Shown here: one piece after another, positions 1 to 56,394 of the stretch
How the letters are laid out: each line of letters opens with the position of its first letter
Numbering within the stretch: position 1 is the stretch's first letter
Origin: Oscillospiraceae bacterium
GTDB taxonomy: Bacteria > Bacillota > Clostridia > Oscillospirales > Oscillospiraceae
NCBI GenBank assembly: GCA_017428565.1
Contig: JAFRQP010000033.1
Location: forward strand, 1 to 56,394
Direction: 5' to 3'
Length of the DNA stretch: 56,394 nt
The notes under the pieces: model-generated
Told to the model about the DNA's origin: nothing
What the model saw: the letters and a program-made list of their open reading frames with translations, nothing else
Database searches by the model: none
Made by a program: the position numbers and the translations under genes

Positions 1-37
1 AGCAGTTTTGAGCGAGGGCTTTTTCGATCAGACAATA

Positions 38-80
38 TAGAAAAATCCGGGAATACTTGATGTATTTCCGGATTTTTCTA
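38..80. terminator. Bidirectional hairpin terminator
   Basis: A 13-bp perfect stem (38-50 with 68-80) continues inward for about six more pairs around a short loop. A-rich and T-rich tracts lie in the outer stem, so it could stop transcripts from either side. It lies downstream of the minus-strand EFR1 gene. Confidence 0.7.
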
Positions 81-192
81 TGCAGGATGGGCGGAAAAGA
101 GCCGCTCAAAACCTGTCGTCTCCTTATGTGAAGGCGCCCTTCTGTGCCTCTGTGTTTTTTGGGTTTTCCGGGCCGCTCCCGGGGCTCGTGTC

Positions 193-975
193 TCAGTCGA
201 TGTGGATAATCTTCTCGCAGAGCTCCGCAGGGGTCACCCTGGAGCTGGGGAAGCGCTCGCGCTTCTCGGTGATCTTGCCGATGTTGATGGCGGCCTTGGG
301 GCAGAGCTGCACGCAGCTCAGGCAGCCGATGCAGTTCTGGCCGAAGACGGGCCTGCCGCCCTCCAGCCGGATGTTCCCCCGGGGGCAAAGCTGCACGCAG
401 GTGCCGCAGCCGATGCAGTTCTCATTGGCGGCGAACTTCTTCACCCGCTGGGCGTGGGTCTTGCCCAGGCCCTTGCTCATGAGCTCGAAGGGGGCCATCT
501 TGGGCGGGCGCTTTTCGCTGCGCTTGCCATCGCGCACCGCGGCGGCGATCTCGGCGACCTTTTTGTCGATGCGCGTCTGGGCCTTCTCGGGGCTCGTGGG
601 CGGGAAGGTCAGCTTGTGGGGCATGAGCCAGATGGCGGTGGAGTGGTTGGAGATCCCGGTCCAGTAGTCCAGGCGCAGGATCTCGTCGATCTTCCGCAGG
701 CCGCAGCCCAGGTAGCCCGCGTACTGCTCCACGGCGAAGCGGTAGGCGTCCGGGGCGATCTGGATCTTCTTCACGTAGCTCTCCACGTCCCCGGGCAGGC
801 CGCCGGCCATGCAGGAGAAGATGAAGCCCACGCGCTTGGCCTCCCGGGCGTCCAGCTTGGCGGGCAGGCTGCGCATCAGCACGATATCCGTATCCCCCAG
901 CTGCCTGGCGAGGTCCTTGGCCATGCTCAGGCAGTGGCCGGAGCCGGAATAGCAATAGATGATGTTTTCGCTCAT
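193..975 (-). CDS. EFR1-type flavodoxin-ferredoxin fusion
   Basis: Probable cytosolic electron-transfer protein of 260 residues. The N-terminal ~150 residues look flavodoxin-like, with a glycine/serine FMN-loop segment near residues 8-15 (YCYSGSGHC). The C-terminal part has two [4Fe-4S] motifs, CIGCGTCVQLCP and CIGCLSCVQLCP, in the classic CxxCxxCxxxCP spacing. This is the architecture of the EFR1 family common in Clostridia; the redox partner is unknown. The ATG at 975 has an AAGGAGG box 7 nt upstream. It stands alone and its length is normal for the family. Confidence 0.88.
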   Translation of the reverse strand: MSENIIYCYSGSGHCLSMAKDLARQLGDTDIVLMRSLPAKLDAREAKRVGFIFSCMAGGLPGDVESYVKKIQIAPDAYRFAVEQYAGYLGCGLRKIDEILRLDYWTGISNHSTAIWLMPHKLTFPPTSPEKAQTRIDKKVAEIAAAVRDGKRSEKRPPKMAPFELMSKGLGKTHAQRVKKFAANENCIGCGTCVQLCPRGNIRLEGGRPVFGQNCIGCLSCVQLCPKAAINIGKITEKRERFPSSRVTPAELCEKIIHID

Positions 976-1060
976 GGGATAGCCTCCTTATATCATTCTG
1001 AACCTATCGTACAACAAATCCGCCGCCGGCGAAATAGACAGATCCCCCGGGCTGTCCGGT

Positions 1061-1903
1061 TCAGCCGTCCTGCTCCGTCTGGAGGGAGACCCCGTCGCTG
1101 ACGATGCGCACGTCCCCCCGCCGGGTCTCGTAGACCCGGATCTGCCGCTGCCGCAGCAGCTCCAGGGTGCGGCTGTCCGCCGGAGAGGAGTTGCTGTCGC
1201 AGATCACCACGACGGCCGGCTGCAGCCGATCCAGCAGGGTCTCCAGCGCAGGGCCGTAGACCCCGTGGTGGGGCAGCTTCAAAAAGTCGCAGGGCTGGGC
1301 GCTGTCGCCCCGCAGATACTGGCGGATGCGGCGCTTCTCCGCGTCCCCGGCGAAAACCAGGCGAAGATTCCCGTGCCGCACGGTGGTGATGAGGGAGAAG
1401 TTGTTGTCCTGCTCGCCCTCGCCCCGGGAACGGTAGTCCTCCGGCGGCTCCACCAGCACCCGGGCGTCCCCCAGGTCGAATTCCACCGCCCGGTCCAGCC
1501 GCTCCGCCTCCACGCCCGCGGCATCCAGCGCAAGCAGCAGCGCCTCGTAGGCCGCGCCCTCTCCCTCGTAGTCCGGAATCAGCACCCGGCCCACCGGCAT
1601 GGCCGCCAGGAGCGCCGGCGCGCCGCCGATGTGGTCCTTGTCGAAGTGGGTGAGGAGCAGCACGTCGATCCGCTCCGCGCCCTGGTCTTGCAGGAGGCGC
1701 AGGGTCCGCTCACCGCCGGCGGCGTCTCCCGCGTCGAGCACCAGAGTCTCCCCGCCGCAGCGCAGGACGATGGCGTCGGCCTTGCCCACCTGCAGCAGCG
1801 TCAGCTCCAGCGGCGCGGGGGAAGACGCTTTCCCGCAGCCTGCCAGCGGCAGCAACAGCAGCAGCGCCAGCAGCGCCGCCAGCGCTCTCTTCCTCTCGGT
1901 CAC
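1061..1903 (-). CDS. ComEC/Rec2-type metallo-beta-lactamase-fold lipoprotein
   Basis: Secreted, lipid-anchored predicted metallohydrolase of 280 residues. A signal peptide ends in a lipobox (LAGC, about residue 20). The MBL metal motif THFDKDHIGG (THxDxDHxGG type), the downstream LPHHG motif and an FAGD segment place it with the stand-alone homologues of the ComEC C-terminal domain. Substrate is unknown; family members are suspected nucleases or phosphodiesterases. The start chosen is GTG at 1903 because GGGGAGG lies 7-8 nt upstream and the signal peptide begins there. The frame stays open far upstream over antisense DNA of thrE, which is not coding. Confidence 0.82.
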   Translation of the reverse strand: MTERKRALAALLALLLLLPLAGCGKASSPAPLELTLLQVGKADAIVLRCGGETLVLDAGDAAGGERTLRLLQDQGAERIDVLLLTHFDKDHIGGAPALLAAMPVGRVLIPDYEGEGAAYEALLLALDAAGVEAERLDRAVEFDLGDARVLVEPPEDYRSRGEGEQDNNFSLITTVRHGNLRLVFAGDAEKRRIRQYLRGDSAQPCDFLKLPHHGVYGPALETLLDRLQPAVVVICDSNSSPADSRTLELLRQRQIRVYETRRGDVRIVSDGVSLQTEQDG

Positions 1904-2009
1904 GGTCTCGCCTCCCCTCTCCGGTCTCTCTGTTTTCCAGCATAGCACAAGCGGCGGAGAAAGGGAAGGGAAAAGGCGTGCCCCGCCCGGGATTTTTCCC
2001 GCAAACGCC

Positions 2010-2038
2010 TTGTATTTCCCGCGGGACTGTGCTATACT
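2010..2038 (+). promoter_or_regulatory. Sigma-A-type promoter of the ThrE pair
   Basis: TTGTAT (2010-2015), a 17-bp spacer and TATACT (2033-2038), about 50 bp upstream of the first ThrE subunit. Spacing and the -10 box fit a housekeeping promoter. Confidence 0.6.
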
Positions 2039-2092
2039 CCGTGACCGTAACTTTAAGCACGGCGGGGCGCAGGCCCCGATGGAGACAGAAAC

Positions 2093-2881
2093 ATGAGCAT
2101 GAGCATCTATGAACAGCACTACCTGCTGGACTGCATGCTGGAGATGGGCGATCTGCTGCTGGACTGCGGCGCGGAGGTCAGCCGGGTGGAGGACACGCTC
2201 AACCGCATGGCCAGGGCCTACGGCGCCACCCGGGCGGACGTCTTCGTGATCCCCGCCCTCATCAGCATCACCCTGAACTTCCCGGAGACCGAGCCGGTCA
2301 CCGAGACCCGGCGCATCACCTCCAACGGCAGCACGGACTTCTACCGGCTGGAGAAGATCAACGCTCTCAGCCGGCGCTGCTGCGCCGCTCCCATTCCCCT
2401 GCCGGAGCTGCGGCAGACTCTGGACCACGTGGCCGCCGGGCGCAAGCCCTTCCGGGTGGTCTTCTGGGGCAGCGTTCTGGGCGGCGGCGGCTTCGCCGTG
2501 TTCTTCGGCGGCAGTTTGTGGGACGGGCTGGCCGCGGCCGTGTTCGGCGCGGGGATCTGCCTGCTGCAGAACCGCCTGGGCCGCACCCAGCTGAACACCG
2601 TGGCCTTCAACCTGCTGATCTCCCTGCTGACGGGGCTGGCGGTGGGTCTGGTGACGGGGCTGATCCCGGCGCTGCACATGGACAAGATCCTCATCGGCGA
2701 CATCATGCTGATGATCCCCGGCCTTGCCATGACCAACGCCATCCGCAACATGCTGGTGGGCAACACCATCTCCGGCACCATGCGCCTGGCGGAGTGTCTC
2801 ATCTGGGCGGGCGCTCTGGCCGGCGGCTTTATGGTCGCCCTGGCCATCGTGGAAGCCATCGGCGGGAGGATCGGCGCATGA
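2093..2881 (+). CDS. ThrE-type threonine/serine exporter, N-terminal subunit (DUF1212)
   Basis: Integral membrane protein of 262 residues matching the N-terminal half of threonine/serine exporters. A soluble N-terminal region (~1-120; LLDCGAEVSRVEDTL) is typical of DUF1212, followed by about four to five hydrophobic helices with a conserved-looking GDIMLMIPGLAMTNAIRNML segment. The second half of the transporter is the next gene, overlapping by 4 nt (ATGA), so the two are probably translated together and form one exporter. Substrate specificity is inferred from family only. The ATG at 2093 is used; a second ATG lies two codons in. Confidence 0.87.
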   Translation: MSMSIYEQHYLLDCMLEMGDLLLDCGAEVSRVEDTLNRMARAYGATRADVFVIPALISITLNFPETEPVTETRRITSNGSTDFYRLEKINALSRRCCAAPIPLPELRQTLDHVAAGRKPFRVVFWGSVLGGGGFAVFFGGSLWDGLAAAVFGAGICLLQNRLGRTQLNTVAFNLLISLLTGLAVGLVTGLIPALHMDKILIGDIMLMIPGLAMTNAIRNMLVGNTISGTMRLAECLIWAGALAGGFMVALAIVEAIGGRIGA

Positions 2882-3315
2882 GTGTAAGAGAAATCATCAC
2901 CCAGCTTCTGGCGGCCTTTGTGGGCTCTCTGGGCTTCGCCCTGGTCTTTGGCATGCGGCGGCGCTATCTCTTCTGCGCCTCTCTGGGCGCCCTGCTGGGC
3001 TGGGGGGTCTATCTGGGCGCGGAGGCCCTGCTGGCCAGCAGCTTCCTGCCGCCTCTTCTCGCGGCGGCCTTCGCCGTCAGCTATTCGGAGATCATGGCCA
3101 AGGTGCTGAAGACCCCGGCCACCCTCTTCGTGATCCCGGCCATCATCCCCCTGGTGCCCGGCGGCTCGCTGTACTACACCATGAGCTACGCCGTCCACCG
3201 GGACATGGCCAACGCCCGGCTCTACGGCACCCGCACCCTGGAGACCGCCCTGGCCGTGGCGGCGGGCATCAGCTTCGTGCTGGCTGTCCGGGAGCTCCGC
3301 GCCCGCCGGCAGTAG
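2878..3315 (+). CDS. ThrE-type threonine/serine exporter, C-terminal subunit (DUF3815)
   Basis: Small membrane protein of 145 residues with four hydrophobic helices, matching the C-terminal half of ThrE exporters (ThrE_2/DUF3815). The segment TLFVIPAIIPLVPGGSLYYTM is the characteristic PxxPLVPG motif of this half. The start ATG overlaps the stop of the upstream subunit (ATGA), which indicates coupling and a split transporter as in many Firmicutes. A strong hairpin terminator follows 20 nt after the stop. Confidence 0.87.
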   Translation: MSVREIITQLLAAFVGSLGFALVFGMRRRYLFCASLGALLGWGVYLGAEALLASSFLPPLLAAAFAVSYSEIMAKVLKTPATLFVIPAIIPLVPGGSLYYTMSYAVHRDMANARLYGTRTLETALAVAAGISFVLAVRELRARRQ

Positions 3316-3334
3316 AAAAAGGGAACAAAAGACG

Positions 3335-3372
3335 CAAAAAAGCCATGAAATCACAGGATTTCATGGCTTTTT
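3335..3372. terminator. Bidirectional terminator between converging genes
   Basis: A perfect 11-bp stem (3342-3352 with 3357-3367) has an ACAG loop. It is preceded by six A and followed by TTTTTCTTTTTTT. It separates the plus-strand ThrE pair from the minus-strand ABC operon and can serve both. Confidence 0.9.
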
Positions 3373-3379
3373 CTTTTTT

Positions 3380-3994
3380 TCACAGGGTCTCCGGGTCGGG
3401 CGGGGCCGCTTCCCTGCGGCCCGCCACCTGGTACATCCGCTCGTCGGAGAGGACGGTGCTGAGGCGCAGGTGCCTGGCAAAGATCGCCGCCAGCTCCTCC
3501 GCGGACATGAGCCCGTTGGACACGTGGCTGGCCGCGCCGTGGTGGTGGGCGTCGATCCTCTCCCGGCTCATGCCGTGGGCCACGGTCAGGGTCCCGCCGG
3601 GCTTCAGCAGCGCGGCGAGGCGGGCGATCAGCCGCTCCGGCTCCGGGAAATGGGGGAAGGCGTTGTAGACCACCACACAGTCGAAGAGCCGGCCGAAGTC
3701 GGTCTCCTCCACGTCGCCGCAGAGGATCTGCACCGGCGCCCCGGGGAATTTGCCCTTCGCGATCTCCGCCATTTTGGGCGAGATGTCGATCCCCGTCACG
3801 GAGGCGGCGCCCCGGGCCAGATAGTCCGGGATCAGCACCCCGGTGCCGCAGGCCACGTCCAGCACGTCCTTGCCCGCGCTCACCCCGGCGTTGTCCAGGA
3901 TGATGCGGATGATTTCGTCGCGGCGCACCATCTCTCTGTCCCAGTCCGGCGCAAGCCGGTCAAAGAAGGCGATGACCTCTTTCGTCTCGATCAT
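3380..3994 (-). CDS. Class I SAM-dependent methyltransferase
   Basis: Cytosolic methyltransferase of 204 residues. Motif I is VLDVACGTGVL, followed by the acidic motif II region (VTGIDISPKM) and a VVYNAFPHFPEP segment. It is the last gene of the ABC importer operon, starting 4 nt after the substrate-binding protein stop. This gene order (FecCD permease, ATPase, binding protein, methyltransferase) recurs in gut Clostridia as far as I know, so it may modify the imported compound; that is inference. The ATG at 3994 is preferred because longer reading frames would run into the upstream gene. The substrate is not predictable. Confidence 0.82.
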   Translation of the reverse strand: MIETKEVIAFFDRLAPDWDREMVRRDEIIRIILDNAGVSAGKDVLDVACGTGVLIPDYLARGAASVTGIDISPKMAEIAKGKFPGAPVQILCGDVEETDFGRLFDCVVVYNAFPHFPEPERLIARLAALLKPGGTLTVAHGMSRERIDAHHHGAASHVSNGLMSAEELAAIFARHLRLSTVLSDERMYQVAGRREAAPPDPETL

Positions 3995-3998
3995 AGGA

Positions 3999-5258
3999 TC
4001 ACTTAAAGAAGGTCTCGGTGTCGATCTGCTGGTAGCCGCCGAAGCTGGAGGGCGCGGCAAAGATCTCCTCCGCCAGATCCAGCCCGTAGAAGGCCTGGGT
4101 GACCTCGTTGGTCTTCTCGGTCATGTCGATATCCGCAAAGCGGTCCGGGTAGACCACCTTGGCGATGTACCAGGTGTTGATCAGGGCGATCTCATAGTTG
4201 GTGTAGTAGGCGTTGTAGGCCATCTCCAGGTAGACCTGGCCGTCCTGCCAGGCCTTGCAGCTGTCGAAGAGGGTGGGATCCTCGGCATAGAGGGGCTTGA
4301 TGTTCTTCACCGCCGCGGCGTCGATGATGATGATGTCCATCTCCTCGCCCAGGGCCACGAAGAGCTCCTCCTCAATGGCCTGGATGCCGGGGGCCTCCAG
4401 CCCGGTGACCACGTTCTTCACGTTGTCCACGTTGAAGGAGACGTAGTTCTGGGCGGTCATCAGGTGGTTGGTGGTGCCCCAGTTGCCCAGACCGCAGATG
4501 TAGACGGCGGGCTTCTCCTCCTCGGGGATGTCCGCGGTGCGGCTCTGGATCTCGGCCCGCTGGGCCTCCACATAGGCGATCAGCTCCTCGGCCTTCTCCT
4601 CGTTCTGGAAGATCTGGCCCAGCAGGCGCATGGAGCCGGCGAAGTTCTCGTCAAACACGCCGCCGGGGCCGGCCTTCAGGGTGATGACGGGGACGCCCAG
4701 CTGCTCCTGCAGCGCGTCCTCCTTCTCCACGTCCTCATACTCGGAGATCACGATGTCCGGGTTGCAGGCCAGGATCCGTTCCGCCTCGGCGGCCTGGGCC
4801 TGGGGGCCGCCCACGCCGCAGGAGGGCAGGGTCTCAAAGGTCTCGCCGTAGGCCAGCACGTAGGGGCGGGCCACGGCGTCAAACATCTTGGGCCGCTCGG
4901 CCAGGGAGGCATTGTCGATGTCCTCCACGCCGCAGAGCAGGTTCACATCGCCGATGTAGCTGTACATGCGCAGGGCGCCTGCGCCGATGCAGACCACCCG
5001 GGTGTAGCTGCCCGGGACCAGGGCCACTTCCCGGCCGATCATATCGGTGACGATGATCTCCTCCGGCTCCTCGGGCGCGGCTTCCTCCTCCGGCTCCGCC
5101 GTCTCTTCGGGCGCGGGCTCGGTCTCTTCAGGCGCGGGCTCCGTCTGCGCGGGGGCGGGCTCGGATTCATCCACGGCAGGGGGCGGGGTGGGCTCGCCGC
5201 AGGCGCAGAGAGCCAGCAGCATCACAAGCGCCAGCAGCATGGCAAGGCTTCTTTTCAT
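3999..5258 (-). CDS. Iron/cobalamin-type ABC transporter substrate-binding lipoprotein
   Basis: Extracytoplasmic binding protein of 419 residues for a BtuF/FhuD-type (class III) importer. A lipobox (LLALCAC, Cys about residue 20) follows the signal peptide. Residues ~25-65 form a Pro/Glu/Thr-rich spacer with PAPEETEPAPEE repeats, probably a wall-spanning linker. Then comes the helical-backbone binding fold, beginning IIVTDMIGREVALV and including the usual NPDIVISEY segment. The ligand (siderophore, haem, corrinoid or similar) cannot be read from sequence. Its start overlaps the ATPase stop by 4 nt, within one operon. Confidence 0.87.
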   Translation of the reverse strand: MKRSLAMLLALVMLLALCACGEPTPPPAVDESEPAPAQTEPAPEETEPAPEETAEPEEEAAPEEPEEIIVTDMIGREVALVPGSYTRVVCIGAGALRMYSYIGDVNLLCGVEDIDNASLAERPKMFDAVARPYVLAYGETFETLPSCGVGGPQAQAAEAERILACNPDIVISEYEDVEKEDALQEQLGVPVITLKAGPGGVFDENFAGSMRLLGQIFQNEEKAEELIAYVEAQRAEIQSRTADIPEEEKPAVYICGLGNWGTTNHLMTAQNYVSFNVDNVKNVVTGLEAPGIQAIEEELFVALGEEMDIIIIDAAAVKNIKPLYAEDPTLFDSCKAWQDGQVYLEMAYNAYYTNYEIALINTWYIAKVVYPDRFADIDMTEKTNEVTQAFYGLDLAEEIFAAPSSFGGYQQIDTETFFK

Positions 5259-6022
5259 GGTTTCAGTCCTCCGTTCAAAATGATTTTTCTCTTGTCTATC
5301 TCCAGGACGCGGACCTCCGCGTCGAAGACCTCCCGGATCAGCTCCTCCGTGACGATCTCGGGCCCGCCCGAGCGGCGGATGCGCCCGTCCTTCATGAAGA
5401 AGAAGCGGTCGCCCAGCTCCAGGGCCTGGTTGAAATCGTGGAGAGAGGTGAGGATGGCGATGCCCTTCTCCCGGGCCACCCGGCGGGCCTCGGAGAGGAT
5501 GAGCTGCTCGTTTGCGATGTCCAGATTACCGGTGGGCTCGTCGAAGACCAGCATCCGCGGCTCCTGGGCCAGGGCCCGGGCGATGGCGATCTTCTGCCGC
5601 TCGCCGCCGGAGAGCTGCTCCACGTTCCGTGCGGCGAAGTCCTCCAGGCGCATGTCCCGCAGGATCTGCCAGACGGCCTCCTCGTCCTCCTGACCGGCTC
5701 TGAGTCCGAAGTAGGACAGGCGGCCCAGCAGCACCGTGTCGAAGACGCTCAGGGCGCCGAAGTGGATGCTCTGGGGCACGTAGGCGATGCGGCGGGCCCG
5801 CTCCCGGCGGCTCAGCTTCAGCAGATCCTCCCCGTCGAAGCGGACAGAGCCGCTCTCCGGCCGCCGGATGCCCAGGATGTTCTTGAAGAGCGTGGTCTTG
5901 CCGGAGCCGTTTTTGCCCAGCACCACGCCGATCTCCCCGTCCCGCAGGCTCAGCTCCACGCCGTCCAGCACGGCGGGGGCCCGCTTTCCGTAACGGAAAT
6001 GCAAATCTCGGATCTCAAGCAT
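5255..6022 (-). CDS. FecE/BtuD-type ABC transporter ATP-binding protein
   Basis: ATPase subunit of 255 residues. Walker A is GKNGSGKTT, the Q-loop is YVPQS, the ABC signature is LSGGERQKIAIARAL, Walker B is MLVFDEPTGNLD and the switch histidine lies in TSLHDFNQA. The closest family is the iron-siderophore/vitamin B12 importers. The ATG at 6022 overlaps the permease stop (TGATG). The reading frame is open much further upstream through the permease gene, but only the internal start gives the normal MLEIRDLHFRYG beginning. Confidence 0.92.
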   Translation of the reverse strand: MLEIRDLHFRYGKRAPAVLDGVELSLRDGEIGVVLGKNGSGKTTLFKNILGIRRPESGSVRFDGEDLLKLSRRERARRIAYVPQSIHFGALSVFDTVLLGRLSYFGLRAGQEDEEAVWQILRDMRLEDFAARNVEQLSGGERQKIAIARALAQEPRMLVFDEPTGNLDIANEQLILSEARRVAREKGIAILTSLHDFNQALELGDRFFFMKDGRIRRSGGPEIVTEELIREVFDAEVRVLEIDKRKIILNGGLKP

Positions 6023-7086
6023 CAGTCGTGCTCCCCCTTCCGTCCGAAGATGATGGCCAGGAAGAAGGGCGCGCCCAGCAGCGAGGTGATGGCGCCCACG
6101 GGCAGGGCCGAGCCCTTGCCCACGCTGCGGGCCAGGGTATCCGCCAGCAGCAGGAGAAGGCTGCCGGAGAGGGCGGAGGCCGGGATGGACACCCGGTGGT
6201 CGTGGCCCAGAAGCCGCTTCACCACATGGGGGCAGATGATGCCCACAAAGCCGATGACGCCCAGGAAGGACACGCAGACCGCCGTGATCACCGAGGCGAA
6301 GAGCATGGTCCAGAAGCGCAGCAGATCCACGTGCACGCCCAGGCTCTTGGCGGCGGCGTCCCCGCTCAGAAGGGCGTTGAGCCGCCAGCTCATCAGCGAG
6401 AAGAAGCCGATCCCCGTCAGCACCGTGACGGCCATGATGAGATCCGTCCGGTAAGTGGCGCGGCCCAGGTCGCCGAAGCTCCAGACCACGGCGGCGGAGA
6501 GACCCACGTCCGTGGCGTAAAACTGCAGCACGGTTGTGGCCGCGGTCCAGACCGCGCCGACGGCGATGCCCGCCAGCACCACCACCCCGGGCTGGAAGGC
6601 CCGCAGGCGGCAGAGCCCCAGGATCAGCAGGATGGAGGCGGTGGAGAAGAGGAAGGCCATCAGCGAGGTGGCATAGGGATTGGCCCCCACGCTGTAGTTG
6701 GCCAGGTGGTTGCCCGTGTCCAGAAAGCCCCCCGCGAAGGCGATGATGGAGAGGTTGGCCCCGAAGACCGCCGCGTTGGACACGCCCAGGGTGGAGGGCG
6801 AGGCCATGGGGTTGTTCAGGTCGGTCTGCATCACGAGGCCGGCCACGGAGAGGCCCGCCCCGGCGATAAGCGCCGCCAGCACCCGGGGGATGCGGATGTT
6901 CCAGATGATGCGCACCTGGGCGGCGCTGCCCTTTTTGGCCAGGGCGGCAAAGCAGTCCGCCACGCTCATCTGGGACGAGCCCACGAAGAGGCACACAAAG
7001 GCCAGCGCCAGCACGGCCAGGGCCAGCAGAGCGATGGCCGCCCGGTTCTTTCTTCTGTTTTTCCCTAAATCGTTTTGCGTTCTCAT
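6022..7086 (-). CDS. FecCD/BtuC-family ABC transporter permease
   Basis: Membrane subunit of 354 residues with about ten hydrophobic helices. Typical FecCD signatures are RIPRVLAALIAGAGLSVAGLVMQ, the NPMASPSTLGVSNAA loop and GFVGIICPHVVKRLLGHDHR, the coupling region that contacts the ATPase. It is the first gene of the four-gene importer operon. Upstream lies a 312-nt region with three GC-rich hairpins (separate entries) and no clear Shine-Dalgarno close to the ATG, apart from a weak GGGGGA about 14 nt away. Confidence 0.9.
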   Translation of the reverse strand: MRTQNDLGKNRRKNRAAIALLALAVLALAFVCLFVGSSQMSVADCFAALAKKGSAAQVRIIWNIRIPRVLAALIAGAGLSVAGLVMQTDLNNPMASPSTLGVSNAAVFGANLSIIAFAGGFLDTGNHLANYSVGANPYATSLMAFLFSTASILLILGLCRLRAFQPGVVVLAGIAVGAVWTAATTVLQFYATDVGLSAAVVWSFGDLGRATYRTDLIMAVTVLTGIGFFSLMSWRLNALLSGDAAAKSLGVHVDLLRFWTMLFASVITAVCVSFLGVIGFVGIICPHVVKRLLGHDHRVSIPASALSGSLLLLLADTLARSVGKGSALPVGAITSLLGAPFFLAIIFGRKGEHD

Positions 7087-7099
7087 AGCCGAAATTGTA

Positions 7100-7137
7100 A
7101 TCCCCCCGGCGGGCTTTCACAAGCCCCCCGGGGGGAT
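7100..7137. repeat. GC-rich hairpin, copy 1
   Basis: Two 17-nt arms (7100-7116, 7121-7137) pair with one mismatch around a TCAC loop. The right arm AAGCCCCCCGGGGGGAT is shared with the hairpin at 7346-7375, so the two hairpins are related. It lies just upstream of the permease start. Confidence 0.75.
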
Positions 7138-7199
7138 ATTCTGCGGCATTTGGTTTCCGTTTTTGGGGATCGGCGCGGCCCTTCGCACGCCCCGAAACG

Positions 7200-7240
7200 G
7201 ATCACAGCCCTCCGAGGGACCGGCTCGGAGGGCTGTGATC
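7200..7240. repeat. Perfect 17-bp hairpin
   Basis: Arms 7200-7216 and 7224-7240 are perfectly complementary with a 7-nt loop. The core left arm reads ATCACAGCCCTCCGAG. No U-tract follows on either strand, so it is not a standard terminator. A regulatory RNA element or a protein site is possible. Confidence 0.75.
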
Positions 7241-7345
7241 GTAAAGAGAGAGGGCGGCCGCCTGCGTCTGAGAGGTGGCAAGACGCGGGATTGAGGGAAA
7301 TCCGGGCGGCCATGGCATCTGATCTGAGAGGAGCATAGCACAGAA

Positions 7346-7375
7346 ATCCCCCCGGGGGAAGCCCCCCGGGGGGAT
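7346..7375 (-). terminator. GC-rich hairpin, copy 2, probable terminator of the metal ATPase
   Basis: An almost fully paired CCCCCC/GGGGGG hairpin ends in ATTTCTG on the minus strand, 24 nt after the ATPase stop. It shares AAGCCCCCCGGGGGGAT with the hairpin at 7100-7137. Confidence 0.55.
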
Positions 7376-7398
7376 GAAATTTGCGGTTTTGCCGAATT

Positions 7399-9366
<1,968 letters not shown>

Positions 9367-9417
9367 ACGATCACGTCCTTGAAAAGGGCTGTCTCAAGTA
9401 TCCGCCGCCCTGTCAGC

Positions 9418-9476
9418 CCGAGAAGCGAAGCGACGAGGGATCTCAAAGAGATTCTTCGCTTCGCTCAGAATGACAG
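9418..9476. repeat. Short dispersed-type palindromic repeat
   Basis: The stretch has GAAGCGAAGCG and CTTCGCTTCGCTC arms around a GGGATCTC centre and ends in AGAATGACAG. From memory this resembles a widespread intergenic repeat of bacterial genomes; only this one copy is in the window. It separates the HMA gene from its ATPase. Confidence 0.55.
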
Positions 9477-9508
9477 TGCCGGCTGCGTCAGCCTCTTCGC
9501 TCTCCCGA

Positions 9509-9727
9509 TCAAAAGTAGATCTCGCAGTCGTCCTCGACCTTTCTGCAGGCCTTGAGGACCTCCTTCATGACGGCCTTGGGATCGGCGCCGTCTTCAAAGT
9601 CCACATGCATCTTCAGTGCCATGAAATTGACCACCGCGTCCTTCACGCCGGGGGTCTTTTTGGCGGCGTCCTCCATCTTGTTGGCGCAGTTGGCGCAGTC
9701 CACCTCGATCTTATAGCTCTTCTTCAT
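9509..9727 (-). CDS. Stand-alone HMA-domain metal-binding protein (CopZ-like)
   Basis: Small cytosolic metallochaperone-like protein of 72 residues with the beta-alpha-beta HMA pattern. The metal site is CANC in VDCANCANKME. It probably replaces the missing N-terminal metal-binding domain of the adjacent ATPase. The ATG at 9727 is chosen because AAAGGAG lies 9 nt upstream and the product starts MKKSYKIEVDC; an in-frame ATG eight codons earlier lies inside the operator. It is transcribed from the promoter at 9782-9810. Confidence 0.87.
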   Translation of the reverse strand: MKKSYKIEVDCANCANKMEDAAKKTPGVKDAVVNFMALKMHVDFEDGADPKAVMKEVLKACRKVEDDCEIYF

Positions 9728-9748
9728 GGGGCTTCTCCTTTCCGCGTT

Positions 9749-9770
9749 CATATGAACAGTTGTTCATGTG
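9749..9770. promoter_or_regulatory. ArsR/SmtB-type operator upstream of HMA and metal ATPase
   Basis: A 10-2-10 inverted repeat (CATATGAACA-GT-TGTTCATGTG, one mismatch). It resembles the ATGAACA/TGTTCAT sites of metal-sensing ArsR/SmtB-family repressors. It lies about 12 bp downstream of the -10 box, where a repressor would block transcription. No such regulator gene is in the window. Confidence 0.65.
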
Positions 9771-9781
9771 TTCATGCTTGG

Positions 9782-9810
9782 AGCATACACCCGCCCGCCC
9801 CGTTTGTCAA
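9782..9810 (-). promoter_or_regulatory. Promoter of HMA/metal ATPase operon
   Basis: On the minus strand: consensus TTGACA (9805-9810), 17-bp spacer, TATGCT (9782-9787). The inverted-repeat operator lies directly downstream. Confidence 0.75.
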
Positions 9811-9980
9811 GAGGAAATCGCGTCGGCGACGAGAAGGATCCTTCTTTTCTTCATTCCTTCTTTTCTTCATTTCTTCTTTCCTTCTCTGTCCTTGCAGAAT
9901 ATCACTTGAAGCCTTCGCGCGCGGGAGATATAATAGGTAGAATAATATGACGTCAGCGCGGCGAAGGAGGCAGACGAGAG

Positions 9981-11243
9981 ATGAGAGAGAAAACCCGACG
10001 GCGGCTGGCCATGGCGCTGGCTTGTCTGATGCTGGCGGCGCTGCTGGGCGCCTGCGGGCGGCGCGCGCCCAAGGCCAGTTATCGGGTGGTGCTGGCCACG
10101 GATCTGCATTACCTGGCCCCCTCCCTCACCGACCACGGGCCGGTGTTCCGGCGCATGATGGAAAACAGCGACGGCAAGGCCACCGAATACTGCGACGAGA
10201 TCACCGAGGCTTTTCTGGAGCAGGTGCTGGAGCTGCGGCCGGAGGCGCTGATCCTCACCGGGGATCTGAGCTTCAACGGCGAGCGGGAGAGCCACCTGGC
10301 CCTGGCGGAGAAGCTGTCGGCGGTGGAGGCGGCGGGGATCCCGGTGCTGGTGCTGCCGGGGAACCACGACCTGTACCGCAGCCAGACCTATTCTTACTTC
10401 GGGGACAGCGCGGAGCCGGTGCCCAACATTTCCGCCGAGGAGTTCCGGGAGATTTACGCCCCCTTCGGCTTCGACGAGGCCCTGACCGCGGATCCGGATT
10501 CTCTCAGCTACGTCGCCCGGCTCAACGACAGCACCCGGGTGCTGATGCTGGACGCCAACACCCTCCACGACTTCTGCGGCTTCTCCGACGCGACCCTGAC
10601 CTGGGTGGAGGAGCAGCTTCGCCAGGCCCGGGACGCCGGGGAGGCGGTGCTGGTCTGCTGCCACCAGAACCTGTTCCGACACTCTCTGTTCGACATGGGC
10701 TATGTGCTCAACAAAGCCGAGCGGCTCTATACCCTGCTGGAGGACTACGGCGTGCCCCTCTTCCTCAGCGGGCACATGCACATCCAGCACCGGCTGACCC
10801 GGGGCGGCGTCACCGAGATCGCCACCTCCTCCCTGACCATGGGCGCCTGTCAGTACGCCCTGGTGGAGGCGGAGGAGGGGCGGATCCGCTATGAGACCCG
10901 GCGCACCCCGGTCTCCGCCTGGGCCGCGGCCCAAGGGCGGACGGAGGAGGAGCTGCTGGACTTTGAGACCTACGCCGCCGCGTCCATGAACCGGCGCTTC
11001 CGCAGCCAGGCGGAGGAGCAGCTCCGGGCGGCCGGTCTCTCCGGGGCGGAGCTGCAGGAGCTCACGGACTTCGCCTGCGCGCTGAACCTGGCCTATTTCT
11101 CCGGCGATCTGACCGGCATCCCGGCCCTGGACCCGGAGGGGCGGCTGCTCGCGCAGCTGACGGAGAGCGGCGGCTTTCTGGGCTCCTACATCGCCTCCAT
11201 GGGAGAGGAGATCGGCCGGGACCACAGCCGCTGGGAGAGCTGA
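9981..11243 (+). CDS. Metallophosphoesterase lipoprotein
   Basis: Cell-surface calcineurin-type phosphoesterase of 420 residues. A lipobox (LLGAC, Cys about residue 25) anchors it outside the membrane. Metal-binding motifs run in order: ATDLHY (D-x-H), GDLSFNGE, GNHD, CCHQN and SGHMHIQH. The fold resembles cyclic-nucleotide or sphingomyelinase-like phosphodiesterases, but the substrate is unknown. The C-terminal ~130 residues are a helical extension with no metal ligands visible. The ATG at 9981 has a GGAGG box within the preceding 16 nt. A strong hairpin terminator follows the stop. Confidence 0.87.
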   Translation: MREKTRRRLAMALACLMLAALLGACGRRAPKASYRVVLATDLHYLAPSLTDHGPVFRRMMENSDGKATEYCDEITEAFLEQVLELRPEALILTGDLSFNGERESHLALAEKLSAVEAAGIPVLVLPGNHDLYRSQTYSYFGDSAEPVPNISAEEFREIYAPFGFDEALTADPDSLSYVARLNDSTRVLMLDANTLHDFCGFSDATLTWVEEQLRQARDAGEAVLVCCHQNLFRHSLFDMGYVLNKAERLYTLLEDYGVPLFLSGHMHIQHRLTRGGVTEIATSSLTMGACQYALVEAEEGRIRYETRRTPVSAWAAAQGRTEEELLDFETYAAASMNRRFRSQAEEQLRAAGLSGAELQELTDFACALNLAYFSGDLTGIPALDPEGRLLAQLTESGGFLGSYIASMGEEIGRDHSRWES

Positions 11244-11250
11244 GGCTTTC

Positions 11251-11294
11251 GCGGGGAAAAGCGCACAAAAAAGCCCCGGTTTTCCCCGCTTTTT
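11251..11294 (+). terminator. Terminator after the metallophosphoesterase gene
   Basis: A 10-bp stem (11251-11260 with 11280-11289, GCGGGGAAAA/TTTTCCCCGC) is followed by five T. A second smaller hairpin lies about 20 nt further on. Confidence 0.7.
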
Positions 11295-11345
11295 CCGGCC
11301 TCTTTCGGGAAAAAGCCGGAAAAGGGCAAATGCTTTGTTTATTTC

Positions 11346-11374
11346 TTGACGAAATCGAAAAAACGTGATAGAGT
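11346..11374 (+). promoter_or_regulatory. Promoter of the flavin/Rnf-like operon
   Basis: TTGACG (11346-11351), 17-bp spacer, TAGAGT (11369-11374). It sits 66 nt upstream of the duplicated lipoprotein gene, which heads the ApbE-Rnf cluster. Confidence 0.6.
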
Positions 11375-11440
11375 GAACACACCTGCGGGGATCGGGAGAG
11401 GACCCGCCCCGTAGAGAATAACAAAACGGGAGAATACAAA

Positions 11441-12439
11441 ATGAAAAAGATTTTTGCAATCCTGCTGCTCGTCTGCATGGTGCTGTCTCTGGCCGCCTGC
11501 GGCGGAGCAAAGACCGCTGAGTACAAGCTGGGCATGGGCGTGAGCCTGAACATGAACAGCTCCAAGGCCGGCAACGCCCAGGTGGACGCCACCTGTGCCG
11601 TCGTCGTTCTGGACAAGGACGGCAAGATCGTCGCCTGCCGCATCGACGTGGCCCAGAACAAGATGGACGTCACCGACGGCCAGGTCGACACCGGCAAGAC
11701 CTTCCTGACCAAGGTTGAGCTGGGCGACGACTACAACATGGTCAAGTACTCCGACGCCACCCACGAGTGGTACGAGCAGGCCGCTGCTTTCGAGCAGTAC
11801 TGCATCGGCAAGACCGCTGACGAGATCGCCAACATGGAGACCGTCGTGAACGAAGAGGGCCACACCGTCACTACCGACGAGACTCTGTACGCCTCCTGCT
11901 CCATCTCCATCGGCGACTTCCAGGACGCTGTCGTGAAGGCCTGCAACGACGATCAGGCTGCCACCTTCACCTCCGACGGCACCTTCACCCTTGGCCTGGC
12001 CATCAACTCCACCGCCGCTGAGTCCACCGCCGCCACCGCCGAGGAGGAAGGCGTTGTGAAGATGTACAGCGAGTTCGGCGCCGTGGTGCTGGACAAGGAC
12101 GGCAAGATCCTGGCCGCTCTGACCGACGCCACCCAGCCCCAGATCAAGATTGACGCCGCCGGCGAGATCGGTGACAAGACCTTCAAGGGCACCAAGCGCG
12201 AGCTGAAGGAAGGCTACAACATGGTCGCCTACTCCGACGCCACTCTGGAGTGGTACCAGCAGGCCAAGAACTTCACCGACTACTGCGTGGGCAAGACCGC
12301 CGCTGATCTGCGCGCCACCGAGACCAAGGAAGACGGCGGGCATACCGTCTTCGCGGACGAGACCCTGTATGCCTCCTGCTCCATCAGTGTGCAGGGCATG
12401 ATCGACGTCGTCGCCAAGGCTTGCGACAACGCCAAGTAA
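11441..12439 (+). CDS. Duplicated-domain lipoprotein at the head of the ApbE-Rnf cluster
   Basis: Secreted lipoprotein of 332 residues (lipobox LSLAAC, Cys about residue 20) made of two ~145-residue copies of one domain. Each copy contains VVLDKDGKI, then YNMVxYSDATxEWYxQA, then YCxGKTA, and ends DETLYASCSIS followed by a DAV/DVV-x-KAC helix. I do not recognise a named family with certainty. The C-terminal ASCSIS...DAVVKA stretch resembles the SGATxTS...AV flavinylation segment of FMN-bind domains with Ser in the Thr position, which together with the ApbE gene downstream suggests an extracytosolic redox carrier (inference). Two conserved Cys per copy could form a disulfide. A GC-rich hairpin follows the stop. 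Confidence 0.72.
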   Translation: MKKIFAILLLVCMVLSLAACGGAKTAEYKLGMGVSLNMNSSKAGNAQVDATCAVVVLDKDGKIVACRIDVAQNKMDVTDGQVDTGKTFLTKVELGDDYNMVKYSDATHEWYEQAAAFEQYCIGKTADEIANMETVVNEEGHTVTTDETLYASCSISIGDFQDAVVKACNDDQAATFTSDGTFTLGLAINSTAAESTAATAEEEGVVKMYSEFGAVVLDKDGKILAALTDATQPQIKIDAAGEIGDKTFKGTKRELKEGYNMVAYSDATLEWYQQAKNFTDYCVGKTAADLRATETKEDGGHTVFADETLYASCSISVQGMIDVVAKACDNAK

Positions 12440-12453
12440 GAAACAACATGCAA

Positions 12454-12482
12454 GCGCCGGGAGAGCTGCGCTTTCCCGGCGC
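12454..12482 (+). terminator. Intercistronic hairpin between lipoprotein and apbE
   Basis: A 9-bp perfect GC-rich stem (12454-12462 with 12474-12482) without a T-tract. It could stabilise the upstream mRNA or attenuate transcription, so the lipoprotein would be made in excess over ApbE and Rnf. Confidence 0.5.
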
Positions 12483-12510
12483 AATTCATCATTCATAGGA
12501 GATGAACGCT

Positions 12511-13584
12511 TTGCGGCCCATGAAACGGATCAGCGCGCTGTTCCTGCTGCTTGCGCTGCTGCCGCTTGCCGCCTGCTCCGCCGCGGAGAAGGCGCCTCAG
12601 CCGGCAGAGCCGAAGGGAATGGTGTATTACACCTATTTCGACACGGTCTCCTATGTCTATGACTACACGGGAGATTCGGCAGAACGGTTTGAGGATCGTT
12701 CTGCCGAAGTTTCGTCTATCCTGCTGAAATACCACCAGCTCTTTGACATTTACCATGAGTACAGCGGCATCGTGAACCTCTGCACCCTGAACAAAAACGC
12801 CGGGGGCGAGCCGCTGGAGGCGGATCCGGAGCTGATCGCCTTCCTGCTCTACGCCAAGGAGATGTACGAGCTCACAAACGGCGAGATGAACGTGATGCTG
12901 GGGGCGGTGCTGCGCCTGTGGCACGAGTGCCGGGAGGCTGCCGGCGAAGACCCGGAGAATGCCTCCATCCCGGACGAGAGTGCCCTGCGGGAGGCCGCGC
13001 GGCACACGGACATCGCGCTGCTGGAGATCGACGAGGAGAAGGGCACCGTCCGCATCGCGGACCCGGACGCCTCCATCGACGTGGGGGCCCTGGGCAAGGG
13101 CTACGCCACCGAGCGGGCGGCGGAATATCTGGAGTCCGTAGGGGCGGAGGGCTATGTGCTGAACATCGGCGGCAACATCCGCTGCATCGGCGACCGGCCG
13201 GACAAGTCCGGCTGGGCCACCGCCATCCGCAATCCGGACCAGGCGGCGGAGAGCTACTCCTGCCGCATCCGCATCCGGGATTGCTCCTGTGTGACCTCCG
13301 GCGTGTATGAGCGCTATTTTACGGTGGACGGCGTGCGCTACCACCACATCATCGACCGGGACACCCTGTTCCCGGCGGACTACTACCTGTCCCTGACCGT
13401 GATCACCCGGGACAGCGCCCTGGCGGACACCCTTTCGACGGCGCTGTTCTGCATGCCCTGGGAAGAGGGCGCAAGCCTTGTGGAATCTCTCGGCGGCGTG
13501 GAGGCGCTGTGGATCTTCCCCGACGGAAGTGAGCGCAGCACCCCCGGCTTTGCCGATTTGATCGAAGAAGAACCTGAATCTTAG
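12511..13584 (+). CDS. apbE: ApbE-type FAD:protein FMN transferase
   Basis: Extracytosolic lipoprotein enzyme that transfers FMN from FAD to Thr/Ser of target proteins. Signal peptide with lipobox (PLAAC). ApbE signatures include FDTVSYVYDYTG near the N-terminus, DVGALGKGYATERA, LNIGGNIRCIG and the C-terminal HHIIDRDT segment and DTLSTALF. It lies directly before rnfC, so RnfD and RnfG with their GAT motifs are the likely targets. Start choice: ATG 12502 directly abuts the AGGAG box (no spacer) and ATG 12520 is 18 nt away. TTG 12511 lies 9 nt from it, so I prefer TTG; this is uncertain. Confidence 0.88.
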   Translation: MRPMKRISALFLLLALLPLAACSAAEKAPQPAEPKGMVYYTYFDTVSYVYDYTGDSAERFEDRSAEVSSILLKYHQLFDIYHEYSGIVNLCTLNKNAGGEPLEADPELIAFLLYAKEMYELTNGEMNVMLGAVLRLWHECREAAGEDPENASIPDESALREAARHTDIALLEIDEEKGTVRIADPDASIDVGALGKGYATERAAEYLESVGAEGYVLNIGGNIRCIGDRPDKSGWATAIRNPDQAAESYSCRIRIRDCSCVTSGVYERYFTVDGVRYHHIIDRDTLFPADYYLSLTVITRDSALADTLSTALFCMPWEEGASLVESLGGVEALWIFPDGSERSTPGFADLIEEEPES

Positions 13585-13641
13585 TCCGTTGCGAAATGCT
13601 TTTCGCAATGGAATATCATCCTGAGGAGGCGGGAGAATTCA

Positions 13642-14988
13642 ATGTTTAAGAAAAGTATCTCGAGCCTGAAGCTACCCCATTTGAAGGGCACGGCGGGCCT
13701 GGCCCCCGTGCGTATCCCCCAGCCCAAGGAAGTCCTGCTGCCGGTTTCTCCCATGAACTCCCACTCCGCCGTCAACGCGGAGCCGGTGGTGGAGGTAGGC
13801 CAGCATGTGACGGTGGGCCAGCTCATCGCCAAGGAGAAGGATCGCGGCAGCTCCAACATCCACGCTTCCGTCTCCGGCACGGTGAAAGCCATCGAGCCCT
13901 ATGTGGCCGGCGGGCGGAAGGCCATCGCCATCCGCATCGAGAGCGACGGCAAGATGGAAAAATGCCCCGACCTGAAGATCCCCCATCCCACCAATCTGGA
14001 CGAATTCTTGGCGTGCATCCGGGACAGCGGCGCGGTGGGTCTGGGCGGCGCGGCGTACCCCGTGTGGGCCAAGCTCTCCGCCGCGCAGAAGAGCCACATC
14101 AGCACCGTGCTCATTAACGGCGCCGAGTGCGAGCCCTATATCACCTGCGACCACCGGGTCATGCTGGAGCACGGCGATCTGATCCAGAAGGGCATCGAGC
14201 TCATGAAGCAGTTCATGGGCAGCGAGGAGTATATCATCGGCATCGAGAAGAATAAGCCCGACGCCATTGAAGCTCTGACCGAGCGCTTCAAGGACGACCC
14301 CGCGGTGAAGATCCTGCCGCTGAGCAGCGTCTATCCCCAGGGCGCCAAGCAGGTGCTGCTGTACAACGCCACCGGCAAGGTGGTGGAGAAGGGCCAGCGT
14401 ATGGCGAGCCTGGGCGTGGTCATCATCAACGTCTACTCCCTGGTGAAGATGGCGGAGTATTTCGTCACCGGCATGCCCATGGTGGAGCGCATCCTCACCG
14501 TAGAGGGCTCTGCCGTGAAGGAGCCCAAGAACCTGATCGCCCCCATCGGCGTCACGGTGCGGGAGCTGGTGGAGGCCTGCGGCGGTCTGAAGGAAGAGCC
14601 CGGCAAGATCCTCTTCGGCGGCGCCATGATGGGCAAGACCCAGGAATCCCTGGACAACGTGATCCTGAAGGCCACCAACGCCGTGGTGATTATGAACCGG
14701 AAGGACACGGAAAAGACCGCCGCCTCCCCCTGCATCCACTGCGGGCGCTGCGTGTCGGTCTGCCCCCTGGGTCTGAATCCCACCGCCTTCTCCCGGGCCA
14801 TGGAGCTGCCCGAGGGAGAGGAGGAGCTCCGCGCCGCCATTCTGCAGCGGGAGCAGGTCAAGGTCTGCATGGAGTGCGGCTGCTGCAGCTACGTCTGCCC
14901 GGCCCACCGCCCCCTGGCGGAGACCAACACCGCCGCCATCGGCTGGATCCGCAACTGGGAAAAAGCGCATAAGGAAGGAGGACGCTGA
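13642..14988 (+). CDS. rnfC: RnfC-like electron transport complex subunit
   Basis: Peripheral cytosolic subunit of an Rnf-type complex, 448 residues. The NADH/FMN-binding region (VGLGGAAYPVWAKL ... INGAECEPYITCDH) is well conserved. Two [4Fe-4S] motifs follow: CIHCGRCVSVCP and CMECGCCSYVCP, each in normal CxxCxxCxxxCP spacing. A biotinyl-lipoyl-like segment (GQHVTVGQLIAKEKD) precedes them. A GGAGG box lies upstream of ATG 13642. It is first of the rnfCDGEA run and the only Fe-S subunit recognisable in this cluster, since no rnfB follows. Confidence 0.94.
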   Translation: MFKKSISSLKLPHLKGTAGLAPVRIPQPKEVLLPVSPMNSHSAVNAEPVVEVGQHVTVGQLIAKEKDRGSSNIHASVSGTVKAIEPYVAGGRKAIAIRIESDGKMEKCPDLKIPHPTNLDEFLACIRDSGAVGLGGAAYPVWAKLSAAQKSHISTVLINGAECEPYITCDHRVMLEHGDLIQKGIELMKQFMGSEEYIIGIEKNKPDAIEALTERFKDDPAVKILPLSSVYPQGAKQVLLYNATGKVVEKGQRMASLGVVIINVYSLVKMAEYFVTGMPMVERILTVEGSAVKEPKNLIAPIGVTVRELVEACGGLKEEPGKILFGGAMMGKTQESLDNVILKATNAVVIMNRKDTEKTAASPCIHCGRCVSVCPLGLNPTAFSRAMELPEGEEELRAAILQREQVKVCMECGCCSYVCPAHRPLAETNTAAIGWIRNWEKAHKEGGR

Positions 14989-14991
14989 GCC

Positions 14992-15918
14992 ATGGAAAAA
15001 CCCATCATGTCTTCCGGTCCCCATATCCACAGCCACGCCAGCAGCAGACGCATCATGCTGGACGTGATCATCGCCCTGCTGCCCGCCGCCATTGCCGGCG
15101 TGGTCCTCTTCGGGCTTCCCGCCCTGTGGCTCATCGTGACCTGCGTGGCCGCCGCGGTGATCTCCGAGTACCTGTTCAATCTGATCGCCAAGCGGAAGCA
15201 GTCTGTGGGCGACCTGAGCGCCGTGGTCACGGGCCTTCTCCTGGCCCTGAACCTGAGCACGGCCGTCCCCCTCTGGCAGGCGGCCCTGGGCAGCGTCTTC
15301 GCCATCGTGCTGGTGAAATGCGCCTTCGGCGGCATCGGCCACAACATCGCCAACCCCGCCATCGCCGCCCGCGTCTTCCTGCTGCTGAGCTTCGGCTCTC
15401 TCACCGCCGGCTTCCCCGCCCCCCGCGGCGTGGACGCCTTCTCCGGCGCCACTCCCCTGGCTCTCCTGGCCGAGGGCAATACCGGGGAGCTGCCGAGCCT
15501 GCTGCAGATGTTCCTGGGCCAGCGCGGCGGCGCCATCGGCGAGACCTGCATCCTGGCCCTGCTGATCGGCTTTGCCTACCTGCTGATCCGCAAGGTCATC
15601 TCCTGGCAGACGCCGGTGATCTTCATGGGCACCGTCTTCGTCCTCAGCCTGGTCTTCGGCGGCTTCACCGTCGCCGTGTACGAGCTGCTGGCCGGCGGTC
15701 TGGTGCTGGGTGCCGTGTTCATGGCCACCGACTACAGCACCACTCCCATCACCGCCCGCGCCCGGATGCTCTTCGCCCTGGGCTGCGGCCTGATCACCTT
15801 CGTCATCCGCTGGTTCTTCACCCTGCCCGAGGGCGTGTCCTACTCCATCCTGTGCATGAACCTGATGGTTCCCTGGCTGGAGAGATGGACCCGCAGAAAG
15901 CCGCTGGGAGGTGTCTGA
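14992..15918 (+). CDS. rnfD: RnfD-like membrane subunit
   Basis: Integral membrane subunit of 308 residues with about nine hydrophobic helices, NqrB/RnfD family. The covalent FMN site is visible as DAFSGATPLALL (Thr of SGAT). The early GPHIHSH segment and GGIGHNIANPAIAARVFLL match the family. It begins 3 nt after the rnfC stop with AAGGAGG upstream. The preserved SGAT motif argues that this is an active flavoprotein despite the changes in RnfA and RnfE. Confidence 0.93.
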   Translation: MEKPIMSSGPHIHSHASSRRIMLDVIIALLPAAIAGVVLFGLPALWLIVTCVAAAVISEYLFNLIAKRKQSVGDLSAVVTGLLLALNLSTAVPLWQAALGSVFAIVLVKCAFGGIGHNIANPAIAARVFLLLSFGSLTAGFPAPRGVDAFSGATPLALLAEGNTGELPSLLQMFLGQRGGAIGETCILALLIGFAYLLIRKVISWQTPVIFMGTVFVLSLVFGGFTVAVYELLAGGLVLGAVFMATDYSTTPITARARMLFALGCGLITFVIRWFFTLPEGVSYSILCMNLMVPWLERWTRRKPLGGV

Positions 15919-15919
15919 T

Positions 15920-17164
15920 ATGAAGAATAACGCATGGAAATCCATCCTGTGCCTGGTGCTGCTGACGGCAGTGCTGGCGGTGGCGCTTTTCGGCGTCAAC
16001 GCCCTGACCGACCCCATCGTCCAGGCCCGGAAGGGGACCCCCCTCTTTGACCGCAGCGCCCCGGAGAGCGCCGAGATCTCCGTCAGCGCCGATTCGGTAC
16101 AGAGCGTGTACCGCAACGACGCCGAGCAGACCTACACCCTGAAGCTCACCACCGCCCCCGGCTGGCAGTCCTCCATGGGGGTGACCCTGGTGGTGGACTA
16201 CGAGGGCCGCATCGTGTCTCTCACGGTGGACGACCCCGGCGCCGAGACCAAGATGGGCGACCTGGATCAGGCGGACTTCCTGCCCAGCTTCGTGGGCCAG
16301 GATTCCACGCTGGCCGCCGTGGAGCTGGTGGGCGGCGCCACCCTGTCCTCCAAGGCCATCCGCGACGCGGTGACCGACGGCTTCAACACCCTGATCGAAA
16401 ACGGCCTCATCGCCGAGGCTCAGAAGAGCGACGAGCAGCTCCTCAAGGAGCTGGCGCCCATCGCCTTCTCCGGCGCGGCCAACGCCTCCCGCGTCCTCCA
16501 GGGCAGGGAGCTGCAGGGCTCCGGCAGCGCAAGCTCCGGCTTCGCGGCCGAAAACGGCAGCGGCTGCTTCTGGTACGTGGAGCAGAACGGCGAAAAGCTG
16601 CTGGCCGTGTACAGCCAGGTGGGCGGCGTCTCCGTCTTCAACGCCGAGAGCGAAGAGGTGACCGCTTCCGCGGATCCCGCGCTGATCGCGGAGGTCGCGG
16701 CGCTCAGCACCGCCGCCATCGGCGAGCGGAACACCGAGCTGCCCGGCCCGCTCTCCAAGCTGCTGCCCGAGGGCGCCGAGGCCCAGCCCGCGGACATCCC
16801 GGGACTGACCAACTGCGTCGTGGGCGCCTGGACCGTGGAGACCGGGGAGGGCACGCTCTTCGCCTTCCACGCCCGTCCCTACGGCTACGGCAACGAGCCC
16901 ATGGACTTCTACTATGTGCTGGACGAGGCCGGCGCCATCAGCGCCATGCGGGTGAAGGCCATCTTCATCGAAGAGGACTACTTCCCCAACCTCCCGCAGC
17001 TGGACAAGGCCGCCTATCAGGACGGCTTCCTGGGTCTGACCGCCGACAGCTATGACGGCGAGCCCGCCCAGATCGCCGGCGCGACCATCAGCTCCGACGC
17101 GGCGGACACCGCGGCAAAAGACGTGTTTGAGGCCTTTTGGCTTCTGACGGAAAGCAGAGGGTGA
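15920..17164 (+). CDS. rnfG: RnfG-like protein with two FMN-binding domains
   Basis: Single-pass membrane-anchored protein of 414 residues, about twice the usual RnfG length. After an N-terminal helix (~9-28) come two FMN-bind domains. The first carries VGGATLSSKAIRDAV, the second IAGATISSDAADTAA, each with the Thr that ApbE enzymes flavinylate. A low-complexity linker (QGSGSASSGFAAENGSG) lies between. It could carry two covalent FMN groups on the outer face (inference). The ATG at 15920 has GGGAGG 8 nt upstream and follows the rnfD stop by 1 nt; a GTG three codons earlier is less likely. Confidence 0.88.
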   Translation: MKNNAWKSILCLVLLTAVLAVALFGVNALTDPIVQARKGTPLFDRSAPESAEISVSADSVQSVYRNDAEQTYTLKLTTAPGWQSSMGVTLVVDYEGRIVSLTVDDPGAETKMGDLDQADFLPSFVGQDSTLAAVELVGGATLSSKAIRDAVTDGFNTLIENGLIAEAQKSDEQLLKELAPIAFSGAANASRVLQGRELQGSGSASSGFAAENGSGCFWYVEQNGEKLLAVYSQVGGVSVFNAESEEVTASADPALIAEVAALSTAAIGERNTELPGPLSKLLPEGAEAQPADIPGLTNCVVGAWTVETGEGTLFAFHARPYGYGNEPMDFYYVLDEAGAISAMRVKAIFIEEDYFPNLPQLDKAAYQDGFLGLTADSYDGEPAQIAGATISSDAADTAAKDVFEAFWLLTESRG

Positions 17165-17168
17165 GCAT

Positions 17169-17777
17169 ATGAATAAGAAACTGATCTGCCATCCCGTGAC
17201 CCTGCTGTTTCTGGGTGTGATCCCCGCCCTGGCCTCCAGCGCCACGCTGCTGGACGCCCTGGGCATGGGCCTTGCGGCGCTGTGCGTGCTGCTCTGCTCC
17301 ACCTTGGTGCTGAGCCTGCTGCGCGGGCAGCTCTCTCCCGCGGCCCGCTTCGCCGCGGCGCTCATCACCGTGGCGGCCTTCGCCGCCATGGCGCAGCTGC
17401 TGCTGCGGGCCTTCCTGCCCCGCGCCGTTGACATGCTGGGCTACTACGCCGCGATCCTGGCGGCGGAGCTGCTGGTCTTCGGCCGGGAGGAGAAGACGGG
17501 CGCCGCTCTTGCCCACGCTCTCTGGAGCGGGCTGTGCTTCCTGGCTTTTCTGCTGGTGCTCGGCGCTCTGCGGGAGCTCTTCGGCTCCGCCAGCATCGCC
17601 GGCGCCCCCGTTGCCCTGCTGAAAACCTGCACCATCCCCCTGCTGAGCAAGACTTCCGGCGGCTTTTTCCTGTTCGCCATCCTGCTGGCTGTGGTCAATA
17701 AGCTCTTCCCCGGACAGGAGAAGGCCGCGGACCTGGCCCCGGCGGACGCGCTGCCGGAAGCGGAAAAGGAGGCCTGA
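17169..17777 (+). CDS. rnfE: RnfE-like membrane subunit lacking the [2Fe-2S] cysteines
   Basis: Membrane protein of 202 residues with about six helices, aligning along its length to RnfE/NqrD (DALGMGLA, LVLGALRELFG). In canonical RnfE two cysteines in LGLCP and TNC bind an intramembrane [2Fe-2S] cluster shared with RnfA. Here the first motif reads LGVIP and the second position reads AAELLVFG, so Cys is replaced by Ile and Glu. Other cysteines (ALCVLLC, SGLCF) are not at these positions. The frame is intact and the gene is not a pseudogene. Starts 4 nt after rnfG. Confidence 0.87.
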   Translation: MNKKLICHPVTLLFLGVIPALASSATLLDALGMGLAALCVLLCSTLVLSLLRGQLSPAARFAAALITVAAFAAMAQLLLRAFLPRAVDMLGYYAAILAAELLVFGREEKTGAALAHALWSGLCFLAFLLVLGALRELFGSASIAGAPVALLKTCTIPLLSKTSGGFFLFAILLAVVNKLFPGQEKAADLAPADALPEAEKEA

Positions 17778-17779
17778 GC

Positions 17780-18310
17780 ATGAAAGACATGATTCTGCTG
17801 ATCCTGGGCCTGGCCCTGGTGGACCTCTATGCCCTGAAGGGCTTCCTGGGCCGCTCTCCCCTGCTGGGCCAGGACAAGCCCAGCCGCAAGCTGCTGGCTC
17901 TGGGTCTGGCCGTCGCCGTCGTGACGCTGCTGGACAGCCTGCTGCTGGCGCTGCTGCGCTTCATCCCCGCGTATCTCACGGTGCTGGCCGGCGTGGTGCT
18001 GGCCCTGGCGCTGACTTGGCTGCTGTCCTTCGTCTGCCGCAAGCCTCTGGGCGTCTGGCTGCCGGTCATCGCCCTGGCCGCCGCCGCCATCGCCCTGCTG
18101 AATCTGACCCGTCTGGAGACGGACGGGCTGCTGCCCGCGCTGCTCTGGGCTCTGGGCTACGGTCTGGGCTTCCTGGGCGCCCTCTTCCTGCTGGAGGGCA
18201 TCCAGCGCCGGCTTGAGCCGGAGCATATGCCCAAGGCCTTCCGGGGTCTGCCCATCCAGCTGCTGGCTGCCGGGCTCCTGGCCATGGCGCTGACGGCCTT
18301 CCCCATCTGA
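17780..18310 (+). CDS. rnfA: RnfA-like membrane subunit lacking the [2Fe-2S] cysteines
   Basis: Membrane protein of 176 residues with six helices, RnfA/NqrE family (PKAFRGLPIQLLAAGLLAMA near the end matches [20 protein letters not shown] of characterised RnfA). The motif that normally reads FLGLCP here reads FLGRSP, and the TTNCAVLGVALLN region reads ALAAAAIALLN, so both ligand cysteines are lost. Length is slightly below the usual ~190. It starts 2 nt after rnfE. Its stop overlaps the next start (TGATG). No rnfB follows. Confidence 0.86.
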   Translation: MKDMILLILGLALVDLYALKGFLGRSPLLGQDKPSRKLLALGLAVAVVTLLDSLLLALLRFIPAYLTVLAGVVLALALTWLLSFVCRKPLGVWLPVIALAAAAIALLNLTRLETDGLLPALLWALGYGLGFLGALFLLEGIQRRLEPEHMPKAFRGLPIQLLAAGLLAMALTAFPI

Positions 18311-18690
18311 TGAGCAGGCCGAAAAGCGGCAAAACGCTCACGGCGGACCTGTCCGTGATCCTGGGTCTCCTGCTGCTGGCGGGGATCCTGTACCTGCTGC
18401 TGAACGTGAACCGCCCCGAGGGGGGCGTGGCCGTGGTCCGGGTCAACGGCGTGGTGACGGAGCGTCACCCTCTGAACGTGGACGGCAGCTTCCCCCTCAA
18501 CGGCGGCAGCAACATCCTGGTGATTCAGGACGGGCAGGCCTGGCTCTCGGAGGCGGACTGCCCGGACAAGCTCTGCGTCAAGCAGGGCAGGATCCACTAC
18601 AGCGGCCAGATCATCACCTGCCTGCCCAACCGTCTGACCGTCACCGTGGAGGGCGGCGAGTCTGACGGCGTGGATCTGGTGGTGGGCTGA
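18310..18690 (+). CDS. NusG domain II-containing (DUF1312) membrane-anchored protein
   Basis: Protein of 126 residues with one N-terminal membrane helix (~13-32) and an extracytosolic NusG-II-like domain. The conserved block AWLSEADCPDKLCVKQGRI ... ITCLPNRL holds three cysteines (CPDKLC and CLPN). Family members sit beside ApbE, FMN-bind and Gx-transporter genes in many Firmicutes, so a role in extracytosolic flavin or quinone electron transfer is suspected, not proven. It occupies the position where rnfB would be expected. The ATG overlaps the rnfA stop. Confidence 0.87.
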   Translation: MSRPKSGKTLTADLSVILGLLLLAGILYLLLNVNRPEGGVAVVRVNGVVTERHPLNVDGSFPLNGGSNILVIQDGQAWLSEADCPDKLCVKQGRIHYSGQIITCLPNRLTVTVEGGESDGVDLVVG

Positions 18691-18700
18691 GGAGGCGCGC

Positions 18701-19228
18701 ATGAAAGTCAAACGGATCACTCAGATGGCCATGTGCATCGCCCTGGCGATGATCCTGTCCTATGTGGAGGCCCAGCTCCCCTCCCTGGGGATCCCGGGGG
18801 TGAAGATGGGCCTGGCGAACCTGGTGGTGGTCTTCTGCCTCTACAGGCTGGGCTGGAAGGAGGCGGCGGGGATCTCCCTGCTGCGGGTCCTCCTGGTCTC
18901 CCTGCTCTTCGGCCATGTGGCCAGCCTCATGTACTCCGCCGCCGGCGCGGCGCTGAGTCTCACGGGCATGATCCTGCTGCGGCGGCTGGCTCCGGGCCTG
19001 CGCTGCGTAACGGTGAGCGTGGTGGGCGGCGTGCTGCACAATGTGGGCCAGATCCTGATGGCCTGCGTGCTGATGGGCCCCAATGTGGTCTATTATCTGC
19101 CGGTGCTGATCGTCAGCGGCACGGTGACGGGCGTGATCATCGGCCTGGTGGCCGCCCTGCTGGTGAAGCGCACCGACCTGTTGGTCGGAAAGGACGCGCC
19201 CCCGGCCAAGAAGGACGACGCGCGCTGA
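18701..19228 (+). CDS. Gx transporter family / heptaprenyl diphosphate synthase component I-like membrane protein
   Basis: Membrane protein of 175 residues with five to six helices resembling an ECF-type S component. Signatures: MCIALAMILSYVEAQLPS, PGVKMGLANLVVVF and GGVLHNVGQIL. Databases call this family Gx transporter or heptaprenyl diphosphate synthase subunit I. Its recurrent linkage to NusG-II and ApbE genes suggests supply of a flavin or isoprenoid/quinone precursor for the redox complex (inference). It begins 10 nt after the NusG-II gene with GAGGCG upstream and ends the operon before a strong terminator. Confidence 0.85.
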   Translation: MKVKRITQMAMCIALAMILSYVEAQLPSLGIPGVKMGLANLVVVFCLYRLGWKEAAGISLLRVLLVSLLFGHVASLMYSAAGAALSLTGMILLRRLAPGLRCVTVSVVGGVLHNVGQILMACVLMGPNVVYYLPVLIVSGTVTGVIIGLVAALLVKRTDLLVGKDAPPAKKDDAR

Positions 19229-19260
19229 GCGCGGAGATCGCCGCTTCGAACAAAAAAAAC

Positions 19261-19309
19261 AATACCCTCCGAGCGCTTCTTTCGCGGAGCGCCCGGAGGG
19301 TATTTTTTT
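19261..19309. terminator. Terminator of the Rnf-like operon
   Basis: An 11-bp stem (19261-19271 with 19294-19304; ATACCCTCCG/CGGAGGGTAT) with a 22-nt loop is followed by a T-tract to 19309. An A-tract precedes it. Confidence 0.9.
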
Positions 19310-19357
19310 CGCCGCCCCGACACGGGACGCCGCAGCGCGCCTTCGATGATCAAAATC

Positions 19358-19373
19358 CAAGAGGTCAGCGGTT
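19358..19373 (+). repeat. Inverted 16-bp copy of the tRNA-Ala core
   Basis: CAAGAGGTCAGCGGTT on the plus strand equals part of the tRNA-Ala anticodon/T-arm that lies in opposite orientation at 19453-19468. It sits outside the left attachment repeat, on the chromosome side. Confidence 0.55.
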
Positions 19374-19399
19374 GCACCGACATGCCCACAAACAAAAGA

Positions 19400-19427
19400 A
19401 AACAGCCACCTTTTCAGGTGACTGTTT
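19400..19427 (-). terminator. Original tRNA-Ala terminator, now on the far side of the island
   Basis: Read on the minus strand, a 12-nt-arm hairpin (one mismatch; CAGTCACC/GGTGGCTG) is followed by TTTTCTTTTG. It lies 5 nt after the CCA-end sequence of the left tRNA repeat. This is what the native tRNA would have been followed by before the island inserted. Confidence 0.65.
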
Positions 19428-19431
19428 CTTT

Positions 19432-19477
19432 TGGTGGAGATAAGCGGGATCGAACCGCTGACCTCTTGAATGCCATT
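19432..19477 (-). repeat. Island end (att), 46-bp direct repeat of tRNA-Ala 3' part
   Basis: Identical over 46 bp to 39141-39186. It encodes, on the minus strand, the tRNA-Ala(GGC) sequence from the anticodon loop through the T-arm to CCA. The 5' part of the tRNA is absent here. This is the integrase-distal end of the 19.7-kb island. Confidence 0.88.
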
Positions 19478-19729
19478 TATTGAAAGGGGGTCACAAGGCG
19501 TCATTCCGGTTGCAATTCCGTACTTTGGGAAACCACGTTTTTCCAAGTAAAATCAAGGGTTTTATGGCCATCATGCCATAAAATCCAATAGCGCCAAAAG
19601 CTTGGCGATTTTTCCGGAGAAAGAATAATTGTTAGAAAGGTGTTAGAAGACCCGCTGTTGCAAGGGCTCATCAACACTGGTTCATGGATTGATCGACAAT
19701 CATATTGTGCCGGCCATATTGAGCAGCCG
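19478..19729. other. Gene-free island end with small inverted repeats
   Basis: No gene seen. It contains a perfect 9-bp hairpin (19560-19568 with 19575-19583, TTTTATGGC/GCCATAAAA), a 6-bp hairpin (19592-19607) and the TGTTAGAA pair. This is consistent with integrase/excisionase binding DNA. Confidence 0.4.
19630..19649. promoter_or_regulatory. Putative integrase arm-type sites, left end
   Basis: Two TGTTAGAA motifs 11 bp apart (TTGTTAGAA at 19630, GTGTTAGAA at 19641). The same motif occurs three times next to the integrase at the other end, which is what arm-type binding sites would look like. Confidence 0.55.
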
Positions 19730-19730
19730 C

Positions 19731-19770
19731 AAAAAAGCCTCTGAATCGTTCCATGGTCCAGAGGCTTTTT
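19731..19770. terminator. Terminator downstream of the giant surface protein gene
   Basis: An 11-bp stem (19733-19743 with 19759-19769, AAAAGCCTCTG/CAGAGGCTTTT) is flanked by A- and T-tracts. It can serve the minus-strand surface-protein operon. Confidence 0.75.
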
Positions 19771-19944
19771 CGTATTTGCGTTTATCTGCCTTGTGATCTC
19801 TGTTTCCGGGAGTCCGACTCAAAAGTCGCCGGGCTCCTCTTCCTCAGAGGCCGGGACGAAGGGCAGCTCGTTGCTCTCCGTCAGAATATCACGGTTCTCA
19901 AAGCGGATCAGCTCCAGCTCGGGTTTTGTGTATTGCATTTCAAC

Positions 19945-22900
19945 TCACCCCACGGAAGAAAAGTATGTCTCGGCAGCGCGGTTATAGAGGTACATGGCCT
20001 TCACCAGCGCGACCAGGTCGGCGTCCTCCTCGTTCGCCACGACCTTGTACGCGTAGCTCAGGGCGCTGTATTTCAGGGTCAGCACCCGGCCCTCGGAGCC
20101 GGTGACCGTCACGGTGTACATGTTGTCCAGATACCGGGCGTACACGTCCGGGATCTCGATCATCCAGCCGTCGTCCGTCTCCACAGGCGTCACCGTCTTC
20201 GAGCCGATCTTGAAGGTGTAGTCGTCGACACTGCCCTCGTCGATGCTGAAGTAGTGCCGGATAACGGTGCCGGATTTCAGCACCAGGCTGCTGCCGATGT
20301 AGCTCACGCCCTCAGCCTTGCCTAGGGTCAGCTTGGCCCGGTAGGGAGCCAGATCCTCCATGGTCACCGACTCGGGATGCCCCACGACGGGGGCCCGGTC
20401 GGACTCGTTGTAGTGGAAATATGCCTGGGCCAGGCTGCCGAAGTCGGACATGGCGTTCACCACCGCCAGCAGCAGCGGATCGTCGCTTGTTTCGAGGGCG
20501 CGGTCGATATAGGTCTGGATCGAGTAGCTCCAGCCCGTCTCCGTCACGTCCTCGTCCCGCCAGAATAGCGCCTCCGGGCCGTCGCTCCCGTAGAGCCGCA
20601 CGGTCACCGAATCGTTCATCTCCTTGGCGGCCTTGTCCACGCTGAACTTATACAGGGTCAGGCCGTCCATTTGGCGAGTCTCCGCTCCGGACACCGGGAA
20701 GCTCTTGTTGTTCAGGGTCACGTACAGGCCGCTGTCCTGCCGGGCCCGCTGCGGGATGAAGAGATACACGTTCAGCCCGATGCGCCCCTTCAGGTTCACG
20801 TTGTAGCCGTAGACCCGGGCGGCGATGGTGTTGGTCACATTGTAGCCCTCGATCCGGCTGACGTAGCCCTCCACCGGATCCTCCGTGATGCTGTAGACGA
20901 TCTGCCCGCCATCGGTCCTGTTCTTCGGCAGGCCTCCAAAGCGCCATGCCCAGCCGTCGGATGCGGTCACGGTGCGGGAGGCGATCTCCTCCCCGTCCGC
21001 CAGCAGATGGATGGTGATGTGGTCCGGCCGCAGGCCGTCCGCGTCGTTCAGGTCGTCCCAGGTCTTGGAGCCGGCAACCTCGACCCTCTCCTCTTCGGGG
21101 ATCAGGGTGTTGGTCACGTTGTAGCCGTTGTAGCTGGCCTGATAGCCCTCGGGGACTTCCTCTTTGATCTCGATCTCCTTGTAGGTGACCGAGCTGTTCT
21201 CCCCGTCCTCCGTGACCACCGCGATGTCGTTCAGCGGGATCTGCAGGCTCCAGGTCCAGCCGTCCGCGGCCGTGACGGTGACGGGCGAGCCGGTGATCTC
21301 GGTCCGGCTTCCGTCCTCACCCTTGGCGTAGACGTGGATTAGGACCTGCTCCGGCCGGTCGTCCTCCGTGTCTCCCACCCAGGTCTTGACGCCGCTGATC
21401 TGCTTGATCTCGCTTTCGTCGCCGTCGAACTTCACATTGATGACGTTGCAGGTGTAGGCATAGTCGTGGAGGAAGGGAACGGCGTAGCCCTTGATGCTCC
21501 AGCATTCGTAGATCGGATGATACATCACCGGGCAGGAGATCTTGGGGATGCCCAGGGTCTTGATGATGGCGTCGATGGCCATCTCCATGACGCCGGTGAC
21601 CAGCTCCGCCCCGGCAAACTCCATGGGCACGCCGTAGGAGCCGTATTTCTTCACGCCGAAGGTGGCGCGCCAGTTGGTCAGGGGATTGTTGCCGTCGCCC
21701 TTGACGGAAACAATGGCTAGACCGGTATTGGTATACTTGGAAACCACCTGCGAAATGACCGTCATCGCGGCGGTGCTCACAAAGCCGTCCCCCAGCAGGG
21801 TCTTCAGGCCGCCCTTGACCTCGTCCTCCAGCCCCGGAATGCTCAGGAGGTTCACCTGCGAACCGTAAACCACCGTGGCGACCGGGGTATAGATATTGAC
21901 TTCATCCACGCCGATCTGCTCGGCATAGTCGTCGTCCACCTTGCTCATCAGCATCAGGTAGACGGACTCGGGCAGCTCGTCGTCCTCGAAGCCGATCCAG
22001 ATCTTGCGGATATCAATGTCCAGCACTGCCGTGTTGGTGATCTTCATGTGGTGGGACGTGCTGTTGTGGTCATAGGCGACGAAATACTTGCTCTCGTGCT
22101 CTTCGATCTCCTTGCCGAAGGTATCCGTATAGGTGTCGATCTCCGCCGTGAAGGTGGGGGGCGGGATCGTGATCTTGGTGGCCTGCGCGGTCAGCCATTT
22201 GACCGTATAGTCGAAGGTCCAGAGGTTTTCCGGGTCGGCCGTCATGAGCAGATTGGTTATGAAGGGCTTGTCCAGGTCAAAGGTATTGTGGACGACCCGC
22301 TCATCCGCCGCCTCCAGACGCTCTTCCTCGGTTCCGTACTCCTCGTCCTGCTCCTCCTCCGTCTTGGGCCTCAGCTCCCGGACCCGGTACTCATAGAACA
22401 CAAAGGTCTCAGTATCGTTCACGTAGCCCAGGGGCACGGTGTCGAATTCTCCGCTCCAGCCGTTGGTGGGGTCCAGGGTGATGACCTGCACCGACTTCCA
22501 GGAGAACTTGCCCTCCTGCTTCTGCAGGACGACCTCGATCTCGTCCGGCCGGTCCTGGTCGCCCAGGTCGATGTCCCAGCTCAGCTCCACGGAGTACTGC
22601 TTGGTGCTGCTGTTGATAATATAGTTCGCTTCCTCGATCTGCTTATAGGAGACCAGATAGCCCTTCTGCTCGCCGCCCACCGTAAAGATGGCCGTGGGCT
22701 TGTCGCTGGCATAGAGATCGTCGTTGGGATCGTTGACAGGCAAACCGGTCGATTCATCGATCTCGCGGATACGGATTTCGTCGTCGTCCCGGGCGTCCGG
22801 GCCGGGAACGTATTCAATAGAGCCCTTCCACTCATCCTCCGCGGTGATGGTCAGCTCCGCCACCGTGGTCCACTCGCCGTTGCGGCCCCGCTGCAGCACC

Positions 22901-25900
22901 ACCCGGACGCTCTCCGGCTCCTGCTCCAGCTCGTCGCCCTTCTCCCACAGGATCTCCACAGGATAGGCCTTGCTCCATTTGGCGTAGAGGCTGATGTCCT
23001 CGTCCAGCTCCGTCTCAAAGTCAAATTCCAGGGTCAGGCCCTCGTCGGTGAACCAACCGCCGAAGGTATAGCCCTCCCGCGTCGGGTCGGGGTCGGGCTT
23101 GGCCACGGTCATGCCCTCGGCGATGTTGTGCCGGACCGTTCCGGTCTCGCCTTCCATCTCGCCGCCGTTGAGCACGAAGCTCACCACCACGCCCTGGTCG
23201 AAGACCACGTGGTTGGCGTTTTCCAGATCCCACTCGTCCTCCGGCGGGAGCCGGTTGGCGCTGGTGTGCTCGACCACCGTGACGCCCGGATCCACGTCGA
23301 TAGATTCATAGGAGAGCGCACGATAGCCGTCCGCCGTGACGCGGTCGATGTCCTTGCGCACATAGATGCTCCGCCCGGCGCGGACGCCGTAGCTGCCGCC
23401 CTGGGCCGCGATCAGACCGCTCTGGAAGATCACATCCTCGTCGGCGTCCAGGCCGTTTGTCCCCGCCCCGGCGACAGAGATATCGCCGTCGATCGTCAGA
23501 GATCCGGAGAGGACACGCACGCCCGTGTCAAAGGGCTCGTCCATGCTGACCGCGCCGCTGCCGGCGACGGTCAGATCCAGATCGTCGGCATAGATCAAGG
23601 CTCCTTCGTGGGTATCGGTAAACACAGGTCCGTTCAGGGTCAACGTGCAGGTCTCGGGATCGTACACAACGGTCCCGCCGCCCAGCACGTCGCTCTGGTT
23701 CTCGCTGGTCACCGGAATGCCGCTGACCCAGAGCTGATAGGGGTTGCTCCATTGGGCGGTAAGCGTCAGATCCTGGGTCAGCGTGAAGCTGCTGCCCGCG
23801 GGATAGGCCGCCTCCTCCCCGCCGTTGACGCTGCCCTTCCAGCCGGAGAAGGACCGGCCGTTGGGGGCGGTGAAGCTGCATTCGGGAAGCGTGTACTGCT
23901 CGCCCTTCGTGACATACACCGTGACCGCGTTCCCGCTCCCCTGACCGGGCAGAAGCGTGACGATCACCCGCTCATAGCCGCAGAGGTCGCAGTCATGATC
24001 GTCCTCGTCGTCAAACACATGCGCTTCCGTGACCTGCTTGGCAGAGCAGTTGGGGCAGGAATAGCGATGCTCGGTATCAGACAGGCAGGTGTAGACCGCG
24101 TTGGGATGATCGCAGAGTTCCACACGGGCATAGGCGTAAGACATGCAGGTCGATTCCCGGTCGGCTGTCAGGGCGATGCCCAGGATCGTCTGATTCTCGC
24201 CCTCAACGGTCCCGTAGGTGACCTTCGCCTGGTCATAGACCCTCACGCTTCCGTCGCTGTCGCCGCCGTCGCCGCGTCCGAAGGCTCTGGCGGAGTTCAT
24301 GCCGGAAATCGCGATCACGGTGCCGCCGTTGATGATCACGGTGCCGCCGTCGCCGTCGTCACCGCCGCCGATGCCCGCACCGGCAAACTCGCCGGAGCTG
24401 ATAAAGTGCATGAGCAGGTTGTAGGCAAGATTCGTCCAGCCCTGATCTTCCACCTCGAGCCCTGTGCCGTCGTCAGACCACAGGCCGTGGTCCCGGATAT
24501 AGTTATAGTCCAAATAGCCGCCGGTCGCCATCACATAGCCGCCGTTCACCGTCAGCGTGCCGCCGTCGCCGTCGTTGCCGCCGCCGATGCCCGCGCCTTT
24601 GTTGCTGGAGATCGCGTATACGGTGCCGCCGTCGATCGTGACGTTTCCGCCGTTTCCGCCGCCGCCGCCGCCCTTCAGTGAACCGCCGCCGCCGATGCCC
24701 GCGCCCGATTGGCTCGTGGCAATGACGAACGCGTTGTTGATATAAACGTTTCCGCCGTCGCCCGCCTCAGAGGGCTTCTTTTCGCTGGCGCCGCCGCCGA
24801 TGCCCGCGCCGTAGCCTTTGTTTTCAATCATCACAACGCCGCCGGTGATGCGAATGTCTCCGCCCTGGTCCATTTCCGCGGCGCCGCCGATGCCGGCGCC
24901 CTGGCTCTCCACATAAAGCTCTCCGACATAGCCGCTTGAGATACTGATGCTGATCTCGCCGCCGGAAATGTTCACAGAACCGCTGGTGCCGCACACATTA
25001 TCGCATCCGCCGCCGCCGATGGCCGCGCTTCTGGTCGCAAACATGTGGATGCTAAGCTTGCCGCCGGAGATGGTCACGTCTCCGCCGTCGCCGGCATAGC
25101 CGAAATTCTCGGCCCCGGCGCCGCCGCCGATGCCCGCGCCGCTTTGGCCCCCGAGATCGATCGTGATTGTGCCGCCGCTGATGCTGACGTTGCCGCCGTT
25201 GCCCGCATTGGCGAACATGCCTCTCGTCGAGCCGCCGCCGATGCCCGCACCAAAAAGCCCCGCGGTCACATTGACGGTGCCGCCGCAGATGGAAACGGTG
25301 CCTCCGTTGCCCGCATTGCCGGAGGAGCCTCCCCCGCCGCCGCCGATGCCCGCGGCCGTCCATCCGCCTTCCGTCGTGATGGTGCCGTCATAGATGGTCA
25401 CGCTGCCGCCCTGGCTGCCGGCTTCGCCGCCGCCGATACCCGCGCCGTTGGTGCCGCCGGTGGGCGTAACGGTGCCGTTATAAATGATCACGGTGCCGCC
25501 GTCTTTTTCATCGCCGCCGCCGATGCCCGCGCCATAGTCGCCGCCGGTGGCGGTCAGGCTGCCGTCGTAGACGGTAACCGTTCCCCCGTTGACTTCATTG
25601 CCGCCGCCGACGCCGGCGCCGTCCGTGCCGCCGGTGGCGGTCAGGCTGCCGCCCAGCATCTCAAAGCTGCCGCAGGAGTCCGGGCTCGCCTCGTCGCCGG
25701 TACCGACGCCCGCGGCATAATCGCCGCCGTTTGCCGTGACCGTGCCGCCATGGATGGTCAGGCTGCCGCTGCCGGTCTTATCGCCGCCGCCAATGCCCGC
25801 GGCATACTCCGGGCCGGTGCAGATCAGTGCGCCCGTATCCTCCTCCTGACCGTAGATGCTCAGACTGTTGCCCGGGGCAAGCTCGATGCCCTTGCTGCAC

Positions 25901-27897
25901 TTCAGCGTCGCCCCGTCGCAGAGGACCAGGTGCACATCGCCGCTGACGGTCAGCCGGTTGGAAAAGCTGCGGTTCTGGGAGAGGATCCAAACGCCGCTGG
26001 TAAGGGTCAGGTTTTCGTTGTCCTGCAGGGAGGAAATCAGCTTGAAATCCGTGGGTTGGACGGTCACGAACTTGACCTCGGAACCGGTCCACCAGCGGCT
26101 TATATACTCATAGGGGGAATGGAGCTCCACAGACACGACGCCTGCGGGCATAACAAAACTGACCGTGCGCGTGTCTCCGTTGGGGTAGCTGAAGGACACA
26201 GGGACGTCCTTTTCATTCTCGTTGGTGTAAGTGATGATCCAGGTCCAGCCCGCAAAAGTCTCGCTTCCTTCGTCGAACAGATTCGCCGTCACGGTGACGG
26301 TCTCCCCGACAAAGGCCTCCCACTTGTCCGGATCCAGGCTGAAGTCCGAATATTTCTCCGTCACGACCCACCAGGAGCGCTCCAGCTCCGCATGGAGGAC
26401 CGCGTCCGCGTCCGGCATGACGAAATCCCCATGGAAGTAGAGATACTCGTCATATCGCACGTTTTCCAGATCGCGCCGCTGGGTCGCGCCGTTCTCCTCC
26501 CAGGTGATCCAGGCGCTCCGGATGCCGTAGCTGCCCATGTTCTCCTCATGCTCCACGTGCATTTCCGCCGTGATGGTGTCGCCCGCCACGGCGCGCTGCT
26601 CATTGGGGGAAACGGAGAGGTTGGTCTCGCCCTGGAAGAAGCGGCCCCGCAGCATCTGCCCCGGTACGTCGACGGGCGCGGTGCTGATCCGGTGGCCGAT
26701 CTTCACGAAGTCCGCCGTAACGTGGACGTTGTGCTCCGGCATCGTAAAGGTGTAGGTTCTGGTCAGCTCGCCGCTGGAGGAATAGGGCGAGACGCTGCTG
26801 CCGGTCAGAGTCAGCTCCAGCGGGTGCTTCCCCTCGTTTTCGTCCAGCCAGAAGACCTGCAGCCCCTCCGGGCCGTAGTCGGTGGCATAACGGCTCATGA
26901 CCGAGACCGTTACCGTGTCGCCCAGCCCGGCGCTCTCCTTGTCCACCGTGACGGTGTTGCCCGTGTTCTCCGGGTCCGACACCTCGTCCACCGTGACGGA
27001 GTACGCAGCCTCTTTAAATTCCGCGCGGACGTAAATCTTCTGGTCGTCCTCTTTGATATAGCGCTCAATGTCCTCCGGTACCTCAAAGGTGTAGACAGAG
27101 TCGCTCTCTTTGGTCAGCGGGATGTAATAGCCGCCGGGGATGGTATAGTCCTCGTTGCAGTAAAAGCAGGCGTAGGGATAGGGCTTCAAGGCCCCGGTAT
27201 AGGTGACGTACTCACCCAGCGCCGTGCCGGGCTTCCGATCCACCGTGATGGTCACGGTGTCGCCCACCTTCGCCGTTTCCCTATCGACCGAGATGGAGCT
27301 CCCCAGACCGGTGGCGTCCACGCTGTAGCAGTCGATGGGATAGCCCCCGCCGGTATACTCAAACTCGGCGCGGATCACGAAGGTGTACCGATTGTTATAC
27401 GGTCCCCCCACAACGAACTCAGCCCAGTCGCCGTGATCATCCACATCAAGATAGTACGCCTCGTTCTGGGAGCAGACGATGCTCCAGCCCCGCAGCTCAT
27501 AGCCTGCGTCCGGATGAGGCGTCAGCGTAACGAGCAGGCCGGGGGTGAGCTGTTTCCCGCGCACGCTCGTATCCTCGTAAATGTTCTGGCTGTCGGTAAC
27601 CGTGCCGCCCACCATATCATCGGCGATCTTGAAATAGGGGTTGATGCTGCCCGAGGGGGGCGGATTCCCGTTCCCTTCGTCGCCGCTCTCAACAGGCAGC
27701 GCCTCCGGCTCCGCGGGCGTGCTCTCCTCCTGGAAGGCAGGTTCCGGTTGCTCCGCGGGCAGGGTCGTTCCCCCGCCGCTCTCTTCCTGCATCGTCTCTC
27801 TGCTCCGGGGCTCGGCAAAGGCCGAGACTCCCAGGCTCAGGAACATGGCCAGGCAGAGAAGCAGGGATAGCAGTCGTTTGGATAGGCTGTTTTTCAT
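19945..27897 (-). CDS. Giant secreted beta-solenoid / Cna-B surface protein
   Basis: About 2,650 residues. A signal peptide (1-~30) is followed by Pro/Glu-rich spacing, several ~100-residue repeats of the form xVDxxxAxxGDTVTVTV (~80-600), and a beta-solenoid (~625-1200) with some fourteen AGIGGG-type turns. Then come a Cys-rich zinc-ribbon-like patch (~1262-1312), two InlB-type repeats, a second solenoid (~1395-1550) and Cna-B-like domains (~1640-1900, ~2170-2360; GSKTWDD ... YNVTNT). The last ~290 residues form an unrecognised C-terminal domain. No LPxTG sorting signal, SLH repeats or C-terminal membrane helix is seen, so anchoring is unclear. The ATG at 27897 has AAGGAGG about 10 nt upstream. 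Likely an adhesin or glycan-binding surface protein (inference). Confidence 0.87.
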   Translation of the reverse strand: MKNSLSKRLLSLLLCLAMFLSLGVSAFAEPRSRETMQEESGGGTTLPAEQPEPAFQEESTPAEPEALPVESGDEGNGNPPPSGSINPYFKIADDMVGGTVTDSQNIYEDTSVRGKQLTPGLLVTLTPHPDAGYELRGWSIVCSQNEAYYLDVDDHGDWAEFVVGGPYNNRYTFVIRAEFEYTGGGYPIDCYSVDATGLGSSISVDRETAKVGDTVTITVDRKPGTALGEYVTYTGALKPYPYACFYCNEDYTIPGGYYIPLTKESDSVYTFEVPEDIERYIKEDDQKIYVRAEFKEAAYSVTVDEVSDPENTGNTVTVDKESAGLGDTVTVSVMSRYATDYGPEGLQVFWLDENEGKHPLELTLTGSSVSPYSSSGELTRTYTFTMPEHNVHVTADFVKIGHRISTAPVDVPGQMLRGRFFQGETNLSVSPNEQRAVAGDTITAEMHVEHEENMGSYGIRSAWITWEENGATQRRDLENVRYDEYLYFHGDFVMPDADAVLHAELERSWWVVTEKYSDFSLDPDKWEAFVGETVTVTANLFDEGSETFAGWTWIITYTNENEKDVPVSFSYPNGDTRTVSFVMPAGVVSVELHSPYEYISRWWTGSEVKFVTVQPTDFKLISSLQDNENLTLTSGVWILSQNRSFSNRLTVSGDVHLVLCDGATLKCSKGIELAPGNSLSIYGQEEDTGALICTGPEYAAGIGGGDKTGSGSLTIHGGTVTANGGDYAAGVGTGDEASPDSCGSFEMLGGSLTATGGTDGAGVGGGNEVNGGTVTVYDGSLTATGGDYGAGIGGGDEKDGGTVIIYNGTVTPTGGTNGAGIGGGEAGSQGGSVTIYDGTITTEGGWTAAGIGGGGGGSSGNAGNGGTVSICGGTVNVTAGLFGAGIGGGSTRGMFANAGNGGNVSISGGTITIDLGGQSGAGIGGGAGAENFGYAGDGGDVTISGGKLSIHMFATRSAAIGGGGCDNVCGTSGSVNISGGEISISISSGYVGELYVESQGAGIGGAAEMDQGGDIRITGGVVMIENKGYGAGIGGGASEKKPSEAGDGGNVYINNAFVIATSQSGAGIGGGGSLKGGGGGGNGGNVTIDGGTVYAISSNKGAGIGGGNDGDGGTLTVNGGYVMATGGYLDYNYIRDHGLWSDDGTGLEVEDQGWTNLAYNLLMHFISSGEFAGAGIGGGDDGDGGTVIINGGTVIAISGMNSARAFGRGDGGDSDGSVRVYDQAKVTYGTVEGENQTILGIALTADRESTCMSYAYARVELCDHPNAVYTCLSDTEHRYSCPNCSAKQVTEAHVFDDEDDHDCDLCGYERVIVTLLPGQGSGNAVTVYVTKGEQYTLPECSFTAPNGRSFSGWKGSVNGGEEAAYPAGSSFTLTQDLTLTAQWSNPYQLWVSGIPVTSENQSDVLGGGTVVYDPETCTLTLNGPVFTDTHEGALIYADDLDLTVAGSGAVSMDEPFDTGVRVLSGSLTIDGDISVAGAGTNGLDADEDVIFQSGLIAAQGGSYGVRAGRSIYVRKDIDRVTADGYRALSYESIDVDPGVTVVEHTSANRLPPEDEWDLENANHVVFDQGVVVSFVLNGGEMEGETGTVRHNIAEGMTVAKPDPDPTREGYTFGGWFTDEGLTLEFDFETELDEDISLYAKWSKAYPVEILWEKGDELEQEPESVRVVLQRGRNGEWTTVAELTITAEDEWKGSIEYVPGPDARDDDEIRIREIDESTGLPVNDPNDDLYASDKPTAIFTVGGEQKGYLVSYKQIEEANYIINSSTKQYSVELSWDIDLGDQDRPDEIEVVLQKQEGKFSWKSVQVITLDPTNGWSGEFDTVPLGYVNDTETFVFYEYRVRELRPKTEEEQDEEYGTEEERLEAADERVVHNTFDLDKPFITNLLMTADPENLWTFDYTVKWLTAQATKITIPPPTFTAEIDTYTDTFGKEIEEHESKYFVAYDHNSTSHHMKITNTAVLDIDIRKIWIGFEDDELPESVYLMLMSKVDDDYAEQIGVDEVNIYTPVATVVYGSQVNLLSIPGLEDEVKGGLKTLLGDGFVSTAAMTVISQVVSKYTNTGLAIVSVKGDGNNPLTNWRATFGVKKYGSYGVPMEFAGAELVTGVMEMAIDAIIKTLGIPKISCPVMYHPIYECWSIKGYAVPFLHDYAYTCNVINVKFDGDESEIKQISGVKTWVGDTEDDRPEQVLIHVYAKGEDGSRTEITGSPVTVTAADGWTWSLQIPLNDIAVVTEDGENSSVTYKEIEIKEEVPEGYQASYNGYNVTNTLIPEEERVEVAGSKTWDDLNDADGLRPDHITIHLLADGEEIASRTVTASDGWAWRFGGLPKNRTDGGQIVYSITEDPVEGYVSRIEGYNVTNTIAARVYGYNVNLKGRIGLNVYLFIPQRARQDSGLYVTLNNKSFPVSGAETRQMDGLTLYKFSVDKAAKEMNDSVTVRLYGSDGPEALFWRDEDVTETGWSYSIQTYIDRALETSDDPLLLAVVNAMSDFGSLAQAYFHYNESDRAPVVGHPESVTMEDLAPYRAKLTLGKAEGVSYIGSSLVLKSGTVIRHYFSIDEGSVDDYTFKIGSKTVTPVETDDGWMIEIPDVYARYLDNMYTVTVTGSEGRVLTLKYSALSYAYKVVANEEDADLVALVKAMYLYNRAAETYFSSVG

Positions 27898-28056
27898 TGT
27901 GTTCGGGCCTCCTTCTGTTTCGCACGGAAACGCTTTGGGAAAGCTCCTTCCGGTCTCCGCTTGCAAGGGTTTTTTCTGTGCTGCTCTTAGGAATAAAATG
28001 TTGAATGATCTTCGATTTCGCGTTTCCGTCTGTTCATCTTCCCCGCCGCCGTGAGC

Positions 28057-29604
28057 TTATCGGACCGAGAAGGTGTTCAGCATATAGGCGAAGCGCTTGG
28101 CCATGCCTTCGGCGGCCACGGCCTCGTAGTGCGCCGTGGCGACAAAGCAGCCCTCGGACGCCGGGATGATATACACCGCCTGCAGCTGATCCGCCATGTT
28201 GTTGGTGCCCTTCACCACGGACGCCTCGATGTAGAGGCACTCGCCCGCGCCGTCAAGCACGCGGGTGCTCTCATAGAGGTCATATTCCTGGGAAAGCTCC
28301 GCCCGCACGGAAGCCGCAGCGGTCTCGGGATCCTCCGCGCGGTAGGTCACCTCGAGATAGTTCACAGGGTTGCCGGGCCCGTCCCAGACCGAGAGGAAGC
28401 TCTCCGTCTCCGCACTGGTGTACCGCTCGAATCTCTCGTAGTCGTAGTCCATCTCAAAGCCCAGCGTCTCGTTTACGATATGCTCGTACCGGACCGTCTC
28501 CTCCATGCCTTCGAGGGTGATGACCGCCTCATAGCGCTCGCCGTCCTGTCTGACAGGAGCCGGATTCACCGGGGCCCACTGGAACAGCATATCCGTCCCG
28601 TACACGGACTGATCCTCGTGCCAGGTAAAGGTCCCGTCGTCGTGGAAGGTGATCGTGCCGGTGCCGTCCTCGTATTCCGTCACCTGGCTGACCAGCTCGC
28701 CGCCGTCGCCATAGGTGAGGATCGACTTGGTGCAGCCGGAATAGCTGACCGTCAGCGTGTCCAGGTCGAGACGGCCGACGATGTCCCACTGGGCGCTCTC
28801 ACAGGCGCTGCTGCCCCAGGTGATGGTGATGTGCGCGTCTTCACTGCCGGAGCACTCCACCAGGGCGTGGGCCCGGTCGCACTGGTATTCGCCGACAAAG
28901 TTCATCACGGGATTCTGCCAGTCCGGGTCTTCCTCGAACACGGCGACGAATTCCGCGCTCTCGTCCAGCAGCACGGTGATCTGCGGCTCGGTGGAAAAGT
29001 CCTCGCCGTTCTTTGTCCACTTCACAAACACACTGCCCGCCTGGGGCCAGGCGACAAAGGTGTGCACTTTCGGCTCGGCCAGGCCGATATACGCGGACTG
29101 ATAAGGGAAGTCCGGGTCGATCTCCGGCGCTTCCTCCCCTTCGGCCCAGTCGATATTGCCCATGCCCTCGGTGTTGATGTTCACGACGATCGTGGCCTCC
29201 GGCATCTCGTAGGGCGTGAAATGATAGCTCTCGCCGCCCTCAATGACCAGCAGCAGACCGTCCTCGCCCTCTTCGGACACGGTGACCACAATGGGCTCCG
29301 CGCCCTCTTCCCAGGTGCTCAGATTGCCGTGCAGAGCATTGCCCTCCTGGGGGAGCGTCCCGCCGGCCATGAGCTCGCCGATCATGACGCCCACATACCA
29401 GCCGGGCTCGTCGATGTCCTCCATCCAGGTGACGGAGAGCATATCTCCCGCCTCATCCTGGAAATAGCCCGCGCGGGTCCAGTCCTTGATCTCCGGCTCC
29501 GCAGGCGCAGGGCTTTCCTCTGCGGGCGCTTCCTTCTCCGCTCCGCAGGCTGCCAGCGCAAAGAGCATGCAGAGCGCCAGGAGCAAACAAATCAGTTTTT
29601 TCAT
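28057..29604 (-). CDS. Large lipoprotein with InlB-like repeat segment
   Basis: Secreted lipoprotein of 515 residues (lipobox FALAAC). After a PAEESPAPAEPE spacer come two all-beta regions. A middle part (KVHTFVAWPQAGSVFVKWTKNGEDF ... FVAVFEED) looks like an InlB/bacterial-repeat module, and a C-terminal ~170-residue domain (NETLGFEMDYDYERFERY ... KGTNNMADQLQAVYIIP) resembles domains in Firmicute lipoproteins with no assigned function. It is not recognised beyond this. The second ATG (29604) is preferred because GGAGG is 9 nt from it and only 3 nt from ATG 29610. It lies between the L,D-transpeptidase-like gene and the giant surface protein on the same strand. Confidence 0.78.
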   Translation of the reverse strand: MKKLICLLLALCMLFALAACGAEKEAPAEESPAPAEPEIKDWTRAGYFQDEAGDMLSVTWMEDIDEPGWYVGVMIGELMAGGTLPQEGNALHGNLSTWEEGAEPIVVTVSEEGEDGLLLVIEGGESYHFTPYEMPEATIVVNINTEGMGNIDWAEGEEAPEIDPDFPYQSAYIGLAEPKVHTFVAWPQAGSVFVKWTKNGEDFSTEPQITVLLDESAEFVAVFEEDPDWQNPVMNFVGEYQCDRAHALVECSGSEDAHITITWGSSACESAQWDIVGRLDLDTLTVSYSGCTKSILTYGDGGELVSQVTEYEDGTGTITFHDDGTFTWHEDQSVYGTDMLFQWAPVNPAPVRQDGERYEAVITLEGMEETVRYEHIVNETLGFEMDYDYERFERYTSAETESFLSVWDGPGNPVNYLEVTYRAEDPETAAASVRAELSQEYDLYESTRVLDGAGECLYIEASVVKGTNNMADQLQAVYIIPASEGCFVATAHYEAVAAEGMAKRFAYMLNTFSVR

Positions 29605-29683
29605 GTTCATTTTCCTCCAATATTGTTAAAAATTTTTGCCTTTTCGAGTCGATCAAATGGCGCTGCGTGATCTGACGAGCTCC

Positions 29684-30448
29684 CTATCTGTCCTGCGGCC
29701 AGGTGCTGTCCGGCCAGTCCTCGCCGCCTGACAGCGCCTCATACGTGTCGATCACGACCACCGTATCGCTGTTGACCGTCTGCATCACGTAGCGCATGTG
29801 GTCCTCCGGGATGGAAACACAGCCGCCGGTAAACGGTTTTGCCGGAGCCAGACAGTGCAGGAAAATGGCGGAGCCAAGTCCCGGCGTGCCTTCCTCGTTA
29901 TAGCTGATGTTCAGGCAGTACTGATAGTGATAGGGATAATCGATAATATGCTCTGAATCGCCGCTTTCCAGATCCAGTCCCGGAAGGTCTTTGATGCTGA
30001 CCAGTTCATTGAAGTGGTATCCGTCGCGCGGGTCGCCGGACCAGTAGCTGTCGTCGTCAACTTTTACGTAGGGGATCGCGCATCCCGGATCGTCCGCGAT
30101 GCCGAAGGCACGGTTAAAATGGAATACGCCGGTCGGTGTTTTCGCGTCGCCTTCTCTGGTTTTGCCCAGGCCGTTTTTCCCGATGTAGCCGGGCGTGGTC
30201 ATAATCATGTGCCAGCAGCCGTCGCTTTGTTTTTCGTGCAGGGAGATCCATGCGTCGTTGGCGTCTTCGCTGTAGGCAGCCACGATCAGCAGCTGCTCCG
30301 CTCCTTCGGCTGCGTCCAGTTTTCCTACCCAATCGGGCGAAGGAACGTCGATCCCTCGATAGCCGTCCTTGGTTTCGGCAGCGCTGCCGCAAGCCGCCAG
30401 GGACAAGGCCAGGCAGGCCGCCAGAAACAGACAAATCATTTTTTTCAC
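29684..30448 (-). CDS. YkuD-type L,D-transpeptidase-like lipoprotein
   Basis: Secreted lipoprotein (lipobox SLAAC) of about 254 residues with an L,D-transpeptidase catalytic motif: SAIFLHCLAPAKPFTGGCVSIPEDHM (His and the GCVS cysteine nucleophile). PTGVFHF and the YHYQYCLNISYN segment also fit the ErfK/YbiS/YcfS/YkuD-like family. Such enzymes cross-link or edit peptidoglycan, or attach proteins to it. A role in attaching the neighbouring LPxTG-less surface protein is only a suggestion. GTG at 30448 is preferred over ATG 30454, since the AAGGA box sits 8 nt from GTG but only 2-3 nt from ATG. Minus-strand gene set. Confidence 0.82.
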   Translation of the reverse strand: MKKMICLFLAACLALSLAACGSAAETKDGYRGIDVPSPDWVGKLDAAEGAEQLLIVAAYSEDANDAWISLHEKQSDGCWHMIMTTPGYIGKNGLGKTREGDAKTPTGVFHFNRAFGIADDPGCAIPYVKVDDDSYWSGDPRDGYHFNELVSIKDLPGLDLESGDSEHIIDYPYHYQYCLNISYNEEGTPGLGSAIFLHCLAPAKPFTGGCVSIPEDHMRYVMQTVNSDTVVVIDTYEALSGGEDWPDSTWPQDR

Positions 30449-30515
30449 GTTCATTTTCCTTCTTTCCCTATAATTTACCCTGACAGAGGTCAGGATTTAT
30501 TGCCGAATTGATTAT

Positions 30516-32012
30516 TCACGCCCGCGTGATCCGCTTCCGGGCGGAGCTGATGGCCCGCTCCGGACAGACCAGCACGCAGAGATGACAGCCGACGCATTTC
30601 TTCCCGTCGAGGACGGGCTTGCGGTCCTTGCCGAGACGGATCGCCTGATGGCCGCCGTCCGCACAGGAGATGACGCAGCGGCCGCAGCCGATGCACTTTT
30701 CCCGATGGTATTTCGGGAACACGATGCTGTCCCGCTCCAGCACATCCGTGGATGCGCTGACGGAATCCAGGGCCAGACCCCGCGCTTCCCCCACGTTTGC
30801 AAAGCCCTTTTCCGCGAGGTAGAGATTCAGCCCTGTCTTGAGATCGTCGATGATGCGGTAGCCGTACTGCATCACCGCCGTCGTGACCTGGACGCTGCCC
30901 GCGCCCAGCAGGATGAACTCCAGGGCGTCCCGCCAGGTCTCCACGCCGCCCATGGCGCTCAGGTGCATGCCGGAAAGCGCAGGGTTCTGCCCAAGCTCCG
31001 CGATGAAGCGCAGGGCGATGGGCTTGACGGCGTTCCCGCTGTAGCCGCCCACGGCGGACATGCCGCGGACCGCCGGGGAGGAGACATAGGTGTGCGGGTT
31101 TACGCCGATGATGCTTTTGATGGTGTTGATGGCGGCGATGCCGTCCGCGCCGCCGCGTCTGGCCGCCTCCGCCGCCGGGCTCATGGTCGCCACGTTGGGC
31201 GTCAGCTTGGCAAGGATGGGGATTTTGGTCCCGCGCCGCGCCGCGGCGGTGAAGCGCTCCACCAGCTCCGGCACCTGGCCGATATCGGAGCCCAGGCCGC
31301 CGTCGGCCATGTTCGGGCAGGAGAAGTTCAGTTCGATGGCGTCCGCGCCGTTTTCCTCGCAGGCGCGGGCCAGCTCCTCCCACTCCGCATCGTTCTGGCC
31401 CATGATGGAGGCCAGGATGAATTTTGTCGGGTACTTCTCCTTCAGCCGGCGGAAGATCTCCATATTTTCCGCCACGCTGTGGTCCGAGAGCTGCTCGATG
31501 TTCTTGAAGCCGATGATGCTGCCGTTGTCGCCGGTGATGGCGGAAAATCTGGGCGAGGCCTCATGGATCTCGAAGGAGCAGATCGTTTTGAAGGCGACGC
31601 CGGCCCAGCCGGCCTCAAAGGCCCGGGCGCACATGTCGTAGGTGCTGGCCACCACCGAGGAGGAGAGCAGGAAGGGGTTTTCCAGCGCCACGCCGCAGAG
31701 CTCCGTGCGGAGCCTGTCCTCGCTCTCCGGAAGGGGGATTTCCAGCTCCGGCTTGACCTCGTCGTGCAGGCGCGTCATCAGCCTGCGGATCGGCACCTCA
31801 TGGGCGCGGACACAGGCAGCTTCACAGGGCGCGGAGCAGTCGAGGCAGGGGCCGGTCTCCGGGAAGCGGGAGGCCGCGGCCTTTTCATCGTCAAACCAGA
31901 TGCTCCGCAGCATCTGGGCGCAATCCAGCTTCCCGCAGGCAGCTTCGCAGGGCGCCTCGGCGCACAGCGCGCATTTGAGCATATCCGTTCGAAGCAGTTT
32001 TCTTTCAAACAT
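30516..32012 (-). CDS. PreA-like dihydropyrimidine dehydrogenase with extra N-terminal Fe-S region
   Basis: Cytosolic flavo-iron-sulfur enzyme of 498 residues. The central TIM barrel (~100-400) carries the dihydroorotate/dihydropyrimidine dehydrogenase signature ELNFSCPNM with the catalytic Cys. Two C-terminal [4Fe-4S] motifs, CIGCGRCVISC and CVGCHLCVLVCP, are as in PreA. The first ~90 residues add two CxxC-type clusters (CALCAEAPCEAAC, CLDCSAPCEAAC) of the kind normally found at the N-terminus of the partner PreT/GltD, so the electron-entry module may be fused here. No preT is in the window. Start: the second ATG (32012) is 7 nt from AGGAGG. Confidence 0.82.
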   Translation of the reverse strand: MFERKLLRTDMLKCALCAEAPCEAACGKLDCAQMLRSIWFDDEKAAASRFPETGPCLDCSAPCEAACVRAHEVPIRRLMTRLHDEVKPELEIPLPESEDRLRTELCGVALENPFLLSSSVVASTYDMCARAFEAGWAGVAFKTICSFEIHEASPRFSAITGDNGSIIGFKNIEQLSDHSVAENMEIFRRLKEKYPTKFILASIMGQNDAEWEELARACEENGADAIELNFSCPNMADGGLGSDIGQVPELVERFTAAARRGTKIPILAKLTPNVATMSPAAEAARRGGADGIAAINTIKSIIGVNPHTYVSSPAVRGMSAVGGYSGNAVKPIALRFIAELGQNPALSGMHLSAMGGVETWRDALEFILLGAGSVQVTTAVMQYGYRIIDDLKTGLNLYLAEKGFANVGEARGLALDSVSASTDVLERDSIVFPKYHREKCIGCGRCVISCADGGHQAIRLGKDRKPVLDGKKCVGCHLCVLVCPERAISSARKRITRA

Positions 32013-32048
32013 CATGCGTCCTCCTATCGTTTTTCCCGTGTGTTTCCA

Positions 32049-32888
32049 TTATGCGGCGGGCTGGTACTCTTCTTCCGCCGGGACGGCGCCATAGATGTAT
32101 TGCTCCGCCAGCTCGTCGATGCGGCCGGAGGCGATTTCCTCTTCGAGGAAGGCATTGACAAAGGCAAGCAGATCCTCGCTGCCCTTCGGCATCAGCACGC
32201 CAAGCTGGCCGCGGGTAAAGGGATCAAAGATCAGAGGGGCGGCCAGGCGGCTGTCCTGCCCCACGTAGTAGCCCGCCTCCATGATCTCCGTGATCATCAC
32301 GTCGGCCTCTCCGGCCGCGACAAGCCCGGGGATCTCCTGGTTCACATCGTGGATGATCAGCGTCGCGTTGGGCAGGTTCTCCCGGGCGAACTTCTCGTTC
32401 AGCCCGCCGGGGTTTTCCATCACCCGCACCTCCGGACGGTTGATCGCCTCCAGGCTCGTGTACTTGTCCGAGTCCTCCGCCCGGCAGAGCACGGTCTTGC
32501 CGTTGCCCAGATAGCCGATGGACATCAGCGCCTGCTCCTGTCTGGCCTCGGTGATGGTGATGCCGCAGATTGCCAGATCGAACTTTCCGGCAAGGGTGTC
32601 CTCCATGAGCGTGGGCCACGAGGTGGGCACATACTCCAGCTCCACGCCCAGAGCGGCAGCCAGATCCTCCGCCAGCTCCGCGTCAAAGCCTACATAGCGC
32701 CCGGTCTCCGGGTCCAGATAGGACATGGGCTGATAGTCGCCCGCCGTGCCGACCCGCAGCACGCCCCGGGCGCGGATGGCTTCCAGCGCCCCGGCGGGCG
32801 CCGCCTGTTCTCCCTGGCTTTGAAACGCAAAGAGCAGAGCGACCAGCGCAAGGGCGAGCAGCAGTATGGAAATGAGCTTTCTTTTCAT
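32049..32888 (-). CDS. PheC-like periplasmic cyclohexadienyl dehydratase / SBP3-fold protein
   Basis: Exported solute-binding-protein-fold protein of 279 residues with an N-terminal signal anchor and no lipobox. It resembles amino-acid binding proteins, but its best recalled match is periplasmic cyclohexadienyl dehydratase (PheC). Shared points are VLRVGTAGDYQPMSYLDPET, PTSWPTLMED, the ENPGGLNEKFARENLPNA block, ADVMITEIMEA and its Glu near the PheC catalytic position. It could therefore convert prephenate/arogenate outside the membrane, or simply bind an amino acid; no permease genes are adjacent. The ATG at 32888 has AGAGGG 6 nt upstream and begins the signal sequence. Confidence 0.78.
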   Translation of the reverse strand: MKRKLISILLLALALVALLFAFQSQGEQAAPAGALEAIRARGVLRVGTAGDYQPMSYLDPETGRYVGFDAELAEDLAAALGVELEYVPTSWPTLMEDTLAGKFDLAICGITITEARQEQALMSIGYLGNGKTVLCRAEDSDKYTSLEAINRPEVRVMENPGGLNEKFARENLPNATLIIHDVNQEIPGLVAAGEADVMITEIMEAGYYVGQDSRLAAPLIFDPFTRGQLGVLMPKGSEDLLAFVNAFLEEEIASGRIDELAEQYIYGAVPAEEEYQPAA

Positions 32889-32935
32889 CTTGTTCCCTCT
32901 TTTATTGTTCTGCAAAAAATCCGTTTTGCCCTTCC

Positions 32936-33796
32936 TCATTTCAAAGGCGGCAGCTCATGGATGTCGTAGGTGTCATAGTAGATTTCATAGGCCGTATCCA
33001 CATCCCCGGCCAGCTCGATCAGCGCCCCGGCCTGAAACATGGTGGAAAGCGTGCCGGAGGGGGCCTTCCAGGCGGCGTTGGAAACCACCTCTACCGTTTC
33101 AGCCCCCGCTTTTTCCGCGCGCAGGATCGCCTCCGCCCCGAAGAGCAGGGTCCCGGTGGCGATGTGATAGTCGCTGGAGACGATGACAAGCTCCTTCACC
33201 CGGGGATATTTCTCCTCCAGGATATCAAAGGTATAGATGGCGTTCTGGGCCGTTGTGAGGGACTTGTCCTCCACGATCACCCGCTGGGGGTCGACGCCGT
33301 TTTCGATCAGCCATTCCGTCATGCGCCCGGCCTCGGTAGCCGTTTCGTCCTCAGTCGCCGTACCGCCGCCGGTGCAGACGATCAGAGCGTTCGGATACAT
33401 TTCCGCGCAGCGCAGCGCGACCGTGAGGCGCTGGATCAGTTCCTCGCGCATGGCGCCGTCCGGTTCGAGCTGGAAGCCCAGCACCACGAAGCACAGCTCG
33501 TCGGTAACCGGGAGCCCGGCCGGCGGCTCGTCATAGTTGAGTGTCAGGGCTGTGTTGGAAGTTTTCCACAGCTCCATGATGCGCTCCCAGCGCGCAGCGG
33601 CGTCCTCGTCCACCGAGCCCAGTTCTTTCAAAAGAGCCCGGACGTGTTCATCCGCCTCGTCGCCGTAAGCGCCGTAATCCACGACCATCTCTTCGATGAT
33701 CTCCTGCGTGCTCCGTTTTGGCGTTTCCTGTCCGCAGCCGGTACACTGGCTCATAAGAAAGAGCGCGAAAACAAGTAAACTGATCGTCTTTTTCAT
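32936..33796 (-). CDS. YdcF/ElyC-type (DUF218) lipoprotein
   Basis: Secreted lipoprotein of 286 residues (lipobox CTGC). The DUF218 fold is recognisable from FVVLGFQLEPDGAMREELIQRL, IVCTGGGTATED, the TEAGRMTEWLIENGVDPQRVIVEDKS block and VSSDYHIATG. Family members are thought to act in envelope or polysaccharide metabolism; activity here is unknown. The ATG at 33796 has GGGAGG 6 nt upstream. It is the first gene of the minus-strand run 33.8 to 19.9 kb, downstream of a strong terminator that separates it from the two-component system. Confidence 0.85.
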   Translation of the reverse strand: MKKTISLLVFALFLMSQCTGCGQETPKRSTQEIIEEMVVDYGAYGDEADEHVRALLKELGSVDEDAAARWERIMELWKTSNTALTLNYDEPPAGLPVTDELCFVVLGFQLEPDGAMREELIQRLTVALRCAEMYPNALIVCTGGGTATEDETATEAGRMTEWLIENGVDPQRVIVEDKSLTTAQNAIYTFDILEEKYPRVKELVIVSSDYHIATGTLLFGAEAILRAEKAGAETVEVVSNAAWKAPSGTLSTMFQAGALIELAGDVDTAYEIYYDTYDIHELPPLK

Positions 33797-33890
33797 CTGT
33801 AACCTCCCGTTTTTCCCTTTCCCGCGCGGCTGGCCGCATTTTCCCCATTTAAACAATGATAGCAGGCCTTGTCCTAAGAATGTCCAAAGA

Positions 33891-33934
33891 AAAACCGCTC
33901 TTTTCTCAAAAAGCTTTGAAAAAAGAGCGGTTTT
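33891..33934. terminator. Terminator after the two-component system
   Basis: A 14-bp perfect stem (33891-33904 with 33921-33934, AAAACCGCTCTTTT/AAAAGAGCGGTTTT) follows the response-regulator stop on the minus strand. Confidence 0.88.
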
Positions 33935-33959
33935 TGTTGTGTTTTGGGCTTCAGACTGC

Positions 33960-34754
33960 TTACTTCGTCCTCCAGGACAGGATCGCCTCCGTCATGTTGG
34001 CCCAGGAGTAGGAGCTCATGTACTCTCCGCGGTAGGCGTTGATCGTATCGCTGTCGCCGGAGTAGAAAAGGTAGGCGTCGCAGAGAAAGCTGTCCGGCTT
34101 GACGCGCAGGACGCCCTTCGCCATTTCCATGATCTCGGGGATGCCGTATTCCTGAAGCGTTTCCCGAAGAGAGCGGATATAGGTATCCAGCTGCTTCTGC
34201 ATCTTGCGGTCGTACAGCCGATCCTCCCACACGGCGGCGAAAAGCTCCGCGCGTGTGACCCCGGAGCCCTGCTTGTCCACAAGGTATGCGAGGATCTCTT
34301 TGGATTTTGCCAGCTTGAAGCTGACCGGCCGGCCGTCCACATAGACGTCGAAAGTCCCGAAGGTCTTGATCCGAACATGCGCCTGGGAAGCCTGGACTGC
34401 CGCAGCGCAGGCGTAACGCACTTCCTCCGCCAGCTTTTCCCGGGAAACCGGCTTGAGCAGATACCCTGTCGGATGCACCGCGTAGGCGTCAAAGGCGTAT
34501 TCCTTGTAGGCGGTCAGGAACAAGACCGCCGTCTCGGGACGCAGCTGTTTGATCCGGGCGGCCAGGGTGATGCCGTCGATCTTCGGCATATTGATATCCA
34601 GAATGGCGAGATCCGCCGAATGGTCACGGAGCCAGTCCAGCGCGGACTGTGCCTCCGTAAAGCCCTTTGCTTCGTCGATCCAGGGCAGGAAGGCGCATTG
34701 ACCCAAGGTATATTCGACGGCCAGAGGCTCGTCATCTACGCAAATCACTTTCAT
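33960..34754 (-). CDS. Response regulator with SARP-like winged-helix output domain
   Basis: Cytosolic transcription regulator of 264 residues. The receiver domain (1-~120) has acidic pair DDEP, phospho-acceptor Asp in LAILDINMP, Thr in FLTAY and Lys in LLKPV. The output domain begins VRIKTFGTFDVYVDGRPVSF and continues KEILAYLVDKQGSGVTRAEL, the winged helix of OmpR/SARP-type activators rather than the LytTR domain often paired with LytS kinases. Its start overlaps the kinase stop by 4 nt. Targets are not known; the adjacent surface-protein run is a natural candidate. Confidence 0.88.
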   Translation of the reverse strand: MKVICVDDEPLAVEYTLGQCAFLPWIDEAKGFTEAQSALDWLRDHSADLAILDINMPKIDGITLAARIKQLRPETAVLFLTAYKEYAFDAYAVHPTGYLLKPVSREKLAEEVRYACAAAVQASQAHVRIKTFGTFDVYVDGRPVSFKLAKSKEILAYLVDKQGSGVTRAELFAAVWEDRLYDRKMQKQLDTYIRSLRETLQEYGIPEIMEMAKGVLRVKPDSFLCDAYLFYSGDSDTINAYRGEYMSSYSWANMTEAILSWRTK

Positions 34755-36025
34755 CTTCGGTTCTCCTTTGCGCCTCGTTCAGCCCCGTCGGGGATCAGCA
34801 GGGTAACGCTGGTGCCTTTCCCGATCTCGCTCTGCAGGATCATCGTGCCGCCGCACATCTGCTCTGTGCGTTCCTTTACGTTCCGCAGGCCGATGTGCGA
34901 TCCCCCGATGGTATCCCACTTGTTCACGTCAACGCCCACGCCGTTGTCCCGGACCGTGATCCGGTGCGCCCCCGGCTCCCGTGCGGTGGATACCGTCACC
35001 AGACCGTCCTTCCGGCTGCGCACCCCGTGGCGGATCGCGTTTTCCACCAGGGGCTGGATCGTCAGCGCAGGGATCATAAAGGCGCTGTCCTCTATCCGGT
35101 ATTCCACGCGGACGTTCGGGAACCGCAGCGCTTCGATCTCGGCGTACAGGCGGGTATGCTCCAATTCCTTGCTGATCGGGACCAGCTCGGTTTGATTCAG
35201 CGACTCCAGATTCTGCCGCAGATACGTACTGAAAGCCTCCAGCGTTCTGTCCGCAAGAGGCGGGTCCTTGGCATAGAGCGCGCGGATGGTGTTGAGGGCG
35301 TTGAACAGGAAGTGCGGCTGGATCTGCGTCATCATGATCCGGATGCGCTGTGCCGCCATCAGGTCGTTCTCGTGTTCGCGGACGAATTGCAGATGCAGCC
35401 AGATATAATAGAACACGCTGCCGACGATGATGGCGATGGTCAGAAAGGCCACCGGCTGCTCGATGACGATGCTCATGTCCAATGCGACAGAACCGGCGAT
35501 GATCAGAGCCACAGAGACCGGGATCAGCTGCTCGATTCTTCGCGTCTCCCGATAGCGGAGGATCGTCCGCAGCAGGAGTTCGATCAACAGGAAGCCGCTG
35601 ACCAGAACGCAGGTCAGCCAAAGCGGCCCCCGCAGGGAGACGAAGTCCGACGGGCGGATCTCAAAGCAGAGCTTGGTAAAGGGCGATGTGAAATAGAGCA
35701 GCGCATTGATGCAGGCCAAGGTCCAATGAAACCGCTTTTTCCCCTCCGGGCGGGTGATATAGAGGAACAGGATCAGGATCACGGGCCGTACGGAATAGCC
35801 GTAAGCGGACAGGATATTTTTCAGCGTCAGGTTGGAACGGGAGACGAACAGTGCGTTCTCCCACAGGTTCTGCCCGACCAGACTGAGGCTCAGCGCGACG
35901 ATGATGAGCATGATTTTCCTTTGCTCCCGCCGGATATACGGATCGATCACGACGGTAAGCACCAGGCCGAGCAGCAGAAGAAGCAGCGGAAAGAGTACCG
36001 CCAGCGTGCTGATATTCATCGTCAT
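34751..36025 (-). CDS. LytS/YehU-type sensor histidine kinase
   Basis: Membrane kinase of 424 residues. The N-terminal ~205 residues form about seven membrane helices with short loops, resembling 7TM sensor regions. The cytosolic His_kinase region has the phospho-histidine in QIQPHFLFNALNTIRAL, followed by an HATPase domain with NAIRHGV (N box) and DNGVGV (G1). It is cotranscribed with the response regulator downstream. The ATG at 36025 has AAGGGG 5 nt upstream; the reading frame is open further upstream but without a suitable ribosome site. The signal sensed is unknown. Confidence 0.88.
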   Translation of the reverse strand: MTMNISTLAVLFPLLLLLLGLVLTVVIDPYIRREQRKIMLIIVALSLSLVGQNLWENALFVSRSNLTLKNILSAYGYSVRPVILILFLYITRPEGKKRFHWTLACINALLYFTSPFTKLCFEIRPSDFVSLRGPLWLTCVLVSGFLLIELLLRTILRYRETRRIEQLIPVSVALIIAGSVALDMSIVIEQPVAFLTIAIIVGSVFYYIWLHLQFVREHENDLMAAQRIRIMMTQIQPHFLFNALNTIRALYAKDPPLADRTLEAFSTYLRQNLESLNQTELVPISKELEHTRLYAEIEALRFPNVRVEYRIEDSAFMIPALTIQPLVENAIRHGVRSRKDGLVTVSTAREPGAHRITVRDNGVGVDVNKWDTIGGSHIGLRNVKERTEQMCGGTMILQSEIGKGTSVTLLIPDGAERGAKENRR

Positions 36026-36124
36026 GGGCGCCCCTTCTTTCCATCGATTCTTCTCTGTGCGTTCCCGCTGTCGGCTGGTTTCATGTTCGCGACAAGCCCT
36101 AACTGTCAGTATATGATACCATGA

Positions 36125-36232
36125 AGAGCATTCAAATACAAGCTGATCCGGGACGATGAGCTGCCGTGCCGCAGGATCGGCTCGGCCATCCGGATCCGAA
36201 AGACGGATGTGATCGGCTATATGCGTCAGTGA
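36125..36232 (+). pseudogene. Remnant of an excisionase-type helix-turn-helix gene
   Basis: A 35-codon plus-strand frame with no start codon ends at TGA 36230-36232. It reads KLIRDDELPCRRIGSAIRI followed by RKTDVIGYMRQ, a typical excisionase/MerR-like HTH end (..GxLPxxxIGxxxRIxKxDxxxYM). It is squeezed between the kinase and ATPase genes and overlaps the last codons of the ATPase. Probably the decayed end of an island excisionase gene. Confidence 0.5.
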
Positions 36233-37620
36233 TCGTCCACCAGCAGAACGTCGGAGCGCGCGGCGGCAAGCTGCCGCAGCTCGTCGGTGAAGCCGCCTGC
36301 GCTGAACAGCACATACCAAAGCTGACGATGCGTCTTCTCCCACGGGACGCGCTCCGCCTTCTGCTCCAGATCGCGCAGGATATTCAAGCCTACCAGCTCC
36401 TGCCAGAACTTGCACTCGCCGAGAATCAGGTTGTGCCCCTCCGGGTCGAGCGCCGCGATGTCGATCTCTGTATCGCCGTCCCACCAGCGCCCGATCCGGG
36501 AGAAGTGGAAGGGCCACGCACCCTCGGCATTGAGATCCCACATCTTTTCCCGGCATACGTCCTCATAGACAAAGGCCGTGTGGCTGGAAACGAGACCCTT
36601 GCGGATTTTGTCCAGTACGATACGGCTGTTGCCGCTCTCGATGAAGCTCATATTGGGATAGACGAAGGCGAACCAGAAGCGGATATAGTTGTCCTTGATC
36701 TTATAAAGCCCCTTCTTGCTCTTTTCCGGCTTGTCCTCGGTGACAGGCACCTCGCGCTCCAGAATATCTAGGTCGATCAGCGTTTTGAGGTACTTAGTCA
36801 GGCTGGTGGCCTTGACCTCCAGCGCGGCGGAGATGGCGGACAATCTGTGATTCCCCGCGGCGATGGCCTTGATGACCGAGAAATAACTGCCGATCTCGCT
36901 GACCTCCTGCTGCAGCAGGAAGTGCGGCTCGTCGTACAGGTAGCCGGAGCGGTTGAGGACGTTGCGCTGGATCGCTCGGTAGATATCCTTACTCTCGGAA
37001 AAGACCTCGATATACTTGGGCACGCCGCCCGTGATCGCGTACATCTCGATCAGCTCCCGGCGGCTCTTGCCGGGGAAGAACTCACCGTAATAGCAGAACG
37101 GGATCTGCCCCAGCCGGATCTGCGCCGTGCGCCGCCCGTAGAGCGGGCTGTCATAGGACAGGGTTTGGGACTCCATCATGGAGATCAGAGAGCCGCAGAG
37201 GATGACCATTACAGACTTGTTCTTCAGCTGTTCTTCCCAGATGCGCTGGAACACGGAGGGGAAGGCCGGGTTGGATTTGCCGATATACTGGAACTCATCG
37301 ATGACGATGATGGGCTTGCTGTCGAAGCTGCGCTCCAGGATCGCCTTGAAGATCGCATCCCAGGAGGAAACGCTGGCTTCCCGCAAAAGGTCGCTGTCGA
37401 TGAACTCGGCGGCCTTGTCCTTGAAAGCGTTGCGGTTCTGTACCTCTGACTCCTCACTGGCCAGGAAGAACAGGGCGTTCTTGTTCCGGATAAACTCCGT
37501 GATCAGCGTGGTCTTTCCGGCGCGCCGACGTCCGTAGAGAATGACAAGGGAGCTGCCCTCGCGCTCGTATTCGCTCTGCAGGGTATCCAGCTCCTGCTCG
37601 CGGTCGATAAATCTTTCCAA
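36226..37620 (-). CDS. AAA ATPase with DUF234-type C-terminal domain
   Basis: Cytosolic ATPase of 464 residues of the archaeal-type ATPase/DUF234 family. Walker A is GRRRAGKTTLI, Walker B PIIVIDEFQYI, then a winged-helix region (~245-310; HRLSAISAALEVKATSLTKYL). The C-terminal domain contains DTEIDIAAL and ILGECKFW, which look like a PD-(D/E)xK nuclease core (D...ExK). Members are common in mobile or defence-type contexts, but function is mostly unknown. A perfect AT-rich palindrome overlapping the presumed promoter lies 18 bp upstream. GAGGTGA lies just upstream of ATG 37620. Confidence 0.85.
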   Translation of the reverse strand: MERFIDREQELDTLQSEYEREGSSLVILYGRRRAGKTTLITEFIRNKNALFFLASEESEVQNRNAFKDKAAEFIDSDLLREASVSSWDAIFKAILERSFDSKPIIVIDEFQYIGKSNPAFPSVFQRIWEEQLKNKSVMVILCGSLISMMESQTLSYDSPLYGRRTAQIRLGQIPFCYYGEFFPGKSRRELIEMYAITGGVPKYIEVFSESKDIYRAIQRNVLNRSGYLYDEPHFLLQQEVSEIGSYFSVIKAIAAGNHRLSAISAALEVKATSLTKYLKTLIDLDILEREVPVTEDKPEKSKKGLYKIKDNYIRFWFAFVYPNMSFIESGNSRIVLDKIRKGLVSSHTAFVYEDVCREKMWDLNAEGAWPFHFSRIGRWWDGDTEIDIAALDPEGHNLILGECKFWQELVGLNILRDLEQKAERVPWEKTHRQLWYVLFSAGGFTDELRQLAAARSDVLLVDDH

Positions 37621-37637
37621 AACAAATCACCTCGCAG

Positions 37638-37665
37638 AATTATTATACTGCAAAGTATAATAATT
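37638..37665. promoter_or_regulatory. 12-bp palindromic operator at the AAA ATPase promoter
   Basis: Perfect arms AATTATTATACT (37638-37649) and AGTATAATAATT (37654-37665) with a 4-nt loop. On the minus strand the second arm of the palindrome supplies a TATAAT-like -10 box 18 bp before the ATPase gene, suggesting autoregulation. Confidence 0.6.
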
Positions 37666-37709
37666 TCAAGCATTATTTTTAGACATTCTAACGAAAATAT
37701 ATTCCGTGC

Positions 37710-37760
37710 TTGAATAGCCCGCTGCGGCAAGGTATAATGTCCTTGCAACAGCGGGCTATT
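37710..37760 (+). promoter_or_regulatory. Integrase promoter embedded in an inverted repeat
   Basis: TTGAAT (37710-37715), 17-bp spacer, TATAAT (37733-37738). The promoter lies inside a long hairpin with perfect 12-bp arms (37713-37724 with 37749-37760, AATAGCCCGCTG/CAGCGGGCTATT) and an inner GCAAGG/CCTTGC stem. A protein binding the arms, or the hairpin in read-through RNA, could control integrase expression. Confidence 0.6.
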
Positions 37761-37795
37761 TTCGCACCTGTCATCGAAAGGAGCAATGAGTTGTA

Positions 37796-38959
37796 ATGAC
37801 AGGCAGCCTGCAAACCAAAAACAATCAATATTATATCGTTTTGAACACCTATGAAAATGGCAAACGGAAGCAGAAGTGGATCAACACCGAACTGCCGGTG
37901 AAGGGCAACAAGACCAAAGCGCAAAAGCTGCTCAGGGAAACCCTGGAGGATTACGAAAAGGCGGAAGAGCTTCGGGCGCAGCAAGAGGCGGATAGGGCCA
38001 ATAATCCCTTTGTGGATGCGATCAAGCTCTGGTATTCCGAGAAGACGGCGGACTTTGAACATCCCATCGACGAAGTGACCAAGCAGGGCTATGAAACGCT
38101 GATGAAGAACCACGTCTTCCCGTATTGGGAGAAGAAGGGCTTCCTGCTCCGGGAGATCAACAAGAATAATCTCCAGGACTATATCAACGAGAAGGCGAAG
38201 AAGGGTCGGCTGGATGGCAAAGGCGGTCTTGCTCCCCGCAGTCTCAAGCTCTTGAAAAACATCGTCAACCAGACGCTGCTCTACTGTGTGTCCGAGGGGA
38301 TGATTCCGAACAATCCCTGCCAATTCGTCAAGCTTCCGGCCTGTGAGCGCTATGAGGCACACTTCTACACCAAGTCGCAGATCGACGAGCTGCTGGGGAA
38401 GATCAAAGACGAGCCGCTGTATCCGCTGATCCGCCTGACGGCCCTGTACGGTCTCCGGCGCAGCGAGGCTTTGGGTCTCCGGTGGGACTGCGTGAACTTT
38501 GAGGCTGAGACCATCACGATCCGCCGCACGGTCTCTAAGGTCACGACCATTGTCGAGAAGGACAAGACCAAGAATGCTTCCAGCCGCCGCTCATTTCCCA
38601 TGACGCCGGAGATCAAAGAACTCCTGCTGAACCTGAAAGAACAGCAGGAGAAAGACAAAGAGTTCTTCGGAGATTCTTACCACGAATGCGATTCCGTGTT
38701 CCGCTGGAGCGACGGCAGGCCCTTCTCGCCTGACTACGTGTCGGACAAGTTCCCGAAGCTGCTGAAAGCCAACGGGATGCCGCACATCCGCTTCCACGAA
38801 CTCCGTCACAGCGCGGCAAGCAACCTGTTGAATATGGGTTTCTCGCTCAAGGACGTGCAGGAGTGGTTGGGCCACAGCGACATCAAGACCACGGCCAACA
38901 CTTACGGCCATCTTGACGCCAAACGGAAGATCTCCATGGCGGAGGCACTGGTAAGCTGA
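37796..38959 (+). CDS. int: Tyrosine recombinase (island integrase)
   Basis: Site-specific integrase of 387 residues. The catalytic set is visible: first Arg in LYGLRRSEALGL, HELRHSAASNLL (HxxR), LGHSDIKTTANTYGH with the third His and the Tyr nucleophile. The N-terminal region has an AP2-like/SAM-like DNA-binding start (NNQYYIVLNTYENGKRKQKW). It lies 180 bp from the 46-bp tRNA-Ala repeat, the normal place for an integrase using a tRNA att site, and three TGTTAGAA motifs follow the stop. AAAGGAG lies 12 nt upstream of ATG 37796. Confidence 0.93.
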   Translation: MTGSLQTKNNQYYIVLNTYENGKRKQKWINTELPVKGNKTKAQKLLRETLEDYEKAEELRAQQEADRANNPFVDAIKLWYSEKTADFEHPIDEVTKQGYETLMKNHVFPYWEKKGFLLREINKNNLQDYINEKAKKGRLDGKGGLAPRSLKLLKNIVNQTLLYCVSEGMIPNNPCQFVKLPACERYEAHFYTKSQIDELLGKIKDEPLYPLIRLTALYGLRRSEALGLRWDCVNFEAETITIRRTVSKVTTIVEKDKTKNASSRRSFPMTPEIKELLLNLKEQQEKDKEFFGDSYHECDSVFRWSDGRPFSPDYVSDKFPKLLKANGMPHIRFHELRHSAASNLLNMGFSLKDVQEWLGHSDIKTTANTYGHLDAKRKISMAEALVS

Positions 38960-38986
38960 AAATGCCGTATTCCCAAGCAAAAATGG

Positions 38987-39017
38987 GTGTTAGAAACTGT
39001 TAGAAAAAGTGTTAGAA
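38987..39017. promoter_or_regulatory. Putative integrase arm-type sites, right end
   Basis: Three TGTTAGAA repeats at about 10-12 bp spacing (38987, 38997, 39009) lie between the integrase stop and the att repeat. The same motif occurs twice at the other island end. Confidence 0.6.
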
Positions 39018-39081
39018 GCGCGCTTGGATGCACCTCAATTGGGAATCTCTGCCAAAATCAAAATGGGATGAAAAGTAAGAA

Positions 39082-39115
39082 AAAAGTCCCAAATCCTTTC
39101 GGATTCAGGACTTTT
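39082..39115. terminator. Bidirectional terminator beside the att site
   Basis: An AAAAGTCC/GGACTTTT outer stem with an inner AATCC/GGATT stem. On the minus strand it ends in six T and lies 26 nt after the tRNA-Ala CCA end, so the island appears to supply a replacement tRNA terminator. On the plus strand it terminates the integrase gene. Confidence 0.75.
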
Positions 39116-39140
39116 CCCTCAATAACACATCCCGTACTGA

Positions 39141-39197
<57 letters not shown>

Positions 39198-39257
39198 GCA
39201 AGCCATAATTAGTATGCCCCCATTCATGTCGAATGGAAACGATAAAGAAAGATACTA

Positions 39258-40928
39258 TTATGCGACCATCTCGATGGTGTTCAAAAACTGCTCTATGCTG
39301 ATATTCAGCGTGATTCTGATCTCATAATCCCGGTACATATCCACGCGGTCGATGATCCGGGAAACGATCATTTTCTTGGCTGCAATATCGGCATTGTCAT
39401 ACATAGCCGCCCATTGCAATACATCGTCAAACTTCTCTGTTAAGGCGAGGAGGTTGTTTTCGCTTTCGTGTATATCTTCCTCGGCGGCGCGGAGCTTCTT
39501 CATCAGATCGGCGTATTTGCGTTCCTGCGCGTCTATAACCGGCCTTAACATTTCGGGGGTAAAGGCGCTCTCGCCGGTCAGAGACTTGATAATCTCGCTC
39601 TGGAGGCGTTGCAACTCGCTCTCGGCTTTTACAGCGTCTCGGCGCAGCTCCTTAACGTGCTGTTTCTTGGCCTCTATGTCGATCTGGTTTTGGGCTTGTA
39701 TGATTTCTGAACGGTTGACCGCCCGCACTCGCTCCAAAATGTTCCGTACAAAGGCGTCAATCGTATCGTCCACCTTATGAACTGTATAGCCGCTTTGCCC
39801 GCCGCACTCTGCGTGCTTGCGGGTTTTCGTTTGGCAGCAATACCGGGTGCGTACAATGTCTTTTCCGTCCGGCCCGCGTCTGCCTTTGCCGCTGGTCGTA
39901 ACACACAGACGCGCCCCGCAATGGCCGCAGAAGATGTTTCCGGCCATGAGGGAGTTGCCTCGCGTGTTCAGCGGCGCAGACCGTGTCTCCTGGTATTTGC
40001 GTGACCGGGTCTGCAACATGGCTTGTACGCCGTTAAAGGTCTTATCATCCACGATCCGCAAATCCTCTTGAACGGGAGAAACGGTATCGCCGCTTCTCAA
40101 TATGCCCGTGTAGAGTACGTTTCGCATAATGGACTGGAGCGTGGAGGGATGCCAGTTGCTGCCGGAACGGTTTTTATAGCCGTGGGCGTTTAGGTGGTTT
40201 GCGATGCATTGAGCGCCGTAGCCGTATGTATAGGCCAAATGGAACATGAGCCGGACTTGGGCCGCTTCTTCCTCGTTGACGGCCAGATCGTGAACCTCTT
40301 GCTTCTTCTTGTTCATACGCCCGGATTTAACGAGCTTATATCCATAGGGACAGGAGCCGCCTGTGTAATAGCCCTGCTCCGTCAGAATGTGGAGGCTGTT
40401 TGCTGTGCGAATTGCCGTCTTTTGGCTCTCACCGTCGGCCTGCCAAAAGCGGATGTAATTCATCAGCCTGTCGGTGTGGCTCTCAATACGCTGCTCGCCT
40501 TCCTCGGAAGCCCATACCCGGATTCCGTGACTGATCAGCCACTCCACAACAAAGGGCGTCTCGTCTGCGATGCGGCCTATACGGTCAAACATAAAGACAA
40601 GCAGAATATCAAACTTCTGCTTCAAGGCGTAGTCCTTAATCATCTGTACCTTATCCCGGTTTTCAGCTCTGACCTTGTGGCCGGAAATACCTTCCTCCTG
40701 AAGCTCGCAAACAATAGTCCAGCCGTTTTGCTCGGCAAACTCTCGGCAGCGGAGTCTTTGCATGGGTATGTCCGCCTCGTCGTTTGCGTCATGGTAAAGC
40801 TGCTTGGCTGAGGAAACGCGGTAAAGGCAAAGTACCCGTGTTCCTGCTTCAATATAGTGGGGAAAATCCAATCGCCAGCCTGTTTCTTTATCGAAATTAT
40901 AGCTTGTGACAGTGCTTGTATTTCTCAT
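39258..40928 (-). CDS. Large serine recombinase of the conjugative element
   Basis: Site-specific recombinase of 556 residues. The N-terminal resolvase/invertase domain has the catalytic Ser in LCLYRVSSAKQ and the DILLVFMFDRIGR segment. A recombinase domain (~190-300), a zinc-ribbon (CGHCGARL ... CCQTKTRKHAECGG) and a C-terminal coiled coil (~410-510) follow. It is the likely integrase of the Tn1549-like element to its right and lies 61 bp from the point where the tRNA sequence breaks off. AAAGGATGG lies 7 nt upstream of ATG 40928. Confidence 0.92.
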   Translation of the reverse strand: MRNTSTVTSYNFDKETGWRLDFPHYIEAGTRVLCLYRVSSAKQLYHDANDEADIPMQRLRCREFAEQNGWTIVCELQEEGISGHKVRAENRDKVQMIKDYALKQKFDILLVFMFDRIGRIADETPFVVEWLISHGIRVWASEEGEQRIESHTDRLMNYIRFWQADGESQKTAIRTANSLHILTEQGYYTGGSCPYGYKLVKSGRMNKKKQEVHDLAVNEEEAAQVRLMFHLAYTYGYGAQCIANHLNAHGYKNRSGSNWHPSTLQSIMRNVLYTGILRSGDTVSPVQEDLRIVDDKTFNGVQAMLQTRSRKYQETRSAPLNTRGNSLMAGNIFCGHCGARLCVTTSGKGRRGPDGKDIVRTRYCCQTKTRKHAECGGQSGYTVHKVDDTIDAFVRNILERVRAVNRSEIIQAQNQIDIEAKKQHVKELRRDAVKAESELQRLQSEIIKSLTGESAFTPEMLRPVIDAQERKYADLMKKLRAAEEDIHESENNLLALTEKFDDVLQWAAMYDNADIAAKKMIVSRIIDRVDMYRDYEIRITLNISIEQFLNTIEMVA

Positions 40929-41039
40929 TTCAATACCATCCTTTCACGGGGACGATATTGGCACTTCCACAAGTGCTTTATGAACTTTTCAAGGTACATA
41001 CAGGATACTTCCTATTCTTATTTTCTCATATTTGTCACA

Positions 41040-41279
41040 TCATGTCAAATTTTCGGGTAGCTTTTTCGGCTGTTCCAAGATGGTGCTGAGCAGTATTCCT
41101 TTGACCCTGTCATATATCTCTGGATCGGCTTTCTCCCGGCAAACGGCGGTAATCCTGCATCCGTTTACCTGCGCGTATATCGTATGGGCGTTTTTGTCCA
41201 CGCCGATTATATCCACTTTGTTTTCCGTGCTGTCTGTTCTCTTTCTCTCCGGCAGCGTCCGAGGACGCCTGTTTATCAC
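41040..41279 (-). CDS. Small ICE protein upstream of the recombinase (unrecognised)
   Basis: 79-residue basic protein from GTG 41279, chosen because AGGAG lies 7 nt upstream; a TTG at 41318 would overlap the DUF3789 gene. It contains a short predicted beta pattern HTIYAQVNGCRITAVC and a helical end (DPEIYDRVKGILLSTIL). It vaguely recalls the transposon-encoded TnpW-type proteins that accompany serine recombinases, but I cannot confirm this. It is cotranscribed with the recombinase. A TTGACA overlapping its end may start the recombinase transcript. Confidence 0.55.
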   Translation of the reverse strand: MINRRPRTLPERKRTDSTENKVDIIGVDKNAHTIYAQVNGCRITAVCREKADPEIYDRVKGILLSTILEQPKKLPENLT

Positions 41280-41305
41280 AGTATCACTCCTATTCTCTGG
41301 GAATC

Positions 41306-41401
41306 TTATCTGTCGCAATCATGCCCGCTGATCTGCATAATGCACATGACGGCTATACCGAGAAAGCCGCCGACCATCATACCAAGAAGAAAGTTGCCCA
41401 T
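41306..41401 (-). CDS. DUF3789-type membrane micro-protein
   Basis: 31-residue protein, MGNFLLGMMVGGFLGIAVMC followed by IMQISGHDCDR. One glycine-rich membrane helix fits the DUF3789 family of conjugative elements. GAGAGG lies 7 nt before the ATG. It is too short for usual gene callers. The ICE palindrome at 41428-41446 lies 26 bp upstream. Confidence 0.75.
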   Translation of the reverse strand: MGNFLLGMMVGGFLGIAVMCIMQISGHDCDR

Positions 41402-41427
41402 GTTAAAGCCTCTCTTTCTGAAAAAAA

Positions 41428-41446
41428 GTGTCTCACGGTGAGACAC
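41428..41446. repeat. ICE palindrome, copy 1
   Basis: GTGTCTCACGGTGAGACAC, a perfect 19-bp palindrome with a central G, upstream of the DUF3789 gene. Confidence 0.9.
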
Positions 41447-41455
41447 AATAAACGA

Positions 41456-41484
41456 CAAAATCCGCACTCTTGCTTAGTGCGGAT
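41456..41484 (-). terminator. Terminator upstream of the DUF3789 unit
   Basis: On the minus strand, ATCCGCACT/AGTGCGGAT stem (9 bp, 7-nt loop) followed by TTTTG, just before palindrome copy 1. Confidence 0.65.
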
Positions 41485-41485
41485 C

Positions 41486-41794
41486 AAGGGTATCACGATA
41501 TTATCAAAGGCGAAGAACAGACGGCGGCGGGGCAGGCCGCTCCGTAGGATATGTGTTTCGTGCCTCCCTCCATGCTTATGGCGGGACGTTTGACTCTGTG
41601 ACGTGCCATCAACGTAGGTATCATTATGCCCGCTTGCGGATCGTGGCCAGCAGCCGTGCCGTTGGCTGCATACAGCGATGGTGTTGTTCGCTCTGTCGCC
41701 GGCCTTTCACCTCCTTGCCGACTGACGATCCCGGCGCACCCGCTGCCTGGCTTCCCGCAAGCAGAACGTATCTGCTTGCCCTATTTACTTGTCG
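41486..41794. other. Gene-free ICE stretch
   Basis: No gene I can support. On the minus strand a 28-codon frame beginning GTG AAA GGC CGG lies next to AAGGAGG, but the spacing is too short and the product looks non-coding. Confidence 0.3.
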
Positions 41795-41821
41795 AAATGT
41801 GTCTCACGGTGAGACACATTT
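41795..41821. repeat. ICE palindrome, copy 2 (27 bp)
   Basis: The GTGTCTCACGGTGAGACAC core (41799-41817) is extended by AAAT/ATTT on both sides. It lies about 90 bp downstream of the Orf8-like gene. Confidence 0.9.
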
Positions 41822-41911
41822 TTGAGCCTCTCGGCTCACAGAAACATACCGGCGATGATATGCTTCTGTGAACAGAGAGCCGGTACAGGAAGGCCACAAA
41901 TGGCCCTCCTG

Positions 41912-42166
41912 TTATGGCTGCTTTTCTTTGGCATCTTGAATGTCGGGAATTTGAAATCGCGGAATTTTCGTCAGCAGCTCCAAAACAAGCTCTTGCTTCA
42001 TGTCCTCGTCGGTGCGGAGGTAAATCATTCCGTCTGATCCGAGAACAGGCCGTTTCGCAAGACGGTTTATGTAGGCGTTATAAAGCTGGACGATCTGCAG
42101 CAACGCGGCAGGATCGCAGGACAGTGCTCGCTGCAAGGTGTTATACGGTAATGGACTATACGGCAT
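41912..42166 (-). CDS. Tn916 Orf8-like helix-turn-helix protein
   Basis: 84-residue protein matching the small conjugative-transposon HTH proteins that follow the Orf7 sigma factor (LQIVQLYNAYINRLAKRPVL ... DEDMKQELVLELLTKIPRF). It probably regulates excision or transfer genes. Its start overlaps the end of the sigma-factor gene by 11 nt, so the two are translationally coupled. Confidence 0.82.
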   Translation of the reverse strand: MPYSPLPYNTLQRALSCDPAALLQIVQLYNAYINRLAKRPVLGSDGMIYLRTDEDMKQELVLELLTKIPRFQIPDIQDAKEKQP

Positions 42167-42581
42167 GGTATTCTCCCAGGATTTCTCTTAGTTTGTCCTC
42201 GGTGCTTCTACGGCGGGTGGTAACGGTTGAAACGGGTATCTTCAATAGCTCGCTGATCTCCTTGTCGCTGTATTGCATGAAGTACGCGAGGTACAACACG
42301 TCTCGGAAACGGGGTAGGAACTGAAAGATCGCGGCAGCAAGCACAGGATCGGAAATCCGCATTTCTTGTTCGGGCAACCCAAGAGGGACAGCCTGGGAAA
42401 AATCGTACTTATCCCAGCATTGCATGGACTGTTCCATTTCCGGGGGAAGATCCTCAATAGGGATTTCAAAATGATTTTGCTTGGTCAGTTCCTTATGAAG
42501 ATTTCTTGCCTTGTTCCTCAACACGGTTTTGCAATAAGCGTCAAAGGCTTGCATAATCCCTTTTTCTTGTTCGGGTGTCAT
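42156..42581 (-). CDS. Tn916 Orf7-like RNA polymerase sigma factor
   Basis: 141-residue sigma-70-like protein. The C-terminal half carries a region-4 HTH: FRDVLYLAYFMQYSDKEISELLKIPVSTVTTRRRST. In Tn916/Tn1549-type elements the Orf7/Orf8 pair controls expression of recombination genes. The next gene upstream on the same strand is AT-rich cargo, separated by a terminator, so the pair probably has its own promoter between 42582 and 42720. Confidence 0.87.
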   Translation of the reverse strand: MTPEQEKGIMQAFDAYCKTVLRNKARNLHKELTKQNHFEIPIEDLPPEMEQSMQCWDKYDFSQAVPLGLPEQEMRISDPVLAAAIFQFLPRFRDVLYLAYFMQYSDKEISELLKIPVSTVTTRRRSTEDKLREILGEYHAV

Positions 42582-42911
42582 GTTTTTTCCTCTCTTTCTT
42601 TGCGCTTCTATACACCTAAAACAAAATTAGCCTTTGAAAAAACGGAAATTCGCAAAAGTAGTCAAAACATTCTACAAAGTTATTCTATCGAAGCGATTTC
42701 CCCATTTTTCGCATAGAGCATAAACAAAAAGCGCCCCGATCAAGGGCGCTTTTAATATGGTATCTGTTTGGAAACTAGAGTGTATTATAGTTGTTAAATA
42801 ATTATGGTGCAGTTTTTTTCGATCTCGTGAAAACAGTCCTATTGCTAATTGTGTTAAACCGACAAGAGGTAAATGCTGGGGGGAAAAATCAACACTTCTG
42901 CGTACATTAAG
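42582..42911. other. Intergenic junction between ICE backbone and AT-rich cargo
   Basis: No gene seen. Base composition changes sharply here. It contains the hairpin at 42726-42754 and, upstream of the sigma gene, AT-rich DNA that could hold its promoter. Confidence 0.4.
42726..42754. terminator. Terminator of the AT-rich cargo operon
   Basis: AAAAGCGCCC/GGGCGCTTTT stem with 7-nt loop. On the minus strand it lies 158 bp after the HExxH gene. Confidence 0.8.
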
Positions 42912-45503
42912 TTATCTAGAGTTTTTCGCTTTTGTCGCAATATCATTGTGATATTCAAGAATCCGTTTGTAATATACAGCGTCAAAAAAGCGACCATTAA
43001 GTATTACAGATTTATACAAATCGCGAACTTCAGAAAACGAATCGGTTTTTTTTCGCATAGTTAATTGGATCGATCCTTTGCCAACTGTGACGGAACGCAA
43101 CGTTTCTCTTAAATAGTCAACAACAGATATTAAAGCATTTCTTGAGATGTAGTGTATGTTTTTGTTCGGCGGCCATCTTGTGAAATGTGGTTTTTGAATA
43201 CTATTATCACTATATAATGCGCGGATACAATTTTCAATCCTTCCAGAAAAATCCATGGACTCAAAGGAGTAAAGCTTCTTAAGCTCAGCGCTAATGCACT
43301 TTACACCTTCTTCGCCACTTTGAAAAATGTTTTCTTCTAGGCACGCTGTGATGACGATCGCAATGCGCTGAATGAAGTTGACACCTTCAATACTATCTTC
43401 TGATGGGTTAAGTGCTGCTTCTGACACGAAAGCTTTGAGATAATCAAAGGAACTGATCCCAAGTAGTTTTATAACCATTGCATCTGCATAGCATTCTTTA
43501 AAAAAATCTGCACAGGCCTCAATAGTATCAGCAAAAATTATTCCCGTTGGATTCTCATACTCTTTTCTCTCAAAGTTTTCTATAAGTCTAATCCAATTAT
43601 TGATATTTGAGCTATTAAAAATTGATTGTTCTTCCTGTGTTTTAGCGGCGCTACAAAGCTGACCATAGGTTTCTTGGGTCAATATTTTCTCTTTAAAACA
43701 TGCCTTAAGTGCTTTAACAGCACTATTAAGATAGAGGGGCGCACCTTCGGGAACATATTGACTCATCTCTTTGTTGAGCTTCCTAAATACTACCGAGCTC
43801 AAATTCCGTTGATCTAAAACGCTTGTAAAATTGTTGATTAGTTCGAAGCACAAATATCCTTGCATATATTCAAGCCTTTTCTGCCGCTCACGCATTGTAT
43901 CGCCAAAAATGTGCATACATTCATGCGCGAGCTGAACAACAAACTGTCCTGGTTTATAGATATAGGACAAGGGAAATTCAATAATATATACTTGTTGATC
44001 ACTTTGTGCGGCAGCTTCAACTTTAAACATCTTGGATATTCTCATCTGCTGGTTAAGCATAGGAACTAGCAAGAAACTATATACACGATCTGGTTCCTTT
44101 TTGTTATCTGAACGTATAAGTGCCGCAGAGAATTGACTTAAAAACAGGTGATATAATTCCAAAATGGACTCAGATAGAGTACTATAAATTGCAGCAGTGC
44201 TTCCAAGTCGGTGAAATATTACATCATCAACCTTAGTTATTTGATCAGTAAGCTGACTCCATGCACGAACAAATCTGTCAATACTATACTGGCTTCGTTT
44301 AAGCAAACTGCGTAAGCTACCATCTTTTGCTGAATATCCAGGTATTTCTCCCTCTAAATACTTGTTAGCTACATTGAGGCATCCCCAGACCAAATAGGAT
44401 GGGCCGTGCAATACAGGAAGCTTGTCCATGTGGGCATGGATACTTGTAAGCTCCATAAAAGCGTCAGCCCAAGGAAAATCAAGGGTTTTGTACACTTCAA
44501 GATAACGACTGTACTCATTGGATAGAATATCGTGTGGAGGATTCTCTTGAGATATTGCTCTCGTAGCTCCATCACAGATTTTTTCTAAATCTTTCGAAGG
44601 AGATTGCTGGAATTCTGTGTATATGTTCCAACATGCAGAATCAACTTTATCAGATTTAGATAAAAAATAGTTTAATAACCTCCAAAATTGGTTGCCGGTT
44701 ACATCGGCAGTGAGCATAAAATCGTTTTCTCCATAACTCATGTAGCACTTGCTTTTAGGTAAATAGGGGTGGGGGGAGTCAAGGAGCGGGTATTTGATGA
44801 CGCGATTGAATTCCTCCTTGCTTCGTATTGAGCCACGGACACAAATTGAAAACGGCCCTTCCTGTTTGTTCATGTTTGTCTCTATAGTGCTTTCAAAAGC
44901 ATTGCCAACCAAGGGTATGTTCACGAAAGTATACGTTTTTCTCGCTGTCGCCTGACTAATAGACAAGGCATTATTCAGCGTTGTAGAAATGTCATTTGTA
45001 TACCAAAGAACAACAAGATCGCATAAGTTTACAGAGTTATATACTACATAGCGGCAGGATTTATCGTTATCAAATCTTGATAGATAATCCCATAAAGCAT
45101 CTTCGTATGGTTCTTCAGAAGAATGATATGCTCCATAGACAAGTGTAACAAGTAAGAAAGGATATTGTTTAAGAGTTTTTTCAGACCAAAAACTATTTAT
45201 CCTTTCGCACCGGTTAGTTCCGTTAGATAAATTTGCAACGATATGAACCGGATGATAACTAACATTGCGAGACATCTCTCGTAATACTTCTTTTTTGTCT
45301 TCTGCTAATTTTTCCATCCAGTCTGGAGACGACAAGGTCGAAAGCTTATATATTGAAAGAGCGTCAAATCCCCCTACTGTAAAAAAGCTGCGCCTGTCAG
45401 GCTTGTCCTTACTGATGGCACAAATCTCTTCGTATGCCCGGCAATGATCGCTATGAACTTTGCTGAGTAATAAGGTGCGCACATCTCTATTATTATCGCT
45501 CAT
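42912..45503 (-). CDS. 863-residue protein with HExxH zinc-metallopeptidase-like motif (unrecognised)
   Basis: Large, probably cytosolic protein I cannot assign to a named family. The zinc motif HECMH in QFVVQLAHECMHIFGD (~residue 525) is followed ~150 residues later by FKECYADAMVIKLLGI, whose Glu/Asp fit the third ligand of gluzincin-type peptidases. The N-terminal ~300 residues look like a separate alpha/beta domain (FFTVGGFDALSIYKL; YNSVNLCDLVVLWY). No signal peptide or membrane helix is seen. The ATG at 45503 has GGAGG 6 nt upstream; the TTG at 45515 is rejected. It is the last gene of an AT-rich operon inserted in the ICE backbone. Defence or toxin function is inference. Confidence 0.8.
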   Translation of the reverse strand: MSDNNRDVRTLLLSKVHSDHCRAYEEICAISKDKPDRRSFFTVGGFDALSIYKLSTLSSPDWMEKLAEDKKEVLREMSRNVSYHPVHIVANLSNGTNRCERINSFWSEKTLKQYPFLLVTLVYGAYHSSEEPYEDALWDYLSRFDNDKSCRYVVYNSVNLCDLVVLWYTNDISTTLNNALSISQATARKTYTFVNIPLVGNAFESTIETNMNKQEGPFSICVRGSIRSKEEFNRVIKYPLLDSPHPYLPKSKCYMSYGENDFMLTADVTGNQFWRLLNYFLSKSDKVDSACWNIYTEFQQSPSKDLEKICDGATRAISQENPPHDILSNEYSRYLEVYKTLDFPWADAFMELTSIHAHMDKLPVLHGPSYLVWGCLNVANKYLEGEIPGYSAKDGSLRSLLKRSQYSIDRFVRAWSQLTDQITKVDDVIFHRLGSTAAIYSTLSESILELYHLFLSQFSAALIRSDNKKEPDRVYSFLLVPMLNQQMRISKMFKVEAAAQSDQQVYIIEFPLSYIYKPGQFVVQLAHECMHIFGDTMRERQKRLEYMQGYLCFELINNFTSVLDQRNLSSVVFRKLNKEMSQYVPEGAPLYLNSAVKALKACFKEKILTQETYGQLCSAAKTQEEQSIFNSSNINNWIRLIENFERKEYENPTGIIFADTIEACADFFKECYADAMVIKLLGISSFDYLKAFVSEAALNPSEDSIEGVNFIQRIAIVITACLEENIFQSGEEGVKCISAELKKLYSFESMDFSGRIENCIRALYSDNSIQKPHFTRWPPNKNIHYISRNALISVVDYLRETLRSVTVGKGSIQLTMRKKTDSFSEVRDLYKSVILNGRFFDAVYYKRILEYHNDIATKAKNSR

Positions 45504-45518
45504 TAGTTCCTCCAACCT

Positions 45519-46457
45519 TTACCCAATAATGAAGATCAATAACCGCCACAATGTCTGAAGTCGATTGTATTGTCTGTTTTTGAATTCAGGCGTTCTAAGC
45601 ATGAGAGATAACTGACTTGAAATTGATCTATAACTTATAACTGTTGGTGCCAAAATTGCCTTATGCTTTTCAGCAGACTCCTTATCTTTACTTGTTGGGT
45701 ATTCTTTATCTGAGATTTCTTTGTCAAGCAAAGATTGAAATTCGCTTACACATGCTTTAGCGGCGCTGAACACGGCTCCGGCGTGTAGCCCTAGAAGCTT
45801 CCTGCTTACATCAGTAATATCATCATATTCAAATGTGCTTAGTATTTTATGGAGACATCCTTCTTGTGAAAGCTTGTTAAAGTATTGCTCATATTCATGG
45901 CTCTCGAATATATTCGAAATATTACCATTCGAGAATTGTTGTGCTTCCTTAGTAATATTTTCCGGATACACCATCAGAGTACGACAAACTTCATTTCTAG
46001 CCTGTACTAAATTAGTTTGGCAAGCGTGAGGACAAGTATCACGCATACAGAGCCAACGTAGCGGACAAATTTTGTCATCCCCTAATGCTATTTTTGTGTG
46101 AAGTGACTCAAAAATATAACGTTCAAATGCGAGATCATAAATATCGTTTACTGATAGCGCGTTATGCAGGAAGAAGTGCTGCTTTTGTTTCCAGTCTACG
46201 ACGGCGTAAAAACTGTCGTGTAAAAGATTCAGTAAAGAAAACGGATCAGGTACTTGTATATCATCTTTACTGTAATTAAGCGTAGTTAGGAGTAATGTTG
46301 AAATGGACGCACGCCGCTTCTGATAAATGGGCTCCTTTTCATCCGGCTGCAAAAAAAAGCTCTCGTAAGTTTCCCGATGCAGTTTAAAAAGTGTAGCAGC
46401 GTCTCTAGCTGCACAATGCCGGTCATTCATTCCTCTGTAAACTAGTACATCATGCAA
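45519..46457 (-). CDS. 312-residue unrecognised protein, second-last gene of the cargo operon
   Basis: Mostly helical protein without a recognised domain. A cysteine cluster CPLRWLCMRDTC followed by PHAC (~residues 131-146) could bind zinc. The C-terminus is hydrophobic (LWRLLIFIIG). Start is unclear: the first possible codon is TTG 46457 and the first ATG (46430) directly abuts AGAGG. It is in the same reading frame as the upstream membrane-protein gene, separated only by TAA 46482-46484 and eight sense codons. It could thus be the second half of one longer protein interrupted by a stop. The HExxH gene follows within 15 nt. Confidence 0.68.
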   Translation of the reverse strand: MHDVLVYRGMNDRHCAARDAATLFKLHRETYESFFLQPDEKEPIYQKRRASISTLLLTTLNYSKDDIQVPDPFSLLNLLHDSFYAVVDWKQKQHFFLHNALSVNDIYDLAFERYIFESLHTKIALGDDKICPLRWLCMRDTCPHACQTNLVQARNEVCRTLMVYPENITKEAQQFSNGNISNIFESHEYEQYFNKLSQEGCLHKILSTFEYDDITDVSRKLLGLHAGAVFSAAKACVSEFQSLLDKEISDKEYPTSKDKESAEKHKAILAPTVISYRSISSQLSLMLRTPEFKNRQYNRLQTLWRLLIFIIG

Positions 46458-46481
46458 TGTAGCTGCAGCTCGCTCTTCATA

Positions 46482-47657
46482 TTATGAATTGCTAGCAATA
46501 TCTTTAGTGCTATAGCAAATATGAAAAAATGTTTGGCAAAAATCTTCCCAAAGAAATGTATTATTTTGGGCTGGTTTATTATGAAAGCTTAAGAGCTTAC
46601 TATATAATTTCGAATGAAAACACGAGAGATCATAAAGTTTGGAGAAGATAAGACTACATGTTTTATAATAAGAAATAATGAACCAGCCAAATAAAGATTG
46701 TTTATAATTTAGGCCAAATGATTTTATTGACTCATCTATGGAGTTTAGTTGATCTCTGCTACAGTTCTGTCGCGTCAATATCTTGTTATAGTGCGTTTGT
46801 CTTGAAGAATAAAGCTTATCAGATAATGGCTTACAAAGCTGCGAGGATTTGAGATCAATATATGCCAACTCAGCGTTAAGAAGTGCTTCATCCGTCATAT
46901 ACGCGGAAAGAACCAGACCAAGAGTTGATAAAAGGGCTGACAGTAACACAACATAAGCTCGAAATGGGAATCCTGGTGTTTTGCCATTTTCCTCAATAAC
47001 AAAATAAACAATTTCCACAATAACGAGAAGAATGATAAAAATGGCAACACGTGTAAATCCATGATGTCGATTGCTTAGTATTATTTGCCGGCTTTGCTGA
47101 AAGCGAGTCTGTTTTCCGCTTTCTACGCCAGCACTAATCCGTGCCGAATGTGATATCCAGCTTTTACCTGCTTCTTCAAGTATTTTTAGGATAATTCCAA
47201 TTAAAATTCCACTACTAATGTACGGACTTATGCTGCTGACTATTATTGCATAGGATGTCCCATCCAATTGATTGAAGAGTTTATCAGGTTCATCAAGAAT
47301 TGTAAATGAGCAAGTATAAATCAAAATAGTAGAAATTGCGATAAAAATATCTGAAACGGAATGAAAATTGAATCGAAATAATAATTGATAAACACACAAA
47401 AACAAAGGTAAAACGGATAGTAAAGCTGGAAAAATTAATAAATGAAAATATAAGTAAAGAATAATAACTAAAATTGCAAAAAAAATATAAATATACCTAA
47501 AAATATTGCACAGTCTTTCTTGCCCCCAAAAAAATTTAGAGATTGTAAACTTGTGCTCTGACTGAATAAAAAAAACATGAAAGAACGCCTCAGAGGCAAT
47601 GAAGATTAAACATGCTATAATGTTAATCAAAATAATAACAGTATCGAGGAGGCCCAT
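46482..47657 (-). CDS. Multi-pass membrane protein of the cargo operon (unrecognised)
   Basis: About 391 residues from the ATG at 47657 (MGLLDTVIIL). The frame is open to TTG 47741, and ATG 47684 is another option; none has a strong ribosome site. Seven or more hydrophobic helices are visible: ~4-30, ~55-75, ~80-100, ~110-130, ~150-175 and a pair at ~220-280. A soluble C-terminal region of ~110 residues follows. It lacks transporter or enzyme motifs I know. Very AT-rich codon use contrasts with the host. As the membrane partner of a three-gene cassette it could be a sensor or pore-forming effector (inference). Confidence 0.68.
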   Translation of the reverse strand: MGLLDTVIILINIIACLIFIASEAFFHVFFIQSEHKFTISKFFWGQERLCNIFRYIYIFFAILVIILYLYFHLLIFPALLSVLPLFLCVYQLLFRFNFHSVSDIFIAISTILIYTCSFTILDEPDKLFNQLDGTSYAIIVSSISPYISSGILIGIILKILEEAGKSWISHSARISAGVESGKQTRFQQSRQIILSNRHHGFTRVAIFIILLVIVEIVYFVIEENGKTPGFPFRAYVVLLSALLSTLGLVLSAYMTDEALLNAELAYIDLKSSQLCKPLSDKLYSSRQTHYNKILTRQNCSRDQLNSIDESIKSFGLNYKQSLFGWFIISYYKTCSLIFSKLYDLSCFHSKLYSKLLSFHNKPAQNNTFLWEDFCQTFFHICYSTKDIASNS

Positions 47658-47792
47658 GTTGTCATCGTCTCTTTCGTTCAGCATATAATTGTATATAATA
47701 TAGCGAAGCACCGCATAGTACTTTTCTGCAATAAAGTACAAACGGTGCTTGCGTCTAGGTTCCTATAATAGTTAGGAACAAATCTTTGAACT

Positions 47793-48008
47793 CTATCCTC
47801 GTCTAGCTGAAATGTTTTTCCTGCTTTCAACGAGATCCCGAACATGTACAACTGGCATCTCAGAGAGAGCATGATCCACACCATTATTGGCAATATGATA
47901 AGAAACTTCGTCAAATTTGTAAAAATAAGAAAACTCTTCTGCTTCCGGTGAAACAGTTTGGGTATTTCTCTCAAGACTAAAATTATCAAAATTCATATTC
48001 GCCAACAT
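47793..48008 (-). CDS. Small first ORF of the cargo operon, possibly frameshifted
   Basis: 71-residue frame, MLANMNFDNFSLERNTQTVS onwards, acidic and protein-like. Near its end another frame continues with LDEDRVQRFVPNYYRNLDAS down to 47678, so the original gene may have been ~105 residues and been shifted by an indel near 47810-47830. No family recognised. It lies about 215 nt downstream of the promoter at 48230-48258. Confidence 0.45.
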   Translation of the reverse strand: MLANMNFDNFSLERNTQTVSPEAEEFSYFYKFDEVSYHIANNGVDHALSEMPVVHVRDLVESRKNISARRG

Positions 48009-48341
48009 TCACTTTCAAAAAATTATCAAAAAAGCGCACTAGCGCTAACGACCCTTTGGAGAGGATTTATCAACGACACATTAGATGCAGAAATCTACAC
48101 AACTATTCTTCATCAAGATATACTATGCCAAAAAAAAGAAATGGTGAGCATCCATCGTTGAAAAGCTATAGCCTACTTATAATACATCAATAGGGTAAAA
48201 ATTACAAGAGCCAATTATTTTTCATCAATATTGTAGCATAATTGCTTAGGGGTTTCAATAGTTTTTAGTTATTTTTTCATCTAAGATGCTGAGAATGTGA
48301 CTCTTCCCGATAAGAAACTTCAACCTAACTGCTAGGTTCCA
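48009..48341. other. AT-rich promoter region of the cargo operon
   Basis: No gene seen. It holds the minus-strand promoter at 48230-48258 and, in the leader, a short AGCGC/GCGCT hairpin followed by six T (48028-48046), a possible attenuator. Confidence 0.4.
48230..48258 (-). promoter_or_regulatory. Promoter of the AT-rich cargo operon
   Basis: On the minus strand: TTGAAA (48253-48258), 17-bp spacer, TACAAT (48230-48235). A good match to sigma-A consensus in correct orientation. Confidence 0.6.
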
Positions 48342-48782
48342 TTAGTTTTTGTCTAACGGTGAGACATATTTTTCTGCCTCGCGCTCTTTCAGACGCTTTT
48401 CAAGTATCTTGCTACATACGCGGTAGGTATGCTCCGGATCATCGTCCTCGTCCAGATCGGTCTTAACAGCGGTGACCGGTAGATACGGCGGATCGGGGTG
48501 AAAGAACGTGTAGAGCTTCCGCTTCTTCAAATATCGCTTGTAGTCGTCGCGATCCAGTACCGCGTCATATTCTCCGCTGTCGAGCTGCTCGATGACACCC
48601 TTTCGCAGCAGCATATCGATCCAGCCCTGCCCGTGCTCCTCGTGCCATAGGGGGCTGACACAAACGCCGAGGATTTGCTCGTAGCTCATAGGCGCGCATT
48701 TGAGCCATAAAGCCCGCATGACCTTGCGCTCCTGCCATGTTAAGTTATAGGTTGGATTGTTTCTCTTTGCTATGGAGCTCAT
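48342..48782 (-). CDS. Winged-helix-like ICE protein (unassigned)
   Basis: 146-residue protein. The N-terminal part (YNLTWQERKVMRALWLKCAPMSYEQILGV) recalls BlaI/MecI-like winged helices; the rest is polar and acidic (DLDEDDDPEHTY). It starts 7 nt after the SLOG-type gene with GGAGTG 8 nt before the ATG. The last codons lie in a degenerate ICE palindrome. With the canonical palindrome the frame would read VSP-TGA, but a G-to-T change makes TTA and the protein runs three codons further to TAA. Confidence 0.68.
   Translation of the reverse strand: MSSIAKRNNPTYNLTWQERKVMRALWLKCAPMSYEQILGVCVSPLWHEEHGQGWIDMLLRKGVIEQLDSGEYDAVLDRDDYKRYLKKRKLYTFFHPDPPYLPVTAVKTDLDEDDDPEHTYRVCSKILEKRLKEREAEKYVSPLDKN
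48351..48365. repeat. ICE palindrome, degenerate copy 3
   Basis: GTCTAACGGTGAGAC, one mismatch to the canonical core and with eroded flanks. It overlaps the end of the 48342-48782 gene. Confidence 0.7.
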
Positions 48783-48789
48783 GGATATT

Positions 48790-49260
48790 TCACTCCGCTA
48801 CATTGATTATCTTTAAGCCCTGGGATTGGGCATAGTTTACTGTATAAGATGTGCCGCCGGATTGCTCGGTGAGGTAGCAGATGCACAGGCTGCTATAATC
48901 GACCAAGTGGCGGTTTCTCTTGTGCATACAGCCGCTATAATACTGCTCGGAGGTATAGGTGACCTTATCTGCGGGTTTCATGATCCGGTCATACTCCGCT
49001 ACATCTTCCTGCTTCCATCCCCGCGTCTGATCGCGGCAAGGGAGGACAAGGATCAAACGAATCTCCGGGTAGATTTCCCGCAATCGCAAAACAGTTTGCG
49101 CGGCCAGCGTATCAAAGCCGAGCGCGCCGCCGCAGCCGAAATAACGGTAGCCCTGTTCGATGGCCTCGATCACAGCCTTTTCAAGCCTCTTTGCGATTCT
49201 TCGCCGGGACAAAAGCGGTATGTTCCTATGTCCTGTAAAACAAGCAGTACGATCCTTAAT
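48790..49260 (-). CDS. DUF1273/SLOG-family protein
   Basis: About 156 residues of the SLOG (LOG/DprA/YpsA-like) nucleotide-binding superfamily. The family N-terminus ACFTGHRNIPL lies upstream of the first usual start codon (TTG 49212). It continues GCGGALGFDTLAAQ and ends with SGGTSYTVNYAQSQG. No ATG/GTG/TTG precedes the FTGHR motif; the frame is closed by TGA at 49267. The only plausible start is ATT 49258-49260, 6 nt after GAGGTGA. Such proteins bind or process nucleotide ligands; the role here is unknown. Divergent from the XRE regulator, with shared control region. Confidence 0.78.
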   Translation of the reverse strand: MKDRTACFTGHRNIPLLSRRRIAKRLEKAVIEAIEQGYRYFGCGGALGFDTLAAQTVLRLREIYPEIRLILVLPCRDQTRGWKQEDVAEYDRIMKPADKVTYTSEQYYSGCMHKRNRHLVDYSSLCICYLTEQSGGTSYTVNYAQSQGLKIINVAE

Positions 49261-49284
49261 TGAATTTCACCTCGGATTCTCTTG

Positions 49285-49317
49285 ATTATATCGTCCGTTG
49301 TTGAATTAAGTCAACAA
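49285..49317. promoter_or_regulatory. Divergent promoter region with inverted-repeat operator
   Basis: Minus-strand promoter TTGACT (49309-49314), 18-bp spacer, TATAAT (49285-49290) for the SLOG gene. It overlaps an inverted repeat TTGTTGA/TCAACAA (49298-49317). A second TGTTGT/ACAACA pair surrounds a plus-strand TATAAT near 49355. It is a likely binding region for the XRE protein. Confidence 0.6.
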
Positions 49318-49384
49318 GGCACGATTAAGTTTATCGCCTGTTGTGGATATAATTTAACAAGACAACAAGAGAAAGGGTGAAACT

Positions 49385-49639
49385 ATGACCTCCGATGAAC
49401 TGTGCTTACTGCAAATCGGGCAAAGGATTTCAGAGCGCCGGAAGAAGATCGGCTATACGCAGGAGGCGCTTGCCGAAAAAGCAGACTTGACCCCGCAGTT
49501 TGTTTCTTATGCGGAATCCGGCAAACGAGCCATGCGCCCGGAAAACCTTATGAAGATTGCGCGCGCCCTCAATGTAAGCGCGGACTTTCTGCTCACCGGG
49601 GAGGTCACAGAAAAGGATCAGCTTCTCTTGTCGGAATAA
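49385..49639 (+). CDS. XRE-family repressor, apparently truncated
   Basis: 84-residue HTH protein: GQRISERRKKIGYTQEALAE with recognition helix region TPQFVSYAESGKRAMRPENL. It probably controls the divergent SLOG-wHTH unit. The frame stops at TAA 49637-49639, but the next in-frame 27 codons (49640-49723, MRKLTAAQFRTIENIVDECI) match the usual C-terminal end of ICE XRE proteins, so a nonsense change seems to have removed the tail. Confidence 0.8.
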   Translation: MTSDELCLLQIGQRISERRKKIGYTQEALAEKADLTPQFVSYAESGKRAMRPENLMKIARALNVSADFLLTGEVTEKDQLLLSE

Positions 49640-49723
49640 ATGCGAAAGCTCACGGCGGCACAGTTCCGCACGATTGAAAATATCGTGGATGAATGTATCG
49701 CGCTAAACGAGAAGACAGAATAA
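49640..49723 (+). pseudogene. Cut-off C-terminal segment of the XRE repressor
   Basis: In-frame with and directly after the XRE stop. It reads MRKLTAAQFRTIENIVDECI then ALNEKTE-stop. It starts with ATG but has no own ribosome site beyond coupling, so it is either a micro-protein or a lost tail. Confidence 0.5.
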
Positions 49724-50165
49724 TAGACGTGTGAGAGTCAGAGGCTTCCTCTGGCTTTCTTTTTTGCATATAAAAAGGACGCGGCACCGAAGCACCACGT
49801 CCGAAAAACGCTGAACTCCCTTGCCGCGACGCAGCTTTGGCTTCTTTGGAGAAATGCAAAGCAGGAGAAGCGTTTTTGCCGAAGCATAATCGCACTTCTT
49901 CAAATGAAGTCTTATTATACTGCGTCGCAAGCAGATTATACCTTGAGACCATCGGAAAAGCAACGAAGGAAATGTGTCTCACCGTGAGACATATTCCCAT
50001 TTTGAGTTTGATGGGCAACTATATCATAGCGATTATCCTATTATCGTATAGAAAAAAGCGCCTCGGGTTTCCAATATCTTTTTATCAGAAGCTAATTGTG
50101 TGACATCGATGGAATGTATTCAAGCCATGAATTAGATCTCATGATAGAAAGGTATCATGGGATTT
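49724..50165. other. Gene-free ICE stretch with one palindrome
   Basis: No gene I can support. It contains an imperfect GGACG..CGTCC hairpin near 49770-49793 and palindrome copy 4. Confidence 0.35.
49975..49991. repeat. ICE palindrome, copy 4
   Basis: TGTCTCACCGTGAGACA, perfect 17-bp core with central C, intergenic. Confidence 0.85.
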
Positions 50166-50233
50166 ACTATTGAAATAGTCATTGACATTGGCTGACTACT
50201 GTGGTAGTATGATCTTGCAACTACTGCAGTAGT
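50166..50233 (+). promoter_or_regulatory. BlaI-type promoter with three operators
   Basis: Promoter TTGACA (50182-50187), 17-bp spacer, TAGTAT (50205-50210). Palindromes: ACTATTGAAATAGT (50166-50179), ACTACTGTGGTAGT (50195-50208, over the -10) and the perfect ACTACTGCAGTAGT (50220-50233). These match the ACTAC/GTAGT pattern of BlaI/MecI repressors. Confidence 0.8.
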
Positions 50234-50251
50234 CATTCAAAGGAGGTCGGA

Positions 50252-50614
50252 ATGAAGATTAGGCTATTTGATTCCGAGTTAAAGGTGATGGACGTTTTAT
50301 GGGATGGAGGTGAATTAACGGCCGGTCAGATTGCCAAGTTGCTGAATAAACGTATCGGATGGAACCGCAATACCACATATACGGTGATTAACAAACTTGT
50401 TCAAAAGGGAGCTATCGTGCGTAATGAACCAAGCTTTCTCTGCAAAGCTGTAATATCGAAAGAGGAAGTACAACTACAAGAAGCAGAGGAGCTGATTGAC
50501 AAGTTCTTTGATGGATCTGCCGAATTATTTCTCTCTGCATATATAGGAGGCAAGACTTTATCAAAGGACGAAATCAATCGTCTCAAACAGCTTATTGAGG
50601 ATCTTAGTTCGTGA
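50252..50614 (+). CDS. BlaI/MecI/CopY-family repressor
   Basis: 120-residue winged-helix repressor: DSELKVMDVLWDGGELTAGQIAKLL and WNRNTTYTVINKLVQKGAI are the family DNA-binding core, followed by a dimerisation tail. It should bind the three ACTAC/GTAGT palindromes upstream and be cleaved after signalling by the M56 protease downstream. AAAGGAGG lies 6-7 nt before the ATG. Confidence 0.9.
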   Translation: MKIRLFDSELKVMDVLWDGGELTAGQIAKLLNKRIGWNRNTTYTVINKLVQKGAIVRNEPSFLCKAVISKEEVQLQEAEELIDKFFDGSAELFLSAYIGGKTLSKDEINRLKQLIEDLSS

Positions 50615-50621
50615 GCTAGCC

Positions 50622-51851
50622 ATGACAGTTCTAAGAATGAGTGTGCAAGCTGGAGTGCTTATCGCGGCGATAACCATTATCCGAGCCATTGCATTTAATC
50701 AACTCCCTAAGGCAAGTTTCCTCATAATGTGGGGTGTTGCGCTGATTCGATCTCTAGTGCCATTTTCAATCCCGTTATGGTTCGGTTTTTCTTGTATCAC
50801 TAATAAACTGGGAAACCAGATTTCTTCAGAGTGTCGTATTCCTTCATTGTATAAAGGTCTTGGTTCGCTGAATAGTGCAGTCCAGCAATCAGGAATGGTG
50901 GTGTGGCAAAGCGTAAAAATCCCCTTTTACCCATATGTAGCAATATGGCTTGTTGGCATGCTTTTGTTTGGTATTACTATTGTGCTCTGGTATTGTAATA
51001 GTCTACATAAATTTAGCGATGCAATCCCATTGGATGATTTGGGCTCCATTCGTGAGTGGCTAATTATCCACGATCCTCATAGGAGATTAAGGATTCTAAG
51101 ATCAAGTCATATTAGAACCCCTATGACTGCAGGAATCATCCACCCTCGCATCTATTTACCTTGCTCAATGGATACTCATGATGATCAAACCGTTAAGTTT
51201 GTTCTAACTCACGAGTTCATCCATATTCGGCGAGGTGATATGATTTGGAAAGTACTTGCGCTATGTTCAGTATGCATGCATTGGTTCAATCCAATGATTT
51301 GGGTCATGCTTGTTTATTTGAATCGCGATCTTGAGATTACTTGCGATGAAATGGTTTTGCGACATCTGGGGTGTGGGCTAGAGGCAAAAAAGGCCTACGC
51401 CTACTCATTAATTAGCATGGCAGAAAGAAAATCAAGCCTATCGCCTGCAAATAGTTTCTTTAATAAGAATGGCATGAAGGAAAGGATTGTTGCTATTATG
51501 AAATACAAAAAAACTTCAGTGTTTAGTATTGTGGTGTCTTTAGCGATTATCCTTGTTTTGCTGATGGGTTTTACAACAAAATCTGAAGCACACAATTTGG
51601 ATTCTATTGAAGCCAGCGCTCAAGAAACTAAAACTGCCAACGAGACAAGTCGGTTGTTTCTCCCCCTAGAAGGCGTTTTAATTAAAGCTTCGCGGGCAGA
51701 CATTGAACAATATTTAAATGCTAAAAGCGACCAAGAAAGGGAAACAATATTGGAAACACTTCTTTCAAATGAAAATAACACTATTATTCCAATTGAAAAA
51801 ACAAATCCACCATCCCAAGGTGGAACTGCTGTTGCCGACACGTCTGGTTGA
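50622..51851 (+). CDS. BlaR1/MecR1-like M56 membrane metalloprotease sensor
   Basis: 409-residue sensor-protease. Four to five membrane helices are visible, with the zinc motif HEFIH in VLTHEFIHIRRGD and the third-ligand region LEITCDEMVLRHLG. Instead of a penicillin-binding sensor domain, the ~100-residue tail after the last helix (~300-320) holds a ~40-residue module (VLIKASRADIEQYLNAKSDQ...) that resembles the secreted protein encoded next. So it is not a beta-lactam sensor. Start: ATG 50622 follows the blaI stop by 7 nt; a TTG at 50595 overlaps blaI. Confidence 0.85.
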   Translation: MTVLRMSVQAGVLIAAITIIRAIAFNQLPKASFLIMWGVALIRSLVPFSIPLWFGFSCITNKLGNQISSECRIPSLYKGLGSLNSAVQQSGMVVWQSVKIPFYPYVAIWLVGMLLFGITIVLWYCNSLHKFSDAIPLDDLGSIREWLIIHDPHRRLRILRSSHIRTPMTAGIIHPRIYLPCSMDTHDDQTVKFVLTHEFIHIRRGDMIWKVLALCSVCMHWFNPMIWVMLVYLNRDLEITCDEMVLRHLGCGLEAKKAYAYSLISMAERKSSLSPANSFFNKNGMKERIVAIMKYKKTSVFSIVVSLAIILVLLMGFTTKSEAHNLDSIEASAQETKTANETSRLFLPLEGVLIKASRADIEQYLNAKSDQERETILETLLSNENNTIIPIEKTNPPSQGGTAVADTSG

Positions 51852-51899
51852 TATGAAACACACATTTCCGATTGTAAGTTTATAGAAAGGATAATACCA

Positions 51900-52532
51900 A
51901 TGAAAAAACGCTGTTTTTCTCTTCTTGTCAGTATTATGTTAATATTGGCATTGACTAACATCTATGCATTTGCAGAGAGCAATCCAGGTAATGGTGAGCA
52001 GTTGGGAGTACTGTACTACGGGCCGGAAAATATTAGAATTGTTGCCAAACGCTCAGACATTATGGTCTTTATTGCAGCAAAAGATGATAATGCTAGAGAA
52101 TTGGCAATTCAAGAGTTGAAGTCCAATCCGAACAACATTGTTGAGTATTGTGCAAAAATGCCCTTTGAACTGGTTTCTACTGACAGTTATGATGAAGCTA
52201 CAAACGCAATACCAACACGGTCCCCAGGTACATGGACAATAACTCCGTTCACATTAGCAAGCGGCGCTAACACATATATAAAGCCAGCGGGTGGCTCTTA
52301 CTTTGATGTTGCGTATAATGAAACTGTCGATTTAACGTATTATTGCTCGCCCGACCGTTTGATAAGTGTAATGTGCGAAACATCGCTTCCCTCTACTTTT
52401 TATGATCCGGATTATAATAGCGGCTATACTTCGTCATGGTATCCTGGAGTTAGCGGGCAGTATCGAATCTATTTTAAGAACTACGACAATTCTTCCGCAT
52501 CTATCACCGGTGGAACCGTGAAAATCTCTTGA
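51900..52532 (+). CDS. Secreted protein of the BlaI/M56 regulon (unrecognised)
   Basis: 210-residue exported protein with a signal peptide (1-~25, cleaved after AFA). Residues ~45-85 (IRIVAKRSDIMVFIAAKDDN...) align with the tail of the M56 sensor upstream, sharing about 15 of 39 residues, including RxDI, AK-D, RE and SN-NN. The C-terminal ~100 residues look like a small beta-sandwich (YIKPAGGSYFDVAYNETVDL, then TYYC). No enzyme motif. It begins 48 nt after the sensor gene with AAAGGAT upstream and is probably cotranscribed. Confidence 0.75.
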   Translation: MKKRCFSLLVSIMLILALTNIYAFAESNPGNGEQLGVLYYGPENIRIVAKRSDIMVFIAAKDDNARELAIQELKSNPNNIVEYCAKMPFELVSTDSYDEATNAIPTRSPGTWTITPFTLASGANTYIKPAGGSYFDVAYNETVDLTYYCSPDRLISVMCETSLPSTFYDPDYNSGYTSSWYPGVSGQYRIYFKNYDNSSASITGGTVKIS

Positions 52533-52964
52533 TTATTGAAAAAGAAAAACTGTTGTTAAGAAGCACAGAATTGATGTTGTTTCTTTGCGACTAATACGCA
52601 CCGTGAGGAAATTCATTACACCCTGGATTTCAATAGAAGAATGTGTACGAGATAGAGTGTTAGATCTTTATATTAGGGAATAAACCGCTCTTGTGTTGCA
52701 TACTCCTTTGCTTCTTCTTGCTTTTTTGGGGGAAAGAGATTGTTCTTCCTTGCTTAACTCCCGCAGCGGAGGCTTTCGTGGCCTCCGCTGTTTTTCCATA
52801 TTTCCTGGACCACACCTAATTGTTTGTCAATTGATATAGAGAAACTGATGAACAGCCTGTAAACAGGGCAGCTTCAGACTAATCAACAGAACAACTCATT
52901 TCTTCACTTTAAAGGAAAATCTTTGTGGACATGGAAAAAAGTGTCGTGTTGAGATGCCAAAATA
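52533..52964. other. Gene-free stretch after the BlaI regulon
   Basis: Nothing coding seen. It includes the terminator at 52764-52795 and otherwise featureless AT-rich DNA. Confidence 0.4.
52764..52795 (+). terminator. Terminator of the BlaI/M56 regulon
   Basis: A perfect 10-bp stem CAGCGGAGGC/GCCTCCGCTG with 7-nt loop is followed by five T. Confidence 0.88.
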
Positions 52965-53143
52965 ATACATGGGCAAACCGAATCAATACACAGGAGCATT
53001 GCCGAGGGGGTAGCGGTTTTCAGTGAGGCAATCCGCATATTAACCCTTCGTGATTTTGGTAAGACACATTTTCTCTACAATTATTTTTGCTGACCTCATT
53101 GCACAGTCTGTTGCTCTCACGGCCAAGGGAGACTATATCGCCT
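52965..53143 (-). pseudogene. Decayed duplicate of the 3' end of the CHAP gene
   Basis: Two blocks are colinear with the end of the transglycosylase-CHAP gene. AATACATGGGCA... (52965-53039) resembles 54115-54189, and the block ending in TATCGCC (about 53104-53143) resembles about 54252-54292, at the same spacing of ~138 nt. Reading frame is destroyed. It abuts the stop of the HNH gene. Confidence 0.65.
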
Positions 53144-53156
53144 TACCAAAAATGAA

Positions 53157-53984
53157 TCACCAGCGATAGTAACGTCTGGGGAAATGAAGCTCATGGAGTC
53201 CAGCCTCTCTGCAAACGGAGGACATTATTTTCAAAACTTCCTCCCTTGAGCGATCGAACCATTCTTCGAGTTCGTGATCCCGGAAATAATAAAAGCCTCC
53301 ACAACTATCATCACGCTGAAAAAACGATTGCTCTTTTTCCGCAATTTTCAACCGTCTTCGAATTGCCGTCAATATGTCCACAATGGTAAATAGCTTGTCC
53401 CTCCACTCCGAATTCTGGACAGCCGCCTTGCCTTCTGCCTGCTTCAAGATGTCTCCATCACGGGTGCGAAGAATACCAGTGTTAAAAGCAATAATAGTGC
53501 TTTCAATCGCTTTATCAAAGTCCTCCATACACCCCTCTTGACTGATTTGATCTCGAAAAGCTGACCGATCCAAACATTGAGCATAGAACTTGATTAATTC
53601 AACATCTTGTACGGTTGACTGTATGGGAGAGGCTTCCTCTAGTTCCAGTATAGTTGCCTCTTCCGCATTGCGCTTCCACCGATTCAATTTATCAACAGAG
53701 TAACGGGACACATCGCTGTCAATCAATTTAGAGCAGGACTGGCACAGCCAAATGCCGTTCTCATAGCTTTTTCGTTCATCAGAAGACATAGCACTATCAT
53801 ATCGTGGACCGCCCTCTGCAGCAGCACAAATATGGGCAGCAACACCGATATTTGTAAAGGCTGTAGGATCGTCATTCGCACCATAGGTCAGTTTCCTGCA
53901 AGCGGGATTACTGCATCTGCACCCAACACGTTTCGCCAGGAGGTCTTTAGTTCCCTGAGAAAAATCGTCTCTGTTGCTCGGCAT
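53157..53984 (-). CDS. Stand-alone HNH endonuclease-like protein
   Basis: 275-residue predicted nuclease. The N-terminal HNH module has paired cysteines (CRCSNPACRKLT), the NIGVAAHICAAAEGGPRYD core with its His, and NGIWLCQSCSKLID with the second zinc pair. This variant (AAHI-AA--GGPRY ... NGIWLC--C) is the one seen in HNH effectors of prokaryotic defence systems. The C-terminal ~170 residues are helical and unassigned. It has its own promoter (TATAAT on the minus strand at 54008-54013) and GAGGTG 5 nt before the ATG. It looks inserted beside the CHAP gene; a solitary defence gene is my inference. Confidence 0.8.
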   Translation of the reverse strand: MPSNRDDFSQGTKDLLAKRVGCRCSNPACRKLTYGANDDPTAFTNIGVAAHICAAAEGGPRYDSAMSSDERKSYENGIWLCQSCSKLIDSDVSRYSVDKLNRWKRNAEEATILELEEASPIQSTVQDVELIKFYAQCLDRSAFRDQISQEGCMEDFDKAIESTIIAFNTGILRTRDGDILKQAEGKAAVQNSEWRDKLFTIVDILTAIRRRLKIAEKEQSFFQRDDSCGGFYYFRDHELEEWFDRSREEVLKIMSSVCREAGLHELHFPRRYYRW

Positions 53985-54072
53985 GTTGTCACCTCGTTTT
54001 TTCTTTCATTATATCATGTTGGTCAGATATTTTCCATATTTGGATGATTATTCAACCTTTAGATTATAGGCT

Positions 54073-54105
54073 GGGAAATGTGTCTCACGGTGAGACACAT
54101 TTCCC
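54073..54105. repeat. ICE palindrome, copy 5 (33 bp)
   Basis: A perfect 33-bp palindrome, GGGAAAT extensions on both sides of the GTGTCTCACGGTGAGACAC core, 5 nt after the CHAP gene stop. Confidence 0.92.
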
Positions 54106-54110
54106 TTGTC

Positions 54111-56159
54111 TCAATACATGGGCAGTCCGAAGCCGTACACAGGAGCGGAGCCAAGGTAGTAGCGGTTTTCCACGCAGCGATCCCCGGAATTGCCCTCTAC
54201 GGTGTAGATCAGTCCGTCCTCCACCTTTTCAACTATCCCGACGTGATCGGCCAGGCCGTCGCTCTCCCAATCAAAAAAGATAATATCGCCTGGGCTCGGC
54301 TCATACTCCCGGCCTTGCCATTGACCGCGCTCTATAAACCAGTCCACATAGGGGCGCACACCCTCCATTTTCGGCAATACTCCGGCGTCCAAATAACCGC
54401 ATTGATCGGCACACCAGCTCACGAAGATTGCGCACCACTCCACGCGATAATCTAAGCCCCACCAACTCCAATAGGGAACGCCGCCGACGTTGCCGATCTG
54501 TGACTGTGCCACGGCTACCATAGCGGCGTTTCCCTCGCCCATATAGAGCCGTCCAACAGGATAATAGCGGAGAACATGAGAAACATAGGCTTTATCACCG
54601 TAGCCAGCCCAGCCGTATTGTGCGGCCATCATGTCAGAAAACTCGATTGCGTTCAGCTCGGAATAGCCGCCGTAGTTTGCCAGCGCCCAGGAAATATAGC
54701 CGGGGCCGAAGTTATAGCCCTGCAGGGAAAGAGAAATATGGTCAAGGTCTATCGGGCTTTCCACACCTGCCATGTCCAGCACGTCGGCCAACGTATGTAC
54801 GCCCACGTCGATAGAGTATTCGGGATCGGTGATAGAGTTAGGCGCATGAGGATAGCGCGTATTGTAGCCGCTTTCGGACGCCTGCATGGGATCTGTGCCT
54901 TGCCCGCCGCTTTCCTGCATCATCACGGCTTTTATCAGCTCCGTGTATTCGGGGATGCCGTACTGATTGGCATAGATCTGAATGATCGGTGTGTATGCCT
55001 CGACCTCCGCGCTGACGGGAATATAGGAGCTGCGCCCCTCTCCGCTTCCGAACAGGGCGACGGCGATCCCGGCCAGCATGATAAGAGGGACGATAATCAC
55101 AAGCGCATATCCACCGTACAGGATCAGATCGTCGGAGCTTGGCCGGACGGCCTTTGAGATAGCCGCGCCGAGCTTCTGGATAAACTCATTCCCGGCCTTT
55201 GCCGCGCCTTTTGCAGAGCTTGTCTTGATCTCCTTGACCGCCTGGTCACGGGCGTATCTGCGCCCCTGCTCCTTGACAATCTGTGCTTTGGATGCTCCGG
55301 CTGAGGAAGTATCACGGGGCAGCGCCCTTTGACGCTGCTCCGTGATTTGCTTTCTGTCCTCGCGTGTTCTGCGATGCTGTGAGATATTGTTGGCCTGCTC
55401 TTGCCGTACAGCCGTACTCCTTTTCTGAATGGTCGGGAGATCATTTCCTGCTTGTTCGGAGATCGGCGTATCAGAGATGCGTGCCGTCTCTTGCTTGCGC
55501 TTCTGGCTGTGGAGATAGCTTTGACGCATTTGCTCCTTTGGCATTGCGGGAGACGGCTCAGTGACCTCAAAACTTGTCTCACTGTGAGACAAGTTTTTGG
55601 CCTGCTCCCGGTTGGTCTCGGCCTTACGCTTCTTGACCTCCTGTACCATCTGCCGACGCATACGCTCTTTCGGCGTGGGCGCTTGGAGCGGCTGCGAGGC
55701 GTTGGAATGTGTCTCACCGTGAGACACATTTTGCGGCCCGTGCTGTGCGGCTTCAGCTTTCTCTTTCCGCACGTCCTTTATGGCCTCTCGCCGCATACGC
55801 TCTTTCGGCGTGGACGCTTTGGAGGGCTGGGAGTCGGGGGAATGTGTCTCACGGTGAGACACATTCCCGTGCTGGCTGTGCGGGAGATGATCGGGCGGCT
55901 GGATTACCTCATGGATGACATTGGCCGTATAGGATTCTACCTTGTCAACAGCGGTATAGGGCTGCTGCTCCTGGTCGGGGGCTATGGCCTGCTGTGCCTC
56001 GGAGAGTTGCTTTTTCGCCGTCTCTATCGCGTGGTATCGGCCTGCCTGCTTGATGGTCTCTTTAGTCGGCGCTTTCCGGGGCGGCCTGTCCTTCAGCGCA
56101 TTGGCTTTCTCCCGGATGGCTTTTCTGCGTCCGACCTCTTTTGCTTTACTGCGCTCCAT
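54111..56159 (-). CDS. Conjugative-element transglycosylase-CHAP cell-wall hydrolase (Tn916 Orf14/CD1107-like)
   Basis: 682 residues. A basic, repetitive cytosolic-side region (1-~335) precedes a membrane helix (~345-371). A lysozyme-like transglycosylase domain (~385-520; catalytic Glu in MMQESGG, YNFGPGY) and a C-terminal CHAP amidase/peptidase domain (~560-682; Cys in VEWCAIFVSWC, His in ADHVGIVE) follow. It opens peptidoglycan for the type IV transfer machine. Residues 99-231 hold three 45-residue tandem repeats (NVSHxETHS ... PTPKERMRR), each starting exactly at an ICE palindrome in the DNA. It starts 1 nt after the virB4 stop, so it is coupled to it. Confidence 0.92.
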   Translation of the reverse strand: MERSKAKEVGRRKAIREKANALKDRPPRKAPTKETIKQAGRYHAIETAKKQLSEAQQAIAPDQEQQPYTAVDKVESYTANVIHEVIQPPDHLPHSQHGNVSHRETHSPDSQPSKASTPKERMRREAIKDVRKEKAEAAQHGPQNVSHGETHSNASQPLQAPTPKERMRRQMVQEVKKRKAETNREQAKNLSHSETSFEVTEPSPAMPKEQMRQSYLHSQKRKQETARISDTPISEQAGNDLPTIQKRSTAVRQEQANNISQHRRTREDRKQITEQRQRALPRDTSSAGASKAQIVKEQGRRYARDQAVKEIKTSSAKGAAKAGNEFIQKLGAAISKAVRPSSDDLILYGGYALVIIVPLIMLAGIAVALFGSGEGRSSYIPVSAEVEAYTPIIQIYANQYGIPEYTELIKAVMMQESGGQGTDPMQASESGYNTRYPHAPNSITDPEYSIDVGVHTLADVLDMAGVESPIDLDHISLSLQGYNFGPGYISWALANYGGYSELNAIEFSDMMAAQYGWAGYGDKAYVSHVLRYYPVGRLYMGEGNAAMVAVAQSQIGNVGGVPYWSWWGLDYRVEWCAIFVSWCADQCGYLDAGVLPKMEGVRPYVDWFIERGQWQGREYEPSPGDIIFFDWESDGLADHVGIVEKVEDGLIYTVEGNSGDRCVENRYYLGSAPVYGFGLPMY
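55569..55597. repeat. ICE palindrome, copy 6, inside CHAP gene (variant arms)
   Basis: A 29-bp palindrome with core CTTGTCTCACTGTGAGACAAG. Both arms changed together (GTG/CAC to TTG/CAA) so pairing is kept. It encodes NLSHSETS. Confidence 0.9.
55706..55730. repeat. ICE palindrome, copy 7, inside CHAP gene
   Basis: A 25-bp perfect palindrome with central C; encodes NVSHGETH on the minus strand. Confidence 0.9.
55838..55868. repeat. ICE palindrome, copy 8, inside CHAP gene
   Basis: A 31-bp perfect palindrome with central G; encodes NVSHRETH on the minus strand. Confidence 0.9.
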
Positions 56160-56160
56160 A

Positions 56161-56394
56161 TCAGCTGCGTCCGGGCGTTGTGTTCATCAGCCGGTAAAGC
56201 TCCGTGTCCTGCGGGATCGTACAGTCAAAGGGAATGACTGCGCCGGAAACGCGCATGAGGCCGTGACCAGGCTCTACGTCCGTCACATAGCCCATTTGGG
56301 TATCGGAGATATGCAGGAGAGCGGACAGCTCGGCCCTGTCGGTAGCCGCCTGGTTGAACAGCATAAGGAACTCGGAGTTTGCGAACATCATACG
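56161..56394 (-). CDS. VirB4-like conjugation ATPase, C-terminal end (partial)
   Basis: The last 77 codons of a gene that continues past the right edge. MFANSEFLMLFNQAATDRAEL, LLHISDTQMGYVTDVEPGHG and IPFDCTIPQDTELYRLMNT match the C-terminal end of VirB4/TraE-like ATPases of Tn1549-type elements. The catalytic Walker motifs lie outside the window. The stop is 1 nt before the CHAP gene start. Confidence 0.87.
   Translation of the reverse strand, partial: RMMFANSEFLMLFNQAATDRAELSALLHISDTQMGYVTDVEPGHGLMRVSGAVIPFDCTIPQDTELYRLMNTTPGRS

Follow-up and report, generated by a model that had tools for sequence, protein, structure and literature searches.

The membrane [2Fe-2S] cluster is regarded as central to the Rnf/Nqr pump, and the locus described here raises the question of what an Rnf complex may do when both this cluster and RnfB are gone. 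The window, the whole 56,394-nucleotide stretch of Oscillospiraceae DNA that was analysed, encodes RnfC (13642..14988; TIGR01945, 389.6 bits, above the cut-off), RnfD of 308 residues (14992..15918; TIGR01946, 278 bits, above the cut-off), RnfG with two FMN-binding domains (15911..17164; PF04205), RnfE (17169..17777), RnfA (17780..18310), and a NusG_II-domain protein (18310..18690; PF07009, 94.4 bits), which occupies the usual place of rnfB. No RnfB follows RnfA in this operon. The frames from RnfC to NusG_II are clean and are spaced between an 8-bp overlap and a 4-bp gap; the gene order and tight packing match those given in the preliminary description. The ends of the unit, placed there at 13642..18690, lie further out, and nine genes span 11441-19228. 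Upstream are a two-repeat lipoprotein (11441..12439), a candidate extracytosolic electron acceptor, and ApbE, the FAD:protein FMN transferase (12502..13584; PF02424, 216 bits), each with a lipobox LAAC identified by eye. Downstream is a Gx/EetB-family ECF-S-like protein (18701..19228; PF07456, 129.9 bits), a probable FAD exporter for ApbE. A weak promoter-like site, TTGACG-17-TAGAGT (11346..11374), precedes the lipoprotein gene; one such site was found and 0.8 were expected in shuffled sequences. An inverted repeat followed by a T run, judged by eye to be a likely intrinsic terminator (19261..19310), is absent from the output of the automated scan, and its loop is apparently longer than the scan permits. 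All of these features are on the forward strand.

The ligands of the membrane cluster are missing from both RnfE and RnfA of the window. Alignment to homologues places isoleucine (LGVIP) and leucine (AEL) at the two ligand positions of RnfE, and serine (LGRSP) and alanine (ALAAA) at those of RnfA. The positions map by alignment to Cys25 and Cys108 of RnfE and Cys25 and Cys113 of RnfA in the solved A. woodii chains, the ligand numbering being that in excerpts of PMC11889175. The alignment agrees with the preliminary description on the loss of all four cysteines, on the RnfA readings FLGRSP and an alanine-rich second site, and on LGVIP in RnfE; the other RnfE motif, read there as AAE, is off by one in register, as the canonical Val-Asn-Cys aligns with Ala-Glu-Leu. 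Both proteins score below their NCBIfam subfamily cut-offs, RnfE with 81.7 bits against 213.4 (TIGR01948) and RnfA with 69.3 bits against 229.3 (TIGR01943). Cysteines that had shifted but were still present were looked for in 65 distinct RnfB-less copies and were not found. In RnfE, cysteine is commonest at the former Cys25 position (21/65 copies), and the best column of RnfA is filled in 16/65, which rules out shifted cysteines as substitute ligands.

The cofactor sites of the other subunits are retained. RnfC, aligned with 9eri_C and 7zc6_C, contains the FMN/NADH motif (GLGGAAYP and AECEP) and two 4Fe-4S motifs. RnfD contains the FMN threonine (SGATP) and the asparagine and aspartate of the riboflavin site, and the residues that correspond to A. 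woodii N123 and D249 are conserved. RnfG has the motif threonines Thr144 and Thr392, one in each FMN-binding domain; it is predicted by AlphaFold with a pLDDT of 90, and each half matches solved RnfG/NqrC structures. The threonine motifs indicate that FMN can be covalently attached to RnfG and RnfD. The alignments thus bear out the earlier statement that the FMN motifs of RnfD and RnfG and the Fe-S motifs of RnfC are intact.

Excerpts of PMC11889175 describe a U-shaped electron path in which the RnfA/E cluster is positioned between RnfB and RnfG and forms with RnfB the ferredoxin half, and RnfC reaches RnfG via the flavins of RnfD. Since the RnfC, RnfD, and RnfG sites are kept and the lost cluster belongs to the RnfB side, no missing carrier has to be invoked, and the preliminary claim that flow from RnfC across the membrane would need another carrier is not supported. 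Judged from the sequences, it is likely that the operon encodes a half Rnf, a paralogue that has lost the ferredoxin-side arm (RnfB and the [2Fe-2S] cluster of RnfA/RnfE), has kept the NADH-side arm, and functions as a one-way electron exporter. It probably sends NADH electrons out of the cell with no round trip. NADH would reduce RnfC, with its FMN and two 4Fe-4S clusters, and the electrons would then cross the membrane through the RnfD flavins to the first FMN of RnfG on the outside. The second FMN domain of RnfG would then relay them to extracytosolic acceptors, which might be the lipoprotein encoded in the same cluster or further proteins that carry flavin or haem. The FMNs would be attached by ApbE, Gx/EetB would supply FAD to ApbE, and RnfA and RnfE would stay as a structural dock for RnfG. 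We infer the direction of flow, the acceptor, and the loss of redox-driven Na+ pumping.

The loss of the ligands coincides with the loss of RnfB. The 92 distinct RnfE/RnfA pairs comprise 65 without RnfB, 25 with RnfB, and two boundary cases. Among the RnfB-less pairs, 44 contain none of the four cysteines and 21 contain one, and all four are kept in 25/25 RnfB-containing pairs and in both boundary cases. In one boundary case (L149), an RnfB gene is present, but its start lies so deep within RnfA that the distance rule missed it, as in L009; the other, a minus-strand pair of L199 at the edge of its locus, has no RnfB in view. The absence of RnfB and the loss of cysteines go together in every operon in which both could be judged. 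The RnfB-less copies form one clade with a support of 100 in both the RnfC and RnfD trees, which were quick reconstructions (SH-aLRT, LG+G4) that carried long-branch warnings. The dN/dS ratios of the RnfB-less cluster genes are well below 1, with the values for RnfE and RnfA of L197/L199 (0.65 and 0.80) excluded, as paralogues were mixed there; in the same pairs, RnfE and RnfA tend to have higher ratios than RnfC. The RnfB-less, cysteine-poor Rnf is a conserved variant, which agrees with the earlier reading of a specialised complex. A functionless, decaying copy would match the RnfE and RnfA scores far below the cut-offs, but it is extremely unlikely given that dozens of species-level genomes carry the cluster intact, that its copies form a single clade and are under selection, and that the other subunits retain their cofactor motifs.

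A complete canonical rnf operon with rnfB and cysteine-containing rnfA and rnfE is present elsewhere in the genome of the window (G000:C91), where the preliminary description had recommended searching for rnfB and a second operon. It had regarded such an operon, together with an untranscribed copy in the window, as contrary to its proposal; the operon does exist, and the RnfB-less copy is conserved in dozens of species-level genomes, which speaks against its being a silent relic. Many relatives likewise hold both operon types, and a second, RnfB-less copy of Rnf occurs in some bacteria of the gut and rumen. This coexistence would allow the half Rnf to borrow RnfB from the cell's canonical Rnf, or to swap RnfA/RnfE with it. 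Such an exchange is highly improbable, however, as a borrowed RnfB would still be without the next carrier, the RnfC and RnfD proteins of the two operon types fall into separate clades, and in G401 (95% complete) and G374 (90% complete), where contigs may be missing, all PF02508 genes are cysteine-poor. G403 was dropped as a genome without canonical Rnf when part of a canonical copy was found.

In 295 genomes of the order, the three top scorers are cysteine-less copies (329, 312, and 280 bits), the next score is 172 bits, and the next 27 fetched loci are all canonical. In 391 genomes of the class, 11 of the 11 fetched loci other than the window's own are canonical with RnfB. The order result refers to the higher-ranked loci and the class result to the fetched loci, and divergent members may have escaped the early profiles. 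The genus search covered 20 candidate loci from 20 other genomes, the 20 genomes beyond these having an RnfE score of no more than 108 bits or no hit. Retrieval via the lipoprotein, by which RnfB-less clusters devoid of it would be missed, matched 121 stretches and found 85 loci, of which 80 were retrieved: 59 contain an RnfB-less pair, three only four-cysteine pairs, and 18 no pair. The locus counts come from selected loci rather than random sampling, and the genomes of relatives are non-independent.

Of the RnfB-less relatives retrieved with RnfE, 17 include upstream sequence, and 16 of these encode the lipoprotein (L124 is the exception); four further relatives are cut by a contig end. The AlphaFold model of the lipoprotein has a pLDDT of 94; the protein has no Pfam match at 0.001 and no Foldseek match below 0.001, and VIA-align gave no RnfG/NqrC row. 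No terminal acceptor was found linked to the RnfB-less cluster. An FMN_bind-NrfA fusion encoded elsewhere in the genome of the window was rejected as a dedicated acceptor, as it shows no association with the half Rnf in 41 genomes of the genus (full-length genes, 7/19 versus 7/22, p 0.75; partial genes included, 10/19 versus 8/22, p 0.35).

The position of the NusG_II protein in place of rnfB, and the three cysteines (CPDxxC...C) that are invariant in three aligned copies, could mean that it is a new redox carrier replacing RnfB and the cluster. NusG_II and Gx, however, also follow RnfB in 13/27 distinct four-cysteine operons, including that of L213, where the gene order is the same, and no NusG_II was detected beside the RnfB-less L168, L180, and L189, the sequences of which extend beyond RnfA. 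Therefore, the pair is probably older than the loss of rnfB, a replacement role is quite improbable, and the two genes were ruled out as markers of the cysteine-less state. The linkage to NusG_II and Gx is accordingly not specific to operons without RnfB, a co-occurrence that the preliminary description had recommended testing. In excerpts of PMC9973259, PF07456 (Gx) is EetB, an FAD-binding ECF-type subunit required for bringing FAD out to ApbE in Listeria, which further weakens the earlier suggestion of a carrier supplied by Gx.

RnfA and RnfE might still move Na+ without an Fe-S cluster, an unlikely but conceivable alternative that would make the complex an NADH-driven pump with no membrane Fe-S. 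Alternating access would be powered by redox changes of the flavins and by the movement of RnfG, and the electrostatic part played by the reduced cluster would fall to an acidic residue adjacent to the lost Cys108. Residue 107 of RnfE is indeed aspartate or glutamate in 35/65 RnfB-less copies versus asparagine in 27/27 canonical copies. Furthermore, RnfE Glu115 is kept in 59/65 and Lys/Arg67 in 50/65, corresponding to the R67-E115 pair of A. woodii, for which excerpts of PMC11889175 propose a central role in the initial binding of Na+. The conserved residues may nevertheless be structural, pumping in the published mechanism relies on reduction of the very cluster that is absent here, and RnfA Thr110 is replaced in 61/65 copies (the remainder being three with Thr110 and one truncated copy) and Thr111 in 64/65 (the remainder being one truncated copy). 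RnfA Asn112 is kept in 62/65. A related, rather doubtful scenario is a second escape from Rnf by rnfB loss that mirrors the proposed origin of Nqr, in which NADH electrons would leave via RnfC-RnfD-RnfG and the cysteine-free RnfA/RnfE, with the acidic residue, would have been retooled as an Fe-S-free ion pathway. Two observations count against the half-Rnf reading: RnfA and RnfE retain residues that are linked to Na+ handling or lie close by, which a plain scaffold would not require, and their dN/dS tends to exceed that of RnfC.

Our searches of the open-licence PMC literature listed no description of a cysteine-less, RnfB-less Rnf. In dozens of species-level genomes, RnfB and the membrane cluster were lost together in evolution and the other parts have been maintained by selection. 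This amounts to a natural experiment on the U-shaped path, which, if correct, predicts that what is left is an electron exporter driven by NADH. The half Rnf shares with Rnf the homologous RnfC, D, G, E, and A in identical order, RnfC and RnfD scores above the NCBIfam cut-offs, and the flavin and RnfC Fe-S sites; it differs in the absence of RnfB and of the RnfA/E [2Fe-2S] ligands and in the two FMN domains of RnfG. It should not oxidise ferredoxin, an activity that annotation by RnfC and RnfD only would wrongly assign to it, and RnfB-based surveys of Rnf skip it. The variant suggests a disposal route for NADH electrons to extracytosolic acceptors in rumen and gut bacteria.

The locus resembles Listeria-type flavin-based extracellular electron transfer in that an ApbE-type flavin transferase, EetB (PF07456), and an extracytosolic lipoprotein are encoded together. 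In Listeria, Ndh2 and quinone feed PplA, a two-domain lipoprotein. In the window, a complex derived from Rnf would feed the outside, none of the nine cluster genes is Ndh2-like, and the lipoprotein is not recognisably FMN_bind. Nqr has been proposed to arise by duplication of the rnf operon and loss of rnfB (excerpts of PMC4014512), and the half Rnf, which has rnfB loss in common with it, offers a living comparison in which the opposite subunit lost its cofactors. Nqr kept the membrane cluster and gained NqrF, and NqrA lost the cofactors of RnfC, whereas the half Rnf lost the membrane cluster and keeps the RnfC cofactor motifs; no NqrF is among the nine genes at 11441-19228, and nothing in the cluster replaces RnfB. 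One-way transfer from NAD(P)H to extracytosolic flavins is also proposed, in excerpts of Meheust 2021, for two-subunit Nqr/Rnf-like systems, mainly of Actinobacteria and CPR, in which an NqrB/RnfD domain is fused to an NqrF-type NAD-binding domain and accompanied by one RnfG-like protein. In contrast, RnfD of the window contains PF03116 only, with no PF00175 fusion. The same excerpts describe Rnf with multi-flavinylated RnfG, which likewise has more than one FMN domain in RnfG and a proposed outlet to extracytosolic acceptors, but Rnf is defined there by the presence of RnfB. The canonical operons with a long RnfG in our set (L138-L140 and L142) contain RnfB and all four cysteines.

The cluster in the window comprises nine tightly packed genes, all on the plus strand: a lipoprotein whose two halves resemble each other (11441–12439), the FAD:protein FMN transferase ApbE (12502–13584), RnfC, RnfD, RnfG, RnfE and RnfA in that order (13642–18310), a NusG_II protein (18310–18690) and a Gx/PF07456 protein of the EetB family (18701–19228). 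RnfC and RnfD exceed the NCBIfam cut-offs; RnfE scores 81.7 bits against a cut-off of 213.4 and RnfA 69.3 against 229.3, and both are genuine, strongly diverged members of PF02508. As the preliminary description claimed, the cluster is devoid of rnfB and all four cysteines of the RnfA/RnfE [2Fe-2S] cluster are gone: aligned to canonical loci, which encode RnfB and the four cysteines, RnfE has isoleucine and leucine and RnfA serine and alanine. Profiles of the cysteine-poor RnfE and RnfA align to the Acetobacterium woodii proteins 9eri_E (E 1.9e-39) and 9eri_A (E 2.1e-47), so the positions correspond directly to C25 and C108 of RnfE and C25 and C113 of RnfA, assigned as ligands in PMC11889175. 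We refer to a copy lacking RnfB and the ligands as half Rnf. The genome of the window is 84% complete, and the search for rnfB or a second rnf operon proposed earlier revealed an operon encoding RnfC, D, G, E, A and B with all four cysteines on its contig 91. Among named contigs, ONPF01000037 ('uncultured Clostridiales bacterium RUG502') is the closest, with identities of 90% for the lipoprotein and 93% for RnfC; RUG names denote rumen genomes.

The absence of RnfB and the loss of the cysteines co-occur, an association that the preliminary description had suggested testing. After the removal of identical RnfE tails, 92 RnfE/RnfA pairs remained over all annotated loci. Sixty-five have no RnfB, and retain either no cysteine (44) or one (21), in every case Cys25 of RnfE, which alone could hardly hold the cluster. 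The 25 pairs with RnfB and two boundary cases have four cysteines. Locus L210 stops too close to the end of RnfA for its RnfB and its last cysteine to be judged, and mixed states occur in none of the judgeable operons. Of 59 short loci in a set that overlaps with this one, 54 are canonical, all with RnfB and four of four cysteines, and five have neither RnfB nor cysteines (the window, G004, G052 twice and G374). A scan of named genome contigs that used the lipoprotein as bait yielded 80 loci, 59 of which have an RnfB-less pair; their record titles are mostly Oscillospiraceae, Ruminococcaceae and unplaced Clostridia, often ruminant gut MAGs. In the genus of the window, at least 19 of 41 genomes have a cysteine-poor copy; two further candidate loci are canonical, and the remaining 20 genomes gave low scores or no match. 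By record name, the lipoprotein or half-Rnf cluster also occurs in two Spirochaetales MAGs (L208, L214) and one Erysipelotrichaceae MAG (L205), reflecting either misbinning or transfer.

A single branch with SH-aLRT support of 100 sets the RnfB-less copies apart in the trees of both RnfC (61 of 86 rows) and RnfD (63 of 89 rows). When the RnfC tree is midpoint-rooted, a root that is itself inferred, they are nested within RnfB-containing operons. The zero- and one-cysteine states require at least three or four changes on this tree, and the final cysteine therefore seems to have disappeared several times, after the loss of RnfB. Locus L213, with four cysteines, has the gene order of the window plus rnfB (lipoprotein-ApbE-RnfCDGEA-RnfB-NusG_II-Gx). 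Other families of the order keep RnfCDGEAB-NusG_II-Gx, followed by the lipoprotein and ApbE in L101, L102, L143 and L144, and with these on the other strand in L103. The accessory genes thus look like old partners of Rnf. The suggested linkage of NusG_II and Gx to RnfB absence holds in the window cluster, but both genes also stand beside RnfB in L213 and the other families. The two-domain form of RnfG may likewise be older than the loss, since operons that still contain RnfB, such as L138–L140 and L142, encode a long RnfG.

According to PMC11889175, electrons in Rnf pass from ferredoxin through RnfB, the RnfA/RnfE cluster, the FMN of RnfG, the flavins of RnfD and RnfC to NAD+; A. woodii strains with mutated cluster cysteines failed to grow autotrophically, and their variants, once purified, lacked ferredoxin-dependent NAD+ reduction. 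The half Rnf has lost the first half of this path and kept the second. The simplest working remainder would lead from NADH through RnfC, RnfD and RnfG to the outside, and this direction is likely because electrons move downhill from NADH to flavin. An outlet could be the second FMN domain of RnfG, in line with the proposal made for multi-flavinylated RnfG (PMC8238504). ApbE and the EetB-family protein may deliver cofactors: according to PMC9973259, EetB of Listeria is an FAD-binding protein required for supplying the ApbE homologue, and in 572 Clostridia genomes eetB and Rnf genes are colocalised. The preliminary description held that electron flow from RnfC needed an extra carrier, perhaps the NusG_II protein. 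Since the RnfC–RnfD–RnfG path is kept and ApbE and EetB fit cofactor delivery, such a carrier is unnecessary, and there is no need to assign this role to the NusG_II protein. RnfA and RnfE might provide a dock for RnfG or an ion path. Among the 65 RnfB-less copies, Glu115 of RnfE is retained in 59 and Asn112 of RnfA in 62, position 67 of RnfE is Lys or Arg in 50, Asn107 of RnfE is replaced by Asp or Glu in 35, and Thr110/111 of RnfA are mostly substituted.

The half Rnf is made of Rnf parts, but two defining features, RnfB and the RnfA/RnfE ligands, are missing, and the name ferredoxin:NAD+ oxidoreductase is therefore unsuitable. Neither is it an Nqr, because the window cluster has no NqrF and the cofactor motifs of its RnfC are intact. 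The origin proposed for Nqr is a duplicate of rnf that first lost rnfB, then the RnfC cofactors, and recruited NqrF (PMC4014512); the half-Rnf clade represents a second such loss of rnfB, and its outcome was the opposite. No description of the half Rnf was found in the open-licence literature searched. A survey of flavinylation systems (PMC8238504) called Rnf only where RnfB was present, which may be the reason why the half Rnf is missing from it.

The lipoprotein is a candidate acceptor. Its family has no Pfam match, and its only PDB relative is the distant, uncharacterised 2kzx. The structure model shows two confident repeats (pLDDT 94), each closed by A-x-[CV]-[ST]; in both repeats the last residue is Ser or Thr in 51 of 51 sequences. 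This pattern recalls the [S/T]GA[S/T]-like flavinylation motif, and we would guess that the lipoprotein is flavinylated. With 75% and 58% identity to two relatives, it is more conserved than RnfG of the same clusters (50% and 31%). In L126 (12036–14006) and L167 the gene has roughly double the length (657 amino acids counted from the first MK; 1002 bits) and apparently encodes four repeats. In loci of other families (L246–L256, L105, L106 and L108) no Rnf gene accompanies the lipoprotein within the stretch covered; it stands mostly with ApbE and sometimes with NusG_II or Gx.

Another possible acceptor is encoded on contig 79 of the window's genome (5457–7184; L262:5457–7184), where a hydrophobic N-terminal stretch forming a membrane anchor, FMN_bind and a cytochrome c552 domain are joined in one protein, followed by ResB- and CcsA-like genes. 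We take the domain to be of the NrfA nitrite reductase type; the fusion is a nitrite reductase that is possibly flavinylated. Within the genus it shows no association with the half Rnf. At least four matches to it occur in 0 of 19 half-Rnf genomes versus 9 of 22 others (p 0.0017, kinship ignored, 41 genomes), and many of these matches lie in very large proteins that match FMN_bind repeatedly.

A 15-pair hairpin (12675–12708) lies inside apbE, in the 5' portion of its coding sequence; terminator-like sites in the hairpin scan of the window are not more numerous than in shuffles. ARAGORN detected no tRNA in the window; by eye, a minus-strand sequence resembling a 3' tRNA half (19430–19475) and a short repeat of it (19358–19374) are possibly an attachment-site remnant. 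Beside the cluster, the minus strand (7399–9751) carries a gene judged by eye to encode a heavy-metal P-type ATPase, together with a small one that is metallochaperone-like.
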